DNA from: an uncultured Lachnospiraceae bacterium
Lineage (GTDB): Bacteria; Bacillota; Clostridia; Lachnospirales; Lachnospiraceae
Assembly (NCBI GenBank): GCA_945913255.1
Contig: CAMEDC010000008.1
Location: forward strand, 1 to 64,000
Direction: 5' to 3'
DNA length: 64,000 bases
How positions within the stretch are numbered: the first letter of the stretch is position 1; each line of letters starts with the position of its first letter. Both the position numbers and the translations under genes were made by a program. The notes under the pieces were generated by a model, which saw nothing but the letters and a program-made list of their open reading frames with translations, ran no database searches and was not told where the DNA came from. Below are positions 1 through 64,000 of the stretch, in pieces.

Positions 1-395
1 AGACAGCTGACAACGAAAAAGAACACGCAAAGATGTGGTTCAAGGAATTGAATGGCTTAGGCGATACACCTGCAAACTTAAAAGCAGCAGCTGATGGTGA
101 AAACTATGAGTGGACAGATATGTATGAAGATTTTGCCAAAACAGCTGAAGCGGAAGGATTCACAGCTCTTGCAGCAAAATTCCGTATGGTAGCCGCAATC
201 GAAAAACATCATGAGGAAAGATATCGCGCACTTCTTAAGAATATCGAGATGGCACAGGTATTTGAAAAGAGTGAAGTGAAGGTATGGGAGTGCCGTAACT
301 GTGGTCATATCGTAGTTGGCATAAAGGCACCTGAAGTTTGTCCTGTATGTGCACACCCACAGTCATACTTTGAAGTGAATGTAGAGAATTACTAG
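1..395 (+). CDS. rbr: Rubrerythrin, 5'-truncated by window edge
   Basis: Frame is open upstream of the listed ATG ([16 protein letters not shown]...); C-terminal rubredoxin-like [10 protein letters not shown]...[13 protein letters not shown]. Confidence 0.95.
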
Positions 396-407
396 GAGGA
401 AATGCAA

Positions 408-776
408 ATGAGATTTTTTGTTTGTGAGCATTGTGGAAATATCGTAGAAATGGTTAAAGATAAGGGTGTGCCTGTAATGTGTTGCGGTCAGAAAATGACA
501 GAGCTTATTCCTGGCACATCCGACGGTGCAGCAGAAAAGCATGTGCCTGTTGTTAAAGTTGATGGTAACAGAGTTAGTGTGATAGTAGGAGAAGTAGAAC
601 ATCCAATGGTAGATGCCCATTATATTGAATGGATTGCAATAGAGACATCAAAAGGTGTTCAGAGAAAGAAATTAAAACCGGAACAGGCTCCAAAAGCTGA
701 GTTTATGCTAACGGATGGTGAATCTGTAGAGGCTGTGTATGCATATTGTAACTTACATGGTTTGTGGAAAGCATAA
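408..776 (+). CDS. dfx: Desulfoferrodoxin / superoxide reductase
   Basis: N-terminal CEHCGNIVE..CCGQKM desulforedoxin centre, then EKHVPVV...HPMVDAHYIEWI...YCNLHGLWK. Start chosen at MRFFVCEHCGN after the aggaggaa RBS. Confidence 0.95.
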   Translation: MRFFVCEHCGNIVEMVKDKGVPVMCCGQKMTELIPGTSDGAAEKHVPVVKVDGNRVSVIVGEVEHPMVDAHYIEWIAIETSKGVQRKKLKPEQAPKAEFMLTDGESVEAVYAYCNLHGLWKA

Positions 777-813
777 GAGCAGAAGTACATTTAGAATTTC
801 GGAAGAAGATGGC

Positions 814-852
814 AAAACAGGGACGAGAGAATTTTATCTCGCCCCTGTTTTT
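814..852 (+). terminator. Rho-independent terminator after dfx
   Basis: aaacaggg-acgagagaattttatctcg-cccctgttttt stem-loop followed by T-run. Confidence 0.8.
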
Positions 853-889
853 GTCAGGTGGAGAAGTAAAGGATCGAAATTATGATTAT

Positions 890-1240
890 TCAAATAAATA
901 GCTCTTTTTGGAAAGAAATATATGTTGGATAGGAATCTAAATTATGCATTGGAAGAGTCGAAAAGAGTGTGGGAGTAAAATAGAGCAAATAATGGTCAAA
1001 AAACCATCGACATCCGACCTCATGCACGATATAATATAGGTAACCTAAGGTACAATAGCACCAGGTCTGTGGAAGACCTTTCTCGATTCTTTTATTTTGT
1101 GCCCATTCAAATTTCTTCTCTATATCCGCTGATTTTGAGAGAGGATGTTCCTGGGAAAACTTTATTGCTTCTTCTCCCAAATTGTGCTTTTCCATACTCG
1201 AAATAAATCTAAGTGCATGTGGATTATCGTTTTTTGCCAT
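890..1240 (-). pseudogene. Probable remnant of a small conserved protein with internal deletion
   Basis: Well-formed N-terminus (MAKNDNPHALRFISSMEKHNLGEEAIKF..HPLSKSADIEKKFEWA) runs abruptly into LPQTWCYCTLGY and then low-complexity sequence overlapping a promoter-like repeat. Confidence 0.45.
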
Positions 1241-1499
1241 AGACTTTCTCCTTTTTCTCTAATGTGATACTTGTTTCCTGATGTAATGATATCACGTTTT
1301 TGATTTTCTTTCATTAGGGACCTAATGAAACCTCTTTTGTTTGTAGCTGCTATTTGTTTTTGGATATCTGCCTTGCCTCTGTAGGAGAATCTCAAGCTGC
1401 CAATTGGGAAAATGTTGATCGGGGAATTATTTGTGATAGAAACAGTTGATAGAATATGCTATATTGAATTTAATAGTAAAAGGAACAGGAGATCATGAG

Positions 1500-3119
1500 A
1501 TGAGAATTTTTCAAATGAGGAGCAGGAAAATGAGTAAAAATCAACTTTCAAAAGCAAACCCGGAGTCATCCGCACATTTTATCTTTCGTAACATTTGTGC
1601 AGTTGTAACTGTTTTCATCGCAATCTATTTTCTATATCAGTTTTTAGCAATAGACATGCAGTCACATAATCAGGATCAGTTTACTAATAGTATTGCAGAT
1701 GCGTATGCTTCCGATTATTTCGCACAGGGATTTGAGGAAGTGATGATGGAAGATTATGGTATTCAAATACCTTCCTTTGATGTCCCAAATATCTTCAACA
1801 TTCTTTTGTTTCTTTTGTGTGTGGTAGCCTGTGTGCTTTCGAATGTTGTAAACGGTCATCTTGTCAGACCTTTTTACAGAACTTCTGTTATTTCAACTGC
1901 AATTGTTATTGTGATACAGTGCATTTCTGCAACTCCGCTCAAGATATATATTCCAATTTTGTTGGCTACAATTATTCAGGGAACCGACGGGGACCTAGCA
2001 GCCATTGAACATATTAACCGGGAACTCCCTCGTTCTCTTATTTATGTATGTACCCTGGTTATCGCATTTCTTTTGGCTTTTATTCCTGCTTCAATTGCAC
2101 GAAAGAAAAATCATTCTTATGTAGGGTATTTCATATTTGGTTATTTATTTTTTCTTCCGGCGTTGGCGATATCCCTTTGTATTGGAGATAAATACAATGA
2201 CGAGAGAATCAATGGCAGGGGCATATTAGTTGTACTTGGTATTGTTATTACCTTTTATCTGACAAAGGTTTTTATTATGCCAATTGATATTTTTTCTTCG
2301 TATTTGTCGAATAAGTACTATCCGCAGCTTATGGAAAGTGAAGGAATTACAGGTATGCTTCTTGCTGTTTTGGCATTGGAGTTTGCCGTTGCCTTTATCC
2401 TTGCTCTTCTTGTAGCGCTGATAGTTACCAAGCTTCTGAAAAAGCCTGTCAATGCCATTGCTGTTTCGTTAAAAGTCGGTAAGAAAAAAGCCGGTTCTTC
2501 AAATTACACCGGGAAAAATGCCAATTATGTCTGCCAACTTTCTCGTGCTTTACCGATAGCAAAGAAGTATGAACGTTTTTTCAACAGACGTGATAAACTG
2601 GCGCGATATAAGAAATTAGATATTGATAATGTCATGGCAATGGCTTTGCCAATCACGCTTATTTTTGCGATATTTATTGAATTTGTTTACAAAAATATTA
2701 GTATTTATATCCCGCTTCCGTGGGATCAAAATGTATTTCCATGGAGAGTATATGGTTATGTTGTTCTTGGTATTTTTGTATTGACTTGTATTTTTGCCAA
2801 GCCGATTGCAATGCTAAAATGTAAAAAAGCACAGAAGCTTGATGCCATTAGCGAACAAAAGGGATATCTGCAAGCCATTCGTAATGAGTTGCCGGATTTT
2901 CATGAATTGCCGGATGAGGATATTCGCTATAAAACACTGCGTGATATGCGTATCATCTTCCGTTTTGGAGCAGACCATATGGCAATTAAAGATGCACTGG
3001 GCTTTGCTTCACTTACAAAAGAAGGTGTGGCAATGGCTAAAATTATTGCAACGGCTGCTGTACCAATTGTATTAGCAAAAGTTGTCAATGATTGTGTAGA
3101 CAGCTCTTCTGATACATAG
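1500..3119 (+). CDS. Multi-pass membrane protein of unknown function
   Basis: Long ORF with many hydrophobic segments; start chosen at MRIFQMRSRK (ORF track begins at 1446). Confidence 0.7.
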   Translation: MRIFQMRSRKMSKNQLSKANPESSAHFIFRNICAVVTVFIAIYFLYQFLAIDMQSHNQDQFTNSIADAYASDYFAQGFEEVMMEDYGIQIPSFDVPNIFNILLFLLCVVACVLSNVVNGHLVRPFYRTSVISTAIVIVIQCISATPLKIYIPILLATIIQGTDGDLAAIEHINRELPRSLIYVCTLVIAFLLAFIPASIARKKNHSYVGYFIFGYLFFLPALAISLCIGDKYNDERINGRGILVVLGIVITFYLTKVFIMPIDIFSSYLSNKYYPQLMESEGITGMLLAVLALEFAVAFILALLVALIVTKLLKKPVNAIAVSLKVGKKKAGSSNYTGKNANYVCQLSRALPIAKKYERFFNRRDKLARYKKLDIDNVMAMALPITLIFAIFIEFVYKNISIYIPLPWDQNVFPWRVYGYVVLGIFVLTCIFAKPIAMLKCKKAQKLDAISEQKGYLQAIRNELPDFHELPDEDIRYKTLRDMRIIFRFGADHMAIKDALGFASLTKEGVAMAKIIATAAVPIVLAKVVNDCVDSSSDT

Positions 3120-3305
3120 TTCCGGGTTACCCCTGTGGTAATCGAGAGTGCAAGGCTGCTCCTGCACAGTGATTTGACAGACAGAATTCAGGATGGCATG
3201 ATCTGAATCGGTAAGAGGTGAAGGTGCCTTCTATTTCTTTTGAACAGCGATTTTAATTATACTTTACGGGCATACCAGGTTATGTTTTTATGCTTTTGGG
3301 GAAAT

Positions 3306-3564
3306 TACAATAGTAAATTTGCGGAAATATTAGAGGGTGTTGCAACATCCTTCCCTCAGACAGAAAAATCATAGAAAATGGAATAGTTTCCGATATGACG
3401 GCTACCGATGTGTAAAAGATTTTAAACCTGAAACATGCATGGGAGTTTATTCTGGACCGTGATGTAGTCGCCAGCCGTTCCGACTACTATATGCTCAGCC
3501 ATATTGCAAGGCTTGTAAATGAAGGTTTTTTTGCAGAAGGGCTCAGGCAGATAATGGTAATATG
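3306..3564 (+). pseudogene. Fic-family protein, N-terminal remnant with frameshift and nonsense codon
   Basis: Reading across frames gives FWGNYNSKFAEILEGVATSFPQTEK / IIENGIVSDMTATDV*KILNLKHAWEFILDRDVVASRSDYYMLSHIARLVNEGFFAEG, which resembles the N-terminal region of Fic proteins; a frame change at the A-run near 3366 and an in-frame TAA. Confidence 0.7.
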
Positions 3565-3694
3565 ATAGCAGTCAAAAAAAACATCGACATCTGACCTTAT
3601 ACACGGTATGATATACATGAATTGATAAAGGCTAATAGTTTATACTATTTATGTCTTATAAAAGAGAATATTATGAATTTGGGGGGATCGAGAC

Positions 3695-3880
3695 ATGTCA
3701 GAAGAAATATTGGAAAAACCTGAATTAACCATTAACTTTTTATGTATTGACAAGTGGAAAAAGAAGCAGACACTTTCTGTCTTTGATTTTTCCAGTTTGC
3801 AGGGTACGGTATCATCGGTATTATTGATTGCTGTAATTGCCCTTCTTGTGAAATATATCAAGCTTAAAAAACGTCAATGA
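3695..3880 (+). CDS. Small single-pass membrane protein (61 aa)
   Basis: Upstream gggggatcg RBS-like sequence; hydrophobic C-terminal segment VSSVLLIAVIALLVKYI followed by KLKKRQ. Confidence 0.45.
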   Translation: MSEEILEKPELTINFLCIDKWKKKQTLSVFDFSSLQGTVSSVLLIAVIALLVKYIKLKKRQ

Positions 3881-4033
3881 TTTATTTGGCGGAATCATTT
3901 ATAGGGCTGTTTAGACAGTCCTTTTTTGAAAGAGAATACATGATTGTCTGAAAGAAACAATGAGGTTATCGTTTCCTGTTTGCATCAAATGGCAGGGAAA
4001 TAGCAGAACGAAAATCGAGGAGAAAGACAGAAA

Positions 4034-6865
4034 ATGAGTGAAAAGATATATTCCGTAGATGCATATGCAAAGACGGCAAGAGCGGCTGTTGCGGAGGGCT
4101 GCGTTCTTCTACGAAACGAAGGTGCGGTATTACCTCTGGAGGCAGGTACGAGGATTGCCCTGTTTGGAAGGAGTCAGTTCTGTTATTTTAAAAGCGGAAC
4201 CGGCTCGGGTGGAATGGTAAATACCGCTTATGTGACAGGGATTAAGGAAGCGTTAGAGAGTGATACACGTTTTGCATTAAATAAAGATCTGACGGCACAG
4301 TATGAGGAGTGGCTGAAAAGCCATCCATTTGATGTGGGCGCCGGCTGGGCGCAGGAGCCGTGGTTTCAGGAGGAAATGCCCATTACAAAGGAGATTGTCG
4401 AAAAGGCACGCACACAGTCGGATGTGGCTATTGTGATGATCGGACGAACCGCCGGGGAAGACAAAGATAATAAGATGGAGGCCGGCAGTTATCTTCTGAC
4501 CAAAGAAGAGGAAGATATGTTGGAAAACGTTTGTGCCGACTTTGAAAAGACCATTGTTCTTCTGAATGTTGGCAATATCATTGATATGGCCTGGGTGGAC
4601 AAGTATCAGCCGAAAGCCGTGATGTATGTTTGGCAGGGCGGTCAGGAAGGTGGCAATGGTGTTTTGGATTTGTTGAGCGGAGATGTTTCACCCTCCGGCA
4701 AGCTTTCGGACACCATCGCTTATAACATAAAGGATTATCCGTCCACGGAGAATTTCGGAGATGAAAAGCAAAACATTTATGCAGAGGACATCTATGTAGG
4801 CTATCGATATTTCTCCACTTTTGCACCACATTGTGTACGCTATCCCTTTGGATATGGTCTTTCTTATACGACCTTTGAAACCACAGGTGAAGTTACGGTT
4901 GATCTTTCAGGGAAGCTTCCAACTGTAACGGTAAAGAGTGTGGTAAAGAATACGGGAAATGTTGCAGGAAAAGAAGTGGTGATGGTATTTGCCGAGGCTC
5001 CTCAGGGAAGGCTGGGAAAGGCAACACGGGTACTTTGCGGATACGCTAAGACTACCTGCTTACAGCCGGGGGAAGATCAGACCATTACCATTGAGGTACC
5101 GGCAAAGTATTTTGTTTCCTATGATGACAGCGGTGTTACCGGCCATAAATCCTGCTATGTGTTAGAGGCGGGGGAATATCGTTTTTATGTTGGCGATAAT
5201 GCAAGGGATGCCGGATGCGTAGGTAGCTTTACCTTAAAGGAGCTTTTGATTACCGAGGAATTGGAGGAGGCTATGGCTCCGACGGTTGCCTTCCGCCGTT
5301 TGACCACAGGCGCAAAGAAAGCGGATGACACCTATGAAGTAGCAAAGCAGGAAGTACCTCTCCGCACTGTGGACATGTGGATGAGAAGAAGAGAGCGCAT
5401 GCCCAAGTGCAATCAGTATACCGGCGACAGGGGATATCGTTTATCGGATGTGGAGTCAGGAAAGGTCACTATGGATGAATTTCTTGCCCAGATGACGGAG
5501 GAAGAACTTGTTTGTATTGTCCGGGGAGAAGGGATGTGTTCTCCGAAGGTAACAGCGGGAACGGCAGCAGCCTTTGGCGGTGTGACAAAGCGTTTGCAGG
5601 AGCTTGGGCTTCCGGTGGCCTGCTGTGCCGATGGACCCAGCGGAATCCGTATGGACTGCGGAACCATCGCTTTTGCAATGCCGAACGGAACCTGTCTGGC
5701 TTGTTCCTTCAATGATGAGCTGGTGGGCGAGCTTTATGAGTGGGAAGGAATGGAGCTTCGCAAGAATCAGGTGGATACTCTGTTGGGACCCGGTATGAAT
5801 ATACATAGAAATCCTTTGAACGGAAGAAACTTTGAGTATTTTTCCGAAGATCCGTTTTTGACCGGTAAGATGGCTGCTGTTCAGCTTCGTGCCATGCATA
5901 AGTACGGCGTGACCGGAACCATCAAGCATTTTGCCTGCAATAATCAGGAGCTTTCCAGACATTTTGCCATGGGTATTGTGTCAGAGCGTGCGTTAAGAGA
6001 AATATACCTGAAGGGGTATGAGATTGCGGTGAAAGAAGGGCAGGCGCGTTCGATCATGTCCACCTATGGTCCCGTCAATGGTCTGTGGACTGCCGGAAAC
6101 TATGATCTTTTGACCACTATTTTACGAAGAGAATGGGGCTATACCGGAATCGTCATGACGGACTGGTGGGCGAAAATCAACGATGAGGGCAAGGAAGCCA
6201 CCATTCAGAATACAGCAGCCATGGTTCGTGCACAGAATGATCTGTATATGGTCACCGGGGATTCTTTGGGCAATACGAATCAGGACAATTCAGAAGAAGA
6301 ATTAAAAAAGGGTACTGTGAGAAGAGAAGAGTTTGTTCGCTGCGCGGCAAACATCTGTAGATTCTTACTGCAGTCTTATGCATACGAAAGATTGATGGGA
6401 CGTATGACCGCCCTGGATGAGCAGCTTCAAAGGATTGCGGAAGAGGAAAGTGCAGTCAGCGGTAAGGTATATAATATTGAAATGACGGAAGCCGAAGCGT
6501 CTATCAATCCGGCATGGATTAACACAGAGAAGGGACGCTCTACGGTATTCCAGGTGACAGTAAAGGAGCGGGGCTTGTATCATATGGAACTGACCTATCG
6601 CGCATCGGCAGACAGCACCGATTTGGCACAGATTCCACTTTCCGTCTTTCAGGATAAGCAGCTGGCAGAGATGATTTCCCTTGCCGGTTCTCAAAAAGAG
6701 TGGAAGACCAGCATTATCAAGTTCCCGAACTTTTTAATGAGCTATACTTTCTATGCAAAGTTATTCTTTGGTATGGGCGGTATGGAAATTAAGGAATGCA
6801 AGATTGTCATGAGCAAGTCCTACGAGGAAGAAATCTTACAGGGAAGACAGAAAGAATTACAGTAA
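4034..6865 (+). CDS. Glycoside hydrolase family 3 (beta-glucosidase type), permuted domain order
   Basis: Begins with the GH3 C-terminal-type domain (GCVLLRNEGAVLPL), then Fn3-like segment, then the TIM-barrel (ADGPSGIR, LLGPGMNIHRNPLNGRNFEYFSEDP, KHFACNNQE, VMTDWW). Confidence 0.92.
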   Translation: MSEKIYSVDAYAKTARAAVAEGCVLLRNEGAVLPLEAGTRIALFGRSQFCYFKSGTGSGGMVNTAYVTGIKEALESDTRFALNKDLTAQYEEWLKSHPFDVGAGWAQEPWFQEEMPITKEIVEKARTQSDVAIVMIGRTAGEDKDNKMEAGSYLLTKEEEDMLENVCADFEKTIVLLNVGNIIDMAWVDKYQPKAVMYVWQGGQEGGNGVLDLLSGDVSPSGKLSDTIAYNIKDYPSTENFGDEKQNIYAEDIYVGYRYFSTFAPHCVRYPFGYGLSYTTFETTGEVTVDLSGKLPTVTVKSVVKNTGNVAGKEVVMVFAEAPQGRLGKATRVLCGYAKTTCLQPGEDQTITIEVPAKYFVSYDDSGVTGHKSCYVLEAGEYRFYVGDNARDAGCVGSFTLKELLITEELEEAMAPTVAFRRLTTGAKKADDTYEVAKQEVPLRTVDMWMRRRERMPKCNQYTGDRGYRLSDVESGKVTMDEFLAQMTEEELVCIVRGEGMCSPKVTAGTAAAFGGVTKRLQELGLPVACCADGPSGIRMDCGTIAFAMPNGTCLACSFNDELVGELYEWEGMELRKNQVDTLLGPGMNIHRNPLNGRNFEYFSEDPFLTGKMAAVQLRAMHKYGVTGTIKHFACNNQELSRHFAMGIVSERALREIYLKGYEIAVKEGQARSIMSTYGPVNGLWTAGNYDLLTTILRREWGYTGIVMTDWWAKINDEGKEATIQNTAAMVRAQNDLYMVTGDSLGNTNQDNSEEELKKGTVRREEFVRCAANICRFLLQSYAYERLMGRMTALDEQLQRIAEEESAVSGKVYNIEMTEAEASINPAWINTEKGRSTVFQVTVKERGLYHMELTYRASADSTDLAQIPLSVFQDKQLAEMISLAGSQKEWKTSIIKFPNFLMSYTFYAKLFFGMGGMEIKECKIVMSKSYEEEILQGRQKELQ

Positions 6866-7010
6866 CAAGTTTGCATAAAGCGATTTTGAAATAAGAGCAA
6901 AAATAGTCGAGTAAATTCCCATCACATGATTGTAAAATGTTTGTGTAACTACAAATAACAATCGAACCAATGACAGTTAGGTCAAAGAATATGTGAATGG
7001 GGGATATGAA

Positions 7011-8177
7011 ATGGTACACGACTTAATGAATGATATAGGAAAAGAACGGCCGGTAGGCACGAAGAACAATACGGATATTCTTCACTATTTAGAAGAGTTA
7101 CTGGTGAAAATGGGTTATGAAACAGAGAAGCTGCCTTTTTCGTGTAAAACATGGGAAACAGGTGAATCCTGTTTATTTCTGGATGACAGGAAAATTGAAA
7201 TCCAGGCAAGTCCTTTTTCACAGGCGTTTGAGGGTTCCGGAAGACTGGTGTTTGTCAAGAGTGCGGATGAACTGGAAGCGGTAGATTGTCAGGATTGTAT
7301 TTTGGTTGTTGGTGGAAAATTAGCAGAAGAGCCCTTACAACCAAAAGACTATCCTTTCTATTATCCGGACGAACACAGGTATTTGATTGAATTACTTGAG
7401 AGGAAACAACCTGCTGTAATTATCGCTGCGACAGGAAAACATGCCCTGTGCGGATTACAGCCATATCCGCTTTTCGAGGATGGGAATTTCCTGATTCCTT
7501 CCGCCTATGTACCGGAGATGATGTTTGAGGAATTACAAGGTAATGAGAAGGAAGGAATGACCCGGGTATCTATTTTGTCAAAGAATCAACAGCAAAACAG
7601 CTATCAGCTCGTGGCGAAGAAAAGGAACAAAGGCAATCACGGCAAAATCGTTGTATGTGCTCATATGGACACGAAGTATCATACAAGAGGAGCGCTTGAT
7701 AATGCGGTTGGGGTCGCTGTGCTAATGGAAGTAGCCGAAAAGCTTGCAAGCTCTGATTATGATATTGATATTGTTCCCTTTAATGGAGAGGAATACTACG
7801 GAGCCAGCGGCGAAGTGGAATATCTGAAGTACATTCGTTCCGGCCGGGATACGGTTTCTTTGGTAGTCAATATTGATTCTCCTTGCCATGTCGGCTCTCA
7901 AATAGCGGTATCACTATACAATTTTGGTGATTCTGCAAAAGAGGCTGTTGACCGTTTGATGCAAACACAAAATGAAGTGGTTTATGGCTCGGAATGGTAT
8001 GCAGGCGATCATGCTGCCTTTGCATTCCGGGGAATCCCCTGTATGGTATTGAGTTCTTCTGACTTATTTGAAGGTGGCTTAGATGATACACATACGATGC
8101 GGGATACACCGGATAAAGTTGATCTCAGTCAGGTAAAACCTGCTGCTGACTTTATCATGCAATATATCCAACGATAA
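7011..8177 (+). CDS. M28-family zinc peptidase
   Basis: VVCAHMDTKYHTRGALDNAVGVAVLMEVA...PFNGEEYYGASGE...YAGDHAAF metal-site motifs. Confidence 0.88.
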   Translation: MVHDLMNDIGKERPVGTKNNTDILHYLEELLVKMGYETEKLPFSCKTWETGESCLFLDDRKIEIQASPFSQAFEGSGRLVFVKSADELEAVDCQDCILVVGGKLAEEPLQPKDYPFYYPDEHRYLIELLERKQPAVIIAATGKHALCGLQPYPLFEDGNFLIPSAYVPEMMFEELQGNEKEGMTRVSILSKNQQQNSYQLVAKKRNKGNHGKIVVCAHMDTKYHTRGALDNAVGVAVLMEVAEKLASSDYDIDIVPFNGEEYYGASGEVEYLKYIRSGRDTVSLVVNIDSPCHVGSQIAVSLYNFGDSAKEAVDRLMQTQNEVVYGSEWYAGDHAAFAFRGIPCMVLSSSDLFEGGLDDTHTMRDTPDKVDLSQVKPAADFIMQYIQR

Positions 8178-8189
8178 CAATAATACCTA

Positions 8190-8468
8190 TTACATTTTTC
8201 CTAAGAGATATTTGGCGATTTCTCCGGAGGCTATTGTGTTTTCTACCCACAGTTTCAAAGAATCGATGGTTAGCGACATATTGTCCAGATAATCTTTTAT
8301 TCTCAAAAAGTCTGAAATTTCATCTTCTGTCACTTTACCGTCGGCTGCGATATCGATCATTCGATCTTTTTCCTTGGAAAGAGTGTTTAAAGTTGAGAGC
8401 ATTTCAAGGGTTATCATCGAGAGATCTTTCGCGGTAACTTCCGACCCATTTCGATTCTCCTTTGCCAA
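8190..8468 (-). pseudogene. Short acidic/helical ORF, possibly the C-terminal remnant of a larger (HTH-type?) gene
   Basis: Only a TTG start; an in-frame TAA lies three codons upstream (TAA ATT GCT TTG GCA AAG). Family assignment is weak. Confidence 0.35.
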
Positions 8469-8548
8469 AGCAATTTATGCATTCGGATTACTGTATAGAA
8501 GCCAAATGGTATAAAGTTTCGCAGAAGTCAAAAGGTATAAAATTTCTC

Positions 8549-8576
8549 TTGCCAAATGAATGAAATAAGATATAAT
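8549..8576 (+). promoter_or_regulatory. Sigma-A-type promoter of the amino-acid ABC operon
   Basis: TTGCCA (8549-8554), 16-nt spacer, TATAAT (8571-8576), upstream of the solute-binding protein gene. Confidence 0.65.
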
Positions 8577-8632
8577 GTATACATGTATATAATAAATATG
8601 CAATTATGTGTATATTTTAAGGAGGAGAAATT

Positions 8633-9490
8633 ATGAAAAAGAAATTGTTTGCGGTTCTGATGTCTGTATGCATGGTTGCAGCTTTTGCGGGCTGCGGAAA
8701 ATCCGAAGATGCGTCTGCGAATGCTTCCGGAGTAGAGACTGTTTCCAAGGGAAAGCTGACTGTTGCTACCAGCCCTGACTTTGCACCTTATGAATTTTAT
8801 GCGATCGGTGAGGACGGAACTCCTGCCCTGGCAGGTTTTGATATGGCTCTTGCCAAATACATTGCAGATTATATGGGACTTGAGCTTGAGGTTGTTCCCA
8901 TGGACTTCGACGGTGTGCTCTCTGAGTTGGCAACCGGAAACGTAGATCTGGGTCTTGCAGGCCTGTCTCCCGATCCTGCCCGTGCAGATGCCATGGATTT
9001 CTCAGATATTTATTACATGGGCGGTCAGTCACTGGTTACTGTAGCTGACAAGGCAGATTCCATTAAGAGCTTTGATGATGTAAACAAACCGGAAGTTTCT
9101 GTTGGTGCCCAGATTGGTTCCATTCAGATGGATCTGGCAAATGAGAATACTCCCAATGCTGACATCGTTGCACTGCCCAAGGTTACTGATTTGATCAGTG
9201 AGTTGGTTGGTGGTAAGATGGATGCGGCTTTCATTGAGACCGCTGTAGCAGAGAGCTACAAGACGAACTACCCGGAGCTTACACTGGTTCTTGATGTTCC
9301 TTATGATGTTGAGGGTTCTGCAGTCGGTATTAAGAAGGGCAATGAAGCTCTGAAGGATGCTGTCAATGCAGCAATCGCTGCAGCCATTGCAGACGGATCT
9401 ATGGATAAATTCGTTGCAGAGGCAAATGAACAGGCTTCCGGAAATACCTATGAAGGTCTTTTGGATGAGAACGGAAACGTTCAGCAGTAA
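8633..9490 (+). CDS. Amino-acid ABC transporter substrate-binding lipoprotein
   Basis: Lipobox AAFAGCG; LTVATSPDFAPYEF...GFDMALAKYIA...GLAGLSPDPAR SBP_bac_3-type sequence. Confidence 0.93.
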   Translation: MKKKLFAVLMSVCMVAAFAGCGKSEDASANASGVETVSKGKLTVATSPDFAPYEFYAIGEDGTPALAGFDMALAKYIADYMGLELEVVPMDFDGVLSELATGNVDLGLAGLSPDPARADAMDFSDIYYMGGQSLVTVADKADSIKSFDDVNKPEVSVGAQIGSIQMDLANENTPNADIVALPKVTDLISELVGGKMDAAFIETAVAESYKTNYPELTLVLDVPYDVEGSAVGIKKGNEALKDAVNAAIAAAIADGSMDKFVAEANEQASGNTYEGLLDENGNVQQ

Positions 9491-9523
9491 TTCTGGGAAT
9501 ACTTTGGATTTGGTAAGTGGATT

Positions 9524-9548
9524 CCTCCCCGGAAACGGGGAGGATTTT
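9524..9548 (+). terminator. Intra-operon hairpin (attenuator-like)
   Basis: cctccccggaaacggggagg stem followed by attttaa, between the SBP and permease genes. Confidence 0.6.
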
Positions 9549-9594
9549 AACTATTTGAAGAGTTAACTATTTGAAGAGTTAACTATTTGAAGAG
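9547..9594 (+). repeat. Three perfect tandem copies of ttaactatttgaagag (16 bp)
   Basis: 9547-9562, 9563-9578, 9579-9594 identical. Confidence 0.97.
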
Positions 9595-9629
9595 ATAGAA
9601 CAAATCGTACAAGAAAAAGGAGGGTACTA

Positions 9630-10415
9630 ATGGATCAATTTATTAAATGGTCAAATTTCTCCAAGATTGCACCTTATGCAGAATTATTCAAACAGGGACT
9701 TCTGGTAACTGTATTACTTTCACTGTTTACGGTGGCGATTGGATTTTGCCTGGCGCTAGTGTTGGCACTCATGAGAATGTCAAATGTTCGGCCGTTCCGC
9801 TCTCTGGGAATTGATAAGAACGGTCATCAGAGAGAGAAGGGGTTTTTGGCTGTGATCAGCAAATTCAATCCTCTTTCTTTTCTTGCAACGGCTTATGTCG
9901 AAATTTTGAGATCCACACCTGTCATCGTACAGATTTTCATTATCTATTTCGGTGTTTTTGGAATGATTAAGCTTCCATCTTTTGACATGTTCGGATTTAT
10001 TAAATTCAATCGTTTCTTCCCCGGCGTAGTGGCATTGGGAATGAATTCCGGTGCATATCTGTGCGAAATTATCCGGTCAGGTATTCAGTCGATTGACGGT
10101 GGTCAGACGGAAGCGGCGCGTTCATTGGGACTTTCTCAGGGACAAAATCTGCGATATATAATAATGCCCCAGGCACTGAAGAATATTTTGCCGGCAATCG
10201 CAAATGAGTTCGTTGTAATTATCAAGGAGTCGGCAATCACCTATACCATCGGAGTTCAGGATATCATGTCTGCGGTAAATGCGGTGAAGGGTGCTACATT
10301 TATCATCATTGAGCCTCTGCTGGTGGCAACGGCGATTTATTTCTGCCTGTGCTTCCCGACTTCCAAGTTAATTGCTTACTTTGAAAGGAGAATGAGCCAT
10401 GGCGATAAGAGATAA
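9630..10415 (+). CDS. Amino-acid ABC transporter permease
   Basis: [21 protein letters not shown]...[40 protein letters not shown] (HisM/GlnP type). Confidence 0.95.
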
Positions 10416-11175
10416 CCTGATTGAAGTAAAAGATTTAAAGAAACATTATCACGGCGGTGCCATCAAAGCATTGGACGGAGTTACCACAGACATTCATCCC
10501 GGCGATGTATGTGTGGTGATTGGACCTTCGGGATCCGGAAAATCTACGTTTCTGCGCAGCTTAAATCTCCTGGAGGAGCCCACCGGCGGCAGTATTGTAT
10601 TCGAAGGAACGGATATTACCAAGAAAAAGTACAAGGATGAAAACGGAAAAACGGTTCGCCTTGATGTGGATGAACTGCGTCAGAAGATGGGGATGGTATT
10701 TCAGCATTTTAATCTTTTCCCGCATATGACCATTTTGGAAAATATGACGCTTGCTCCCATAAAAGTAAAAGGTATGAGTAAGGAAGAAGCGGAGAAAAAG
10801 GCACTGGAACTTCTGGATCGTGTGGGATTGAAGGATCGTGCCGATGCTTATCCCATTCAATTGTCCGGCGGACAAAAACAACGTGTGGCGATTGTCCGTG
10901 CCCTGGCTATGGAACCGGATGTGATGCTTTTCGACGAACCTACTTCCGCATTGGATCCCGAGATGGTCGGTGAGGTTCTGGATGTTATGAAAAAACTGGC
11001 AGAAGAAGGTATGACGATGGTGGTTGTGACCCATGAGATGGGATTCGCCAGGGAGGTTGGCAACCGGGTGTTGTTCATGGCAGACGGAGTACTGATTGAA
11101 GAAGGCACCCCCGAGGATATCTTCGAACATCCGAAGAGTGCCAGACTGCAGGATTTTCTGTCAAAGGTATTGTAG
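10399..11175 (+). CDS. Amino-acid ABC transporter ATP-binding protein
   Basis: Walker [25 protein letters not shown], Walker [15 protein letters not shown] (GlnQ type). Confidence 0.97.
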
Positions 11176-11189
11176 GAGAGGTGGTTAGG

Positions 11190-12632
11190 ATGACGAAAGA
11201 AAAGCAAATCGTAATCGATGAGATTGACCGAAAAATTCCCTTGATTACGGATACAGCGGATCATATATGGGAGTTTTCCGAGCTTTCGCTGCAGGAATTT
11301 AAGTCCGCCGCTTTCTATTGTGAGGTTTTGGAGCAGGAGGGGTTTGAGGTCCGGAAGGGAATTGCAGGTATTGAAACAGCATTCTCTGCAAGCTTTGGCA
11401 TCGGCAGACCTGTTATCGGGATTCTTGCTGAATACGATGCCCTTTCCGGTCTGTCCCAGAAGTGCGGCGCCTTGGAACAGGAAGAGGTGATTGCAGGCGG
11501 GAACGGTCATGGATGCGGACATAATCTTCTGGGTGCGGGAGCCATGGCAGCTGCAATCGGTGTGAAAGCATTTTTGCAGGAGACAAAGAGTCCCGGAACC
11601 GTGATTCTCTACGGATGTCCCGGAGAAGAGGGCGGTGCCGCCAAAGCATTTATGGCCAGGGACGGTATCTGGAAGGATTTGGATGCGGCGCTAACCTGGC
11701 ATCCGGATGACAGCAACGAGGTTGTGACCGGGTCTACCAATTCCTGTATTCAGGTACAGTACAAGTTTACAGGGATTGCTTCCCATGCGTCCGGTGCCCC
11801 GGAAAAAGGGAGAAGTGCGCTGGATGCTGTTGAACTGATGAATATCGGAGTGCAGTTCCTGCGGGAGCATATGAGTGACCGTGCGAGAGTTCACTACGCC
11901 ATTACGGATGCGGGAGGCGTCAGCGCCAATGTGGTACAGCCCAAGGCATCGGTTCTTTATATGGTGCGCTCCAATCATGTGGCGGAAGCCGTAGAATTAC
12001 AGGCAAGGGTCGATAAGATCGCAGAGGGTGCCGCACTGATGACGGAGACCTCTTATGAACGTAAATTTATCGATGGATGTGCGGATACCGTGACCAATCA
12101 TGTATTGGAAAAGGTGATGTATGAGAATTTCGAACTGCTGGGTGTTCCGACTTATACGGAGGAGGAGCTTCGTTATGCGGATGCTCTTGCAAAAACCTAT
12201 TCCGGCAGTGATGCGGTACCCGGGATAGGCGCAGCAAATGATGCACAGATACGGTTGGAGGTAGCAAAAAAGCGGCAGGAATTCGGACATTCCATGAATC
12301 AGTTTTTATTGCCTCTGTATCAGGGAGACGCTTTTGAGCCCGGTTCCACCGATGTAGGTGATGTCAGTTGGCTGACTCCTACGGTGCAGATTCACGTGGC
12401 ATCCTGGCCAAACGGGTGTCCCGGACACAGCTGGCAGAACGTATCCTGTGATCGTACTGAAATTGGTCATAAGGCAGCGATATATGCGGGAAAGGTGCTT
12501 GCGATGGGGGCCGTTGATCTGTTTCAGAAGCCGGACCTGCTTGCAGAGGCAAGGGCGGAATTTGATATGCGTACTGCAGAAGGATTTGTATGTCCGATTC
12601 CCCATGATGCAAAGCCGGTCATTCCGGATTAA
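11190..12632 (+). CDS. M20-family amidohydrolase (AbgB-like)
   Basis: GILAEYDALSGLSQ...GHGCGHNLLGAGAMAAA...CPGEEGGAAKAFM...SSTDVGDVSW-type region (GSTDVGDVSWLTP). Confidence 0.92.
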   Translation: MTKEKQIVIDEIDRKIPLITDTADHIWEFSELSLQEFKSAAFYCEVLEQEGFEVRKGIAGIETAFSASFGIGRPVIGILAEYDALSGLSQKCGALEQEEVIAGGNGHGCGHNLLGAGAMAAAIGVKAFLQETKSPGTVILYGCPGEEGGAAKAFMARDGIWKDLDAALTWHPDDSNEVVTGSTNSCIQVQYKFTGIASHASGAPEKGRSALDAVELMNIGVQFLREHMSDRARVHYAITDAGGVSANVVQPKASVLYMVRSNHVAEAVELQARVDKIAEGAALMTETSYERKFIDGCADTVTNHVLEKVMYENFELLGVPTYTEEELRYADALAKTYSGSDAVPGIGAANDAQIRLEVAKKRQEFGHSMNQFLLPLYQGDAFEPGSTDVGDVSWLTPTVQIHVASWPNGCPGHSWQNVSCDRTEIGHKAAIYAGKVLAMGAVDLFQKPDLLAEARAEFDMRTAEGFVCPIPHDAKPVIPD

Positions 12633-12712
12633 GTTCTATTTTACCGGATCTGACACATCCCACAATTGAGGGAATAGAACGTATTGCAGATAGATGGAAT
12701 CAATTTATGATG

Positions 12713-12752
12713 AAAAAGGCGCTACTTGACAGATGACAAGCAGCGCTTTTAT
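12713..12752 (+). terminator. Rho-independent terminator after M20 amidohydrolase
   Basis: aaaaggcgct...agcgcttttatt stem with one bulge and T-tract. Confidence 0.6.
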
Positions 12753-12797
12753 TATGAAAGAAAGAACTCTATGTTTGTGGGAAGGGAGAAAAATGAT

Positions 12798-14735
12798 ATG
12801 ATTTATCATGTTTCAAAATCAGGAAGTTTACATGCGCCGGGAACGGAGAAAGAGCCGTTTTTGACGGTGCAGCAGGCAGCAGACATTATGCGGGCCGGAG
12901 ATTGTGTTATCGTACACGAAGGTGTGTACAGAGAATGGGTGCGTCCGGCAAACGGGGGTATCTCTGAAAGTAAGAGAATTACATATATGGCGGCACCCGG
13001 GGAACACGTGGAAATCACAGGAGCGGAGGTCATTACCGATTGGGAGCATGCAGAGGGCAGTATCTATAAGACAGTGATTTCCAATGAACTGTTTGGCACC
13101 TATAACCCATACAGTACAAGGGTTTACGGAGACTGGTGGTGCGGTCCCTTTGACTATGAGGTACATGCAGGAGATGTGTATCTGGATGGTGTTTCCGCTT
13201 ATGAAGCGACATCAAAAGAGGCTGTATTTCATCCGGTCATGAGAACGGAGTATGTGTTTGACCCGAACTGTAAAGGGGTGGCGCTTCCATATCCTGAGCA
13301 GACACTTTATCAATGGTTTGCGGAAGTAAACGATGAGACAACAACGATATTTGTCAATTTCAATGATAAGAAACCGGAATCCACAGACGTAAAAATCAAT
13401 GTGCGTCCTCACGTATTTTATCCTGAAAAAACAGGACTGGATTTTATAACGGTAAAAGGCTTTGAATTGTCCTGTGCGGCGACCTGGTATGCACCGCCCA
13501 CCGGAGATCAGGGAGGTCTGATTGGACCGCACTGGGCAAAAAAATGGATTATTGAAGACTGTGATATTCATGATTCCAAGTGTTCTGCAGTTTCACTGGG
13601 AAAAGAAATTTCCACGGGTGATAATCTTTGTACAAAAACCGGAAGAAAACCCGGATATACATACCAGATGGAGGCGGTTTTCAAGGCAAGAAATATCGGC
13701 TGGAGCAAGGAACGCATCGGCTCCCATATTGTCAGAAATAATGTGATTCATGACTGCGGGCAAAATGGTATTGTGGGACATATGGGCTGTGTATTCTCGC
13801 AGGTTTACGGAAACGAGATTTATAACATTGCTCAGAAGGATGAGTGGTACGGGTATGAAATAGCGGCAATCAAATTCCATGTGGCAATCGATGTGCAGAT
13901 TCATGATAACTATATTCATAATTGCTCCCGCGGAAGCTGGATGGACTGGCAGGCACAGGGAACTCATATTTACCGGAATATTTACGAAAATAACCTGGAA
14001 GATATCATGGTGGAGGTTTCCCATGGCCCGTATCTGATTGAAAATAATATTCTGACATCAAAGAAAGCACTGGAAAACGCTTCTCAGGGCGGTGCATTTG
14101 TGCATAACCTGATTATGGGCGGTATGGTATGGTGGAATTCTCCCGACAGAGGAACCCCTTATCATCTTCCCCATTCGACCGAAGTTCTTGGTGTGGTTCC
14201 GGTTTATCAGTGTGATGACCGGTTCTATCAGAATATCTTTTTCAAGCCGGCAGATGCGGATGAGGGTGAGAAAACACAAAATGGTACAGCCTGCTACAAT
14301 GGATGTCCCACTTCTTTGGAAGAGTATGTGGAACTGGTGCGCAAGGCGGGACATGGCGATCTGGAAATGTTTCATTTAGTAAAGCAGCCTGCCTACATCA
14401 ACAACAATGTCTATTTAAACGGAGCAGATGTTTTTGAAAAGGAACAGTGTTTCACGAATACAACCGGAGCAGGTGCAGAGCTGATTCATCAGGGCAGGGA
14501 AGTTTTCCTGAAAATTACAATGCCGGAGGGTTCCCTTCAGGGATTGCAGACAGAAAAGATAGGTACCCATAACCTGGAAATGACCAGACTTTCCGAAGAA
14601 GGCTACGAGAATCCCGACGGAACACCGCTTATGATTGACAGAGATTTCCTTTTCAATGAAATCGGCGAAAATCCGGTTCCCGGGCCGTTACAGTGCCTGA
14701 AAGAAGGCGAAAACCTGATTAAAATCTGGGGCTGA
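12798..14735 (+). CDS. Right-handed parallel beta-helix protein, possible carbohydrate-active enzyme
   Basis: N-terminal YHVSKSGSLHAPGTEKEPFLTVQQAADIMRAGDCVIVHEGVYRE, plus repeated IVRNNVIHDCGQNGI / IHDNYIHNCSRG / IYRNIYENN rungs. Start moved inward because the ORF-track start overlaps the terminator. Confidence 0.75.
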   Translation: MIYHVSKSGSLHAPGTEKEPFLTVQQAADIMRAGDCVIVHEGVYREWVRPANGGISESKRITYMAAPGEHVEITGAEVITDWEHAEGSIYKTVISNELFGTYNPYSTRVYGDWWCGPFDYEVHAGDVYLDGVSAYEATSKEAVFHPVMRTEYVFDPNCKGVALPYPEQTLYQWFAEVNDETTTIFVNFNDKKPESTDVKINVRPHVFYPEKTGLDFITVKGFELSCAATWYAPPTGDQGGLIGPHWAKKWIIEDCDIHDSKCSAVSLGKEISTGDNLCTKTGRKPGYTYQMEAVFKARNIGWSKERIGSHIVRNNVIHDCGQNGIVGHMGCVFSQVYGNEIYNIAQKDEWYGYEIAAIKFHVAIDVQIHDNYIHNCSRGSWMDWQAQGTHIYRNIYENNLEDIMVEVSHGPYLIENNILTSKKALENASQGGAFVHNLIMGGMVWWNSPDRGTPYHLPHSTEVLGVVPVYQCDDRFYQNIFFKPADADEGEKTQNGTACYNGCPTSLEEYVELVRKAGHGDLEMFHLVKQPAYINNNVYLNGADVFEKEQCFTNTTGAGAELIHQGREVFLKITMPEGSLQGLQTEKIGTHNLEMTRLSEEGYENPDGTPLMIDRDFLFNEIGENPVPGPLQCLKEGENLIKIWG

Positions 14736-14761
14736 TAACTACATAACAATTATTCTTTGAA

Positions 14762-14789
14762 GAGGCGGGGTGATACTCCGCCTTTTTGT
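14762..14789 (+). terminator. Rho-independent terminator
   Basis: aggcggggtgatactccgcctttttg. Confidence 0.75.
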
Positions 14790-14925
14790 TGTGGCTCATA
14801 TTACCTGCATTTTACATACAATTTATATTGATGTGATAGATAGAAAAGAGGATTTCCATTACAATAATTGGTAATGTGTAGTTTACTGATTAACGGCGAT
14901 GGGAAGAAAAATTTTGGAATACTGA

Positions 14926-15085
14926 TTATATTCAAAATATCAATCAGTCCATGGGTAATCTGAATATTTTTGCCTTTGTCGCAGCCTTCGTTGGAATAAA
15001 TGCGATATTTGAAATGATTGTGAGTTGCTTAGCGGGTGGCACTATCGCTAAAATCTTGTCTCATGTTGTAAGCAGGCAGGCGTAA
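14926..15085 (+). pseudogene. C-terminal remnant of a membrane protein (possibly ECF-type S component)
   Basis: Frame ending at TAA 15083-15085 reads QNINQSMGNLNIFAFVAAFVGINAIFEMIVSCLAGGTIAKILSHVVSRQA with no start or upstream body. Confidence 0.4.
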
Positions 15086-15101
15086 TCAGAAAGGAATTTA
15101 T

Positions 15102-15758
15102 ATGACATATAAAGAAATTAAAAAAAATGAAGAAATAAAGGCACTAATTGCAAAGGGGAATGCAAATCTCGGAAGTTTGGGCTACACGGATCATTCTGAG
15201 GCACACTGTACTTTGGTAGCGGAGAGGGCTGCCTATGTATTACAACAGTTCGGTTATGCGGAGCATGAGATAGAATTAGCAAAGATTGCCGGATTTATGC
15301 ATGATATCGGAAATGCCGTAAACAGAAAAAATCATGCGGAATACGGAGCATTACTTGCGAATGAAATCTTAAAGAAAACAGATTTATCAATAGAGGACAG
15401 GATAACAATTGTTTCTGCCATAGGCAATCATGATGAATCGACGGGCGGTGCGGTAGATGTTGTCTCGGCTGCCCTGATTATTGCCGACAAGACAGATGTG
15501 AGGAGAAATCGTGTCAGAACAAAGGATAAATCTGCTTATGATATCCATGACAGAGTAAATTTTGCCGTTACAGAGGCTAATCTGAAAATTAACCTGGAGA
15601 AAAAACAGATCGCATTAAACTTACAGATTGATGAGAGCATTTGTACAATGTATGAGTATTTTGATATTTTCCTGGGCAGGATGCAGATGTGCCGGCATGC
15701 CGCAGAAATTCTCGGAGCCAGATTTAAGCTGACTGCCAATGGAAGCAAGGTTTTATAA
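15102..15758 (+). CDS. HD-domain phosphohydrolase-like protein
   Basis: YTDHSEAHC...IAGFMHDIGNAVNRKNHAEYGA...IGNHDES HD motif pattern. Confidence 0.85.
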   Translation: MTYKEIKKNEEIKALIAKGNANLGSLGYTDHSEAHCTLVAERAAYVLQQFGYAEHEIELAKIAGFMHDIGNAVNRKNHAEYGALLANEILKKTDLSIEDRITIVSAIGNHDESTGGAVDVVSAALIIADKTDVRRNRVRTKDKSAYDIHDRVNFAVTEANLKINLEKKQIALNLQIDESICTMYEYFDIFLGRMQMCRHAAEILGARFKLTANGSKVL

Positions 15759-15768
15759 TCAGTATTCA

Positions 15769-15793
15769 GAGCCACGGAAGTGGTTCTTTTTTT
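15769..15793 (+). terminator. Rho-independent terminator
   Basis: agagccac-ggaa-gtggttct followed by T-run. Confidence 0.7.
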
Positions 15794-15917
15794 ACAGACA
15801 AAAATAAAAAAACAGTATTATGGTGGAAATACAGAAAACGTTCGCCTTGAAAAAAAGAGAACAGACAATATAATAAAATCAGATAACGGCAAGAAATCCG
15901 ATGAGGAGGATATTATT

Positions 15918-18911
15918 TTGAAAACTGGTTTAAAGCTTGGTATGCAGCCTTTCTGGTTCTGGAACGGTGATATGCGGAAAGAGGAAATTGTCAGGCAGAT
16001 TCAGGAGATGAAGGCAAAGGGAATCCCGGGGTTTATGATTCATCCCAGGCAGGGAATGGAAGTACCCTATATGTCCAGAGAATTTTTCGACCGGGTGAAG
16101 ACGGCAGTGCAGGTTGCAAAAGAAAACGACATGGAGGTCTGGCTCTATGATGAGTATCCTTACCCCAGTGGAATCTGCGGCGGTGAAGTCATTCTGGAGC
16201 ATCCGGAATTTTGTAATAAACATCTGGAAAAGAGGGTTGAGACAGCAGAAGGCGGCAAGGAAGTAAAGCTGTCTGCACCCTGGGGAAAAGTGCTGTTGGC
16301 CAGAGCATATCGGATACAGAACGGAAAATACAATCTGGATGATTATATTGATTTGCAGGATTACGTCGGAACAGGCTATCAGCAGGAAATCTTCCAGTAC
16401 AGCGGTTTAACGGAGTATAATAAAAAAAGATATTTTACCGGCGATCAGGTCAAATTCTTAGATTGGCAGGCTCCCGAGGGAACCTGGAAGATTTACTTTG
16501 TAACGGAAATAGTGACAAAGCATTTTAAGTATTTTGAAAATTTTATCGATACGCTAAATCCGGATGCGATTCGTTATTTTATTAAACTGACTCATGAACG
16601 CTATAAGAAAGAAATCGGAGAAGAGTTCGGAAAGACAGTAAAGGGAATTTTTACGGATGAGATAACGGCATTTCCGGATACTCAACCCTGGTCATCTTTG
16701 CTTCCCGGAGAGGTAAAGAAAAGATGCGGAATTGATTTGATTTCCATGCTTCCTGCACTTTGGGAGGACTTTGGAGAAATCTCCGCAAAGGTCAGATATG
16801 CTTACTGGAATACTGCAACGGACTGTTTTATTGAAGCATATGACAAGCAGGTTCACGAGTGGTGTCGGCAAAACAATCTGTTTTATATAGGGGAAAAGCC
16901 GATTCTCCGCAGTAAACAGTTGCAGCATTTTGATATATCCGGTATTGATGCCGGACATCAGAAGGTTGGAAGCACGGCAAAAATGTTTATCGGAAAATAT
17001 CGTGCAAACGGTAAAATGGTGGCTTCTGCGGCACATTTTTATGACAAGCCAGCGGCTTTGTGCGAGGTAGGGCACAGTATCGGCTGGGGAATGACCATGC
17101 AGGACATGAAGTGGATGTTCGATTACCTCGGTGTTCTGGGCATTGATTTTTTTGTGATTCACGGCTTTTTCTATACAGCCGACGGTTTAAAGAAGCATGA
17201 TGCACCGCCGTCCGCATTTTATCAGATGCCATGGTGGGAAGATGCTTCTGTTCTTACAAAATATGCAGTTGATTTGGGAAGGTTTCTGCAGAGCACAAAA
17301 CGCCGGGTAAGGATTCTGACGATGGATCCCGTTACCTCTGCCTGGACCTCTGACCGTGAAATTCAGACAAGGCTGAAGGATGATTTTGCAGATTTGCAGA
17401 CTCAGCTGATGTACCATGGATTGGATTACTATATTATTGACCCGGAGCTTTTTGCGCAGGGTGAAGTGATATGTAAGGACGGGAAAACAGAATTTTTGAT
17501 TCATGGGGAAACCTATGAGGTTCTGATACTGCCACCTGTCAGAAATCTGGAAAAGGAAGCCTGTGCAAAGCTGCTGGAGTTTGCTCACAAAGGTGGAAAA
17601 GTCTGCAGCCTGCATACAATTCCCTTTGAGGAAATCCAGGACGGATGCAATGTTGGTGAATTTGAGACAATTTTTCAATCAGATTCACATGCTCTCTGGG
17701 AGGCATATTGCAGTGGAAGAACCTCTGCTTCAAGGGAGGTGGGTAATTGTTATTTTGCAGGAACAATTAAGGATGCGATTGAATGGTTGTCTGTCCGGGT
17801 AGAGCAGAAATGGAAAATAGAGGCTTTGGATGGACTTGGCAGGGAAGAACTTCCGGTAATGTGCGGCACGGATGAGGACGGACAGGAAAAACTGTTTGTG
17901 GTCAATACCTCCAGGAAGGCACGTCGGCTTGCAATTACAGATCCTTTTGGCAGAGTACAGCAGATTGCTCTGACAGAGTATGAATCCCGGATTCTGGATT
18001 ACAGGGAACCGGCGGAGGAAGAGATAATGGTATGGGCGGAATTGGATCTAAACAGAGAAATGCCGTATACTTTGACAAACCTAAATGGAATCCGTCTTGG
18101 TTTCTGGGAACTTTCTCTTCCTGACGGCCAGAAAGCAGTGGTAGAGACAGCACCTTTGATTGATCAGCTGGAGACAGGAAAATTATCATATCCCGTGACA
18201 TTGAAAAACTATTTCGGATGCCCGAAGGAACTGGATTTCAAGGGAATGCAAGTAAGCTATCGCATCATATTCTATTGTTCCGATGGTGTGGAGAAGAAAG
18301 ATCCTGTTTATCTGGTATTTGAGCCGGGAACCTTTTTGGGGGAGTGGAAGCTGAAAATAAACGGGAACCTCATACAGGAGAAAGAGTTTGTCCGGAAAAA
18401 GATTTATCTGGAAACAAATCTGACCGCAGAAGTTGGAAAATATCTTGCTCCCGGTGAGAATGAAATAGTGGTAGAGATGCAGATCAAAGAATCCTTTGGC
18501 GGAATGAGAAATCCCCTTTATCTTTTCGGAGAATTTGGAGTGGAGAAGCAGGAAGAAAACTGGTATCTTGTGCCTTTGAAGAGTTGTGGAAAAATGGAGG
18601 ATTTCTGTTCCCTTGGACTGCCATTCTATTATGGTGAGGCAGTTTTTACAGGAGAACTTTCCGTTCAGAAGAATTCGGAAGAATTTGTTTTTGTCAGAAT
18701 GAATGCAGAGTGGCTGACGGATTCTGTTCGGCTTAAAACAGGGGATTATGAAACTGCTCCCTGTGCATGGAAACCTTATGTTTTTCAAATTCCGGCAAAA
18801 TATCTGGTGAAAGGAAGCAATACCGTAAAAATTAAGGTGAGAAATACTGCGTTGGGACTCTATGAGGGACAGAGGTTCAACAGAGAAAAACATGCATACG
18901 AGGAAGTGTAG
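15918..18911 (+). CDS. Large glycoside hydrolase, GH106/alpha-L-rhamnosidase-like
   Basis: QPFWFWNGDMRKEEIVRQIQEMKAKGIPGFMIHPRQGMEVPYMS..FF...VWLYDEYPYPSGICGG; in-frame TTG at 15918 preceded by gaggagg. Exact GH family uncertain. Confidence 0.65.
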   Translation: MKTGLKLGMQPFWFWNGDMRKEEIVRQIQEMKAKGIPGFMIHPRQGMEVPYMSREFFDRVKTAVQVAKENDMEVWLYDEYPYPSGICGGEVILEHPEFCNKHLEKRVETAEGGKEVKLSAPWGKVLLARAYRIQNGKYNLDDYIDLQDYVGTGYQQEIFQYSGLTEYNKKRYFTGDQVKFLDWQAPEGTWKIYFVTEIVTKHFKYFENFIDTLNPDAIRYFIKLTHERYKKEIGEEFGKTVKGIFTDEITAFPDTQPWSSLLPGEVKKRCGIDLISMLPALWEDFGEISAKVRYAYWNTATDCFIEAYDKQVHEWCRQNNLFYIGEKPILRSKQLQHFDISGIDAGHQKVGSTAKMFIGKYRANGKMVASAAHFYDKPAALCEVGHSIGWGMTMQDMKWMFDYLGVLGIDFFVIHGFFYTADGLKKHDAPPSAFYQMPWWEDASVLTKYAVDLGRFLQSTKRRVRILTMDPVTSAWTSDREIQTRLKDDFADLQTQLMYHGLDYYIIDPELFAQGEVICKDGKTEFLIHGETYEVLILPPVRNLEKEACAKLLEFAHKGGKVCSLHTIPFEEIQDGCNVGEFETIFQSDSHALWEAYCSGRTSASREVGNCYFAGTIKDAIEWLSVRVEQKWKIEALDGLGREELPVMCGTDEDGQEKLFVVNTSRKARRLAITDPFGRVQQIALTEYESRILDYREPAEEEIMVWAELDLNREMPYTLTNLNGIRLGFWELSLPDGQKAVVETAPLIDQLETGKLSYPVTLKNYFGCPKELDFKGMQVSYRIIFYCSDGVEKKDPVYLVFEPGTFLGEWKLKINGNLIQEKEFVRKKIYLETNLTAEVGKYLAPGENEIVVEMQIKESFGGMRNPLYLFGEFGVEKQEENWYLVPLKSCGKMEDFCSLGLPFYYGEAVFTGELSVQKNSEEFVFVRMNAEWLTDSVRLKTGDYETAPCAWKPYVFQIPAKYLVKGSNTVKIKVRNTALGLYEGQRFNREKHAYEEV

Positions 18912-19013
18912 GGACTCTTGTAACAAAAAAGTATTTATGATAGAATGACTGTGCTCAGAGCAGAAATCTTGTTTTTTTGCTGTAAAATATTTCTGGGAAG
19001 AGGAGGAGTCATT

Positions 19014-19499
19014 ATGAATCTTGTAATTACCATGAGCCGCAGGTTCGGTACAGGCGCCAGTATGATTGCGGAGGAGCTCTCTGAAAAGCTGGGAATTCCC
19101 GTGTATGACAAAGCCTACATAGAAAATGAGCTGCATGATAACAATTTTGCAAACGAAGCAGAGGTGATTAAGGGACTTGCAGAGCATTCCTGTATCATTC
19201 TCGGTCGGTGTGCTTCCGAGATTTTAAAGGATCAGCCAAACGTATTTAATATCTATGTCTGTGCTGACAAGGAAGACCGTATTCATCGGATCATGAAAAA
19301 GGAAATGCTTTCCTATGAAGACGCAAAATTGATGTTGGAAGAAAATGACAGAAAGAGAGCGGACTATTATCATGAGCATACCGGCAAGGTCTGGGGAGAT
19401 GTAAATAATTATCACATGATTCTGGACACCTCAAAGCTGGGGGCAGAAAACTGCGCGGATATTCTGATTAAGTATTTTGAAAGAATCGAGATCATATAA
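19014..19499 (+). CDS. Cytidylate-kinase-like family protein
   Basis: VITMSRRFGTGASMIAEELSEKLGIPVYDKAYI...CIILGRCASEIL; gaggagg RBS before 19014. Confidence 0.8.
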   Translation: MNLVITMSRRFGTGASMIAEELSEKLGIPVYDKAYIENELHDNNFANEAEVIKGLAEHSCIILGRCASEILKDQPNVFNIYVCADKEDRIHRIMKKEMLSYEDAKLMLEENDRKRADYYHEHTGKVWGDVNNYHMILDTSKLGAENCADILIKYFERIEII

Positions 19500-19507
19500 A
19501 CGAAGGG

Positions 19508-19531
19508 GGACAACTATCCGTTGTCCTCTTA
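19508..19531 (+). terminator. Probable terminator before the antiporter operon
   Basis: ggacaac-tatcc-gttgtcc followed by tctta; weak T-tract. Confidence 0.45.
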
Positions 19532-19534
19532 TCT

Positions 19535-20008
19535 ATGAAGGGCGTTAAAATGTTTATTGTATATTTTTTGTTGTGGATTATATTTAATGGAAGCTTTACA
19601 TTGGAAATCTGTATTTTTGGAATTGTGATTGCAGCAGTGATGTTTTTGTTTAGCTGTAAATTTATGGACTATTCCGTGGCAAAAGAACTGCATAATTATA
19701 AGAAACTTTTTCTCTTTGTCAGATATCTGGTTTTTCTGATAAAGGAAATTTTCAAGGCAAATCAAAACGTGATTCACATGATTCTTACGCAAAAGGAAGA
19801 GATTCAACCGGAGTTGGTAACCTTTCACATCGATGTAAAGACTCCGGCAGGAAAAGCTTTTCTTGCAAATGCCATTACACTCACGCCGGGAACGATCACG
19901 GTATCTCTGGAGGATTCCAAATATACGGTGCATTGTCTGGATGAAAGCATGTCGGAAGGTCTTAAGGGAAGTGAGTTTGAACAATACATCAAAAAACTTG
20001 AAAGCTGA
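19535..20008 (+). CDS. mnhE: Na+/H+ antiporter subunit E (MnhE/MrpE)
   Basis: YFLLWIIFNGSFTLE...LVFLIKEIFKANQNVIHMIL...LANAITLTPGTITVSLED. Confidence 0.92.
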   Translation: MKGVKMFIVYFLLWIIFNGSFTLEICIFGIVIAAVMFLFSCKFMDYSVAKELHNYKKLFLFVRYLVFLIKEIFKANQNVIHMILTQKEEIQPELVTFHIDVKTPAGKAFLANAITLTPGTITVSLEDSKYTVHCLDESMSEGLKGSEFEQYIKKLES

Positions 20009-20054
20009 TGGGCTGTAGAAACAGCTATACAGGAGCGGACATGGAGGAGTAAAA

Positions 20055-20390
20055 ATGGGAAAAGGAATTCAGGGGCTGGAACAGGCTTACGAGATTTTTT
20101 TTATAGCAGTATTGATTGTTTTGGCCATATTGTTGGTTTTATGTCTGGTACGTGCCATCATTGGCCCCAGAATAGCGGATAGAATTGTGGCAGTAAATAT
20201 GATGGGTACCATGGTCATTGTCATGATTGCAGTGCTGGCGCTGATGCTGAGTGAAGGTTACCTGATAGATATCTGCATTATTTATGCAATGATCAGTTTT
20301 CTTGCCGTTATTGTATTGACGAAGGTATATATGGGTGTTTATATCGAGAAAAAAGAGGGGGAGAAGGAGGCGCACAATGACAGTGATTGA
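20055..20390 (+). CDS. mnhF: Monovalent cation/H+ antiporter subunit F
   Basis: RAIIGPRIADRIVAVNMMGTMVIVMIAVLAL...LIDICIIYAMISFLAVIVLTK. Confidence 0.9.
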   Translation: MGKGIQGLEQAYEIFFIAVLIVLAILLVLCLVRAIIGPRIADRIVAVNMMGTMVIVMIAVLALMLSEGYLIDICIIYAMISFLAVIVLTKVYMGVYIEKKEGEKEAHNDSD

Positions 20391-20727
20391 GTGGATTCGT
20401 TTTCTGATTGGGGCGGTATTGTTATTGACAGGACTGGCTATATTTGTTCTTGAAATAATCGGTGTGTTCCGTTTTCGCTATGTGCTGAACAGAATGCATG
20501 CTGCAGCGATGGGAGATACCCTTGGAATAGGCTTTTCTCTTTTAGGTCTTATCGTTATGAATGGACTGAATTTTACTTCCCTGAAAATGTTTCTGGTGAT
20601 TCTTTTTTTATGGTTTTCCTCTCCTGTTTCTTCTCATCTGATTGCGAGACTGGAAGTAACTACCGACGAGGAGAAGGAAAAGCATTACAAAATAAAGTCG
20701 CTGGATGAAAAGGAGGATTTGTCATGA
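20377..20727 (+). CDS. mnhG: Monovalent cation/H+ antiporter subunit G
   Basis: GVFRFRYVLNRMHAAAMGDTLGIGFSLLGL; start at 20377 overlapping mnhF. Confidence 0.9.
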   Translation: MTVIEWIRFLIGAVLLLTGLAIFVLEIIGVFRFRYVLNRMHAAAMGDTLGIGFSLLGLIVMNGLNFTSLKMFLVILFLWFSSPVSSHLIARLEVTTDEEKEKHYKIKSLDEKEDLS

Positions 20728-20996
20728 CAGTATTTACCTGTATATTACTGGGATTTCTTGTGGTATGCGCCATTGCTGCCAGTCTGTCTAAAAATCTTCT
20801 GAATACGATACTGATTTTTATGTCCTACAGCCTCGTGATGTCCGTAATCTGGATTCTTCTGGAATCCCCGGATCTTGCAATCACGGAGGCGGCGGTGGGA
20901 GCGGGAGTAACCACTGTGCTGTTTTTGGTGACTCTGAAAAAAATTCATGCCATTATGAAGAAGGATGACAGGGAAGAGGAGGACGGCAATGAGTAA
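20724..20996 (+). CDS. MbhD/DUF4040-like antiporter subunit
   Basis: IAASLSKNLLNTILIFMSYSLVMSVIWILLESPDLAITEAAVGAGVTTVLFLVTL. Confidence 0.88.
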   Translation: MTVFTCILLGFLVVCAIAASLSKNLLNTILIFMSYSLVMSVIWILLESPDLAITEAAVGAGVTTVLFLVTLKKIHAIMKKDDREEEDGNE

Positions 20997-21951
20997 GAAG
21001 GTTCCGGAGGAACAGTATCAAAAAACTTTTTCCTATAAATTCAAGCAGTGGCTGGACGGTACAAAGGATCCCTTTCTGGATACAGTTGAGATGAAGCGCC
21101 AGGAAACTTTTCTGGAGAATAAAGAGGTTTTACAGCAAAGAGAAGAAGAAAAAGAGCGGCTGCTTCAAAAGGCCTGTGACCTGGAGCGCAATGCCGAATT
21201 CAGGATTTTTCGAAAGATTTACAGAGTATTCAGCGTGCTTTTCTGTGTGTCTCTTGTGATAATGCTTTTGACTGCGGTATCGAATCTGCCTACCTTTGGA
21301 AAAGCGGATAATCCGGTCAACAATGAAGTTTCTGCCCGCTATATAGAGAAAGGACTTCAGGAGACCGGCGCGGTAAATATTGTGACAGGTATGATTCTGG
21401 ATTACAGAGCGTTTGATACCCTGGGGGAATCGCATGTGCTGTTTGTTGCCACGTGCGCAGTATTGATTCTGCTGCGTGTGGACAAAAAGGACGACAGGGA
21501 TCTTTATCAGACAAACGACAGAAAATATGAACCAAAAAATGATGTGATTCTGCAGACGGTGGCTCGCATTCTGGTACCTCCTATCTTCATCTTCGGAATC
21601 TACATCATTCTGGCGGGGCATCTGGGACCGGGCGGTGGTTTTTCCGGCGGTGCCGTTATCGGTGCAGGTCTGATTTTATATTTGAATGCTTTCGGTTTTG
21701 CAAAGACAGAAAAGTTCTTTACGGCCAAAACATACCGGATTATGAGTTTTGGTGCGCTTGCCTGCTACAGTCTTGCAAAGAGCTATTCCTTTTATACCGG
21801 AGCTAACGATATTGAGAGTATCATTCCTCTGGGAACTCCGGGAGCAATCTTAAGCAGCGGATTGATTTTGCTGTTGAATATCTGTGTGGGCATTGTCGTG
21901 GCGGGAACGATGTACACATTTTACTGCATGTTCCGAAAAGGAGGCTATTAA
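20989..21951 (+). CDS. MnhB-domain antiporter subunit with long N-terminal extension
   Basis: VARILVPPIFIFGIYIILAGHLGPGGGFSGGAVIGAGLIL MnhB signature; start at 20989. Confidence 0.88.
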   Translation: MSKKVPEEQYQKTFSYKFKQWLDGTKDPFLDTVEMKRQETFLENKEVLQQREEEKERLLQKACDLERNAEFRIFRKIYRVFSVLFCVSLVIMLLTAVSNLPTFGKADNPVNNEVSARYIEKGLQETGAVNIVTGMILDYRAFDTLGESHVLFVATCAVLILLRVDKKDDRDLYQTNDRKYEPKNDVILQTVARILVPPIFIFGIYIILAGHLGPGGGFSGGAVIGAGLILYLNAFGFAKTEKFFTAKTYRIMSFGALACYSLAKSYSFYTGANDIESIIPLGTPGAILSSGLILLLNICVGIVVAGTMYTFYCMFRKGGY

Positions 21952-21952
21952 G

Positions 21953-22330
21953 ATGAATTTTGCTAATCTTTTGAATAATTATGCGGAAGCAGTAGCTATG
22001 ATTCTTTTTGGAATCGGATTTTCCAATTTATTGTTGCAGAAGAATCTGATGAAGAAGATTATCGGATTAAATATCATGGATACAGCCACATATTTGTTTC
22101 TGGCATTGAAGGGCTACATAGAAGGAAGAAAAGCGCCTGTGGTGGTAGATGGCATTCAAAGTGTAGAGGCATATGTGAATCCCATTCCCAGTGGTCTGGT
22201 GTTGACGGGAATTGTCGTGTCCGTATCTGTTACGGCACTGATGTTGTCACTGACAATCCGACTTTACAGAAGATATCATACACTTGACCTGGACGAGATA
22301 TCCACACGTTTAAAAAAGGAGGGTAAATAA
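21953..22330 (+). CDS. mnhC: MnhC/NuoK-like subunit
   Basis: GIGFSNLLLQKNLMKKIIGLNIMDTATYLFLA...NPIPSGLVLTGIVVSVSVTALMLSLTIRLYR. Confidence 0.9.
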   Translation: MNFANLLNNYAEAVAMILFGIGFSNLLLQKNLMKKIIGLNIMDTATYLFLALKGYIEGRKAPVVVDGIQSVEAYVNPIPSGLVLTGIVVSVSVTALMLSLTIRLYRRYHTLDLDEISTRLKKEGK

Positions 22331-23835
22331 TGGATTTTATTCAGAATTTTCCCTTCATGTCCATTATCTTGTCTCTGTTTTCCGGACCGCTTTCCTCCAT
22401 ATTGAACGGAAAATGGGCAAAAAGGGTTAATATGGCGGTCATTACCGTGATTGGATTGATGTCGGGGAGTGTGCTGGCATATGTGTTGGGCACCGGTCAG
22501 GGATTTGTGTACCGCATGGGTCATTTTTCAGCACCGTGGGGAAACGAGATTCGTGTGGGCGTATTGGAAGCCTTTATGGCACTCTTTTTCTGCGTTATTA
22601 TGCTGCTCTGCATGTTGGGCGGTGTTGCGGAGAGAGAGAAAGAAATTGAGGTGAGTAAACAGAATTTATATTATATCATGGTAAACCTTTTGCTTTGTTC
22701 TCTGCTTGCCCTGATTTATACCAATGATTTGTTTACTGCTTATGTTTTTGTGGAAATAAACACCATTTCTGCCTGCGGACTTATCATGATTAAGCAGAAC
22801 GGACGAACCATTGAGGCGGCTACCAGATATATGATTATGAGTCTGTTGGGTTCAGGATTATTACTGCTGGGAATTTGCTTTTTATATGACCTGACAGGAC
22901 ATCTGCTCATGAGCAATATCAAAGAGCAGGTTCAGATGCTCGCTGCAACGGGACAGTATCATATTCCTCTGGTGGTTTCGCTGGGATTGATGTCTGTTGG
23001 ACTTGCAATCAAGAGTGCACTGTATCCTTTCCATGCATGGCTACCGGATGCCTACGGATATTCGACGCTTTCCTCTGCGGCAATTTTATCTTCCCTGGTT
23101 TCCAAAGGATATATTTTCCTCCTGGTCAAAATTTTTTACAGGGTAATTGGTTTCAACGTAATCTGTGAGAGCAAGGTAATCCATGTGCTGTTTGTATTTG
23201 GCATTCTGGGTATGATTATGGGGTCTGTCAGTGCGATTCAGGAGAGAGATATCAGAAGAATGATTGCCTATTCCTCTGTGGCACAGATTGGCTATATCTA
23301 CATGGGCTTCGGACTTGGCACAGAGATTGGTGTAGTCGCAAGTATCTATCATATTTTGTCTCACGCGGCGACAAAGTCTTTGCTTTTTGTGGCGGCTTCC
23401 GGTATTACGGATGCTTCCGGCGGCAGCAGACAGTTCCGTGATCTCACAGGTGCGGGTTTTCGAAACAAACTGGCAGGAATAGCCTTTACAGTGGGCTCTC
23501 TGTCCATGGTTGGCATGCCTATGTTCTCCGGCTTTATTTCCAAATTGCTCTTCGGTCAGGCAGCCATGGGGCATACGCATAAGATGCTGCCTACGCTGAT
23601 TGCTTTGGCGGTCAGTACGGTTTTGAATGCCATTTATTTTATGAAAACGGTAATCCGGCTTTACGCTCCGGGCTCCGGGGAGGAAGCAATGGTGGAAGGA
23701 CGAGTGATTCATATAAAAGAGCAGCCTGCAAAATCGGTGGCGCTTGTTTTCTTTATTTTGTTGAATCTGATTCTGGGTCTGAACTCTGAGCCTGTTATCC
23801 GGCTCATCGAGTCCGGGTTGCAAATGTTTGATTAA
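22330..23835 (+). CDS. Proton-translocating antiporter-like subunit 1 (NuoN/MnhD type)
   Basis: LYPFHAWLPDAYGYSTLSSAAILSSLVSKGYIFLLVKI...RDIRRMIAYSSVAQIGYI. Confidence 0.92.
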   Translation: MDFIQNFPFMSIILSLFSGPLSSILNGKWAKRVNMAVITVIGLMSGSVLAYVLGTGQGFVYRMGHFSAPWGNEIRVGVLEAFMALFFCVIMLLCMLGGVAEREKEIEVSKQNLYYIMVNLLLCSLLALIYTNDLFTAYVFVEINTISACGLIMIKQNGRTIEAATRYMIMSLLGSGLLLLGICFLYDLTGHLLMSNIKEQVQMLAATGQYHIPLVVSLGLMSVGLAIKSALYPFHAWLPDAYGYSTLSSAAILSSLVSKGYIFLLVKIFYRVIGFNVICESKVIHVLFVFGILGMIMGSVSAIQERDIRRMIAYSSVAQIGYIYMGFGLGTEIGVVASIYHILSHAATKSLLFVAASGITDASGGSRQFRDLTGAGFRNKLAGIAFTVGSLSMVGMPMFSGFISKLLFGQAAMGHTHKMLPTLIALAVSTVLNAIYFMKTVIRLYAPGSGEEAMVEGRVIHIKEQPAKSVALVFFILLNLILGLNSEPVIRLIESGLQMFD

Positions 23836-23851
23836 AGTGAGGAAGAAAATT

Positions 23852-25384
23852 ATGGATGGAATGTTGCTGGTTTCCATAGCACTGCCCATATTAGCGGGCG
23901 TCATATTGTTAATTGCTTCCTTTTCGGAGCATCTGAGGCAGGCGGAAACCCTTGGAAAGAAAAAGACCGGTGTCAGGAAAGAACAGTCGGAAGGAATGAA
24001 AGGACTTCATATCTATGTGGGATTGGTGCTTGTGGCCTCGGTTGCATTAACCCTGACGACAGCCTGGACGGGAGAAAGAAGTCTTACCCTGTTTACCCTG
24101 CTGGATGAGATACCTGTTTTCTTCCAAATTGACGATATTGGCAGATTATTTGCAACGATTGTCAGTATCGTGTGGCTGGCAGCAGGTTTTTATGCTTTTG
24201 TTTACATGAAGCATGAAGGAAACGAGAAGAGATATTTCGGCTTTTATCTTCTTCTGTATGGTGTACTGACAGGATTGGATTTCTCCGGCAATTTGATTAC
24301 CATGTATCTGTTTTATGAATTGATGACGTTAACTTCTATGCCGTTAGTACTGCACAACGGAACAAGAGAGGCAACTATGGCGGCGCTGAAATATCTGTTT
24401 TATTCCATGTGCGGCGCCTATGCGGGTCTGTTTGGGATATTTTTTCTGTACCGGTACTGTGATTCCCTCATTTTTACGGCAGGAGGAACTTTAAATGCAG
24501 TGACTGCATCCGGTCACGGAGGGCTTCTTCTGACAGCGGTGTTTGTCATGATTGTGGGGTTTGGTGCAAAAGCGGGTATGTTTCCTTTGCATGCCTGGCT
24601 GCCTGCGGCTCATCCGGTTGCACCCTCTCCGGCATCTGCGGTTTTGTCCGGTATTATCGTCAAGTCCGGAGTGCTCGCCGTTGTCCGAGTCATCTATTAT
24701 ATTGTCGGACCTGAATTCATCCGTGGTACCTGGGTGCAATACACCTGGATGGCATTGACGCTGCTTACCGTGTTTATGGGTTCCATGCTTGCTTTTCGTG
24801 AAAAGATTTTCAAAAAGCGTCTGGCATATTCCACAGTCAGCCAGATTTCCTATATTTTGTTTGGGCTGTCTTTGCTGAACGAAACAGCTTTTACAGGAGC
24901 AATGCTCCATACAGTGACCCATGCTTTTGTCAAGTGCGGTCTGTTTTTGACAGCGGGTGTGTTCCTTTCTTATTTTGGTTATACGAAAGTAGATCAGTTG
25001 GATGGATTAGGGAAAAAGATGCCGGTAACCATGTGGTGCTATACCATTTTTTCGCTGGCTCTTGTGGGAATTCCTCCGACAGGCGGTTTTATCAGTAAAT
25101 GGTATCTGGCAGAAGGTTCCCTGGAGTCCGGTATCGGTGTCTTCTCCTGGCTGGGACCGGTGGTGCTGCTGGTCAGTGCACTGCTGACAGCCGGATATCT
25201 GCTGCCCATTACGATGAAAGGGTTCTTCCCGGGAGGTGAGAACAAGGCTGTCAGTAAAAAGGAACCGTCCCTGTTTATGCTGGTTCCGCTGATTGTTCTG
25301 GCTGCTTTAGCTGTTCTTTTGGGAATGATTCCAAATCCGATGATCCAGTATGTCAGTGATATTGCACTGACATTGCTGCAGTAA
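23852..25384 (+). CDS. Proton-translocating antiporter-like subunit 2
   Basis: GFGAKAGMFPLHAWLPAAHPVAPSPASAVLSGIIVKSGVLAVVRV...KKRLAYSTVSQISYI. Confidence 0.92.
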   Translation: MDGMLLVSIALPILAGVILLIASFSEHLRQAETLGKKKTGVRKEQSEGMKGLHIYVGLVLVASVALTLTTAWTGERSLTLFTLLDEIPVFFQIDDIGRLFATIVSIVWLAAGFYAFVYMKHEGNEKRYFGFYLLLYGVLTGLDFSGNLITMYLFYELMTLTSMPLVLHNGTREATMAALKYLFYSMCGAYAGLFGIFFLYRYCDSLIFTAGGTLNAVTASGHGGLLLTAVFVMIVGFGAKAGMFPLHAWLPAAHPVAPSPASAVLSGIIVKSGVLAVVRVIYYIVGPEFIRGTWVQYTWMALTLLTVFMGSMLAFREKIFKKRLAYSTVSQISYILFGLSLLNETAFTGAMLHTVTHAFVKCGLFLTAGVFLSYFGYTKVDQLDGLGKKMPVTMWCYTIFSLALVGIPPTGGFISKWYLAEGSLESGIGVFSWLGPVVLLVSALLTAGYLLPITMKGFFPGGENKAVSKKEPSLFMLVPLIVLAALAVLLGMIPNPMIQYVSDIALTLLQ

Positions 25385-25400
25385 GAAAGGAGGAGCGACG

Positions 25401-26876
25401 ATGGATGAAAAATTTATGCTGCTTGCAGTGGTGCTTCCTCTTATCACAGGTGTCCTGATTCCGGCACTCCCTTTTAAAAACAGAAAGCAGATGTGTATTT
25501 TTATGGAGACGGGAGTATTGCTTACTTCTGTCTTGGTAATTCTTCTGCTTCTGAACCCGCCGTCCGATACATTGACGGTATTCCGCTTTACGGGAAATCT
25601 GAGTATTACTTTTCGGATAGACGGAGCAGGAAGTATTTTTGCCTGTATGGCTGCTGTGCTGTGGCCTCTGGCGATGCTCTATTCGTTTGAATACATGAAG
25701 CATGAGCAAAACGAGAAAGCATTCTTTTTGTTTTATGTAATCACCTATGGAGTTACATTGGGGGTTGCATTGTCTGAGAATATACTGACCATGTACTTTT
25801 TCTTTGAAATGATGAGCCTGGTGACTTTGCCTCTTGTCATGCATACCAGAACCAGAGATGCCATCCTTGCCAGCAGAACGTATCTGTACTATATGTTAGG
25901 TGGTGCGGCATTTGCCTTTATCGGTATGATTTTTATACTGACCTATGGCACTACCTCTTCCTTTGTGGCGGGAGGTGTTCTGGATCTGACAAAGATTGGC
26001 GGAAGAACAAACATGATACTGGTTATCTATGTGCTCTGCTTTTGTGGGTTTGCAGTGAAAACAGCCATGTGGCCCTTTTCTACATGGCTGCCGAAGGCAG
26101 GTGTGGCTCCTACTCCCGTGACGGCACTTCTCCATGCAGTGGCTGTGGTCAATACCGGTGCTTTTGCAGTTCTGCGAATTACCTATTTTAGTTTTGGTGC
26201 AGATGTAATCCGGGGTACCTGGGCACAGAATGCCCTTATGGGGCTGGTGATATTCACCATCGTCTACGGCTGCAGCCGGGCTTTGAAAGAGACGCATATC
26301 AAAAGGAGGCTTGCATGGTCAACTGTCAGCAACCTGTCTTATATCCTGTTTGGTATTGTTCTTATGACACCTCTGGGAATGACCGGTGCTCTTTCACATA
26401 TGGTGTTCCATTCCTTTATGAAGATTTGCTCCTTTTTCTGTGCCGGTGCCGTGATATATAAAACGGGAAGAAATTATGTTCATGAGTTGGATGGTTTCGG
26501 ATGGAAGATGCCAAAAGTTTTTGTTTCTTTCACAATAGCATCCTTTGCGTTGATGGGAGTGCCGGGGCTGTGCGGTTTTGTCAGCAAGTGGAATCTTGCG
26601 AAGGCGGCAGTGGAAAGCGGTAACGGGATGGCTTATGCAGGCGTGGTGGCATTGATGATATCGGCATTGCTGACGGCAGTTTATATGCTCAGTATTGTAG
26701 TGAGAGCTTTCTTTCCGGGCAAGGATTTTGATTATGGGACAATCCGTGATGTAGAGGATCCGAACTGGATGATGATTGTACCGCTTGTTGTATTTATTGT
26801 GGTCATGTTTGTGTTTGGTCTGCATTCCGGACCGATTATCCGGCTGCTGCAAACGATTGCCGCAGCTGCCGCATAG
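25401..26876 (+). CDS. Proton-translocating antiporter-like subunit 3
   Basis: GFAVKTAMWPFSTWLPKAGVAPTPVTALLHAVAVVNTGAFAVLRI...KRRLAWSTVSNLSYI. Confidence 0.92.
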   Translation: MDEKFMLLAVVLPLITGVLIPALPFKNRKQMCIFMETGVLLTSVLVILLLLNPPSDTLTVFRFTGNLSITFRIDGAGSIFACMAAVLWPLAMLYSFEYMKHEQNEKAFFLFYVITYGVTLGVALSENILTMYFFFEMMSLVTLPLVMHTRTRDAILASRTYLYYMLGGAAFAFIGMIFILTYGTTSSFVAGGVLDLTKIGGRTNMILVIYVLCFCGFAVKTAMWPFSTWLPKAGVAPTPVTALLHAVAVVNTGAFAVLRITYFSFGADVIRGTWAQNALMGLVIFTIVYGCSRALKETHIKRRLAWSTVSNLSYILFGIVLMTPLGMTGALSHMVFHSFMKICSFFCAGAVIYKTGRNYVHELDGFGWKMPKVFVSFTIASFALMGVPGLCGFVSKWNLAKAAVESGNGMAYAGVVALMISALLTAVYMLSIVVRAFFPGKDFDYGTIRDVEDPNWMMIVPLVVFIVVMFVFGLHSGPIIRLLQTIAAAAA

Positions 26877-26891
26877 AAGGGAGGTTTTGGT

Positions 26892-29051
26892 ATGGAAACG
26901 GAATATATGCTTGCATTTCTTGTGGTCTTTCCTTTTGCAGCGGGTTCTGCGGCTTTTTTTGCGGGAAAGAAAAGGGATGTGGTTGCTGCTTTTTCCACAG
27001 TGATTGAATTTGCAGTTATGGTATATCTTGCCATGACATATTTTGCATTGTCAAAGACCGGAATGTCAGCTATTGTCCTGTCGATTTCCGAATTTTGCGG
27101 ATTTGGCCTGAACTTTCAGATGGATGGTTTTCGGCTTGTCTATGGATGTGTGGCATCGCTTATGTGGATGATGACTGCTATTCTTTCCGGAGAATATTTC
27201 AGACATCATGAGCATGTGAACCGGTTTTATCTGTTTTTACTCTGGACACTGGGAGCTACCATGGGAGTGTTCCTGTCCGCAGATTTGTATACAACCTTTA
27301 TCTTCTTTGAGATAATGTCCTTCACCTCTTATGTATGGGTGGCACAGGAGGAGAACCGTCCGTCACTGCGTGCGGCGGAGACTTATCTTGCCGTGGCTGT
27401 GATTGGCGGTCTGGTAATGCTGATGGGAATCTTCATTCTGTACCGTATTGAGGCGGTGTATCTGCCGGGATCGGCGCTTCGTTTTGAAGAGCTAAAAGGG
27501 CTTTATCAGGCAGTTCAGGCATCAGGCGCAGAGGGAGAGACGGCGATTCGGTGGCTTTGGATTGCAGGTTGTTGTATGTTGTTCGGCTTTGGCGCCAAGG
27601 CGGGTGCGTTCCCCCTGCACATCTGGCTGCCGAAGGCACATCCGGTGGCTCCGGCCCCCGCATCGGCGCTGCTCTCCGGTATACTGACAAAGACGGGTAT
27701 TTTCGGAATTTTAATTTTAAGCTGTAATCTGTTTCTTCATGATGCTGCGTGGGGCAAGCTGATTCTTGTCATCGGTGTGATTACAATGTTCGGCGGGGCG
27801 TTGCTGGCGGTTTTTTCCATCGATTTAAAGCGCACGCTGGCCTGTTCTTCCATGTCTCAGATTGGGTTTATCCTGGTAGGCATCGGTATGCAGGGGCTCT
27901 TAGGAGAGGAGAATGCTCTGGCAGTTCACGGTACGTTACTGCACATGGTTAATCATTCCCTGATTAAGCTGGTGCTTTTCATGGCAGCAGGCGTTGTCTA
28001 CATGAACGCTCACGCGCTTGATTTAAATGAGATTCGTGGGTTTGGAAGGAAGAAACCGTTACTGAAGGGAATCTTCCTGGTGGGAGCACTTGCTATCGGC
28101 GGCATTCCTCTGTTTAGTGGTTATGTGAGCAAAACGCTGCTTCACGAAGCGATTGTGGAGTACGGCGGAGGTGTTTCCATGGCAGCTGTGGAGTGGATTT
28201 TCCTGTTTTCAGGCGGTCTCACGGTTGCCTATATGACAAAGCTCTTTATTGCTGTTTTTGTAGAGAAGAATCGGGATAACGCCGTTCAGGAAAAGTACGA
28301 CAGCATGAAAAAATATATGAATGCCGGAAGTACCTTTGCCTTGACATGCAGTGCACTGATTCTGTTCATCTGGGGGCTGTTCCCTCATGGAATGATGGAC
28401 AGGATTGCCGTATTATCCCAGGATTTTATGCGGCTGGAAGAAGCGGGACATACCGTACAGTATTTCAGCCCGGAAAATCTCAAGGGTGGGCTGATTTCCA
28501 TCGGTATCGGTGTTTTGGTGTACCTGCTCTTCATTCGTAGGGTATTATTGAAAAGGCCTGCTGAAGGGATTGCGACGGAAGAAGTTGTATCCGAAAGCGC
28601 AAACTCGCAGGCAGGAATGGGCGATACAAAGGTTTATGTCAATTTGTGGCCGGAATGGCTGGACCTGGAGAATCTCCTATACAGACCTTTGCTGCTTACA
28701 ATTCTGCCCACAATCTGCGGAGTTCTTTGCCGTGTGTTTGACTGCTTCGCGGATACAGTGGTGGTATTGCTCAGAAAGACGATTTATCGTGACAGTCCTC
28801 TGCCCCATGAGAGACCAGAAGGGAATGCCTTTACGGAATTTGTCGGTAAAATATTGAATCATCTGGAAGATATGGGAAACCGTCTCTGGAACAGGAAACA
28901 TCCGAAAACAGTCGACTATATCCATCTTCTGGCTGTTAAGAATGAAGAAATGAAGGAGAACAGTAAGATTATCCAGCGCAGTCTTTCCTTTGGCCTGCTG
29001 TTGTTCGGTATAGGTCTTTGCCTGACATTGTTCTACATTATCTGGTGGTAA
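26892..29051 (+). CDS. Proton-translocating antiporter-like subunit 4 (NuoL/MnhA type, 719 aa)
   Basis: GFGAKAGAFPLHIWLPKAHPVAPAPASALLSGILTKTGIFGI...KRTLACSSMSQIGFILVG; long C-terminal extension. Confidence 0.92.
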   Translation: METEYMLAFLVVFPFAAGSAAFFAGKKRDVVAAFSTVIEFAVMVYLAMTYFALSKTGMSAIVLSISEFCGFGLNFQMDGFRLVYGCVASLMWMMTAILSGEYFRHHEHVNRFYLFLLWTLGATMGVFLSADLYTTFIFFEIMSFTSYVWVAQEENRPSLRAAETYLAVAVIGGLVMLMGIFILYRIEAVYLPGSALRFEELKGLYQAVQASGAEGETAIRWLWIAGCCMLFGFGAKAGAFPLHIWLPKAHPVAPAPASALLSGILTKTGIFGILILSCNLFLHDAAWGKLILVIGVITMFGGALLAVFSIDLKRTLACSSMSQIGFILVGIGMQGLLGEENALAVHGTLLHMVNHSLIKLVLFMAAGVVYMNAHALDLNEIRGFGRKKPLLKGIFLVGALAIGGIPLFSGYVSKTLLHEAIVEYGGGVSMAAVEWIFLFSGGLTVAYMTKLFIAVFVEKNRDNAVQEKYDSMKKYMNAGSTFALTCSALILFIWGLFPHGMMDRIAVLSQDFMRLEEAGHTVQYFSPENLKGGLISIGIGVLVYLLFIRRVLLKRPAEGIATEEVVSESANSQAGMGDTKVYVNLWPEWLDLENLLYRPLLLTILPTICGVLCRVFDCFADTVVVLLRKTIYRDSPLPHERPEGNAFTEFVGKILNHLEDMGNRLWNRKHPKTVDYIHLLAVKNEEMKENSKIIQRSLSFGLLLFGIGLCLTLFYIIWW

Positions 29052-29062
29052 GAAATGATTCT

Positions 29063-29147
29063 CCATACCCCTCGAAAAACTGAAGTGAGGGTACAGAAAG
29101 AAAAAGTGCGTTCCATACCCTTCGAAAAATAGGAGCGAGGGTACAGA
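29063..29147. repeat. Two direct copies of a ~35-bp hairpin-forming repeat, 50-bp period
   Basis: ccatacccctcgaaaaactgaagtgagggtacaga (29063-29097) and ccatacccttcgaaaaataggagcgagggtacaga (29113-29147); each carries taccc...gggta arms. Confidence 0.85.
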
Positions 29148-29245
29148 AGCCAAGAATTGCTATAACGGGGAGATGAGCAAAATCGATTATCATGAACATA
29201 TCCAAAAAGATCTTGATTATTACGCTATTCATTCCCATAAAAATA

Positions 29246-29271
29246 CCCGCCCATTATCAAAAATGGACGGG
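29246..29271 (-). terminator. Terminator of the minus-strand MFS gene
   Basis: On the minus strand cccgtccat-...-atgggcggg (T-G wobble) followed by tattttta; pairing is better on the minus than the plus strand. Confidence 0.7.
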
Positions 29272-29342
29272 CATTCTTTTGCTAAAATCTTAACTAAAAT
29301 GACATTGATCCGTTTAGGCCTACTTAATTCTATGTGTATTTA

Positions 29343-30671
29343 TTATGCCTGTTTTTTCTTACGTCCGGAAACCATGAAGCAGCTGATGAGCAGGGAAACA
29401 ATATATAATACAATGGTCAGGTACAGTACAGCCTGGTAACCTGTAGGATTGATAGAGTATTCATGTCCTTCAATGATAATATCGGTGGAGTTACCAACTT
29501 TATTGACAATAAGAGTAGCTACCTGATTACCGGTAAGTCCTGCAAATGCCCATGCGGAAAGGGTAATTCCGTGAATTGCGCTGATATTTTGCATTCCGAA
29601 ATGATCGGAAAGAAGGGTGGGCACATTGCTGAAGCCACCGCCGTATCCGGCATTTACTACAAACAGAAGAACCAATACCAGAATGGTAAGCAGCATACTG
29701 GTTGAAGAACCGTTAATGATATTTTCACCCTGCTTTGCAATTCCCTGAGTTACAATCACAAGTGCCGTAGCAACGATGGAAAGGACAAAAATTATCTTGT
29801 AAATGGTATTTCTATCCTTCATTTTGTCTGCCCAGGCAGAGAAGCCGAGGCGTCCGCCTGCATTGAAAACAGCAGTAATGGAGGAAAGAACACCTGCCAT
29901 AGCGCCGAGGCCGATACATTTGATAATCATTTTCTCCTGGGAAATCAGAGCCAGACCGCAGGTAATGTTCAAGTAGAACATCAACCAGATACCGATAAAT
30001 ACAACGGGCTTTGTCTTGATAACATCGATAGGTCTTGCACCCTTTTCCTGAGTGGCGGGTTCATGCCATCCGGCAGGCTTTGCAAGAAGCAAGTGACCTA
30101 CAAACATCATAATGAAGTAAACACAAGCCAGAATCAGGAACATCTTATAGATGCCGCCGTCTCCGAGTGATTTCAAAAGTGCCTGCATAATAGGGCTTGC
30201 GATAGCCTTTGCCGCACCGAAGCCTGCAACGGCAAGTCCGGTTGCAAGACCCTTACGGTCTTCAAACCAGAGCATTAGGGTGTTGACAGGAGAGAGATAA
30301 CCGATACCGAGACCGATACCCATGATAAAGCCGTAACATATGTAAATACCAATCAGAGAAATGAGGCTGCCCTGATGTGCACCGCCGTACCAGATAAAGA
30401 AACCGGTTCCGGCCATACCTGTGGCGAAGCAGATAGCGGCAATCAGAGAAGAACGGTGAATGTCTTTTTCAACAACGTTTCCGAGAAAAGCAGCAGACAT
30501 GCCGAGAAAGAAAATGGCGAAGCTGAAAGCCCATTCGGTTGCACTCTTGGAAAAACCGATATAGTCGGCAATCTCCTGGCTGAAAATAGACCAACAGTAA
30601 ACAGTGCCAATGCTGCAGTGAAGCAGTAGTGCAGGAATAGCTGCGCGTATCTATTTGTTCTGGATTTTCAT
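29343..30671 (-). pseudogene. OFA-type MFS transporter with TAG at codon 7
   Basis: In-frame reading from the ATG complement at 30669-30671 gives MKIQNK*IRAAIPALLLHCSIGTVYCWSIFSQEIADYIGFSKSATEWAFSFAIFFLGMSAAFLGN..., continuing through the ORF 29343-30500. TAG is at 30651-30653 (plus strand cta). Confidence 0.8.
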
Positions 30672-30853
30672 AATTTGAATCCCCCATATGTATAATATAG
30701 TATGAAGTTGCTTTATTCATCATACTCCTCTTTTTGACAAAAAGCAAGATTGCGGACGATACACAAGTATGTTAAGATAGCATCATTAACCCTGTGAATG
30801 TGCAGCCCGGTTCCGATAAACAATGCCGGGAGACGTAAAAAAGGAGGATTATC

Positions 30854-31699
30854 ATGCACTCACCCTTGGAAATTGCAAGAAACTTTGTGGAAATCGGAAT
30901 TCATAAGGTAAAGCTTTCTGCGTGGAAAATGTTGATTCTGGGAATGTTTGCGGGTGCCTTTATCGGTTTTGCGGGAATTGCCTCTACTACGGCATCGGCT
31001 ACTGTGGAAAATGCATCTGTGGCCAGACTTCTCAGTGCCTGCGTGTTTCCTGCGGGAATGGCTATGGTACTGGTGGCGGGCAGCGAACTTTTTACCGGAA
31101 ATAATCTGATTATTATCAGTGTGTTGGAGAAAAAAGTCAAAGTACGTGAGATGCTGAAGAACTGGCTGTTTGTATTTTTGGGAAATTTTTTGGGTGCAGC
31201 GTTTGTGGCTGTAATGATTGTATATGGACATATTCCTGATTTATACGGCGGAAGACTGGCGGAAAAGATTGTGGCAGCAGGCGTGGTACGCGTGGAACAG
31301 ACCTTTACGGAAGCCTTTATCAAGGGAGTTCTCTGCAATATCCTGGTCTGCATTGCCGTCTGGGCTGCCTTTGCGGCCAAGAAGGTATCCGGAAAGCTGA
31401 TGATGAGCTTCTGGCCGGTTATGATATTCGTACTCTGCGGGTTCGAGCACAGCATTGCTGATATCTATTTTTGCATTGCGGGCATTCTGACTTCTTCGGA
31501 ATATGGAATTGCGGCAGAAAATCTGCACTGGGCAAGTTTTCTGCTGAAAAATCTTCTGCCTGTCACTCTGGGAAATATTTTCGGAGGTGCAGGTATTATG
31601 GCAGTGGGATATTGGCTGGTATATCTCCGACATACTCCTTATTACGAAATGTCTATTGAAGATGAGCAGGAGGAGATTGACATCGCCGAGGAATATTAA
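30854..31699 (+). CDS. Formate/nitrite transporter (FNT) family channel
   Basis: GMFAGAFIGFAGIASTTASAT...PAGMAMVLVAGSELFTGNNL...NWLFVFLGNFLGAAFVA...CGFEHSIADIYF. Confidence 0.93.
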   Translation: MHSPLEIARNFVEIGIHKVKLSAWKMLILGMFAGAFIGFAGIASTTASATVENASVARLLSACVFPAGMAMVLVAGSELFTGNNLIIISVLEKKVKVREMLKNWLFVFLGNFLGAAFVAVMIVYGHIPDLYGGRLAEKIVAAGVVRVEQTFTEAFIKGVLCNILVCIAVWAAFAAKKVSGKLMMSFWPVMIFVLCGFEHSIADIYFCIAGILTSSEYGIAAENLHWASFLLKNLLPVTLGNIFGGAGIMAVGYWLVYLRHTPYYEMSIEDEQEEIDIAEEY

Positions 31700-31715
31700 A
31701 AATAACACTGTGCTT

Positions 31716-31808
31716 TTGATTAAAATAAATCAATATATAGAAAAACAAAATCATTGATTATGGCTTATAATATGGTAAGATTAGTAAAATCAAATTATAA
31801 ATAATCAA
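31716..31808. promoter_or_regulatory. Cluster of five TTGATT/AATCAA motifs upstream of the LeuA-AraC fusion gene
   Basis: TTGATT 31716-31721, AATCAA 31728-31733 (forming TTGATT-aaaata-AATCAA), TTGATT 31754-31759 (within AATCATTGATT), AATCAA 31788-31793 and 31803-31808. Confidence 0.45.
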
Positions 31809-31824
31809 AAAGGATGATAAATTT

Positions 31825-33828
31825 ATGATGAAAAGCACAGTAATCAAGGAAAAATACGGAAAGACATATCATATGCCACCTGAAGTGACCTATGACTGGG
31901 TGAAAAAGGATTGTATTGAGAAAGCACCCATCTGGTGCAGTGTTGATTTGCGGGATGGCAACCAGGCACTGATTGATCCCATGAGCCTGGAGGATAAACT
32001 GGAGTTTTTCAAACTGCTTGTGGATATCGGCTTCAAGGAGATTGAGGTGGGATTCCCGGCCTCCTCGGATACGGAATATAATTTTATCAGAGCCTTGATT
32101 GAAAGAAATATGATTCCGAAGGATGTGACCATTCAGGTACTGACACAGGCAAGAGAACATATTATCCGAAAGACCTTTGATGCAGTGAAGGGCGCACCTC
32201 ATGCGGTGGTGCATCTCTATAACTCTACATCGGTAGAGCAGAGGGAGCAGGTATTTAAAAAAGATAAGGAAGCAATCAAAAAGCTGGCGGTAGATGGCGC
32301 AGAACTTTTGAAGAAAATGGCAGATGAAACAGAAGGAAACTTTACCTTCGAGTACAGTCCGGAAAGCTTTTCCCAGACAGAAGTAGATTATGCCTTGGAA
32401 GTCTGTAATGCGGTGCTGGATGTATGGCAGCCGACGAAAGATAATAAGGCAATTATCAATTTGCCTACTACGGTACAGGTGGCAATGCCCCATGTATTTG
32501 CCGGACAGGTAGAATATATGCATAAGCATCTGAAATACCGGGAAAATGTTGTATTGAGCGTGCATCCCCACAACGACAGAGGCTGCGGTGTCAGTGATGC
32601 GGAGTTTGGTATTCTGGCGGGTGCGGACAGAGTGGAAGGTACTCTTTTCGGCAATGGTGAGCGTACCGGAAATGTGGATATTATCACGGTTGCATTAAAT
32701 ATGATGTGCCATGGTGTGGACAGCGGCCTGGATTTTTCCGGCATTATGAAGATAAGGGAAGCTTATGAGCGGTTTACGGGAATGAAGGTTCACGAGAGAA
32801 CACCTTATGCGGGAGACCTTGTGTTTACGGCATTTTCAGGTTCCCATCAGGATGCCATCAGCAAGGGTATGAACTGGCTGAAGGAAGGAAAGAGCGGAAA
32901 GCGTTGGGATGTGCCTTATCTGCCCATTGACCCGGCAGATGTGGGAAGAGAGTATGAGTCGGACGTAATTCGTATCAACAGTGTGTCCGGCAAGGGCGGT
33001 GTGGCATTTGTCTTAAAGCAGAAATTCGGTTTTTCTCTGCCTGCTGCAATGAAAGAAGAAGTGGGATACTTGATAAAGGGTGTATCCGACAAACGACATC
33101 AGGAGCTGCTTCCTGCGGAAATATACGCTATTTTTGAGGAAAATTACATTAATCCCCGCAGCGTGTTCCGTATTCCGGAGTGCCATTTTAAGCAGGAACG
33201 TGGTATTCAGGCAGAAGTAACGATTGAACAGAATGGCGGGACAAGAGTCATCAGGACCTCCGGTAACGGGCGTCTTGACGCAGTGAGTAATGCGATAAAA
33301 ACATATTTTGGCATCAATTACGAATTGTCGGTATACGAGGAACATGCGATTTCCAAAGGTTCCAGCTCCAAAGCGGCAGCATATGTGGGTGTGATGCATG
33401 ATGGCAGATTTTACTGGGGAGTTGGAGTGGATGAGGATATTATTAAGGCTTCCATAGCCGCACTTACTTCCGCAGCGAACAAACTGGCGGCAGAGCAGCA
33501 CATTACGGCGGGAAGAGAAGACAGAGTTGTGGAAATCATCAACTTTATCCAGAATGATTATAAAAATGTAACTTTGGAAACACTTTCGGAAGAGTTTCAT
33601 CTGTCAAAGCCTTATCTTTCCAAATATATCAAGGAGAAAGCGGGAGCCACCTTCCAGGAGGTTGTAAAGGAAGAGCGCATGAAAAAAGCCCGTATGCTGC
33701 TCCGGGAGACAAACCAGACAGTAGAGACGGTTGCCTCTGAAGTCGGTTATGAAAATGTGGAGCATTTTAACAGGCTTTTTAAAAGGAGCTATGGGATTAC
33801 GCCGGTACAGTACAGAAAACAAGGATAA
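31825..33828 (+). CDS. leuA: 2-isopropylmalate synthase fused to a C-terminal AraC-type helix-turn-helix domain
   Basis: Single ORF of 667 aa: catalytic APIWCSVDLRDGNQALIDPM...VEVGFPASSDTEY-type region and SVHPHNDRGCGVSDAEFGILAGADRVEGTLFGNGERTGN; regulatory region GNGRLDAVSNAIKTYF; then VVEIINFIQNDYKNVTLETLSEEFHLSKPYLSKYIKEKAG...VETVASEVGYENVEHFNRLFKRSYGITPVQYRKQ. Confidence 0.95.
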   Translation: MMKSTVIKEKYGKTYHMPPEVTYDWVKKDCIEKAPIWCSVDLRDGNQALIDPMSLEDKLEFFKLLVDIGFKEIEVGFPASSDTEYNFIRALIERNMIPKDVTIQVLTQAREHIIRKTFDAVKGAPHAVVHLYNSTSVEQREQVFKKDKEAIKKLAVDGAELLKKMADETEGNFTFEYSPESFSQTEVDYALEVCNAVLDVWQPTKDNKAIINLPTTVQVAMPHVFAGQVEYMHKHLKYRENVVLSVHPHNDRGCGVSDAEFGILAGADRVEGTLFGNGERTGNVDIITVALNMMCHGVDSGLDFSGIMKIREAYERFTGMKVHERTPYAGDLVFTAFSGSHQDAISKGMNWLKEGKSGKRWDVPYLPIDPADVGREYESDVIRINSVSGKGGVAFVLKQKFGFSLPAAMKEEVGYLIKGVSDKRHQELLPAEIYAIFEENYINPRSVFRIPECHFKQERGIQAEVTIEQNGGTRVIRTSGNGRLDAVSNAIKTYFGINYELSVYEEHAISKGSSSKAAAYVGVMHDGRFYWGVGVDEDIIKASIAALTSAANKLAAEQHITAGREDRVVEIINFIQNDYKNVTLETLSEEFHLSKPYLSKYIKEKAGATFQEVVKEERMKKARMLLRETNQTVETVASEVGYENVEHFNRLFKRSYGITPVQYRKQG

Positions 33829-33830
33829 AT

Positions 33831-34817
33831 TTATTTCTCTGGATAAAGCCAGCCTGCGTATTCCATAATGGACTGGTTTTCCATTCTTTTATCGGATTTC
33901 TGCATCTGTTTCCGGTAATCGCGGGGAGACATCTGCATGATTTTGATAAAATAGCGGTTAAAGCTGGAGACGGAATGAAATCCCACGGTTTCCGAAATAT
34001 TCAGAATGGAATCCTCAGTGCTTCTCAGCAGATTGCAGGCCTTTGTAATCCGGGTATTGTTTACAAAATCCAGAGGAGAGGTGCCCATGATGTCGTGGAA
34101 TACGCGGCGAAAATGGGTCGGACTCCAATGGCATAGGTCAGCCAGATATTCTATGGAAAACTGGCTGCTGTAATTTTCTTCAATATAGTCTAAGGCAGGG
34201 GCAATGACAAGGGCGTTGTCCTTGTCTTCTTCCTGGCTCGGAGCAGCCTCGGCGGCTCCGGTATCCGAATTGCCATCCTCATTTTTCTCCAGTGTTTCAA
34301 TTCGCAAAAGTTCAATGTATAAAGACAGCAAAAGACCTTTGGCACTCAGCTGATAGCTGGGTTTCTGCTCTTCCAGTTCCCGTATGACGGACAGGACAAG
34401 CTCATAAACCTGCGGATGATCGGTTCGGTTTAAAATAGGCAGGAAACCATGGGAAGAGTAAATCGAAAAATCGAAATTTTTCCATGTGGCAGGCAGCATA
34501 TTGCGAAACAGCTCCTGCGGATCAAAATAAATATAAGACCAGTGGCTCTCCGTACCGGGTGTACTATATGTAGTGTGCGGAACGTTTTTGGGAATCACGG
34601 TGACATCCCCTGCCTTGAAGGATAGGGGTTCTCCGAAAAATTCAATGCATCCGCTGTCTGAGTGGCAGATACCGATTTCCAGACAGTTATGGAAATGCAG
34701 TCGTCCGCTGGGAACATCCGATATTTTCCAGTAATCTCCGGACAGAAGCAGCACGGGAAAATGCATGGGCAGATAGTAACTTCTGTATTCCGTGACAACA
34801 CCTTTCTGTTTTGCCAT
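33831..34817 (-). CDS. AraC-family transcriptional regulator (cupin sensor + HTH)
   Basis: LHFHNCLEIGICHSDSG...GDVTVIPKNVPHT; C-terminal FSIEYLADLCHWSPTHFRRVFHDIMG...NISETVGFHSVSSFNRYFIKIMQMSPRDYRK. Confidence 0.93.
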   Translation of the reverse strand: MAKQKGVVTEYRSYYLPMHFPVLLLSGDYWKISDVPSGRLHFHNCLEIGICHSDSGCIEFFGEPLSFKAGDVTVIPKNVPHTTYSTPGTESHWSYIYFDPQELFRNMLPATWKNFDFSIYSSHGFLPILNRTDHPQVYELVLSVIRELEEQKPSYQLSAKGLLLSLYIELLRIETLEKNEDGNSDTGAAEAAPSQEEDKDNALVIAPALDYIEENYSSQFSIEYLADLCHWSPTHFRRVFHDIMGTSPLDFVNNTRITKACNLLRSTEDSILNISETVGFHSVSSFNRYFIKIMQMSPRDYRKQMQKSDKRMENQSIMEYAGWLYPEK

Positions 34818-34848
34818 AATAATCTTCCTTTCATTATCTTTACATACT

Positions 34849-35002
34849 GTAACTATTCAGAGCCCATTCGCAAAATCGCCTCTTCGAGGCTTTCCTTTTG
34901 CTCATGTTGGGCTTCTCACCATATAAATTTTCAAAAATATGTTCATTCATGCAAGCATGATTCACATATTTATTGAAAATTTGCATGGCTCTGAATAGTT
35001 AC
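34849..35002. mobile_element. 154-bp MITE, probably IS66-type
   Basis: Perfect 16-bp terminal inverted repeats GTAACTATTCAGAGCC (34849-34864) / GGCTCTGAATAGTTAC (34987-35002), flanked by an 8-bp direct repeat TACATACT (34841-34848 and 35003-35010). No coding capacity; two internal hairpins. Confidence 0.88.
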
Positions 35003-35193
35003 TACATACTATATATAGCAATCAAATCGAATAAAATCAACCATAACTTTGTGTAACCACATCTCTTTTCGTTCATAATTCGGTTACATTTTCTTTAAAA
35101 TAAATCCACAAACAAACAAAACCCACATCAAATTGCCCACGAATATCACTTCAAAAAAGGGAAAAATAGGCAAAAACACTACCTACCGAAAAA

Positions 35194-35215
35194 CGAACAT
35201 TTTCTATAATGTTCG
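35194..35215. promoter_or_regulatory. Palindromic operator-like site upstream of the ABC operon
   Basis: CGAACAT-tttctata-ATGTTCG inverted repeat with 7-bp arms. Confidence 0.45.
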
Positions 35216-35343
35216 ATTTTGCATAGTTTTTTGAGCGTATTGCTTAGAAAAAGTCGTCGACATGTATGATAATATGCTTATAAAGTTACAAAAACTGTAC
35301 AAATTGACGATGATTTTACAGTGTGCATTGGAGGAGGTCAGAT

Positions 35344-36297
35344 ATGGCAAAAAAGAGTGATGCCAATAAGGTAGCAGTTAGGACCAAAACCACCTGGAAA
35401 CACGCCTTCAAAAGAGACTGGCAGTTGTATCTGCTTTTGTTGTTCCCGCTGGTGATGGTGTTCCTTTTCAACTATGCTTCTTATCCCGGTTTGAGAATCG
35501 CATTTATGGATTATAAGCCTGCTAAGGGATATTCAGGCAGCGAATGGGTCGGATGGGCCACCTTCCAGAAGATTTTCAAGGATCCGGATTTTATCCGTGC
35601 ACTGAGAAACTCATTGATATTCAATATAGCAGATTTGCTGGTGAGCTTCCCGATGCCGATTATCCTGGCACTGATTTTAAATGAACTCCGTTATCCCAAG
35701 TTCAAAAAGGTTTCGCAGACGATACTGTATCTGCCGCACTTCCTTTCCTGGGCAATCATCGGAAGCGTGGCGCTGACCATGTTCAAGCCTTCCAGCGGTC
35801 TGGTGAATATCGCACTGATGAATGCAGGAATTATAGAAGAAGGTATTCCTTTCCTGAATGAGCCGTATCACTGGGCAGTGACTTATCTGCTGATTGGCGT
35901 ATGGCAGGGCATGGGATGGGGAACCATCCTGTATCTGGCAGCAATCACCGGAATCAGCGGAGAACTTTACGAAGCGGCGATGATTGACGGTGCGGGAAGA
36001 TGGAAACGTATGTGGTACATCACACTTCCCGGTATCAAGAGTACGATAGTAACACTGCTGATTATGAACCTTGGTCGTGTCATGGGAAGTAATCTGGAGC
36101 GTCTGACAGCTCTCGGAAATACCCAGGTCAAGGAATTCCAGTATCAGCTGGCAGTTTACATATATGCAAAAGGTATCGGAAACAACAAGTTCAGTATGGC
36201 GACAGCCGTTGGTTTGTTCCAGTCACTGGTAGGTCTGATACTGGTACTCCTGTCTGACAAGATTGCCAAGAAACTCGGCGAAGACGGATTACTGTAG
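35344..36297 (+). CDS. Sugar ABC transporter permease, LplB type
   Basis: RDWQLYLLLLFPLVMVFLFNYASYPGLRIAFMDYKP...EAAMIDGAGRWKRMWYITLPGI; start at 35344 after ggaggtc RBS. Confidence 0.93.
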   Translation: MAKKSDANKVAVRTKTTWKHAFKRDWQLYLLLLFPLVMVFLFNYASYPGLRIAFMDYKPAKGYSGSEWVGWATFQKIFKDPDFIRALRNSLIFNIADLLVSFPMPIILALILNELRYPKFKKVSQTILYLPHFLSWAIIGSVALTMFKPSSGLVNIALMNAGIIEEGIPFLNEPYHWAVTYLLIGVWQGMGWGTILYLAAITGISGELYEAAMIDGAGRWKRMWYITLPGIKSTIVTLLIMNLGRVMGSNLERLTALGNTQVKEFQYQLAVYIYAKGIGNNKFSMATAVGLFQSLVGLILVLLSDKIAKKLGEDGLL

Positions 36298-36300
36298 GAG

Positions 36301-37239
36301 GTGAGCAGAGTGAGTAAGAAAGATAAAAATACTTCAGAAATGACAACCTCCGCAGGCGGAGCACGTGCCATCAATAAATTTCGTATCGGTGATGTAATTA
36401 TGATGGCTGTCATCATAATCCTCTGTGCGACCTGTGTACTTCCGTTTATTCACGTAGCGGCAAAATCCATTTCGGGCAACACTGCAGTTATGTCAAAGTC
36501 CGTTTACTTCTGGCCGAAGGATATTACGTTTGATGCGTTCAAGCGTGTGTTCGGAGATGAATCCATGATGTATTCCATGGGCTTTTCCGCAATCGTTACC
36601 CTGGTATTTACCATTCTCGGTATGCTGGTATGTACCTGTGCCGCGTATCCTCTTTCCAAAAAGAGATTAAAAGGAAGAAAAGTACTGACCTTCCTGCTGA
36701 TGGTACCCATGTATTTTAATGCAGGTGTCATTCCCGCTTATCTGCTGTATCAGGATTTGCATGTTCTGGATACCGTGTGGGTATTGATTCTGCCTTTGAT
36801 TTACTCTTCCTACAATATGCTGATTATGAAGAACTTTTTCATGAGTACCATTCCGGATAGTTTGGAAGAATCCGCATTTCTGGATGGAGCAACCAATTTC
36901 CAGATACTCTGGAAGATAGTACTTCCGTTGTCAAAACCGATTTTGGCGACATTGTCCCTGTTCTATGCGGTAGGCCGTTGGAATTCCTACGCCGATAACA
37001 TGTACTTTACCAGAGATGCCAAACTGAAGATGATTCAGTATAAGTTGTATCAGCTGGTAGCATCTGCTACAGAAGCACAGACGGCATCCCTTGCAGATAC
37101 AGGCGGTGTCAGCCAGTCCACACCTGAGGTATTGCAGGCGGCAAGCATTATGTTTGTTACGATTCCGATTATCATTATTTATCCGTTCCTGCAGAAGTAT
37201 TTCGTACAGGGAACCATGATTGGAGCCGTCAAAGGCTAA
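36301..37239 (+). CDS. Carbohydrate ABC transporter permease, YtcP type
   Basis: LPFIHVAAKSISGNTAVMSKSVYFWPKDITFDAF...ESAFLDGATNFQILWKIVLPLSKPILATL; GTG start at 36301 or 36310. Confidence 0.93.
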   Translation: MSRVSKKDKNTSEMTTSAGGARAINKFRIGDVIMMAVIIILCATCVLPFIHVAAKSISGNTAVMSKSVYFWPKDITFDAFKRVFGDESMMYSMGFSAIVTLVFTILGMLVCTCAAYPLSKKRLKGRKVLTFLLMVPMYFNAGVIPAYLLYQDLHVLDTVWVLILPLIYSSYNMLIMKNFFMSTIPDSLEESAFLDGATNFQILWKIVLPLSKPILATLSLFYAVGRWNSYADNMYFTRDAKLKMIQYKLYQLVASATEAQTASLADTGGVSQSTPEVLQAASIMFVTIPIIIIYPFLQKYFVQGTMIGAVKG

Positions 37240-37241
37240 AA

Positions 37242-37321
37242 AAGAACTTAGAAGCTCTAAGCATGCAAAGGACGCATGCCAAGACCTTCTAAGTTCTTCG
37301 AAGAATCGCAAGCGATTCTTC
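37242..37321 (+). other. Two strong intercistronic hairpins between permease and SBP genes
   Basis: AAGAACTTAGAAG (37242-37254) pairs with CTTCTAAGTTCTT (37286-37298); GAAGAATCG (37300-37308) - CAAG - CGATTCTTC (37313-37321). Confidence 0.8.
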
Positions 37322-37411
37322 CGGTATGAAGCAAGTTTAATATATGGTAGTTTCCCGGATGGCCGGGTATCAATAAACTATACACCTATATTTATTAAGG
37401 AGGATTTCATT

Positions 37412-39136
37412 ATGAAGAAGAATACTCTTCAGAAGCTTCTTGCCACAGCACTTGTTGGTACTATGGTAATGAGCATGACCGCCTGCGGTGAAAAGGAGAC
37501 CACAACCGAGACTCCTTCCAGCAGCGAAACAAAGACTGAGAGCAGCGCAGCAGCTTCCAGCGATGCAGCACCTGCTGAAACCGTTGCAGGCATTGAAGGC
37601 TTTGAGCCTTTTGCAGAGAATGTTACTCTGCAGGTTCCTGTTTACGACCGTGGTGATTCCAGTAACGGATGTTCCGATGTTGAGAACAACTACTGGACCA
37701 ACTGGGTACAGGAGAACTTTGGTGACAAGTACAACATTACCGTAGAGTATGTTGGAATTACCCGTAGCGCAGTTATGAATGACTATGCTATGTTGGCAGC
37801 AGGTCAGGATCTGCCCACCATGTGTGTAGAGTATGACTATGATAAGCTGGCAAGCTGGCAGGCAGAGGGTTATCTGCAGCCCTACGACATCGAGCAGTTT
37901 AAGACCATCGCTCCTACCTACTGGCAGAATATGGTTGACAACGGTCTGGATGCAAAGACCCAGCTGGGTGGTGAGGACTACCTTGTTGTTGGTACAAGAC
38001 CTTACGGTCAGACAACTTACACTTTCTTAACCTGGTATCGTGAGGACTGGCTGAAGGAAGCCGGATTTACAGAGTATCCTCAGACCAACACAGAGCTGCT
38101 TGAGCTGTATGAAAAGCTGGTTCAGAACGGACATGAGGCTCCGCTGAGCGGCTCCAAGGTATCCGGTGCCGGCGCTGACCAGAACTATGGTTTCAGAAGC
38201 TATCCTCAGGATGAGATTACCTGGGCTACTACCGGTGACTACCAGATTCCCGCTCTGTCCACAGATGCACAGAAGAACTTCTTAAAATGGCAGAACACTC
38301 TGTACAACAAGGGTTATCTGAATCAGGAGTACTATCTGAGAGATGCTTCCGAAGTTGAAGCAGATTTCATCAACGGCAAGGCATTTACCTGGTCCGGTTA
38401 TGTATCTTCTACCATGAACGTACTGAGCTCCTTCTATGAGGCAAATCCCGATGGTGACCTTGGTGTTATCAAGTGCAGCGGTGAGTTTACCTATGATGAA
38501 GCTTGGGGATCTTCCAACTCTTACAGACCCGGCGGCCCTATGGGTGCATATGTTTCTTTCGCAAACGATGCAACCGAGGATGAGGTTAAGGCTGCTATGA
38601 TGTACCTTGAGTGGATGGCTCAGCCCGAGAACCTGTTCACCATGCAGTGGGGTATCGAAGGTGTGAACTTCAACTACAACGAAGCAGGCGATCCTGTTGC
38701 AGTCGGCGACCAGAAGGGTCTTGCTGAGCAGCAGGGACACAACAACAACGTTGACTACTGGATGGTTGTTACCGCTATCAAGTCTCTCGGCGATATCGAA
38801 AAAGACGTAGCTGCTATCGCTCCTCAGGGACTTCCTGAAGACTTCACACAGGATATTTTGGACAACTACTATGGTCAGTTGAAGCTGTATCAGTCCGGTT
38901 ACGCAAATGTTGACTGTCTGTTCGCATCTGCAATTGACGCTGTAAATGAGTACGGTACTTCCCTGAAAGAGGAAATTTATCCTGAGTATCGTGACAAGCT
39001 GACCATGTGCAAACCTGAAGAGTTCGATGCACTGTATGATGAGCTGAGCCAGAAGTATCTGGATGCAGGTTACCAGGCAGTTATCGACGGCAGAAAGGAA
39101 GCTTTTGACGCCGGTAAGACAACTCGTCTTCAGTAA
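37412..39136 (+). CDS. Extracellular sugar-binding lipoprotein of ABC importer
   Basis: MKKNTLQKLLATALVGTMVMSMTACGEKE lipobox; ttaaggagg RBS; LplA-like solute-binding body. ORF-track start (37220) is upstream of the RBS. Confidence 0.92.
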   Translation: MKKNTLQKLLATALVGTMVMSMTACGEKETTTETPSSSETKTESSAAASSDAAPAETVAGIEGFEPFAENVTLQVPVYDRGDSSNGCSDVENNYWTNWVQENFGDKYNITVEYVGITRSAVMNDYAMLAAGQDLPTMCVEYDYDKLASWQAEGYLQPYDIEQFKTIAPTYWQNMVDNGLDAKTQLGGEDYLVVGTRPYGQTTYTFLTWYREDWLKEAGFTEYPQTNTELLELYEKLVQNGHEAPLSGSKVSGAGADQNYGFRSYPQDEITWATTGDYQIPALSTDAQKNFLKWQNTLYNKGYLNQEYYLRDASEVEADFINGKAFTWSGYVSSTMNVLSSFYEANPDGDLGVIKCSGEFTYDEAWGSSNSYRPGGPMGAYVSFANDATEDEVKAAMMYLEWMAQPENLFTMQWGIEGVNFNYNEAGDPVAVGDQKGLAEQQGHNNNVDYWMVVTAIKSLGDIEKDVAAIAPQGLPEDFTQDILDNYYGQLKLYQSGYANVDCLFASAIDAVNEYGTSLKEEIYPEYRDKLTMCKPEEFDALYDELSQKYLDAGYQAVIDGRKEAFDAGKTTRLQ

Positions 39137-39178
39137 TTCATGAAATATCCAGCAGCACAGACTGATTGGAATTATATG

Positions 39179-39210
39179 GCCCCCCGGCAGTGTCTGGGGG
39201 GCTGTGTTTT
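39179..39210 (+). terminator. Terminator after the SBP gene
   Basis: gccccccggcagtgtctggggggc followed by tgtgtttt. Confidence 0.75.
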
Positions 39211-39272
39211 AACAAAAGCTGTAATCTTTTCCCATGAATTTAATACAGGGATAATCATTTTTTTCCCTTAAC

Positions 39273-39301
39273 TTGACACGAAATTCAGCGGTCAATACAT
39301 T
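39273..39301 (+). promoter_or_regulatory. Promoter of the GH105-CE12-GH112 genes
   Basis: TTGACA (39273-39278), 17-nt spacer, TACATT (39296-39301); TTGAC...GTCAA dyad across the spacer. Confidence 0.6.
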
Positions 39302-39353
39302 AAAATCATGGGAAAATATTATAGCATCCAGAAGCTATGGAACGGAGGAGTTT

Positions 39354-40406
39354 ATGTTAAAACTGGAATACGACAAAAAGCAGATTGAAGAGGTAATTGA
39401 CAAGATTGTCAGAAAGACAATGAACATGGATCTGACCTGGGACTGGCCCTGCGGTGTTGCTTATTATGGCATCAGTGAGGCCTATGAAAAAACAGGCAAA
39501 GAAGAATATCTGAAGCTGCTGAAGGACAGAGTGGATGAGTTGATTGATTTGGGTCTGCCGAAGGTCTGGACGGTCAATGCCTGCGCAATGGGTCATTGCC
39601 TGATAACTCTTTACAAGGCTACAAACGATAAAAAATATTATGATATCCTGATGAGCAAGGTAGAATATTTGACAAAGGATGCGCTTCGTTTCGGAGATAA
39701 TGTGCTGCAGCATACCGTTTCCGCAAACAATGATTTCCCGGAACAGGCATGGTGCGATACTCTGTTTATGGCAGCCTTCCTGTTGCTTCGTGTCGGAGTC
39801 ATGAACAAGGATGAAGCCATGATTGATGACGCATTGAATCAGTACTACTGGCACATCAAATACTTGCAGAATCCCAGCAGTGGATTTTATTATCACGGCT
39901 ATGACAATATTGCAGGAAATCATATGTCCGGCATCTATTGGGGAAGAGCAAATGCCTGGGCAGCCTTCACAATGGCACAGGTGGGAGGAATTTTGCCACA
40001 GTGCTACCTCTATCCGAAATATATTGATGTGGCCGGTTCTCTGAATGAACAGCTGGCTGCACTTAAGACAGTTCAGACAGAAAACGGTCTGTGGAGAACA
40101 GTTCTGGATGATCCGGAATCTTATGAAGAGATTTCCGCATCCGCCGGTATTGCAGCAGCAATGCTTACCAGAGGAAATCCTCTGCATTCCAAATATATCA
40201 ACAAGTCCATCAAAGGCTTGCTTGCCAATGTCAGCGAGGACGGAAAAGTGATGAACGTTTCCGGCGGTACAGCAGTGATGAGAGACAAGGAAGGTTACAG
40301 AGGGATTCCGAATGCATATATTCAGGGATGGGGACAGGGACTTGCTCTTGCATTTTTCTCCACGCTGCTTGTTTCAGATGAGATCGAAAAGGATGGTGCA
40401 CTTTAA
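39354..40406 (+). CDS. GH105-type unsaturated rhamnogalacturonyl hydrolase
   Basis: DLTWDWPCGVAYYGISEAYEKTGKEEYL...YYHGYDNIAGNHMSGIYWGRANAWAAFTMAQ...GWGQGLALAFF; ggaggag RBS. Confidence 0.92.
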   Translation: MLKLEYDKKQIEEVIDKIVRKTMNMDLTWDWPCGVAYYGISEAYEKTGKEEYLKLLKDRVDELIDLGLPKVWTVNACAMGHCLITLYKATNDKKYYDILMSKVEYLTKDALRFGDNVLQHTVSANNDFPEQAWCDTLFMAAFLLLRVGVMNKDEAMIDDALNQYYWHIKYLQNPSSGFYYHGYDNIAGNHMSGIYWGRANAWAAFTMAQVGGILPQCYLYPKYIDVAGSLNEQLAALKTVQTENGLWRTVLDDPESYEEISASAGIAAAMLTRGNPLHSKYINKSIKGLLANVSEDGKVMNVSGGTAVMRDKEGYRGIPNAYIQGWGQGLALAFFSTLLVSDEIEKDGAL

Positions 40407-40408
40407 AA

Positions 40409-42208
40409 ATGTTTCGCAGGAATTTCCTGTTCGGTGTAGATTCCGATACGGCTAATGTAATCGGTGTGACTGCTTCGGACATTTACCAGCCCGGAAAGGG
40501 CTATGGATTTGTAACAGAACAGAATAGACGGGAACAGGAACTCCTGAAGATTTCAGAGCTGAATTCAGGTTTTGATACGGTTTACTGGTATCAGGATGAA
40601 AATCTGACGCACCTGCAGAATGATGAATCGGGTTGTTTTCTGGATTCCGATGCGGAGATTTCGCTTCTGGAAAAAAAGAACGGTGAGGTACAGGAAGGAG
40701 AGCACAGAAGAATTCCTCTTTCCTTTAAAGTAGATGTGCCCCGACAGGGAAACTATAAGGTGACAATCACAATTCGCACGGGAGAACCGATGAAAAACGT
40801 GTTGATTTTTACCGGCAGACGTCGCCTCGGATTTTTGGGAGACATTCCGGGAAATTCCGTGTTTACGCATGCCATGATGGTAAATGTATGTGATATCGTT
40901 CCCAGAGGTCAGACTAGGATTTATACGGATAAAACCTTGGATATTACAGTGGTGGCCGATAAACCCAGAATCAGTGAAATCAACATTTTGGAGACAGTGT
41001 GCCCTACCATTTATATTGCGGGGGATTCTACTGTTACCGATCAGAGTGCGGATTACCCCTATGCACCGGGAACCAGTTATTCCGGATGGGGGCAGATGAT
41101 AACAGCTTACATGAATGACAAAATCGCTGTTTCCAACCATGCCCATTCGGGATTGACAACGGACAGCTTCCGCAAAGAAGGACATTATGCGGTAATCGAC
41201 CAATACAGCAAGCCAAGAGACTTTTTCTTTTATCAGTTCGGACACAATGACCAGAAACTGGAGGATTTAAAGGCAAGGGGCGGCTATCAGACAAATCTGT
41301 TGCGCTATATCAGTGAGTGCCGGGATAAGGGTGCTTATCCGGTAATTGTGACACCGATTGCGAGAAATACCTGGAAAGGTAACGATGGCAGCTATAATGA
41401 TTTGCTTGCTGAGTATGCCGAGAGCTGCAAGGAGGTAGGAAGACTTGCAGAGGTTCCGGTGATTGATTTGCACAAATGCAGCATGGACTTTGTCATGAAG
41501 ATGGGTTTGGAAGCCTCCAAGGCTTACTTTTTCCCCAATGACTATACCCACAGCAATGATTATGGTGCCTATTTTATGGCGGGACTTGTGGCAAAGGAAA
41601 TTGTCAGAGTCTGCGGGCATCATCAGGAGCCGGGATATCGTTTCCTTGCAAAGTGTGTAACGGAAGGGTTCGGTGCATGGCCTCCTGCGGAAAAAATTGT
41701 TTTGCCGGTAAAGCCGAAGCGGTATGAGAATGTAACAAATCCGGCAGAAGGGGCAAAGCTTCTTTCTGAAATAGAAAATCTGAATCAGCCTGCGGACAGA
41801 GTGGCTGTTCTTGATATGATTATCAAGACGGCGCGGTTTTTTCCGACGAATGTATATAATGATATGTTTACGGATGTGGTGGGGCATGAATGGTATGCAG
41901 GTACCGTCGAATGTGCTTACCAGAATGGTATGATAGATGCCGGTCTTGTGGAAAACGGTTGTTTTCATCCTGAAAAGGCAGTTACTCTGGAAGAATTTCT
42001 TGTATTCGCCATGAATGGATATAAGAGCAGAAAGGCGTTGCCGAAAGAGACAGCCTGTGCCTATGACGACAAATGCAGAGATTTTACAAGAGCTTATGTA
42101 AGAGCGGCTTGTGCAATCGGATTGGTTCCTTCGGATGGAAGTACGGATTTGCAACATATTGTGACAAGAGGGGAAGCAGTCGATCTTTGCCGGAAACTGA
42201 ATGTGTGA
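40409..42208 (+). CDS. SGNH/CE12-like rhamnogalacturonan acetylesterase with C-terminal SLH-like region
   Basis: TIYIAGDSTVTDQS...SGWGQM...FFYQFGHNDQK...SGNH blocks; N-terminal DIYQPGKGYGFV; C-terminal FTDVVGHEWYAGTVECAYQNGMIDAG...FHPEKAVTLEEFLVFAMNGY. Confidence 0.85.
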   Translation: MFRRNFLFGVDSDTANVIGVTASDIYQPGKGYGFVTEQNRREQELLKISELNSGFDTVYWYQDENLTHLQNDESGCFLDSDAEISLLEKKNGEVQEGEHRRIPLSFKVDVPRQGNYKVTITIRTGEPMKNVLIFTGRRRLGFLGDIPGNSVFTHAMMVNVCDIVPRGQTRIYTDKTLDITVVADKPRISEINILETVCPTIYIAGDSTVTDQSADYPYAPGTSYSGWGQMITAYMNDKIAVSNHAHSGLTTDSFRKEGHYAVIDQYSKPRDFFFYQFGHNDQKLEDLKARGGYQTNLLRYISECRDKGAYPVIVTPIARNTWKGNDGSYNDLLAEYAESCKEVGRLAEVPVIDLHKCSMDFVMKMGLEASKAYFFPNDYTHSNDYGAYFMAGLVAKEIVRVCGHHQEPGYRFLAKCVTEGFGAWPPAEKIVLPVKPKRYENVTNPAEGAKLLSEIENLNQPADRVAVLDMIIKTARFFPTNVYNDMFTDVVGHEWYAGTVECAYQNGMIDAGLVENGCFHPEKAVTLEEFLVFAMNGYKSRKALPKETACAYDDKCRDFTRAYVRAACAIGLVPSDGSTDLQHIVTRGEAVDLCRKLNV

Positions 42209-42291
42209 ATCAAAAGCGCGAACGTGCGAATTTTAATAAAGAATAATTCGTAAAAAAATAAAGAATGAAGAAAGTGCAGGGAGGAGAGAAG

Positions 42292-44445
42292 ATGTCAAAA
42301 CAAAAGGGAGGGTTTACGCTTCCGGGAGAATCCGGATATGAAGCATTAACCTTGAAGATGGCAGAAAAGTGGGGAGCTGATGTAATCAGAGACAGTGACG
42401 GTACAGTGCTTTCCGATGAAATCGTACATGCCGGATATGGTATCTATTCTACGATTTGCATTATCCGGGATCATAATGAGTGGGCAAAGAAGAATCAGGA
42501 TAAGCTGCAGCAGACATTTCTTTGTACACCGCCTGTGGTTGCAGAGAGCAGTGAAGTTACCGTTGCATTGATGGAGAGCTTTTTTGCGGAGCAGTTCCGA
42601 ATCAATGACAGTGAAAGAGCATTTAAATACTGGGAAGTATACGACAGAACTTCCAATGAAAAGGTAGATTCGTCAAAATGGACCTATGATAAGGAAAACG
42701 GAACTGTTACGATAAAGGGTATTACACCTTTTCATAAGTATACAGTAAGCTTCCTTGCATATCGTATCTGGGAAGAGATTTCCATGTATAACCACACAAC
42801 AAACAATTGGGATAAAGAGCATCTGATGCAGATTGATCCCAGATATCCGGAAACGCAGGAATATATGCTTGGCTGGATGAAAAACTGGTGTGAAACACAT
42901 CCCGATACCACAGTAGTTCGCTTTACCTCCATGTTTTATAATTTTGTATGGATCTGGGGAAGTGATGAGAGAAACCGCAATCTGTTCTCCGACTGGGGTT
43001 CCTATGATTACACGGTTAGTGATATTGCCCTCGATGAATTTGCGGAAAAATACGGATATTCCATGACAGCAGAGGATTTTATTAATAAGGGACAGCTGCA
43101 TGTGACTCATATGCCTGGAACCCAAAGAAAAGCCGACTGGATGGCATTTGTCAATGATTTTGTAATTTCCTTCGGTAAAAAGCTGATTGATATGGTGCAT
43201 TCTTATGGAAAGAAAGCATATGTCTTTTATGACGACAGCTGGGTTGGTGTGGAACCGTATAACGGCAGATTCCAGGAGTTTGGATTTGATGGCCTGATTA
43301 AATGCGTCTTTTCCGGGTACGAGGCAAGACTTTGTGCCGGTGTGGATGTGCCTACCCATGAACTTCGTCTGCATCCGTACCTCTTCCCTGTGGGACTGGG
43401 CGGGGCGCCTACTTTTACCGAAGGCGGAGACCCGACTTTGGATGCAAAGAAATACTGGAACAGTGTAAGACGTGCGCTGCTTCGTGCAAAGATTGACAGA
43501 ATCGGACTTGGAGGATATCTGCATCTGGTAGAAGGATTCCCTGATTTCTGTGATTATATTGAAAAGGTTTCCGATGAGTTCCGGCTGATCCGTTCCTTCC
43601 ATGATGCCGGAAAGCCCTTTACAATCAAGACAAAGGTAGCAGTTCTCCACAGTTGGGGGGCCCTTCGCTCCTGGACGCTGTCAGGGCATTTCCATGAGAC
43701 CTACATGCATGACCTGATTCATATTAACGAAGCTTTGTCCGGTTTGCCGGTGGATGTGAAATTTATCTCCTTTGAGGATGTGAAAAACGGTGCATTGAAG
43801 GATGTGGATGTGGTTATCAACGCAGGTTATGCAGGAAGTGCATGGAGTGGCGGAGATAACTGGAAAGATGATGAGCTGGTTACTCTGCTTACGGAGTGGG
43901 TACATAACGGAGGAACTTTCCTTGGTGTAAACGAGCCTTCCGCAGTGGAAGGATACGATACTTTCTTCCGCATGGCTCATGTTCTGGGTATTGATGAGGA
44001 TACCGGAGCGAAAGTCTGTCATGGAAAATGGAGCTTTGAGGCAGATGATACAGAGGAGATTTTGCCGGAGGGTGCTACAGTGGAGCCGAAGGAACACCTT
44101 TATCTGACGGATGGAAAAGCGAAAGTTCTTATGGCAGATGATGACAGGCCTCTGGTTACGGTGAATGAATTTGGCAAAGGAAAGGGCATTTATCTGGCAT
44201 CCTTCCAGGTGGATCAGGAAAATACCCGTATGCTGTATCAACTGATTCGCTATGCCGGCGGTGAGGGCATGAGCGGCTTGTATATGACAGATAATCTTTA
44301 CACAGAATGTGCTTATTATCCCGAAAGCAAAAAGCTGGTTGTGATTAATAACAGCGATGTGGAGCAGACAACAACGATTCCTACCGAGAAGGGTGACAGG
44401 ACAGTGACCATTGCTCCCTATGATACGACTTTTATGGAACTGTAA
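42292..44445 (+). CDS. GH112 galactoside phosphorylase, probably D-galactosyl-1,4-L-rhamnose phosphorylase
   Basis: GGFTLPGESGYEALTLKMAEKWGADVIRDSDGT...FVWIWGSDERNRNLFSDWGSYDYTVS...YDDSWVGVEPYNGRFQEFGFDGLIKCVFSGYEARLC. Substrate inferred from GH105/CE12 context. Confidence 0.88.
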   Translation: MSKQKGGFTLPGESGYEALTLKMAEKWGADVIRDSDGTVLSDEIVHAGYGIYSTICIIRDHNEWAKKNQDKLQQTFLCTPPVVAESSEVTVALMESFFAEQFRINDSERAFKYWEVYDRTSNEKVDSSKWTYDKENGTVTIKGITPFHKYTVSFLAYRIWEEISMYNHTTNNWDKEHLMQIDPRYPETQEYMLGWMKNWCETHPDTTVVRFTSMFYNFVWIWGSDERNRNLFSDWGSYDYTVSDIALDEFAEKYGYSMTAEDFINKGQLHVTHMPGTQRKADWMAFVNDFVISFGKKLIDMVHSYGKKAYVFYDDSWVGVEPYNGRFQEFGFDGLIKCVFSGYEARLCAGVDVPTHELRLHPYLFPVGLGGAPTFTEGGDPTLDAKKYWNSVRRALLRAKIDRIGLGGYLHLVEGFPDFCDYIEKVSDEFRLIRSFHDAGKPFTIKTKVAVLHSWGALRSWTLSGHFHETYMHDLIHINEALSGLPVDVKFISFEDVKNGALKDVDVVINAGYAGSAWSGGDNWKDDELVTLLTEWVHNGGTFLGVNEPSAVEGYDTFFRMAHVLGIDEDTGAKVCHGKWSFEADDTEEILPEGATVEPKEHLYLTDGKAKVLMADDDRPLVTVNEFGKGKGIYLASFQVDQENTRMLYQLIRYAGGEGMSGLYMTDNLYTECAYYPESKKLVVINNSDVEQTTTIPTEKGDRTVTIAPYDTTFMEL

Positions 44446-44452
44446 GAAAGGA

Positions 44453-44484
44453 AAACTCCGCCACATGTTTGTGGCGGAGTTTAA
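44453..44484 (+). terminator. Rho-independent terminator after GH112 gene
   Basis: aaactccgccacatgtttgtggcggagttt perfect stem. Confidence 0.8.
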
Positions 44485-44519
44485 TTATCATATGCAGGAA
44501 CCCTATGTATATCAGTCCG

Positions 44520-45668
44520 TTACATCCCCTGATTTTCGGGTGTCTCATACTGTCCGTTAAAACCCTCAAAACCTGGTTCAACCGGAGTATGATCAACCTT
44601 GTTATACCGAAGCTGCAGGAACTGTGCTCTATCCTTGTTGAACAGCTTCTTTAAATCATCGGAATAGCCCACGATAACCCAGGGGAACATTTCATTTACT
44701 TTTGTCAGTATCTCCTGTGCAGTGGCTTCATTGGGAACGCTTACGTTGAAAGCACTTTTGTAACCATCCACAAAAAACATTACACTGTAGGTTGTTCCGG
44801 TTTTGATGCCGTTGGTACGGTGTGTGGTGGTATTCTGGTAAGCCCACATGATTTTTTTGTTCGGGATTGCCCGGGGAGAAGTGCTGCCCAGGTCATAGTA
44901 GGTAAAGAGGCGTCCGATTTTGATTTTGTCCTTTTTTGCATAGGAAAAAGCGCTGTTTAAATCGGATTCCACACTGACTTCGGTACAGCCGATGGTAGCA
45001 ATATCCTGACGGAAGCCCTTCAGATAAGCGCCTTTAGAACCTTTTATGATGCGGACGATACCCCAGATAATCAAAGCAATGCCGAACAGGAATATGAAAA
45101 TGTACAGACCGTTCTGACTTCCTTTACTGTCGTAAGCATTTATATAGTAAGGAAGCGTCATCTCTTCGATTTCATCGTCGGAAAAACCCATCTCTTGCCA
45201 AAATTCAACGAAATACCCGTATTCTTCATCGCTCAGCTTCTGGATTTTTCCGGAGAAGGATATGGGGTCGGACAGAATACCATTGTAGGTATTTTCGGTC
45301 ATATCATCCATTTTGTTTCCGCAGCTGGCGGGAACTTTAATCGTCATAAACTTGTAGTCTGTTTCCAGGTCGTCGCTGGCACCGGTATAGATCACATAAT
45401 AATAGTCAGTCGTTCTTGTGGTGTGGGTTTTGGTATTTTCCTCATACTCTTCAATGTACCAGCCGAAGTTTTCCACTAAATTCACATCTACCAGCTGATT
45501 TTTGATTTCATCCGGTTTCAGGGTCTCAAACTGTACATAACCGGCAGTGGCAAAGAAAGCGTCTTTGGCGAAGATGATTACCAGAGCAAGGCCGGTAATC
45601 AACAGAATAACGGACAGAAGCAGGGAGCTTTTAAAGCTTTTTTTCTTTAGTTCCTCTAACATATTCAA
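44520..45668 (-). CDS. Conserved membrane protein of unknown function
   Basis: Two hydrophobic segments (SSLLLSVILLITGLALVIIFA; GLYIFIFLFGIALIIWGIVRIIKG) flanking a soluble region; ORF ends before a convergent terminator. Confidence 0.7.
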   Translation of the reverse strand: MNMLEELKKKSFKSSLLLSVILLITGLALVIIFAKDAFFATAGYVQFETLKPDEIKNQLVDVNLVENFGWYIEEYEENTKTHTTRTTDYYYVIYTGASDDLETDYKFMTIKVPASCGNKMDDMTENTYNGILSDPISFSGKIQKLSDEEYGYFVEFWQEMGFSDDEIEEMTLPYYINAYDSKGSQNGLYIFIFLFGIALIIWGIVRIIKGSKGAYLKGFRQDIATIGCTEVSVESDLNSAFSYAKKDKIKIGRLFTYYDLGSTSPRAIPNKKIMWAYQNTTTHRTNGIKTGTTYSVMFFVDGYKSAFNVSVPNEATAQEILTKVNEMFPWVIVGYSDDLKKLFNKDRAQFLQLRYNKVDHTPVEPGFEGFNGQYETPENQGM

Positions 45669-45826
45669 TTTCCTCCAAACTCATAAGTAAATAGTACCTT
45701 TTCAACTTTACCATTTGCAAATGTATTGCGCAAGATGAAGATGGGGATATATTTACAGATTTGTTGGAATCATGTACAATGAAATGCAGAGCAGCGCCGT
45801 TTACGGCGCAGAAAAGAGGATGGAAT

Positions 45827-47500
45827 ATGAAATTTAGTGAGATGCCTTACGAGCGTGTGGATTTTGAGCAGGTGGAAAAGGATTTGAAGAGCCTGATGGA
45901 GGAGTTTGACAGGGCGAAAAACGGAGAGGAGCAGTTTGCCGTACACGAAAAGTTTTATCAGTTGGATGACAAGGTAAGTACATTATACACAATTGCGCAT
46001 ATCCGATTTGACATTGATACTTCCAATCAGTTTTATGAGGAAGAAAAGAAGTATTATGATGAAAAACTTCCGGTATACAGCAATTTAGTGCTTGCTTATA
46101 AAAAGAAATTGTATGAATCTCCCTACAGAGCTTATCTGGAGAGTAAAATCGGTCCTGTTGCATTTAAAAACATGGAAATAGCGCAGAAGGCCATGGATGA
46201 AAAGCTGATTCCCCTGATGCAGGAGGAGAATAATCTGACCACGGAATATGACAAGCTGATTGCCGGTGCAAAGATTCATTTTGATGGCAAGGAATTAAAT
46301 CTTTCCCTGCTTCGTCCTTACATGGTAAATCAGGACAGAAACGTGCGAGCAGCAGCCTGGAAGGAATTCAGCGGCTTTTTTGAAGCTAATGCAGAGAAGC
46401 TGGATGAAATTTACGACAAGCTGGTGAAGAATCGTACGGAGCAGGCAAAGATGATGGGTTATGAAAACTATCTTGAGCTTGGGTATTACCGTATGGGCCG
46501 CAACAGTTATGGAAAGGATGAGGTTGAGGCGTACCGCAATCAGGTGAAGAAGGATTTTGTGCCTTTTGCGGAGAGTCTGCATGAGCGCAGGAGACAGAGA
46601 CTGGGTCTGGATAAGCTGAGCTATATTGATAATGCGGTATATTTTAAGGAGGGAAATCCCGCACCCTTCGGTACGCCGGATGAAATACTGGAAGCAGGAA
46701 GAAAAATGTACAGTGAACTTTCTCCCGAAACGAAGGAATTTTACGACTTCATGATGGAAAATGAGCTGTTTGATGTACTGGGGCGCAAAACCAAGCGTGC
46801 AGGCGGCTATATGACTTATATGCCGGTGTATAATTCTCCCTTCGTGTTTGCAAACTTTAACGGAACCAGCGGAGACGTGGATGTCATAACCCATGAGTGT
46901 GGTCATGCGTTCCAGGGCTATCTGTCCGGGAAAGATCCCATCAGAGAGCATTCGGAAATCGGTATGGAGACGGCTGAAATTCATTCCATGTCCATGGAAT
47001 TCTTTACCCAGCAGTGGATGCCTCTGTTCTTTGGTGACAGGGCACAGGATTATATTGAGATGCATCTGGAGGACGCTGCTGCCTTTATTCCCTACGGATG
47101 TATGGTAGATGAATTCCAGCATATTGTCTATGAAAATCCTGATATGACACCTGCAGAGAGACATGCGGCATGGTTAAAGCTGGAAAAAGAGTACAGACCG
47201 CATATGGATTACGGAGATGACAAATTCTTCGGTAAGGGTGGTTTCTGGCAGAGACAGGCACACATTTATGATTCTCCTTTCTACTATATTGATTACTGTC
47301 TGGCACAGACTTGTGCACTGCAGTATAAGGTAAAAATGGATGAAAATTACGAGGCTGCCTGGGACAGCTACCTGAAGCTCTGTAAGCTGTCCGCAAGTGA
47401 TTTCTTTACCAATATGATAAAAGAGGTAGGTCTGGACAGTCCTTTCGAGCCCGGATGTATGAAAAAAATTGTTGAAAAACTTGAAAAATATGTGAAATGA
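45827..47500 (+). CDS. pepF: M3-family oligoendopeptidase
   Basis: VDVITHECGHAFQGYLS HExxH-type site (HECGH) and GxxxHSMSMEFF; start at 45827 after aagagga. Confidence 0.92.
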   Translation: MKFSEMPYERVDFEQVEKDLKSLMEEFDRAKNGEEQFAVHEKFYQLDDKVSTLYTIAHIRFDIDTSNQFYEEEKKYYDEKLPVYSNLVLAYKKKLYESPYRAYLESKIGPVAFKNMEIAQKAMDEKLIPLMQEENNLTTEYDKLIAGAKIHFDGKELNLSLLRPYMVNQDRNVRAAAWKEFSGFFEANAEKLDEIYDKLVKNRTEQAKMMGYENYLELGYYRMGRNSYGKDEVEAYRNQVKKDFVPFAESLHERRRQRLGLDKLSYIDNAVYFKEGNPAPFGTPDEILEAGRKMYSELSPETKEFYDFMMENELFDVLGRKTKRAGGYMTYMPVYNSPFVFANFNGTSGDVDVITHECGHAFQGYLSGKDPIREHSEIGMETAEIHSMSMEFFTQQWMPLFFGDRAQDYIEMHLEDAAAFIPYGCMVDEFQHIVYENPDMTPAERHAAWLKLEKEYRPHMDYGDDKFFGKGGFWQRQAHIYDSPFYYIDYCLAQTCALQYKVKMDENYEAAWDSYLKLCKLSASDFFTNMIKEVGLDSPFEPGCMKKIVEKLEKYVK

Positions 47501-47501
47501 C

Positions 47502-47531
47502 TTGCGTTTGCATTGAGCCGTGCGGTATAAT
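47502..47531 (+). promoter_or_regulatory. Promoter upstream of foldase gene
   Basis: TTGCGT (47502-47507), 18-nt spacer, TATAAT (47526-47531). Confidence 0.55.
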
Positions 47532-47698
47532 TTGTGGGCAGATGCGCGTGAGCTTGCTCACAGAGCAGCTGAGCCGCAAATTATACCATAGGGCGAAAGC
47601 CCGACATGAAATAAAATGTCGTAAGACATTTTATGAATGGAGCACGGCGAAAGAGAGCAGTGCAGGAGCACGGCGAAAGAGAGCAGTGCAGGAGCACG
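47524..47698 (+). other. Highly structured leader with several hairpins and a tandem 26-bp duplication
   Basis: GGTATAATTTG/CAAATTATACC (47524-47534/47577-47587); GTGAGC-TT-GCTCAC (47548-47561); GGGC-GAAA-GCCC (47591-47602); ATAAAATGTC-GTAA-GACATTTTAT (47611-47634); ggagcacggcgaaagagagcagtgca x2 (47639-47690) plus partial third copy. Confidence 0.75.
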
Positions 47699-47736
47699 TC
47701 GGAATGCGGCTATTTTTAGGAAGGAGACATTTTATC

Positions 47737-49341
47737 ATGTCTAATAAGGAAGTACAGAACACAGAAGAAAAAAAGATTGTAACGAAATATGATCTGAAAA
47801 TGCAAAGGCGAGAAGAGGAAAAGGCGAAAGCAAAGAGAGAACAGAGAGTCAGTCTGGTTACCGGTATTGTGGTAGTTGTGGCACTCTTTTGTTTTGTTGC
47901 ATCATTTCCGATTCGCAGCTGGCTTACCGTTAACGGCACATATATCAAAGTAGGAGGCGAAAAAGTAACCCGTCTGGAATTTGATTATTATTACCATACG
48001 TCGTTAAACAATTATGCAAATACGTACGGAAGCTATTTGTCCTATATGGGAATCGATTTGACCGGAGATTTGTCAAAGCAGATGTATTCCGCGGATCTTT
48101 CTTTTAAAGATTATTTTGAGGAGATGGCGGTAGAAAATCTGACACAGAACAAGGCACTTCTGGCAGAGGCAAAGGCAGCCGGTTTCACATATGATGCTAC
48201 TGCAGAGTATGAGGAATATGTGACTTCCCTGAAGGAAGCTGTTGCAGAAACAAATTTAAATGAGAGCGAATTTATCAAGGACAATTTCGGCCCTTATGCA
48301 ACACTTCCCCGCGTAAAGAAATTTATTCTTGAAAGCCTGGAAGCGACTGCTTATTACAATACCGTGGTGGAAGCAAAGACGCCTTCGGATGAAGAGGCAA
48401 GGGCCTATTACGAGGAAAATAAAGACACGTATGATTCTGTAGATTATCGGGTAACCTTAGTACAGGCAGAACTGCCTACGGAGCCTACCGATTTGGCTGA
48501 CCCTGTGGAGGAGAAAACCGCAGAAGGCTCTGCAGAAGCTTCTTCCGATACGGCTTCGGAAGCATATGAGCCTTCCGAGGCAGAAATTGAATTTGCCATG
48601 AAGAATGCAAAGGCAGATGCAGACGGCGTATTAAAGACAATTAAAACAGAGGGTGCGCTTCAGGAAAATCAGCAGAAATCCGATGTTTCCAGCAAAATTA
48701 GCGATTGGCTGTTCGACAGCGAAAGAAAAGCAGGCGATACCACTATTATTGAAGATAATACAAATTATGTTTATTATGTGCTTGCCTTTGAAAAGCGTTA
48801 TCTGGATGAGACACCCACCGTTGACGTTCGTGCGGTTCTGTTGAATGATGTTGACGGCGAGACAGTCTTGGAAGAGTGGAAGAGCGGTGCTGCTACCGAA
48901 GACAGCTTTGCAGAGTTAGCGGACAAGTATAACAAACCGGAACTTACTGCGGCAGAGGGCGGTTTCTATGATGCCCTGATGACAGATTCCATCCCTTCGG
49001 AACTGGCAGACTGGTTACTGGACAGCAGCCGTGTATACGGAGATACAACAGTCATAGCTCCGGAAGGAGATGAGTGCACTTATGTTCTTTACTATATCGG
49101 TACAGATAAGCCCCAATGGATGATGTCCGCGAAGAGTACAATGCTTAGTGATATCATGGCAGATTATCTGGTGGAAATTGCAGTTCCTTATGAGGTAACG
49201 GATCCGAAAAAAAATCTCAATTATCTGCAGGTATATGCGGCACAGGAATCCGCAGCAGCAGAGAGTGAAGCAGCTGAGCAGAACAGTGAGACACAAAGTT
49301 CGGAAGAAGCAGGCAGCGAGACAGGTTCTTCTGCACAGTAA
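47737..49341 (+). CDS. Membrane-anchored peptidyl-prolyl isomerase / foldase (PrsA/SurA-like)
   Basis: N-terminal cytoplasmic charged segment, one TM (LVTGIVVVVALFCFVASFPI), SurA_N-like chain and two parvulin-like blocks; aaggaga RBS before 47737. Confidence 0.75.
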   Translation: MSNKEVQNTEEKKIVTKYDLKMQRREEEKAKAKREQRVSLVTGIVVVVALFCFVASFPIRSWLTVNGTYIKVGGEKVTRLEFDYYYHTSLNNYANTYGSYLSYMGIDLTGDLSKQMYSADLSFKDYFEEMAVENLTQNKALLAEAKAAGFTYDATAEYEEYVTSLKEAVAETNLNESEFIKDNFGPYATLPRVKKFILESLEATAYYNTVVEAKTPSDEEARAYYEENKDTYDSVDYRVTLVQAELPTEPTDLADPVEEKTAEGSAEASSDTASEAYEPSEAEIEFAMKNAKADADGVLKTIKTEGALQENQQKSDVSSKISDWLFDSERKAGDTTIIEDNTNYVYYVLAFEKRYLDETPTVDVRAVLLNDVDGETVLEEWKSGAATEDSFAELADKYNKPELTAAEGGFYDALMTDSIPSELADWLLDSSRVYGDTTVIAPEGDECTYVLYYIGTDKPQWMMSAKSTMLSDIMADYLVEIAVPYEVTDPKKNLNYLQVYAAQESAAAESEAAEQNSETQSSEEAGSETGSSAQ

Positions 49342-49357
49342 ATGCTAAAAATGGATG

Positions 49358-49386
49358 GCGGTGGGGATTTCCTCACCGCTTTTTTG
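49358..49386 (+). terminator. Rho-independent terminator
   Basis: gcggtggggatttcctcaccgcttttttg. Confidence 0.8.
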
Positions 49387-49401
49387 AAAGAGAGAAGTAT
49401 T

Positions 49402-50208
49402 ATGGAGAAAAAAGCCCTGGTGCTGGATATTGATGGCACGCTTACAAATTCGAAGAAGGAAATTACAAAAGCCACAAAAGAAGCCATACAGGATATTATG
49501 AAGCGGGGACACAAGGTAATTCTGGCATCCGGCAGACCGACTGCAGGTATGCGCCGGTATGAAAAGGAACTGGAACTGGAAAAATATGATGGCTATCTGC
49601 TCTCTTTCAATGGAGCAAGAGTGATTGACTGCCATACCGGAGAGGTGGTTTACCAGCGTCTTCTGCCGCTGACCCTTTTGCCGGGATTGTATGGATACGC
49701 AAAAAAGAATGGCTGTGGTCTTGTCACTTATCTGGGAGAGCAGGTTATTTCGGCGTTTCCCATAGATAAATACGTGGAAACAGAGGCGAGAATCAATGGA
49801 CTTCCTGTAAAAGAGGTGGAGGATTTTACGGGTTTTGTGGATTTTGACATCAATAAATGTCTGATGACGGCCGATCCGGAAAAGGCAGCTGTTTTTGTGG
49901 AGGAACTACGTGGGAAATATGAGAAGGTAGCGAGTATCTTCCGGTCGGAGCCGTATTTTATAGAAATTATGCCGCAAAATGTAGACAAGGCTGCCTCATT
50001 GGAGAGAATGCTTTTGTCCATCGGCATGAAGCGGGAGGATACAGTCTGCTGTGGAGATGGTTTCAATGATATTTCCATGATTCAGTACGCAGGAGTAGGT
50101 GTGGCAATGGGGAATGCACAGGACGCGGTAAAGGAAGTGGCGGACTATATTACGGCAACCAATGATGAGGACGGATTGGTGCAGGTTATCGATAAATTTT
50201 TCCGGTAA
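49402..50208 (+). CDS. Cof-type HAD hydrolase
   Basis: ALVLDIDGTLTNSKKEI...ILASGRPTAGM...CCGDGFNDISMIQYAGVGVAMGNA. Confidence 0.93.
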   Translation: MEKKALVLDIDGTLTNSKKEITKATKEAIQDIMKRGHKVILASGRPTAGMRRYEKELELEKYDGYLLSFNGARVIDCHTGEVVYQRLLPLTLLPGLYGYAKKNGCGLVTYLGEQVISAFPIDKYVETEARINGLPVKEVEDFTGFVDFDINKCLMTADPEKAAVFVEELRGKYEKVASIFRSEPYFIEIMPQNVDKAASLERMLLSIGMKREDTVCCGDGFNDISMIQYAGVGVAMGNAQDAVKEVADYITATNDEDGLVQVIDKFFR

Positions 50209-50234
50209 AAGAGTTTTGCCGGCGAAGGAGACGC

Positions 50235-51590
50235 ATGGACAGAAATATCAGGATAACAATTCCGGAGAAGGCAAAGTATATCATAGATACAATTACGGCA
50301 GCAGGGTTTGAAGCATATGTGGTTGGCGGCTGCGTACGGGATTCTATTCTGGGCAGAAAACCGCAGGATTGGGATATCACCACATCTGCAAGACCAGAGC
50401 AGGTAAAGGCATTGTTTCCCCGTACCATTGACACCGGCCTGCAGCATGGAACCGTGACAGTGATACGGGAAAGAGAAGGGTTTGAAGTAACGACTTACCG
50501 CATTGACGGAGAATATGAGGACAGCAGACATCCCAGAGAAGTGATTTTTACGCCCAATCTGGAGGAAGATTTAAAACGCCGGGATTTTACCATCAATGCC
50601 ATGGCGTATAATGATGAAGCGGGTCTGATCGATATTTTCGGTGGGATGGAGGATATGGAAGCCGGTGTTATCCGCTGTGTGGGAAATCCTCTGGAGCGTT
50701 TTCGGGAGGATGCCTTGCGAATGCTCAGAGCCATTCGTTTTTCCGCACAGCTGGGCTTTCAAATTGATCCTTCCACCAGAGATGCCGTCAGAGAGCTTGC
50801 ACCTACACTGCAGAAAATCAGTGCCGAGAGGATACAGATGGAACTGGTGAAGCTGGTGACTTCACCGCATCCGGATTACCTCAGAGAGGCATATGCGCTT
50901 GGTGTCACAAAGGTGTTTTTTCCGGAATTTGATGCAGCCATGGAGACAGAACAGAATCATCCGCATCATATGTATTCTGTAGGGGAACATATTTTGCACA
51001 GTCTGAGTTTTACAGAGCCGGAAAAGGTACTTCGGCTTACCATGTTGCTGCATGATATCGGCAAACCGGAAGCTCTGAGCGTAGATGATAACGGCGTGAC
51101 GCATTTTTATGGTCATGCGGCAATCAGTGCGGAAATGGCAAAAAAAATTCTGCGCAGACTGAAATTTGATAATGATACCATCTACATGGTAGGCAAGCTG
51201 GTAAACTACCATGATTACGGAAATGGTGTGGAACCGGATCTCAGAACCGTGCGCAGAGCGGTTCATAAGGTAGGGGAGGATGCATTTCCTGCTTTGTTTC
51301 ATGTAAAAAGGGCGGATATTCTTGCTCAGAGCATTTACCAAAGGGAAGAAAAGCTGGAGAGAGTGTCAAAGTGGCAGCAGTTATATGAGGAGATAAAGGA
51401 GAAAAAACAGTGTATTTCATTAAGGGAGCTGGCTATAACAGGTTCTGATCTGATTGCTGCGGGCATAACGCCCGGCAAGGAGATTGGAGAGATCCTGCAG
51501 CAGCTTCTGGAACAGGTTCTGGAAAATCCCGAATTGAATACGCGGGAACAGCTTCTTTCAACCGTTCAGAAATATGTAATCAGAGGTTAG
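50235..51590 (+). CDS. cca: CCA tRNA nucleotidyltransferase
   Basis: AYVVGGCVRDSILGRKPQDWDITT...RRDFTINAMAYN...GNPLERFREDALRMLRAIRFSAQLGF; HD domain MLLHDIGKP. Confidence 0.95.
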   Translation: MDRNIRITIPEKAKYIIDTITAAGFEAYVVGGCVRDSILGRKPQDWDITTSARPEQVKALFPRTIDTGLQHGTVTVIREREGFEVTTYRIDGEYEDSRHPREVIFTPNLEEDLKRRDFTINAMAYNDEAGLIDIFGGMEDMEAGVIRCVGNPLERFREDALRMLRAIRFSAQLGFQIDPSTRDAVRELAPTLQKISAERIQMELVKLVTSPHPDYLREAYALGVTKVFFPEFDAAMETEQNHPHHMYSVGEHILHSLSFTEPEKVLRLTMLLHDIGKPEALSVDDNGVTHFYGHAAISAEMAKKILRRLKFDNDTIYMVGKLVNYHDYGNGVEPDLRTVRRAVHKVGEDAFPALFHVKRADILAQSIYQREEKLERVSKWQQLYEEIKEKKQCISLRELAITGSDLIAAGITPGKEIGEILQQLLEQVLENPELNTREQLLSTVQKYVIRG

Positions 51591-51653
51591 TTCTGAACAA
51601 TTCACCCCGTTCATAAGATAGGTTAGAAAGACGGACTATCAGGAGGGCGGTCA

Positions 51654-52667
51654 GTGAACGACAGGGCAGTGGAATTACTGGAACAATATGAGATAGAGGT
51701 ACTTCGTACCAGGAAGGGAAGAGGTGCCATAATATGTGATACCAATCAGGGATGCCTGATTTTGAAAGAATATACGGGAACCGGTGAAAGAATAGAGCTG
51801 CAGAACAGACTGCTGCGGGAGATTGCTACCGGAGGACTGCTGCGGGCAGAACAGATTATTCCAAGCAGGGAAGGTGCGTTGACAGTAAAAGACAATGATG
51901 GTATCTCTTATGTGCTGAAAACGTGGCTTGACGGAAGAGAGTTCAATCTTTATGATAAATCGGAATGTCTGGAAGCGGTTAGATTACTGGCAAAGCTTCA
52001 CGGATGCATGAAACTGCCATCGGACACGCCGGGAATTCCGGCACCTTTTTCTCCCCGGAAGGAATATGAAAAACACAATCGGGAACTGAAGCGGGTGCGG
52101 AGATATCTCCAGCAGAAGGGACAGAAGACCTGGTTTGAAATCAGTCTGCTGAATACGTTTGATTATTTTCTGGAACAGGCAATTGATATTTCCGGTGAAT
52201 GGGCGGAATACTGTGATTCCCGGGGTTATTGGCAGCAGGAGAGCGACCTGCGGGAAACAATTTCTTTTTGTCATGGTGATTATCAGTATCATAATATTAT
52301 CAGAGGCAGTGACGGATGGTTTTTGATCAACTTTGAGAAGTGCCTGCCGGACAATCCGATCAGGGATCTGTATCTTCTGCTCAGAAAGCTTTTGGAGAAG
52401 AGCAACTGGTCTGTCGCTCTGGGAAATTCTCTGATGGAGGCATATGAGACAGTCAGACCGATTGATGCTATGAGCAGAATCGATTTATACTACCGTCTGG
52501 CATATCCGGAAAAGTTCTGGAAAATTGCCAATTTTTATTACAATTCCGGAAAGGCATGGATTCCCGGAAAAAATCAGGAAAAGCTGGAGAAGCTGATTTC
52601 TCAGGAAAAGGAAAAACAGCATTTTCTGGATGAGATGTTTCGTGATGTGGCACATTTGCGGAAGTAG
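51654..52667 (+). CDS. CotS-like spore coat / phosphotransferase-fold protein
   Basis: CHGDYQYHNIIRGSDGWFLINFEKCLPDNPIRDLYLLLRK kinase-like block; GTG start. Confidence 0.82.
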   Translation: MNDRAVELLEQYEIEVLRTRKGRGAIICDTNQGCLILKEYTGTGERIELQNRLLREIATGGLLRAEQIIPSREGALTVKDNDGISYVLKTWLDGREFNLYDKSECLEAVRLLAKLHGCMKLPSDTPGIPAPFSPRKEYEKHNRELKRVRRYLQQKGQKTWFEISLLNTFDYFLEQAIDISGEWAEYCDSRGYWQQESDLRETISFCHGDYQYHNIIRGSDGWFLINFEKCLPDNPIRDLYLLLRKLLEKSNWSVALGNSLMEAYETVRPIDAMSRIDLYYRLAYPEKFWKIANFYYNSGKAWIPGKNQEKLEKLISQEKEKQHFLDEMFRDVAHLRK

Positions 52668-52682
52668 ATTAGGAGTAAAAAA

Positions 52683-54053
52683 GTGACAGTCGGGAAGAAC
52701 GAAAGAGAATGGAAGCGAAAAGTGAAGAATCTGGGACTTGCGCTGTTGTCGGCAGCAGTGCTGACAGCCTGTACAAATCCTTTTTCCGGAGAGGAGAAGC
52801 AGGAAACAGAGGCTGCACAAACTCAGGAACGGGTGGATACCGGATTTGTTGTGACGGGACCTGAAAGCTATGACTCAGCGGATACGGCAGTTTTGGTGAA
52901 TCGGGATGAGGAGAAGGGAACCCTTACCTTTCTGAATCTGGATTTGGGGAAAAGATATACACTTTCCATAGATGGAACGACAAGACTTTATGATAAATAC
53001 GGAGAAAGTATTTCCGCCAGTCAGCTGCAGAAAGGTGATATTGTAGATATTACTTTTCTGAAGTCAAAAAAGCATCTTACAACGTTACGATTTGCGGCAG
53101 AAAGCTGGAGCTGTACAGGTGTGGAGCGCTATGAGATAAATACGGTTCGCGGCGAAGTATCCATCGGCGGGGAAACTTACAAGCTGACGGAAAACACGCA
53201 ATATCTTTCCGAGGGCAGAAATGTGGAATGCATGGATTTGAATCCTGCCGATATCCTGAGCTTTTACGGAATCGGAACACAGGTATTGACCGTGCGGGTG
53301 GATAAGGGTCATGGATATCTGCGGCTGGCAAATGATGAGAATTTTGTGGGCGGATGGATTGAAGTCGGACAGTCTGTGATACAGCGGATTACGGAAGACA
53401 TGTGCCTGCTTGTTCCGGAGGGCAGTTATCAGGTAAACATCAGCAATAAAGGCGGCGGAGGCATAAAACAGGTGACAATCGCCCGCAATGAAGAGACAAC
53501 ATTGGATATTGGCGATTTGGAAATACCGGAGCCCCAGTACGGAATGGTTTTATTTTCCGTGGAGCCTTCCTCTGCGGATATTTATATTGACGGCTCCCAG
53601 GCAGATATTTCGGGACCTGTTTCTCTGGAGTATGGTCTGCATCAGTTGATTGCAAGAGCGGACGGATATCAGTCCATCACGCAGTATATCCGGGTGGGAC
53701 AGGAGTCTGCGGGCATTAACGTTGTGCTGGAGTCCAATACAGCTGAGGAAGAGGAAGAAAGCAGCAGGGAATCTTCTTCTGTTACAGATACAACTACTGA
53801 CTATTATAAAGTACATATTGATGCTCCGGAAGGGGCGGAGGTATATCTGGATGGAAATTATGTGGGGATTTCTCCCTGTTCTTTTAAAAAGACAACCGGT
53901 TCTCATGTAGTGACACTGCGCAAGTCGGGATATGTTACAAGGAGTTATACTGTACAAATAGACAGCGAGGAAAAGGATATTTCTTATTCTTTTGCGGAGC
54001 TTGTGACAGACAATTCCATGTCTGCGGAAATTTCGTTGGCCGATTCTGAATAA
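52683..54053 (+). CDS. PEGA-domain lipoprotein
   Basis: LTACTN lipobox; two PEGA repeats (VEPSSADIYIDGSQADISGPVSLEYGLHQLIARADGYQ; IDAPEGAEVYLDGNYVGISPCSFKKTTGSHVVTLRKSGY). Confidence 0.85.
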   Translation: MTVGKNEREWKRKVKNLGLALLSAAVLTACTNPFSGEEKQETEAAQTQERVDTGFVVTGPESYDSADTAVLVNRDEEKGTLTFLNLDLGKRYTLSIDGTTRLYDKYGESISASQLQKGDIVDITFLKSKKHLTTLRFAAESWSCTGVERYEINTVRGEVSIGGETYKLTENTQYLSEGRNVECMDLNPADILSFYGIGTQVLTVRVDKGHGYLRLANDENFVGGWIEVGQSVIQRITEDMCLLVPEGSYQVNISNKGGGGIKQVTIARNEETTLDIGDLEIPEPQYGMVLFSVEPSSADIYIDGSQADISGPVSLEYGLHQLIARADGYQSITQYIRVGQESAGINVVLESNTAEEEEESSRESSSVTDTTTDYYKVHIDAPEGAEVYLDGNYVGISPCSFKKTTGSHVVTLRKSGYVTRSYTVQIDSEEKDISYSFAELVTDNSMSAEISLADSE

Positions 54054-54113
54054 ACAGGCAGCAAAGAAAACAGAGTAAGGTTGCAAAAAAGCCGTAAATA
54101 TAAGGAAAATGCC

Positions 54114-54142
54114 TTGACAACCCCTGAAAAAACAGGTATATA
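54114..54142 (+). promoter_or_regulatory. Promoter of hup
   Basis: TTGACA (54114-54119), 17-nt spacer, TATATA (54137-54142). Confidence 0.65.
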
Positions 54143-54214
54143 TATTTATAGACGTTTCACAAGAAGCATCTACGAAAATACAAACAAGAAAATCCATTAT
54201 AGGAGGAGTTCAAT

Positions 54215-54490
54215 ATGAACAAGACAGAATTAGTTGCAGCTATGGCTGAGCAGGCTGGTGTATCCAAGAAGGATGCTGAGAAGACTTTAAAGGCTTTCAC
54301 AGATGTTGTTGCAGATGAGTTGAAGAAGGGCGGAAAAGTTCAGCTGGTTGGCTTCGGTACCTTCGAAGTATCCGAGAGAGCAGCAAGAGACGGCAGAAAT
54401 CCTCAGACCGGTAAGGTTATGAAGATTGCAGCTTCCAAGGCTCCCAAGTTCAAGGCTGGTAAGGCTCTGAAGGATATGCTGAACGCTTAA
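54215..54490 (+). CDS. hup: HU-family DNA-binding protein
   Basis: MNKTELVAAMAEQAGVSKKDAEKTL...VGFGTFEVSERAARDGRNPQTG. Confidence 0.97.
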   Translation: MNKTELVAAMAEQAGVSKKDAEKTLKAFTDVVADELKKGGKVQLVGFGTFEVSERAARDGRNPQTGKVMKIAASKAPKFKAGKALKDMLNA

Positions 54491-54508
54491 TTTTGTATAA
54501 GTGATAAG

Positions 54509-54553
54509 AAGCCCGGTTGGATACTTGCGTGAAAAGTATTCAGTCGGGCTTTT
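54509..54553 (+). terminator. Terminator after hup
   Basis: aagcccggttggatactt...aagtattcagtcgggctttt. Confidence 0.75.
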
Positions 54554-54593
54554 CGTATGGATAGCCGTCGGGGACGGTGGAATGAGAGGCAAA

Positions 54594-54833
54594 ATGAGAC
54601 TGGATAAATATTTAAAAGTATCAAGACTGATAAAGCGCCGCACAGTGGCAAATGAGGCCTGTGACAGTGGGCGCGTGTTGATTAACGATAAGCCGGCAAA
54701 GGCTTCTGCCAATGTAAAGGAAGGGGATATAATCACTATTTCTTTTGGCAATAAGGAAGTGAAGGTGGAAGTTCTGGATGTTCAGGAAACCGTAAAGAAA
54801 GAGGAGGCGAAGGAATTATTTCGCTATCTCTAA
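54594..54833 (+). CDS. rqcP: S4-domain RNA-binding protein RqcP/YabO
   Basis: MRLDKYLKVSRLIKRRTVANEACDSGRVLINDKPAKAS; start moved to 54594; synteny with yabP/yabQ. Confidence 0.92.
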   Translation: MRLDKYLKVSRLIKRRTVANEACDSGRVLINDKPAKASANVKEGDIITISFGNKEVKVEVLDVQETVKKEEAKELFRYL

Positions 54834-54928
54834 TTTACAGGTATGGTGGGAAGATGCCCTGCATATGCTTTATTGGTAGGAAATGCGGAAGGAATTTCGG
54901 AAGAGATTTCGGCAGAAGGGAGAAGCCT

Positions 54929-55216
54929 ATGGAGGATTTAAACAGCAGTACCCGTACCCATAAAATCATCATGACGAATAGAAAGAACTGTACGATAAAC
55001 GGTGTAAAGGATGTACTGACTTTTGATATGCATGAGATTCTTCTTGAGACAGAACAGGGAATGCTGATGATTAAGGGTGACGACTTGCATGTGAACAGAC
55101 TCTCTCTGGAAAAAGGAGAAGTGGATGTAGACGGCAGAATAGACAGTTTGACCTATTCTGATGCTGCAGGTACAGGACATAAAAATGAATCCTTTCTGAG
55201 CAAGCTTTTTCGGTAG
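54929..55216 (+). CDS. yabP: Sporulation protein YabP
   Basis: HKIIMTNRKNCTINGVKDVLTFDMHEILLETEQGMLMIKGDDLHVNRLSLEKGEVDVDG; synteny. Confidence 0.93.
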   Translation: MEDLNSSTRTHKIIMTNRKNCTINGVKDVLTFDMHEILLETEQGMLMIKGDDLHVNRLSLEKGEVDVDGRIDSLTYSDAAGTGHKNESFLSKLFR

Positions 55217-55219
55217 AGA

Positions 55220-55708
55220 ATGGTAAACGAAAATGAAGTTCTTCTGCATGCCCTGATGATGGGGGTTTTCATTACCTTTATTTATGATATGTTTAGAATT
55301 TTTCGCAGAGTAATTCCGCACAGAGATTTTTTTGTATCCCTGGAAGATTTATGCTTTTGGATTTATTGCGGTGGAGAGGTGTTTCTGTTGATGTATCATG
55401 AAAGCAACGGAACGCTGCGCTGGTTTGCCGTACTTGGCGCATTGACGGGAATGATGCTGTACAGGAAGCTGGTGAGTCCGTGGTTTGTAAAATATGTTGC
55501 CATGTTCATCAAAAAAGGAATGGAAATAATTACCGGAACACTCAGATGGATTTGCAGCCCATTGATAATACTTCGCAAAAAAGCGGGTATTCGGGCAGGA
55601 CGACTGAAGGCAGGAACCGGCTGCCTGCTTCGACGTATAGGAAGAATCCTGAAAAACAAGTTGACGTATTTCCTGAAAGTGCTTAAAATTACTGTAAAGA
55701 CAAAGTAA
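55220..55708 (+). CDS. yabQ: Spore cortex protein YabQ
   Basis: ALMMGVFITFIYDMFRIFRRVIPHRDFFVSLEDLCFWIYCG; synteny. Confidence 0.9.
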   Translation: MVNENEVLLHALMMGVFITFIYDMFRIFRRVIPHRDFFVSLEDLCFWIYCGGEVFLLMYHESNGTLRWFAVLGALTGMMLYRKLVSPWFVKYVAMFIKKGMEIITGTLRWICSPLIILRKKAGIRAGRLKAGTGCLLRRIGRILKNKLTYFLKVLKITVKTK

Positions 55709-55743
55709 TGCAGTAATTTTTACGGCGGAAGAAAGGAGTGCCT

Positions 55744-56058
55744 ATGGCGAGAGCAAGACGCAGAGTAGCATATCGAAAAAGAAATCAGAATCGCTTCAGT
55801 ATGTTTCTGGTAATGCTGGTTGTGTTGATGATCATGATTGTCGTTGCGGTAAAAAGCGTGGAATTGCAGGGTAAAATAGATGCCAAGGCAATGGAAGAGG
55901 AGCAGCTTGATAAACAGATTACTGCCGAGAAGGACCGAACCGAGGAGATAGAAGAGTTCGGCAAAGAAGTACAGACAAAGGGTTACATTGAGGATGTTGC
56001 CCGGGAAAAGCTTGGCCTGATGTATGAAGATGAGATTCTATTTAAAGAGGATAATTAA
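55744..56058 (+). CDS. divIC: Septum formation initiator DivIC
   Basis: Single TM followed by coiled coil and GYIEDVAREKLGLMYEDEILF; synteny. Start may be 55738 or 55744. Confidence 0.87.
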   Translation: MARARRRVAYRKRNQNRFSMFLVMLVVLMIMIVVAVKSVELQGKIDAKAMEEEQLDKQITAEKDRTEEIEEFGKEVQTKGYIEDVAREKLGLMYEDEILFKEDN

Positions 56059-56098
56059 AAAGCAGGAGCAGGAGCGAAAAACCGCCCTGCTTTTTTTG
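56057..56098 (+). terminator. Rho-independent terminator after divIC
   Basis: aaaagcagg...cctgctttttttg. Confidence 0.7.
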
Positions 56099-56127
56099 TC
56101 GCAAAACTTTAAGGGGAAGGACACCTG

Positions 56128-56163
56128 TTTTTGACAAAAAATGTATCCTGCCAAACCTACAAT
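56128..56163 (+). promoter_or_regulatory. Candidate Spo0A-dependent spoIIE promoter
   Basis: Minus strand reads TTTTTGTCAAAAA (0A-box-like) at 56128-56140; plus strand TTGACA (56131-56136), 21-nt spacer, TACAAT (56158-56163). Confidence 0.5.
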
Positions 56164-56207
56164 AAACTCTGCTGCGAAATGTGCAGCGGAAAGGTATGGG
56201 AGGATAG

Positions 56208-57404
56208 ATGACAACAGGATTTATGACAAGGGAAAAAGATTTGCAGACAGCACAGGTATCGGATTTATGCAGGAGAAGACTATTAAATTATGCGGATACC
56301 TTTTATGAGCTTGCCAGAAGCTATACAAGGGAATTTCAACCTGAGCAGCAGAAAGACAGGCAAAGTCTGCTGACGGAGAGAAGACTCTGGGAGAACAGGC
56401 AGGTGATACGGTGCCATCTGACAGAGATGGCGCGAATTATGACGGAGGTGGCATGTGAGGTTATGTGCTACAGGCCCATGGAGGAAAGGAAAAAACGTTT
56501 GATTGTCCAGGCGATGCGCCAGGAGGGAATCCGGGTGGAAAACCCCTGTTATGCATCCGGGGAGGATGGCAGAACGGAGATTGTTCTTACCATGAGTGCC
56601 ATTAAAAAGAATGGAATATCTGCGGAAGAAGTAGCGGATATGATTTCCGTTCTGCTGGACAGGCGATTGAAACTTTCGATTTCAAGCCCGTATGTCGTGG
56701 AAAAAGAACCGCACAGCTTTGTGCTGGAGGAGGAGACAAAATACCTTGTGCTGACAGGTTTTTCCAGAGCAGTTAAGGAGAATGAGACAATATCGGGGGA
56801 TAATTATGTAGTAATGGAAACGGAGAAAGGAAAGCTGACAGTAATACTTTCCGATGGTACCGGTTCCGGAGAGAAGGCGGGAAAGGACAGTGAACGGGTT
56901 CTGGATCTGATGGAGAAAATGTTGGAAGCGGGATACAGTGATGACACTGCCATTGATATGGTAAATACAGCTCTGTTCGCTGCGGGAGATGACCAGAACC
57001 ATCCCACTCTGGATATTTGTGAAATTGATTTGTATCGCGGAAGCTGTGAGCTGAGAAAGGTGGGAGGAGCGGTTACCTTTCTGAAGAGAGCCGGTGATGT
57101 GGAGTCCCTGACAGCAGGCAGCCTTCCTCTTGGGATATTTCAGCAGGTTGATGCAGTTCCCATTCAGAAAAAGCTTCAGGATGGAGATTATCTGATTATG
57201 GTTTCCGATGGTGTAGTGGATGCATTCGGTGAGGAGGATTATCGTACCCTGTGCGATTTTTTGGCAGGTATCAAGGAACAGAATCCCGGTGAAATTGCCG
57301 AAAAGCTGCTTCGAGCAGCTCTTTGTGCCGGAGGCGGCAGAATCCAGGACGATATGACAGTGGGGGCTATCGGCATCTGGAAAACAATGGATAAGGATAT
57401 TTGA
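56208..57404 (+). CDS. spoIIE: SpoIIE-type serine phosphatase lacking the N-terminal membrane domain
   Basis: C-terminal PP2C-type VILSDGTGSGEKAGKDSERVLDLMEKMLEAGYSDDTAIDMVNTAL...DGDYLIMVSDGVVDAFG; only 398 aa with no TM segments; synteny with divIC/tilS. Confidence 0.87.
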   Translation: MTTGFMTREKDLQTAQVSDLCRRRLLNYADTFYELARSYTREFQPEQQKDRQSLLTERRLWENRQVIRCHLTEMARIMTEVACEVMCYRPMEERKKRLIVQAMRQEGIRVENPCYASGEDGRTEIVLTMSAIKKNGISAEEVADMISVLLDRRLKLSISSPYVVEKEPHSFVLEEETKYLVLTGFSRAVKENETISGDNYVVMETEKGKLTVILSDGTGSGEKAGKDSERVLDLMEKMLEAGYSDDTAIDMVNTALFAAGDDQNHPTLDICEIDLYRGSCELRKVGGAVTFLKRAGDVESLTAGSLPLGIFQQVDAVPIQKKLQDGDYLIMVSDGVVDAFGEEDYRTLCDFLAGIKEQNPGEIAEKLLRAALCAGGGRIQDDMTVGAIGIWKTMDKDI

Positions 57405-57436
57405 CTTTTTGCCGGGAATGAGATACCATTTTTGTT

Positions 57437-58879
57437 ATGAAAACAGGACAGAAAACGGAAGAAAAGGTGTTTTCCTATATTGAGGAGCATGGCATATTGC
57501 AGGCAGGAGACCGTATCGTTGCAGGCATCTCAGGAGGGGCAGACTCAGTCTGCCTTCTGCTTCTGTTGCAGGAATACAGGAAACGCGTTCCCCTGGAACT
57601 TTCGGTGGTGCATGTGAATCACGGTATCCGTCCAGATGCGGGAGAGGATGCTGCTTATGTAGAGACGCTATGTCAAAGAGAAGGGATTCCTTTTTATTTA
57701 CGGACAGGAAATGTCAAAAAGCTCGCAGAGGAAGAGAAGTGTTCTGAAGAGGATGCCGGAAGAAGAATTCGATACCGTGCCTTTGAGGAAATAGCCGTAA
57801 AGACAGATTCCAATAAGATTGCAGTGGCGCATAACAGCAATGACAGGGCGGAAACCATGCTGTTTCATCTTTTCCGGGGAAGCGGATTAAAAGGACTTCG
57901 CGGAATTCTTCCCGTTCGGAATCATATTATTCGGCCCGTTCTCTGCCTGGACAGGCAGGAAATTGAGGAATATTTAAGAGAAAGAGAAGTACAGTGGTGT
58001 ACGGACAGTACCAACGCGGGAGATGATTATGCCCGGAACCGGATCAGACATCATATTCTGCCTTATGCAGAGCAGGAAATTGTTCCCGGTACGGTGGAGC
58101 ATATGGGCAGAACGGCGGATCTGCTGGCAGAGACGGAAGAGTATCTGGAGGAGCAGACGGAATCTGCTTTGGAAAAATGTATTGTCGACCGGGAAAAAAC
58201 AGCATCATCAGAAGAGTTTCCGGAAAATGGGTTCAATCGGGTGGAACTGGATGTGGAGAAGTTTCTGACCTTTCATCCGGTGATAGAGAAGAGGATGCTG
58301 CTTATGCTCTCGGAAAAGCTTTCGCCTACCGGCAAGGATATCGAGGCTGTTCACATCCGGGATATGCTGACTTTGTTTACCCGGGAGGGAAACCGGAAAA
58401 TAAGTCTGCCCATGAATCTTACCGCGTATCGGCAATATGGGAAAGTAGTATTGGAAAAGGGTAATCAGGTGCTGCCGGGAGAAGCAGTGCTTCCGGAGAT
58501 GGAATTTTCCGAGTTTTTTATGAAAAACAGGCAGGAAGTTCCCAGAAATCAGTATACGAAATGGTTTGACTATGATAAAATGAAAGAATCGCCGGTGATT
58601 CGGTTCAGGCAGACGGGAGATTTTTTGACGATTGCAGACGGTGAGGGACGGATGTTTCATAAATCCCTGAAGGATTATATGATTACGGAAAAGATTCCGA
58701 AGGAGATGCGTGACAGAATCCCCGTACTGGCGGAAGGGAGCCATGTGCTCTGGCTGGTTGGATACCGAATCAGCGAATATTACAAAATAGACAGGAATAC
58801 AAAACACGTTTTACAGGTAAAATTAAAGAGAGACTGCACGGACGAAGAAACGGAGGAAAAAAATGGCAGAACACATTAG
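57437..58879 (+). CDS. tilS: tRNA(Ile)-lysidine synthetase
   Basis: IVAGISGGADSVCLLLLL P-loop motif; HVNHGIRPDAGEDAAYVE; AHNSNDRAETMLFHLFRGSGLKGLRGI. Confidence 0.95.
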   Translation: MKTGQKTEEKVFSYIEEHGILQAGDRIVAGISGGADSVCLLLLLQEYRKRVPLELSVVHVNHGIRPDAGEDAAYVETLCQREGIPFYLRTGNVKKLAEEEKCSEEDAGRRIRYRAFEEIAVKTDSNKIAVAHNSNDRAETMLFHLFRGSGLKGLRGILPVRNHIIRPVLCLDRQEIEEYLREREVQWCTDSTNAGDDYARNRIRHHILPYAEQEIVPGTVEHMGRTADLLAETEEYLEEQTESALEKCIVDREKTASSEEFPENGFNRVELDVEKFLTFHPVIEKRMLLMLSEKLSPTGKDIEAVHIRDMLTLFTREGNRKISLPMNLTAYRQYGKVVLEKGNQVLPGEAVLPEMEFSEFFMKNRQEVPRNQYTKWFDYDKMKESPVIRFRQTGDFLTIADGEGRMFHKSLKDYMITEKIPKEMRDRIPVLAEGSHVLWLVGYRISEYYKIDRNTKHVLQVKLKRDCTDEETEEKNGRTH

Positions 58880-59399
58880 AGTACTTTTATCGGAAGAAGA
58901 AGTAGACAAAAGGATTCAGGAGATAGGAGAACAGATCAGCAGAGATTATGCGGGAAAGCAGGTACATCTGGTATGTGTATTAAAGGGCGGCAGCTTTTTT
59001 ATGTGTGAGCTGGCAAAGAGAATTACGGTTCCCGTATCTCTTGATTTTATGTCTGTTTCCAGCTACGGAAGTGATACCAAGTCCAGCGGCGTGGTAAAAA
59101 TTGTGAAAGATCTGGATGAGTCCTTAAAGGATAAGGATGTTATTGTAGTGGAAGATATCGTAGACAGCGGAAGAACCCTGAGCTATCTGCTGGAAATGCT
59201 TCGTGACAGAGGACCGGCATCTCTGAGACTCTGCACTCTTCTGGACAAACCCGACAGGCGTGTGATTGATGTGAATGTAGATTATACCGGCTTCCAGATT
59301 CCTGACGAGTTCGTAGTAGGTTACGGCCTGGATTATGATCAGAGATATCGTAATCTGCCCTACATCGGCGTAGTGGAATTCGATAACCAGGAGGTTTAA
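58863..59399 (+). CDS. hpt: Hypoxanthine phosphoribosyltransferase
   Basis: VCVLKGGSFFMCELAKRI...VIVVEDIVDSGRTLSYLLE PRPP-binding motif. Confidence 0.96.
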   Translation: MAEHIRVLLSEEEVDKRIQEIGEQISRDYAGKQVHLVCVLKGGSFFMCELAKRITVPVSLDFMSVSSYGSDTKSSGVVKIVKDLDESLKDKDVIVVEDIVDSGRTLSYLLEMLRDRGPASLRLCTLLDKPDRRVIDVNVDYTGFQIPDEFVVGYGLDYDQRYRNLPYIGVVEFDNQEV

Positions 59400-59402
59400 G
59401 AG

Positions 59403-61223
59403 TTGAAGCAGGAAAGAAGATTTAATTCATATTTTTTGTTTATTGTTATTTTGATGGGAATGATTTTCATTGCTGTTGCCATAGGCATGAAAAACGAGGA
59501 AGAGGATTATACCCGCGCTGAGTTCATTGCGGATATGCAGGCGGGTAAGGTTGTCTATGTTGAAATCACTCCGAACAGTGAAACCCCTACCGGCTATCTG
59601 GAAATTCAACTGCAGGACGGCACCGGAAAGAAACTTTACGTGACTGATATTGTAGAAATGGAGCAGATTGTCAGGGACTATGGTTTTGACCCGATGGTGA
59701 AGGATGTTCCCAGAGAAGGCTGGGTTCTGACGACACTGCTGCCTATGCTGATTGTCCTTGCTGTGGGTGTTTTTCTGTTTATGATGATAAATGCCCAGAA
59801 TGCTGCAGGTGGCGGAAATGCCAAAATGATGAATTTCGGCAAGAGTCGTGCCAGAATGACAACGGGTGATAAAAACATTAATTTTGAGCAGGTGGCAGGA
59901 CTCAAGGAGGAAAAGGAAGAACTGGAAGAAATCGTTGATTTTCTGAAAGAGCCGGGAAAATATACCAAAGTCGGCGCCCGGATTCCAAAGGGTGTTCTTC
60001 TGGAGGGACCTCCCGGAACAGGTAAGACTTTGCTGGCAAAAGCCATTGCAGGAGAAGCAGGTGTTCCGTTTTTCAGTATTTCCGGATCCGATTTTGTAGA
60101 GATGTTCGTCGGCGTGGGTGCTTCCCGTGTCCGTGATTTGTTTGAAGAAGCGAAAAAAAATGCACCTTGTATTGTGTTTATTGATGAGATTGATGCCGTT
60201 GCAAGACGACGCGGTACCGGTATGGGCGGCGGACATGATGAGAGAGAGCAGACGTTGAACCAGCTGCTTGTTGAAATGGATGGATTTGGTGTCAATGAAG
60301 GAATCATCGTGATGGCGGCTACCAACAGAGTGGATATTCTGGATCCTGCCATTATGCGTCCCGGACGTTTTGACAGAAAGGTGGCAGTGGGAACGCCCGA
60401 TATCAGCGGCAGAGAAGATATTTTAAAGGTACATGCAAAGAATAAGCCTCTTGCAGAGGATGTGGATTTAAAACAGGTAGCACAAACCACAGCCGGATTT
60501 ACGGGAGCAGATTTGGAAAACCTGTTGAATGAAGCTGCGATTAACGCGGCAAAGCGCGGTAAAAGTTATGTGGCCCAGGAAGATATTAAAAAGGCATTTG
60601 TCAAGGTTGGTATCGGAGCAGAAAAGAAAAGCCGCGTAATTTCAGACAAAGAAAAGAAGATTACGGCTTACCATGAAGCCGGTCATGCAATCCTGTTTCA
60701 TGTGCTTCCCGATGTGGGTCCTGTCTATGCAGTTTCCATTATTCCGACAGGCATCGGTGCAGCCGGATATACCATGCCTCTTCCGGAGAAGGATGAGATG
60801 TTTATGACAAAGGGGCAGATGCAGCAGGAGATTATGGTATCTCTGGGTGGAAGAATTGCTGAGGAAATCATCTTTAAGGATATTACTACAGGTGCTTCCA
60901 GCGATATTAAGAAAGCAACGAAGGTTGCAAGAAGAATGGTTACCCGCTTTGGTATGTCCGACAATATCGGTGTTATCTGTTATGACGACGATGATGACGA
61001 GGTATTTATCGGACGTGATCTGGCACATGCCAAGGCACACAGTGAAGCTGTTTCCGGTGAGATCGATAAGGAAGTGAAAGCCATTATTGACGAGTGCTAT
61101 GCAAAAGCCAAACAGATTATTTTGCAGCACGAAAAGGTATTGCACGACTGTGCAAAGCTTCTTCTGGAAAAGGAAAAAATCGGAAGAGAAGAATTTGAGG
61201 CATTGTTTGTGGCAGAAGGTTAG
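59403..61223 (+). CDS. ftsH: ATP-dependent zinc metalloprotease FtsH
   Basis: [56 protein letters not shown] zinc site; TTG start. Confidence 0.97.
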
Positions 61224-61443
61224 AAGCAGCCGTGGAGTTGCACAACCGCTTTCTGATTCTGTTGGTAGATTTTTACAAGACGCATTTGTAAAAAATAGAC
61301 AAAAAATGGAGTGCGTATTTGTAATATTTGTGAATTTTGGGAATAGTCAAAAATAGTTAGGGATGCTATTATAATACTCGTAACCCCCCCCAATACATTA
61401 TATAGTTTTTTGCTATACCCCATAAGAAAGAAATACCTTCTCT

Positions 61444-61476
61444 AAAAAGGACAGTCACCCCATGGCTGTCCTTTTT
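61444..61476 (+). terminator. Rho-independent terminator after ftsH
   Basis: aaaaaggacag-tcaccccatgg-ctgtccttttt. Confidence 0.8.
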
Positions 61477-61609
61477 ACTGTGCGTTTGTCGAAGCTGCAG
61501 TACATTCTTCAAGGCAGATTTGCGTAATATATATATTGAATTGCCGGTGATTTTTCAGTACAATTAAGAAGGTACGGTACTGTAGACCGGACAGTCGGGA
61601 GAAAATAAC

Positions 61610-63724
61610 GTGGAAAACAGACTTGATTTGGAGAAAATAAAAAATCTGGAGAATAATCAACAGTATATTTCCAATATGCGCCCTGTATTTAACAGAAGGG
61701 CATTGTTTACGGATACAACAGCGGAATATGTTTCGCCTGCGGAACCGAAAAGCTATGATGAGTTAACGATTCGTTTCCGTACGGCTAAAAATAATATTGA
61801 CCGTGTAAGCCTGGTATTGGAAGATACAAATTATATTATGACGAAAGTGGAATCGGATAAGCATTTCGATTTTTATGCATTGAAGCTTTCTCTGGATAAC
61901 CGGAAGATTACCTACCATTTTGAAATACAGACAGGAAGGCTGAAATGCTTTTATGATACGAGAGGAGTGGTTCATGAGGTCAATCCGTATTACGACTTTG
62001 TGGTGATTCCCGGTTTTCAGACACCTGGGTGGGCAAAAGGTGCTGTTATGTACCAGATTTATGTAGATCGTTTTTGTAACGGTGACCCCTCCAATGATGT
62101 ACAGACCAATGAGTATTGTTACATTGGTGAGCCGGTCCAGAAGGTGGAGGACTGGGGCCGTAATCCGGCGCAGATGGATGTGCGTGAATTTTATGGCGGC
62201 GATCTGCAGGGTGTGCTGGATAAAATGGATTATCTGCAGGATCTGGGTGTTGAGGTAATTTATTTTAATCCCCTGTTTGTTTCTCCGTCTAACCATAAGT
62301 ATGATATTCAGGATTATGACTATATAGACCCGCATATTGGAAAAATTGTGGAAGATGGCGGTGAACTTCTGCCTCAGGGACAGAAGGAAAATCGTCTGGC
62401 GACAAAATATATCAACAGAGTTACCAATTATGCAAATCTGGAAGCCAGTAACCGGTTATTTATTCAATTGGTAGAGGAAGCGCACAGGCGCGGTATGCAT
62501 GTGATTATAGACGGTGTATTTAATCACTGCGGTTCCTTTAACAAGTGGCTGGACAGAGAACGTATTTATGAAAATGCAGAAGGGTTTGAGAAGGGGGCAT
62601 ATGTCAGCGAAGACAGTCCCTACAGGAGTTATTTCGATTTTCATAATCAAAATGGATGGCCTTATAACAATTCCTACGATGGATGGTGGGGACATGATAC
62701 ACTGCCGAAGTTGAATTATGAGGGTTCCCGGGAACTATTTGACTATGTGCTTCGGATTGGAAGAAAATGGGTATCCCCGCCCTATAATGCAGATGGGTGG
62801 AGGCTGGATGTGGCAGCAGACCTGGGACACAGCCAGGATTTCAACCATCATTTCTGGCAGGAGTTCAGAAAAGCCGTTAAGGATGCGAATCCCAATGCCA
62901 TTATCCTTGCCGAACATTATGGTAATACAAGGGACTGGCTGCAGGGAAACGAGTGGGATACGGTGATGAATTATGATGCCTTTATGGAGCCCATTACCTG
63001 GTTCCTGACGGGTATGGAGAAGCACAGTGACGATTACAGGGAAGACCTTTTGGGAAATGCAGAGAGCTTTTGGGGAGCCATGCGTCACCATTCAGCCAGT
63101 TTTCCCATGCCGAGCTGGCAGGTTGCCATGAACGAACTGTCCAACCATGACCATTCGAGATTTCTGACCCGTACCAATCATAAGGTTGGCAGGACGGGAA
63201 CGCTTGGACCTCAGGCGGCTGAGCAGGGTATCAATAAGGCAGTTTTCCGGGAAGCTGTTGTGATGCAGATGACCTGGGTAGGGGCACCTACCATCTACTA
63301 TGGCGATGAAGCAGGACTTTGCGGCTTTACGGATCCGGACAACAGACGTACCTATCCCTGGGGAAAAGAAGACAGGCAGATGATACAATTTCATAAGGAT
63401 ATCATACATCTGCGCAGGGAGCATGATGAATTGAGGAACGGATCCTTAAAATATGTGGACAGTGATTACAATTTCCTGGCATATGGCAGATTCCACCGGA
63501 AAGGGCAGAGTCTGATTCTGGTAAACAACAATGACCATGCCATTGAGAAACAATTGTTCGTCTGGGATTTGGGGACACCGAAACATGGGAGAATGAAGAC
63601 TGTTTTTCGCACAGATGAGAGCGGTTATGCCCTGGAAGGCCAGGATTACGAAGTAATCGGCGGAAAAATCCGTGTGGAACTGCCGAAGACCTGTGCGGTG
63701 ATCCTGAAGTATTTTGAGGAATAA
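61610..63724 (+). CDS. GH13 alpha-amylase-family enzyme (neopullulanase/cyclomaltodextrinase-like)
   Basis: N-terminal CBM34-like region; VMYQIYVDRFCNGDPSND, VIIDGVFNHCG, GWRLDVAADLGH, IILAEHYG, NELSNHDHSRF conserved GH13 regions; GTG start. Confidence 0.93.
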   Translation: MENRLDLEKIKNLENNQQYISNMRPVFNRRALFTDTTAEYVSPAEPKSYDELTIRFRTAKNNIDRVSLVLEDTNYIMTKVESDKHFDFYALKLSLDNRKITYHFEIQTGRLKCFYDTRGVVHEVNPYYDFVVIPGFQTPGWAKGAVMYQIYVDRFCNGDPSNDVQTNEYCYIGEPVQKVEDWGRNPAQMDVREFYGGDLQGVLDKMDYLQDLGVEVIYFNPLFVSPSNHKYDIQDYDYIDPHIGKIVEDGGELLPQGQKENRLATKYINRVTNYANLEASNRLFIQLVEEAHRRGMHVIIDGVFNHCGSFNKWLDRERIYENAEGFEKGAYVSEDSPYRSYFDFHNQNGWPYNNSYDGWWGHDTLPKLNYEGSRELFDYVLRIGRKWVSPPYNADGWRLDVAADLGHSQDFNHHFWQEFRKAVKDANPNAIILAEHYGNTRDWLQGNEWDTVMNYDAFMEPITWFLTGMEKHSDDYREDLLGNAESFWGAMRHHSASFPMPSWQVAMNELSNHDHSRFLTRTNHKVGRTGTLGPQAAEQGINKAVFREAVVMQMTWVGAPTIYYGDEAGLCGFTDPDNRRTYPWGKEDRQMIQFHKDIIHLRREHDELRNGSLKYVDSDYNFLAYGRFHRKGQSLILVNNNDHAIEKQLFVWDLGTPKHGRMKTVFRTDESGYALEGQDYEVIGGKIRVELPKTCAVILKYFEE

Positions 63725-63794
63725 TGACAGGGCAATGGTTCGGTTAAGGAAAACCGTTGTACCAGATTGCAAGAATGATGCAATTGTGAGTTAT

Positions 63795-63829
63795 ACTGGC
63801 TTTACATGATAAATGTGAAGCCAGTTTTT
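63795..63829 (+). terminator. Rho-independent terminator after GH13 gene
   Basis: actggctttacat-gata-aatgtgaagccagtttttc. Confidence 0.8.
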
Positions 63830-63860
63830 CAGTGGAGCGTTTTAAAGGAGGAGGCTGTCG

Positions 63861-64000
63861 GTGAGTAAAAAATGGATAGCGGTCTTGCTGTCGGTATGCA
63901 TTTGGGCCGTGTCTCTGCTGCCGGTACAGGCGGGTGAGATTTCAGATGCAGAGACACTGATACTACAGTACCAGGCTTATCAGGACAGCTTTGAGGCCAT
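63861..64000 (+). CDS. Secreted protein, 3'-truncated by window edge
   Basis: aaaggagga RBS, GTG start, signal peptide (M)SKKWIAVLLSVCIWAVSLLPVQAGEISDAETLILQYQAYQDSFEA, open to the window end. Confidence 0.7.
   Translation, partial: MSKKWIAVLLSVCIWAVSLLPVQAGEISDAETLILQYQAYQDSFEA

Follow-up and report, generated by a model that had tools for sequence, protein, structure and literature searches.

A MITE with IS66-type ends and a conserved RNA-like fold upstream of an AraC-type regulator gene in an uncultured Lachnospiraceae bacterium

The element and its surroundings

The window, a stretch of 64,000 nucleotides from contig CAMEDC010000008.1 of an uncultured Lachnospiraceae bacterium, carries an element of 154 bp in the region between the gene of an AraC-family regulator and that of an ABC permease (Table 1). 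Direct reading and a repeat search show that its two arms are complementary at 16/16 positions, with 122 nt between them, and that the same octamer, TACATACT, abuts the arms directly on both sides with 8/8 positions identical. The 16-bp inverted repeats and the 8-bp target-site duplication are thus exactly as the earlier note had claimed, and the perfection of both agrees with its view that the insertion is recent. The element has no transposase gene and no plausible ORF; the only frame overlapping it, of 104 aa (34662-34976, plus strand), is spurious, and the earlier note was correct in substance to see no ORF in the element. With respect to the AraC-type gene, the strand matching the RNA-like fold is sense, and the element lies 31 nt upstream of the start codon. 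The folding z of the 154-nt unit is -9.2 for one strand and -9.8 for the other, values that are strong partly because the unit is palindromic. The 3' end of the AraC-type gene meets the 3' end of one continuous ORF of 667 aa (31825-33828, plus strand), an unusual enzyme-regulator fusion that comprises a full 2-isopropylmalate synthase (HMGL-like, IPMS_D2, LeuA_dimer) and a C-terminal AraC-type helix-turn-helix.

Table 1. Features at and around the element (window coordinates)
Feature	Coordinates	Strand	Basis or remark
MITE, 154 bp	34849..35002	-	minus is the strand matching the RNA-like fold
Left terminal inverted repeat GTAACTATTCAGAGCC	34849..34864	+	direct reading, repeat search
Right terminal inverted repeat GTAACTATTCAGAGCC, read on minus	34987..35002	-	direct reading, repeat search
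Target-site duplication TACATACT, left copy	34841..34848	.	direct reading; family statistics
Target-site duplication TACATACT, right copy	35003..35010	.	direct reading; family statistics
GCCTCTTCGAGGC hairpin then TTTCCTTTTG, terminator-like	34878..34890	+	hairpin scan, family counts
Long interior hairpin; variable sequence, many compensatory changes	34919..34988	-	repeat search, 42-copy alignment
AraC-family regulator (AraC_binding + HTH_18)	33831..34817	-	ORF list, domain search
Block kept in relatives without the element, adjoining the insertion point	35011..35046	.	orthologous-region comparison

The intergenic region is recognisable, without the element, in at least six congeners (G016, G001, G006, G012, G019 and G026), which provides the empty site that the earlier note had proposed to look for. 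The conserved block starts at the duplication (ACTATATATAGCAAT...AAAATCAACCAT). Its conservation is good in G016, G001, G006 and G032, poorer in G012 and G019, and very slight in G026. The block is probably a promoter or operator; a promoter scan reported no sigma-70 promoter within it. G006 has about 20 copies of the element elsewhere and none at the orthologous AraC leader. Comparison with these congeners, which are 70-75% identical and not sister strains, suggests that the site in the window was empty before the insertion. The leader of the AraC-type orthologue in G032 contains a copy of the family (L054 / L314) in the same orientation, apparently an independent insertion. A single ancestral insertion for the two copies is rejected, since about 66 nt separate the G032 copy from the block, since that copy has a different interior hairpin, and since the duplication in the window is intact.

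A dispersed family and its plausible IS66 partner

The window element is one member of a family. In its own genome (G000), a draft of 3.38 Mb, nine places match it, two of them at full length, and the second full-length copy (C15:31382-31535) is 95% identical to the window MITE. With one genome taken per species, 40 of the 101 genomes of the genus give a match in a plain DNA search. A covariance model built from 42 copies, home-made and with rough E-values, detects the element in 88 of the 138 species of the genus. In a wider sample of the order it matches 22 of 196 genomes, the matches outside the genus being weaker and rarer. A search of plasmid records gave no match, and one of phage records gave eight weak or partial ones, in unannotated faecal contigs. 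Together with the Rfam match described below, these faecal hits point to a gut clostridial host.

The flanks carry a clear signature of insertion. Among 122 copies from many species, counted per copy and not per event, the left and right flanks are identical at 8/8 positions in 21 and at 7/8 or more in 31, against 0.11 and 0.78 expected when the flanks are re-paired. The duplications differ from site to site, for example AAATAATT, CATATTTG, ATATGTTT, GCAAATAG and ACATTATT. They occur in 25 of the 42 copies with GTAAC intact at both ends and in 6 of the 80 others, as is expected if ends and duplication both decay with age. Further copies with different 8-bp duplications, sought as a check on the earlier reading of the element as a MITE, are thus present, and together with the empty orthologous sites they bear that reading out. 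Transposition of the family is well supported.

An autonomous partner in the same genome is usual for a MITE, not essential. The draft G000 (96.5% complete, 101 contigs) gave no PF03050 or TnpC match, and it may lack a partner that is present in the organism; PF03050 (IS66) is found in 35 of the 101 genomes of the genus sample. A search with a divergent TnpC located two identical IS66-family elements of 1817 bp in the complete genome of the congener G006, with ends GTAACTATTCAGCACCCC and GTAACTATTCAGAACCA and 8-bp duplications ATTTTTAT and AAAAAAAC. Their transposase of 485 aa matches PF03050 at 1.2e-42 and NF033517 with 263 bits (cut-off 180). It is the one ORF of more than 80 aa wholly inside the 1817 bp, without TnpA or TnpB. 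ISDge4 of the ISBst12 group likewise has one ORF and an 8-bp repeat, with TIRs GTGACTACTCAGCA/GTAACTGCTCAGCA (PMC12898284). The shared ends and 8-bp duplications place the G006 elements in this single-ORF branch of the IS66 type. The MITE resembles ISDge4 in its ends and in the length of its duplication, whereas it has no ORF where the autonomous type has a single transposase ORF, and its interior is unrelated.

The 16-mer of the window is identical to the two ends of the G006 element at 15/16 and 14/16 positions, hence not exactly, and copies of the family share 13-18 identical terminal bases with that element at both ends. Two copies in G087 (L089 and L104) match its left end over 18 bp and its right end over 17 bp, and some copies also reproduce the asymmetry between the two. 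The IS66-like character proposed earlier can therefore be narrowed to the TnpC-only, ISBst12-type branch, of which the genus holds elements with matching ends and 8-bp duplications. Other IS66 elements of the genus have similar ends, GTTACWGTTCAG or GTTACTATTCAC; a second IS66 element (L133/L145) has GTTACWGTTCAG ends and the duplication CCGATTTT. Upstream of TnpC this element has an extra ORF of 106 aa (L133 3043-3363, minus strand), which has no Pfam match. A simple internal deletion of the G006 element as the origin of the MITE is rejected, because beyond the ends only isolated 13-mers match and the interior holds no IS66 sequence. The structure of the element and the relatedness of its copies can be read directly from the genomes, and from them we infer that an IS66 transposase performed the transposition.

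The interior fold and its orientation near genes

Between its ends the MITE carries a conserved, strand-specific RNA-like fold in place of IS66 sequence. This fold, the orientation bias and the link to an Rfam family are additions to the first reading of the locus. In the alignment of 42 copies, double changes occur in 29 of 45 pairs; the stems change on both sides, and the letters of loops and internal loops stay. The 12-bp ends of duplication-bearing copies are nearly all consensus. In copies without a duplication the arms have mutated and are still paired: 90 such copies show 100 matched double changes, where shuffles, which ignore relatedness, give 22 on average and 34 at most. On the minus strand of old copies, G-U exceeds A-C by 40 to 11 in the arms and by 72 to 32 inside; in young copies the ratios are 5:4 and 21:11. 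Part of this excess is mutational, since at unpaired sites C-to-T changes (0.114) exceed G-to-A changes (0.070), which is reckoned to give a ratio of about 1.5:1. The alignments concerned (A2 and A3) were fitted to the model structure. A function of the fold as RNA is possible.

The copies are not placed at random with respect to strand. Where a start codon lies within 80 nt downstream, the folded strand is sense in 30 copies and reversed in 7 (60 copies from five genomes, with mechanical, ORF-based gene calls); the ratio was 20:5 in the first 40 copies and 10:2 in a replication set. The distance from the start codon is 18-52 nt for most sense copies. On the strand opposite the folded one, 97 of 122 copies have a terminator-like hairpin, most of them at a single fixed position, 34878-34890 in the window; the folded strand has one in 16 of 122, and shuffles give 2-5. 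The simplest reading of the bias is that selection would have eliminated antisense insertions in leaders. Beyond such purging, the fold may also have a positive function there. The fold and the one-directional placement upstream of genes mean that the family may be more than genomic litter.

Related repeats and competing explanations

The minus strand of the window MITE matches the Rfam family Clostridiales-1 (RF01699) over its full length, with 33.5 bits (E 6e-4), below the gathering threshold of 48 bits. In the reciprocal search the home-made MITE model matches one Clostridiales-1 copy at a rough E-value of 1e-4. The interiors are thus distantly related and both repeats are high-copy in the same genomes, whereas the ends and duplications differ, GTAAC with 8 bp in the MITE and TGATG with 5 bp in Clostridiales-1. 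Matches to RF01699 number 79 in G006, 46 in G088 and 33 in G073 (loci L168-L187 are copies from these three genomes). A perfect 5-bp duplication flanks seven of ten copies that show the extended TGATGYCRGGGTC...GACATCA form, against 0.18 expected. The high copy number and the 5-bp duplications at TGATGYCRGGGTC ends are why the Clostridiales-1 family itself appears to be mobile. In the source paper of 2010 Clostridiales-1 is listed among candidate RNAs, and the main text uses neither 'transposon' nor 'mobile' (PMC2864571).

These observations are very probably explained by a non-autonomous MITE with ends of the TnpC-only (ISBst12-type) IS66 kind, mobilised in trans and carrying a fold enriched in sense in 5' leaders. 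An IS66 transposase would recognise the GTAACTATTCAG ends in trans, and insertion of the 154 bp into TACATACT, between the conserved block and the AraC-type gene, would have produced the 8-bp duplication. The fold carried between the ends is unrelated to the IS. Among surviving copies, those in 5' leaders whose folded strand is sense are over-represented, which leaves the terminator-like hairpin opposite the gene transcript. The bias may be caused by selection against terminating insertions, possibly with the addition of a useful leader structure.

Could the element primarily be a structured RNA gene or cis-regulatory RNA related to Clostridiales-1, its end repeats being only a basal helix? 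The full-length RF01699 match, the covariation in 29/45 pairs and the sense placement in 5' leaders agree with this, yet the match falls short of the gathering score, exact 8-bp duplications that differ between sites abut the ends in many copies, and there are empty sites and ends in common with an IS66 transposon. Duplications, empty sites and IS66 ends make mobility necessary, so that a structured RNA as the sole explanation, refuted by the duplications, is very unlikely and survives as a second layer over mobility. Several other transposase families make 8-bp duplications. It is conceivable that one of them (IS1595, ISL3, IS256) moved the MITE, the resemblance to IS66 being convergence, and the own genome is without detectable IS66. 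Against this stand the 13-18 terminal bases identical at both ends to intact IS66 elements in a MITE-rich genome, the left/right asymmetry kept in some copies, and the GTTACWGTTCAG or GTTACTATTCAC ends of further IS66 elements in the genus, which together render it extremely improbable.

A further alternative concerns the fold only. Template switching at a palindrome (quasi-palindrome correction) needs no function and could produce the paired arm changes of old copies without selection on an RNA; the excess of matched double changes over shuffles (100 against 22) would suit it. However, correction at the DNA level predicts neither the G-U excess over A-C of 40:11 in old arms (5:4 in young ones), partly mutational as this excess is, nor the 30:7 sense orientation near start codons, and such an origin of the paired changes is rather unlikely.

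Beyond the trans-mobilised MITE itself, one may tentatively suppose that a single structured RNA module has been the cargo of at least two unrelated transposon types (the IS66 type with 8 bp and the Clostridiales-1 type with 5 bp), repeatedly installed in sense in 5' leaders, where selection would then keep its fold in a regulatory or insulating role. If this were so, the Clostridiales-1 'sRNA' of Rfam would be a mobile-element family. IS66-derived MITEs seem to be sparsely described in the literature, and for the present family there are many copies, with duplications, empty sites and a plausible partner. It also suggests that an RNA family already in the catalogues is mobile DNA. As copies of differing age and orientation can be compared inside one genus, the family amounts to a natural experiment on mobile palindromes becoming mRNA leaders. 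Correia, RUP, BOX and ERIC elements are likewise short, palindromic, non-autonomous intergenic repeats, some of them exapted in transcripts. They and the Coxiella MITEs share this general form with the window MITE and differ from it in transposase family, ends and hosts. Coxiella MITEs are reported to be linked to small RNAs (PMC5896051).

Four copies from four species (L244, L256, L270 and L272) follow a tRNA gene at a distance of about 51 nt, and the flank upstream of them is conserved. They have an enlarged apical hairpin and no duplication; their arms are GCAATCATTC, and in three of these copies both sides have changed.
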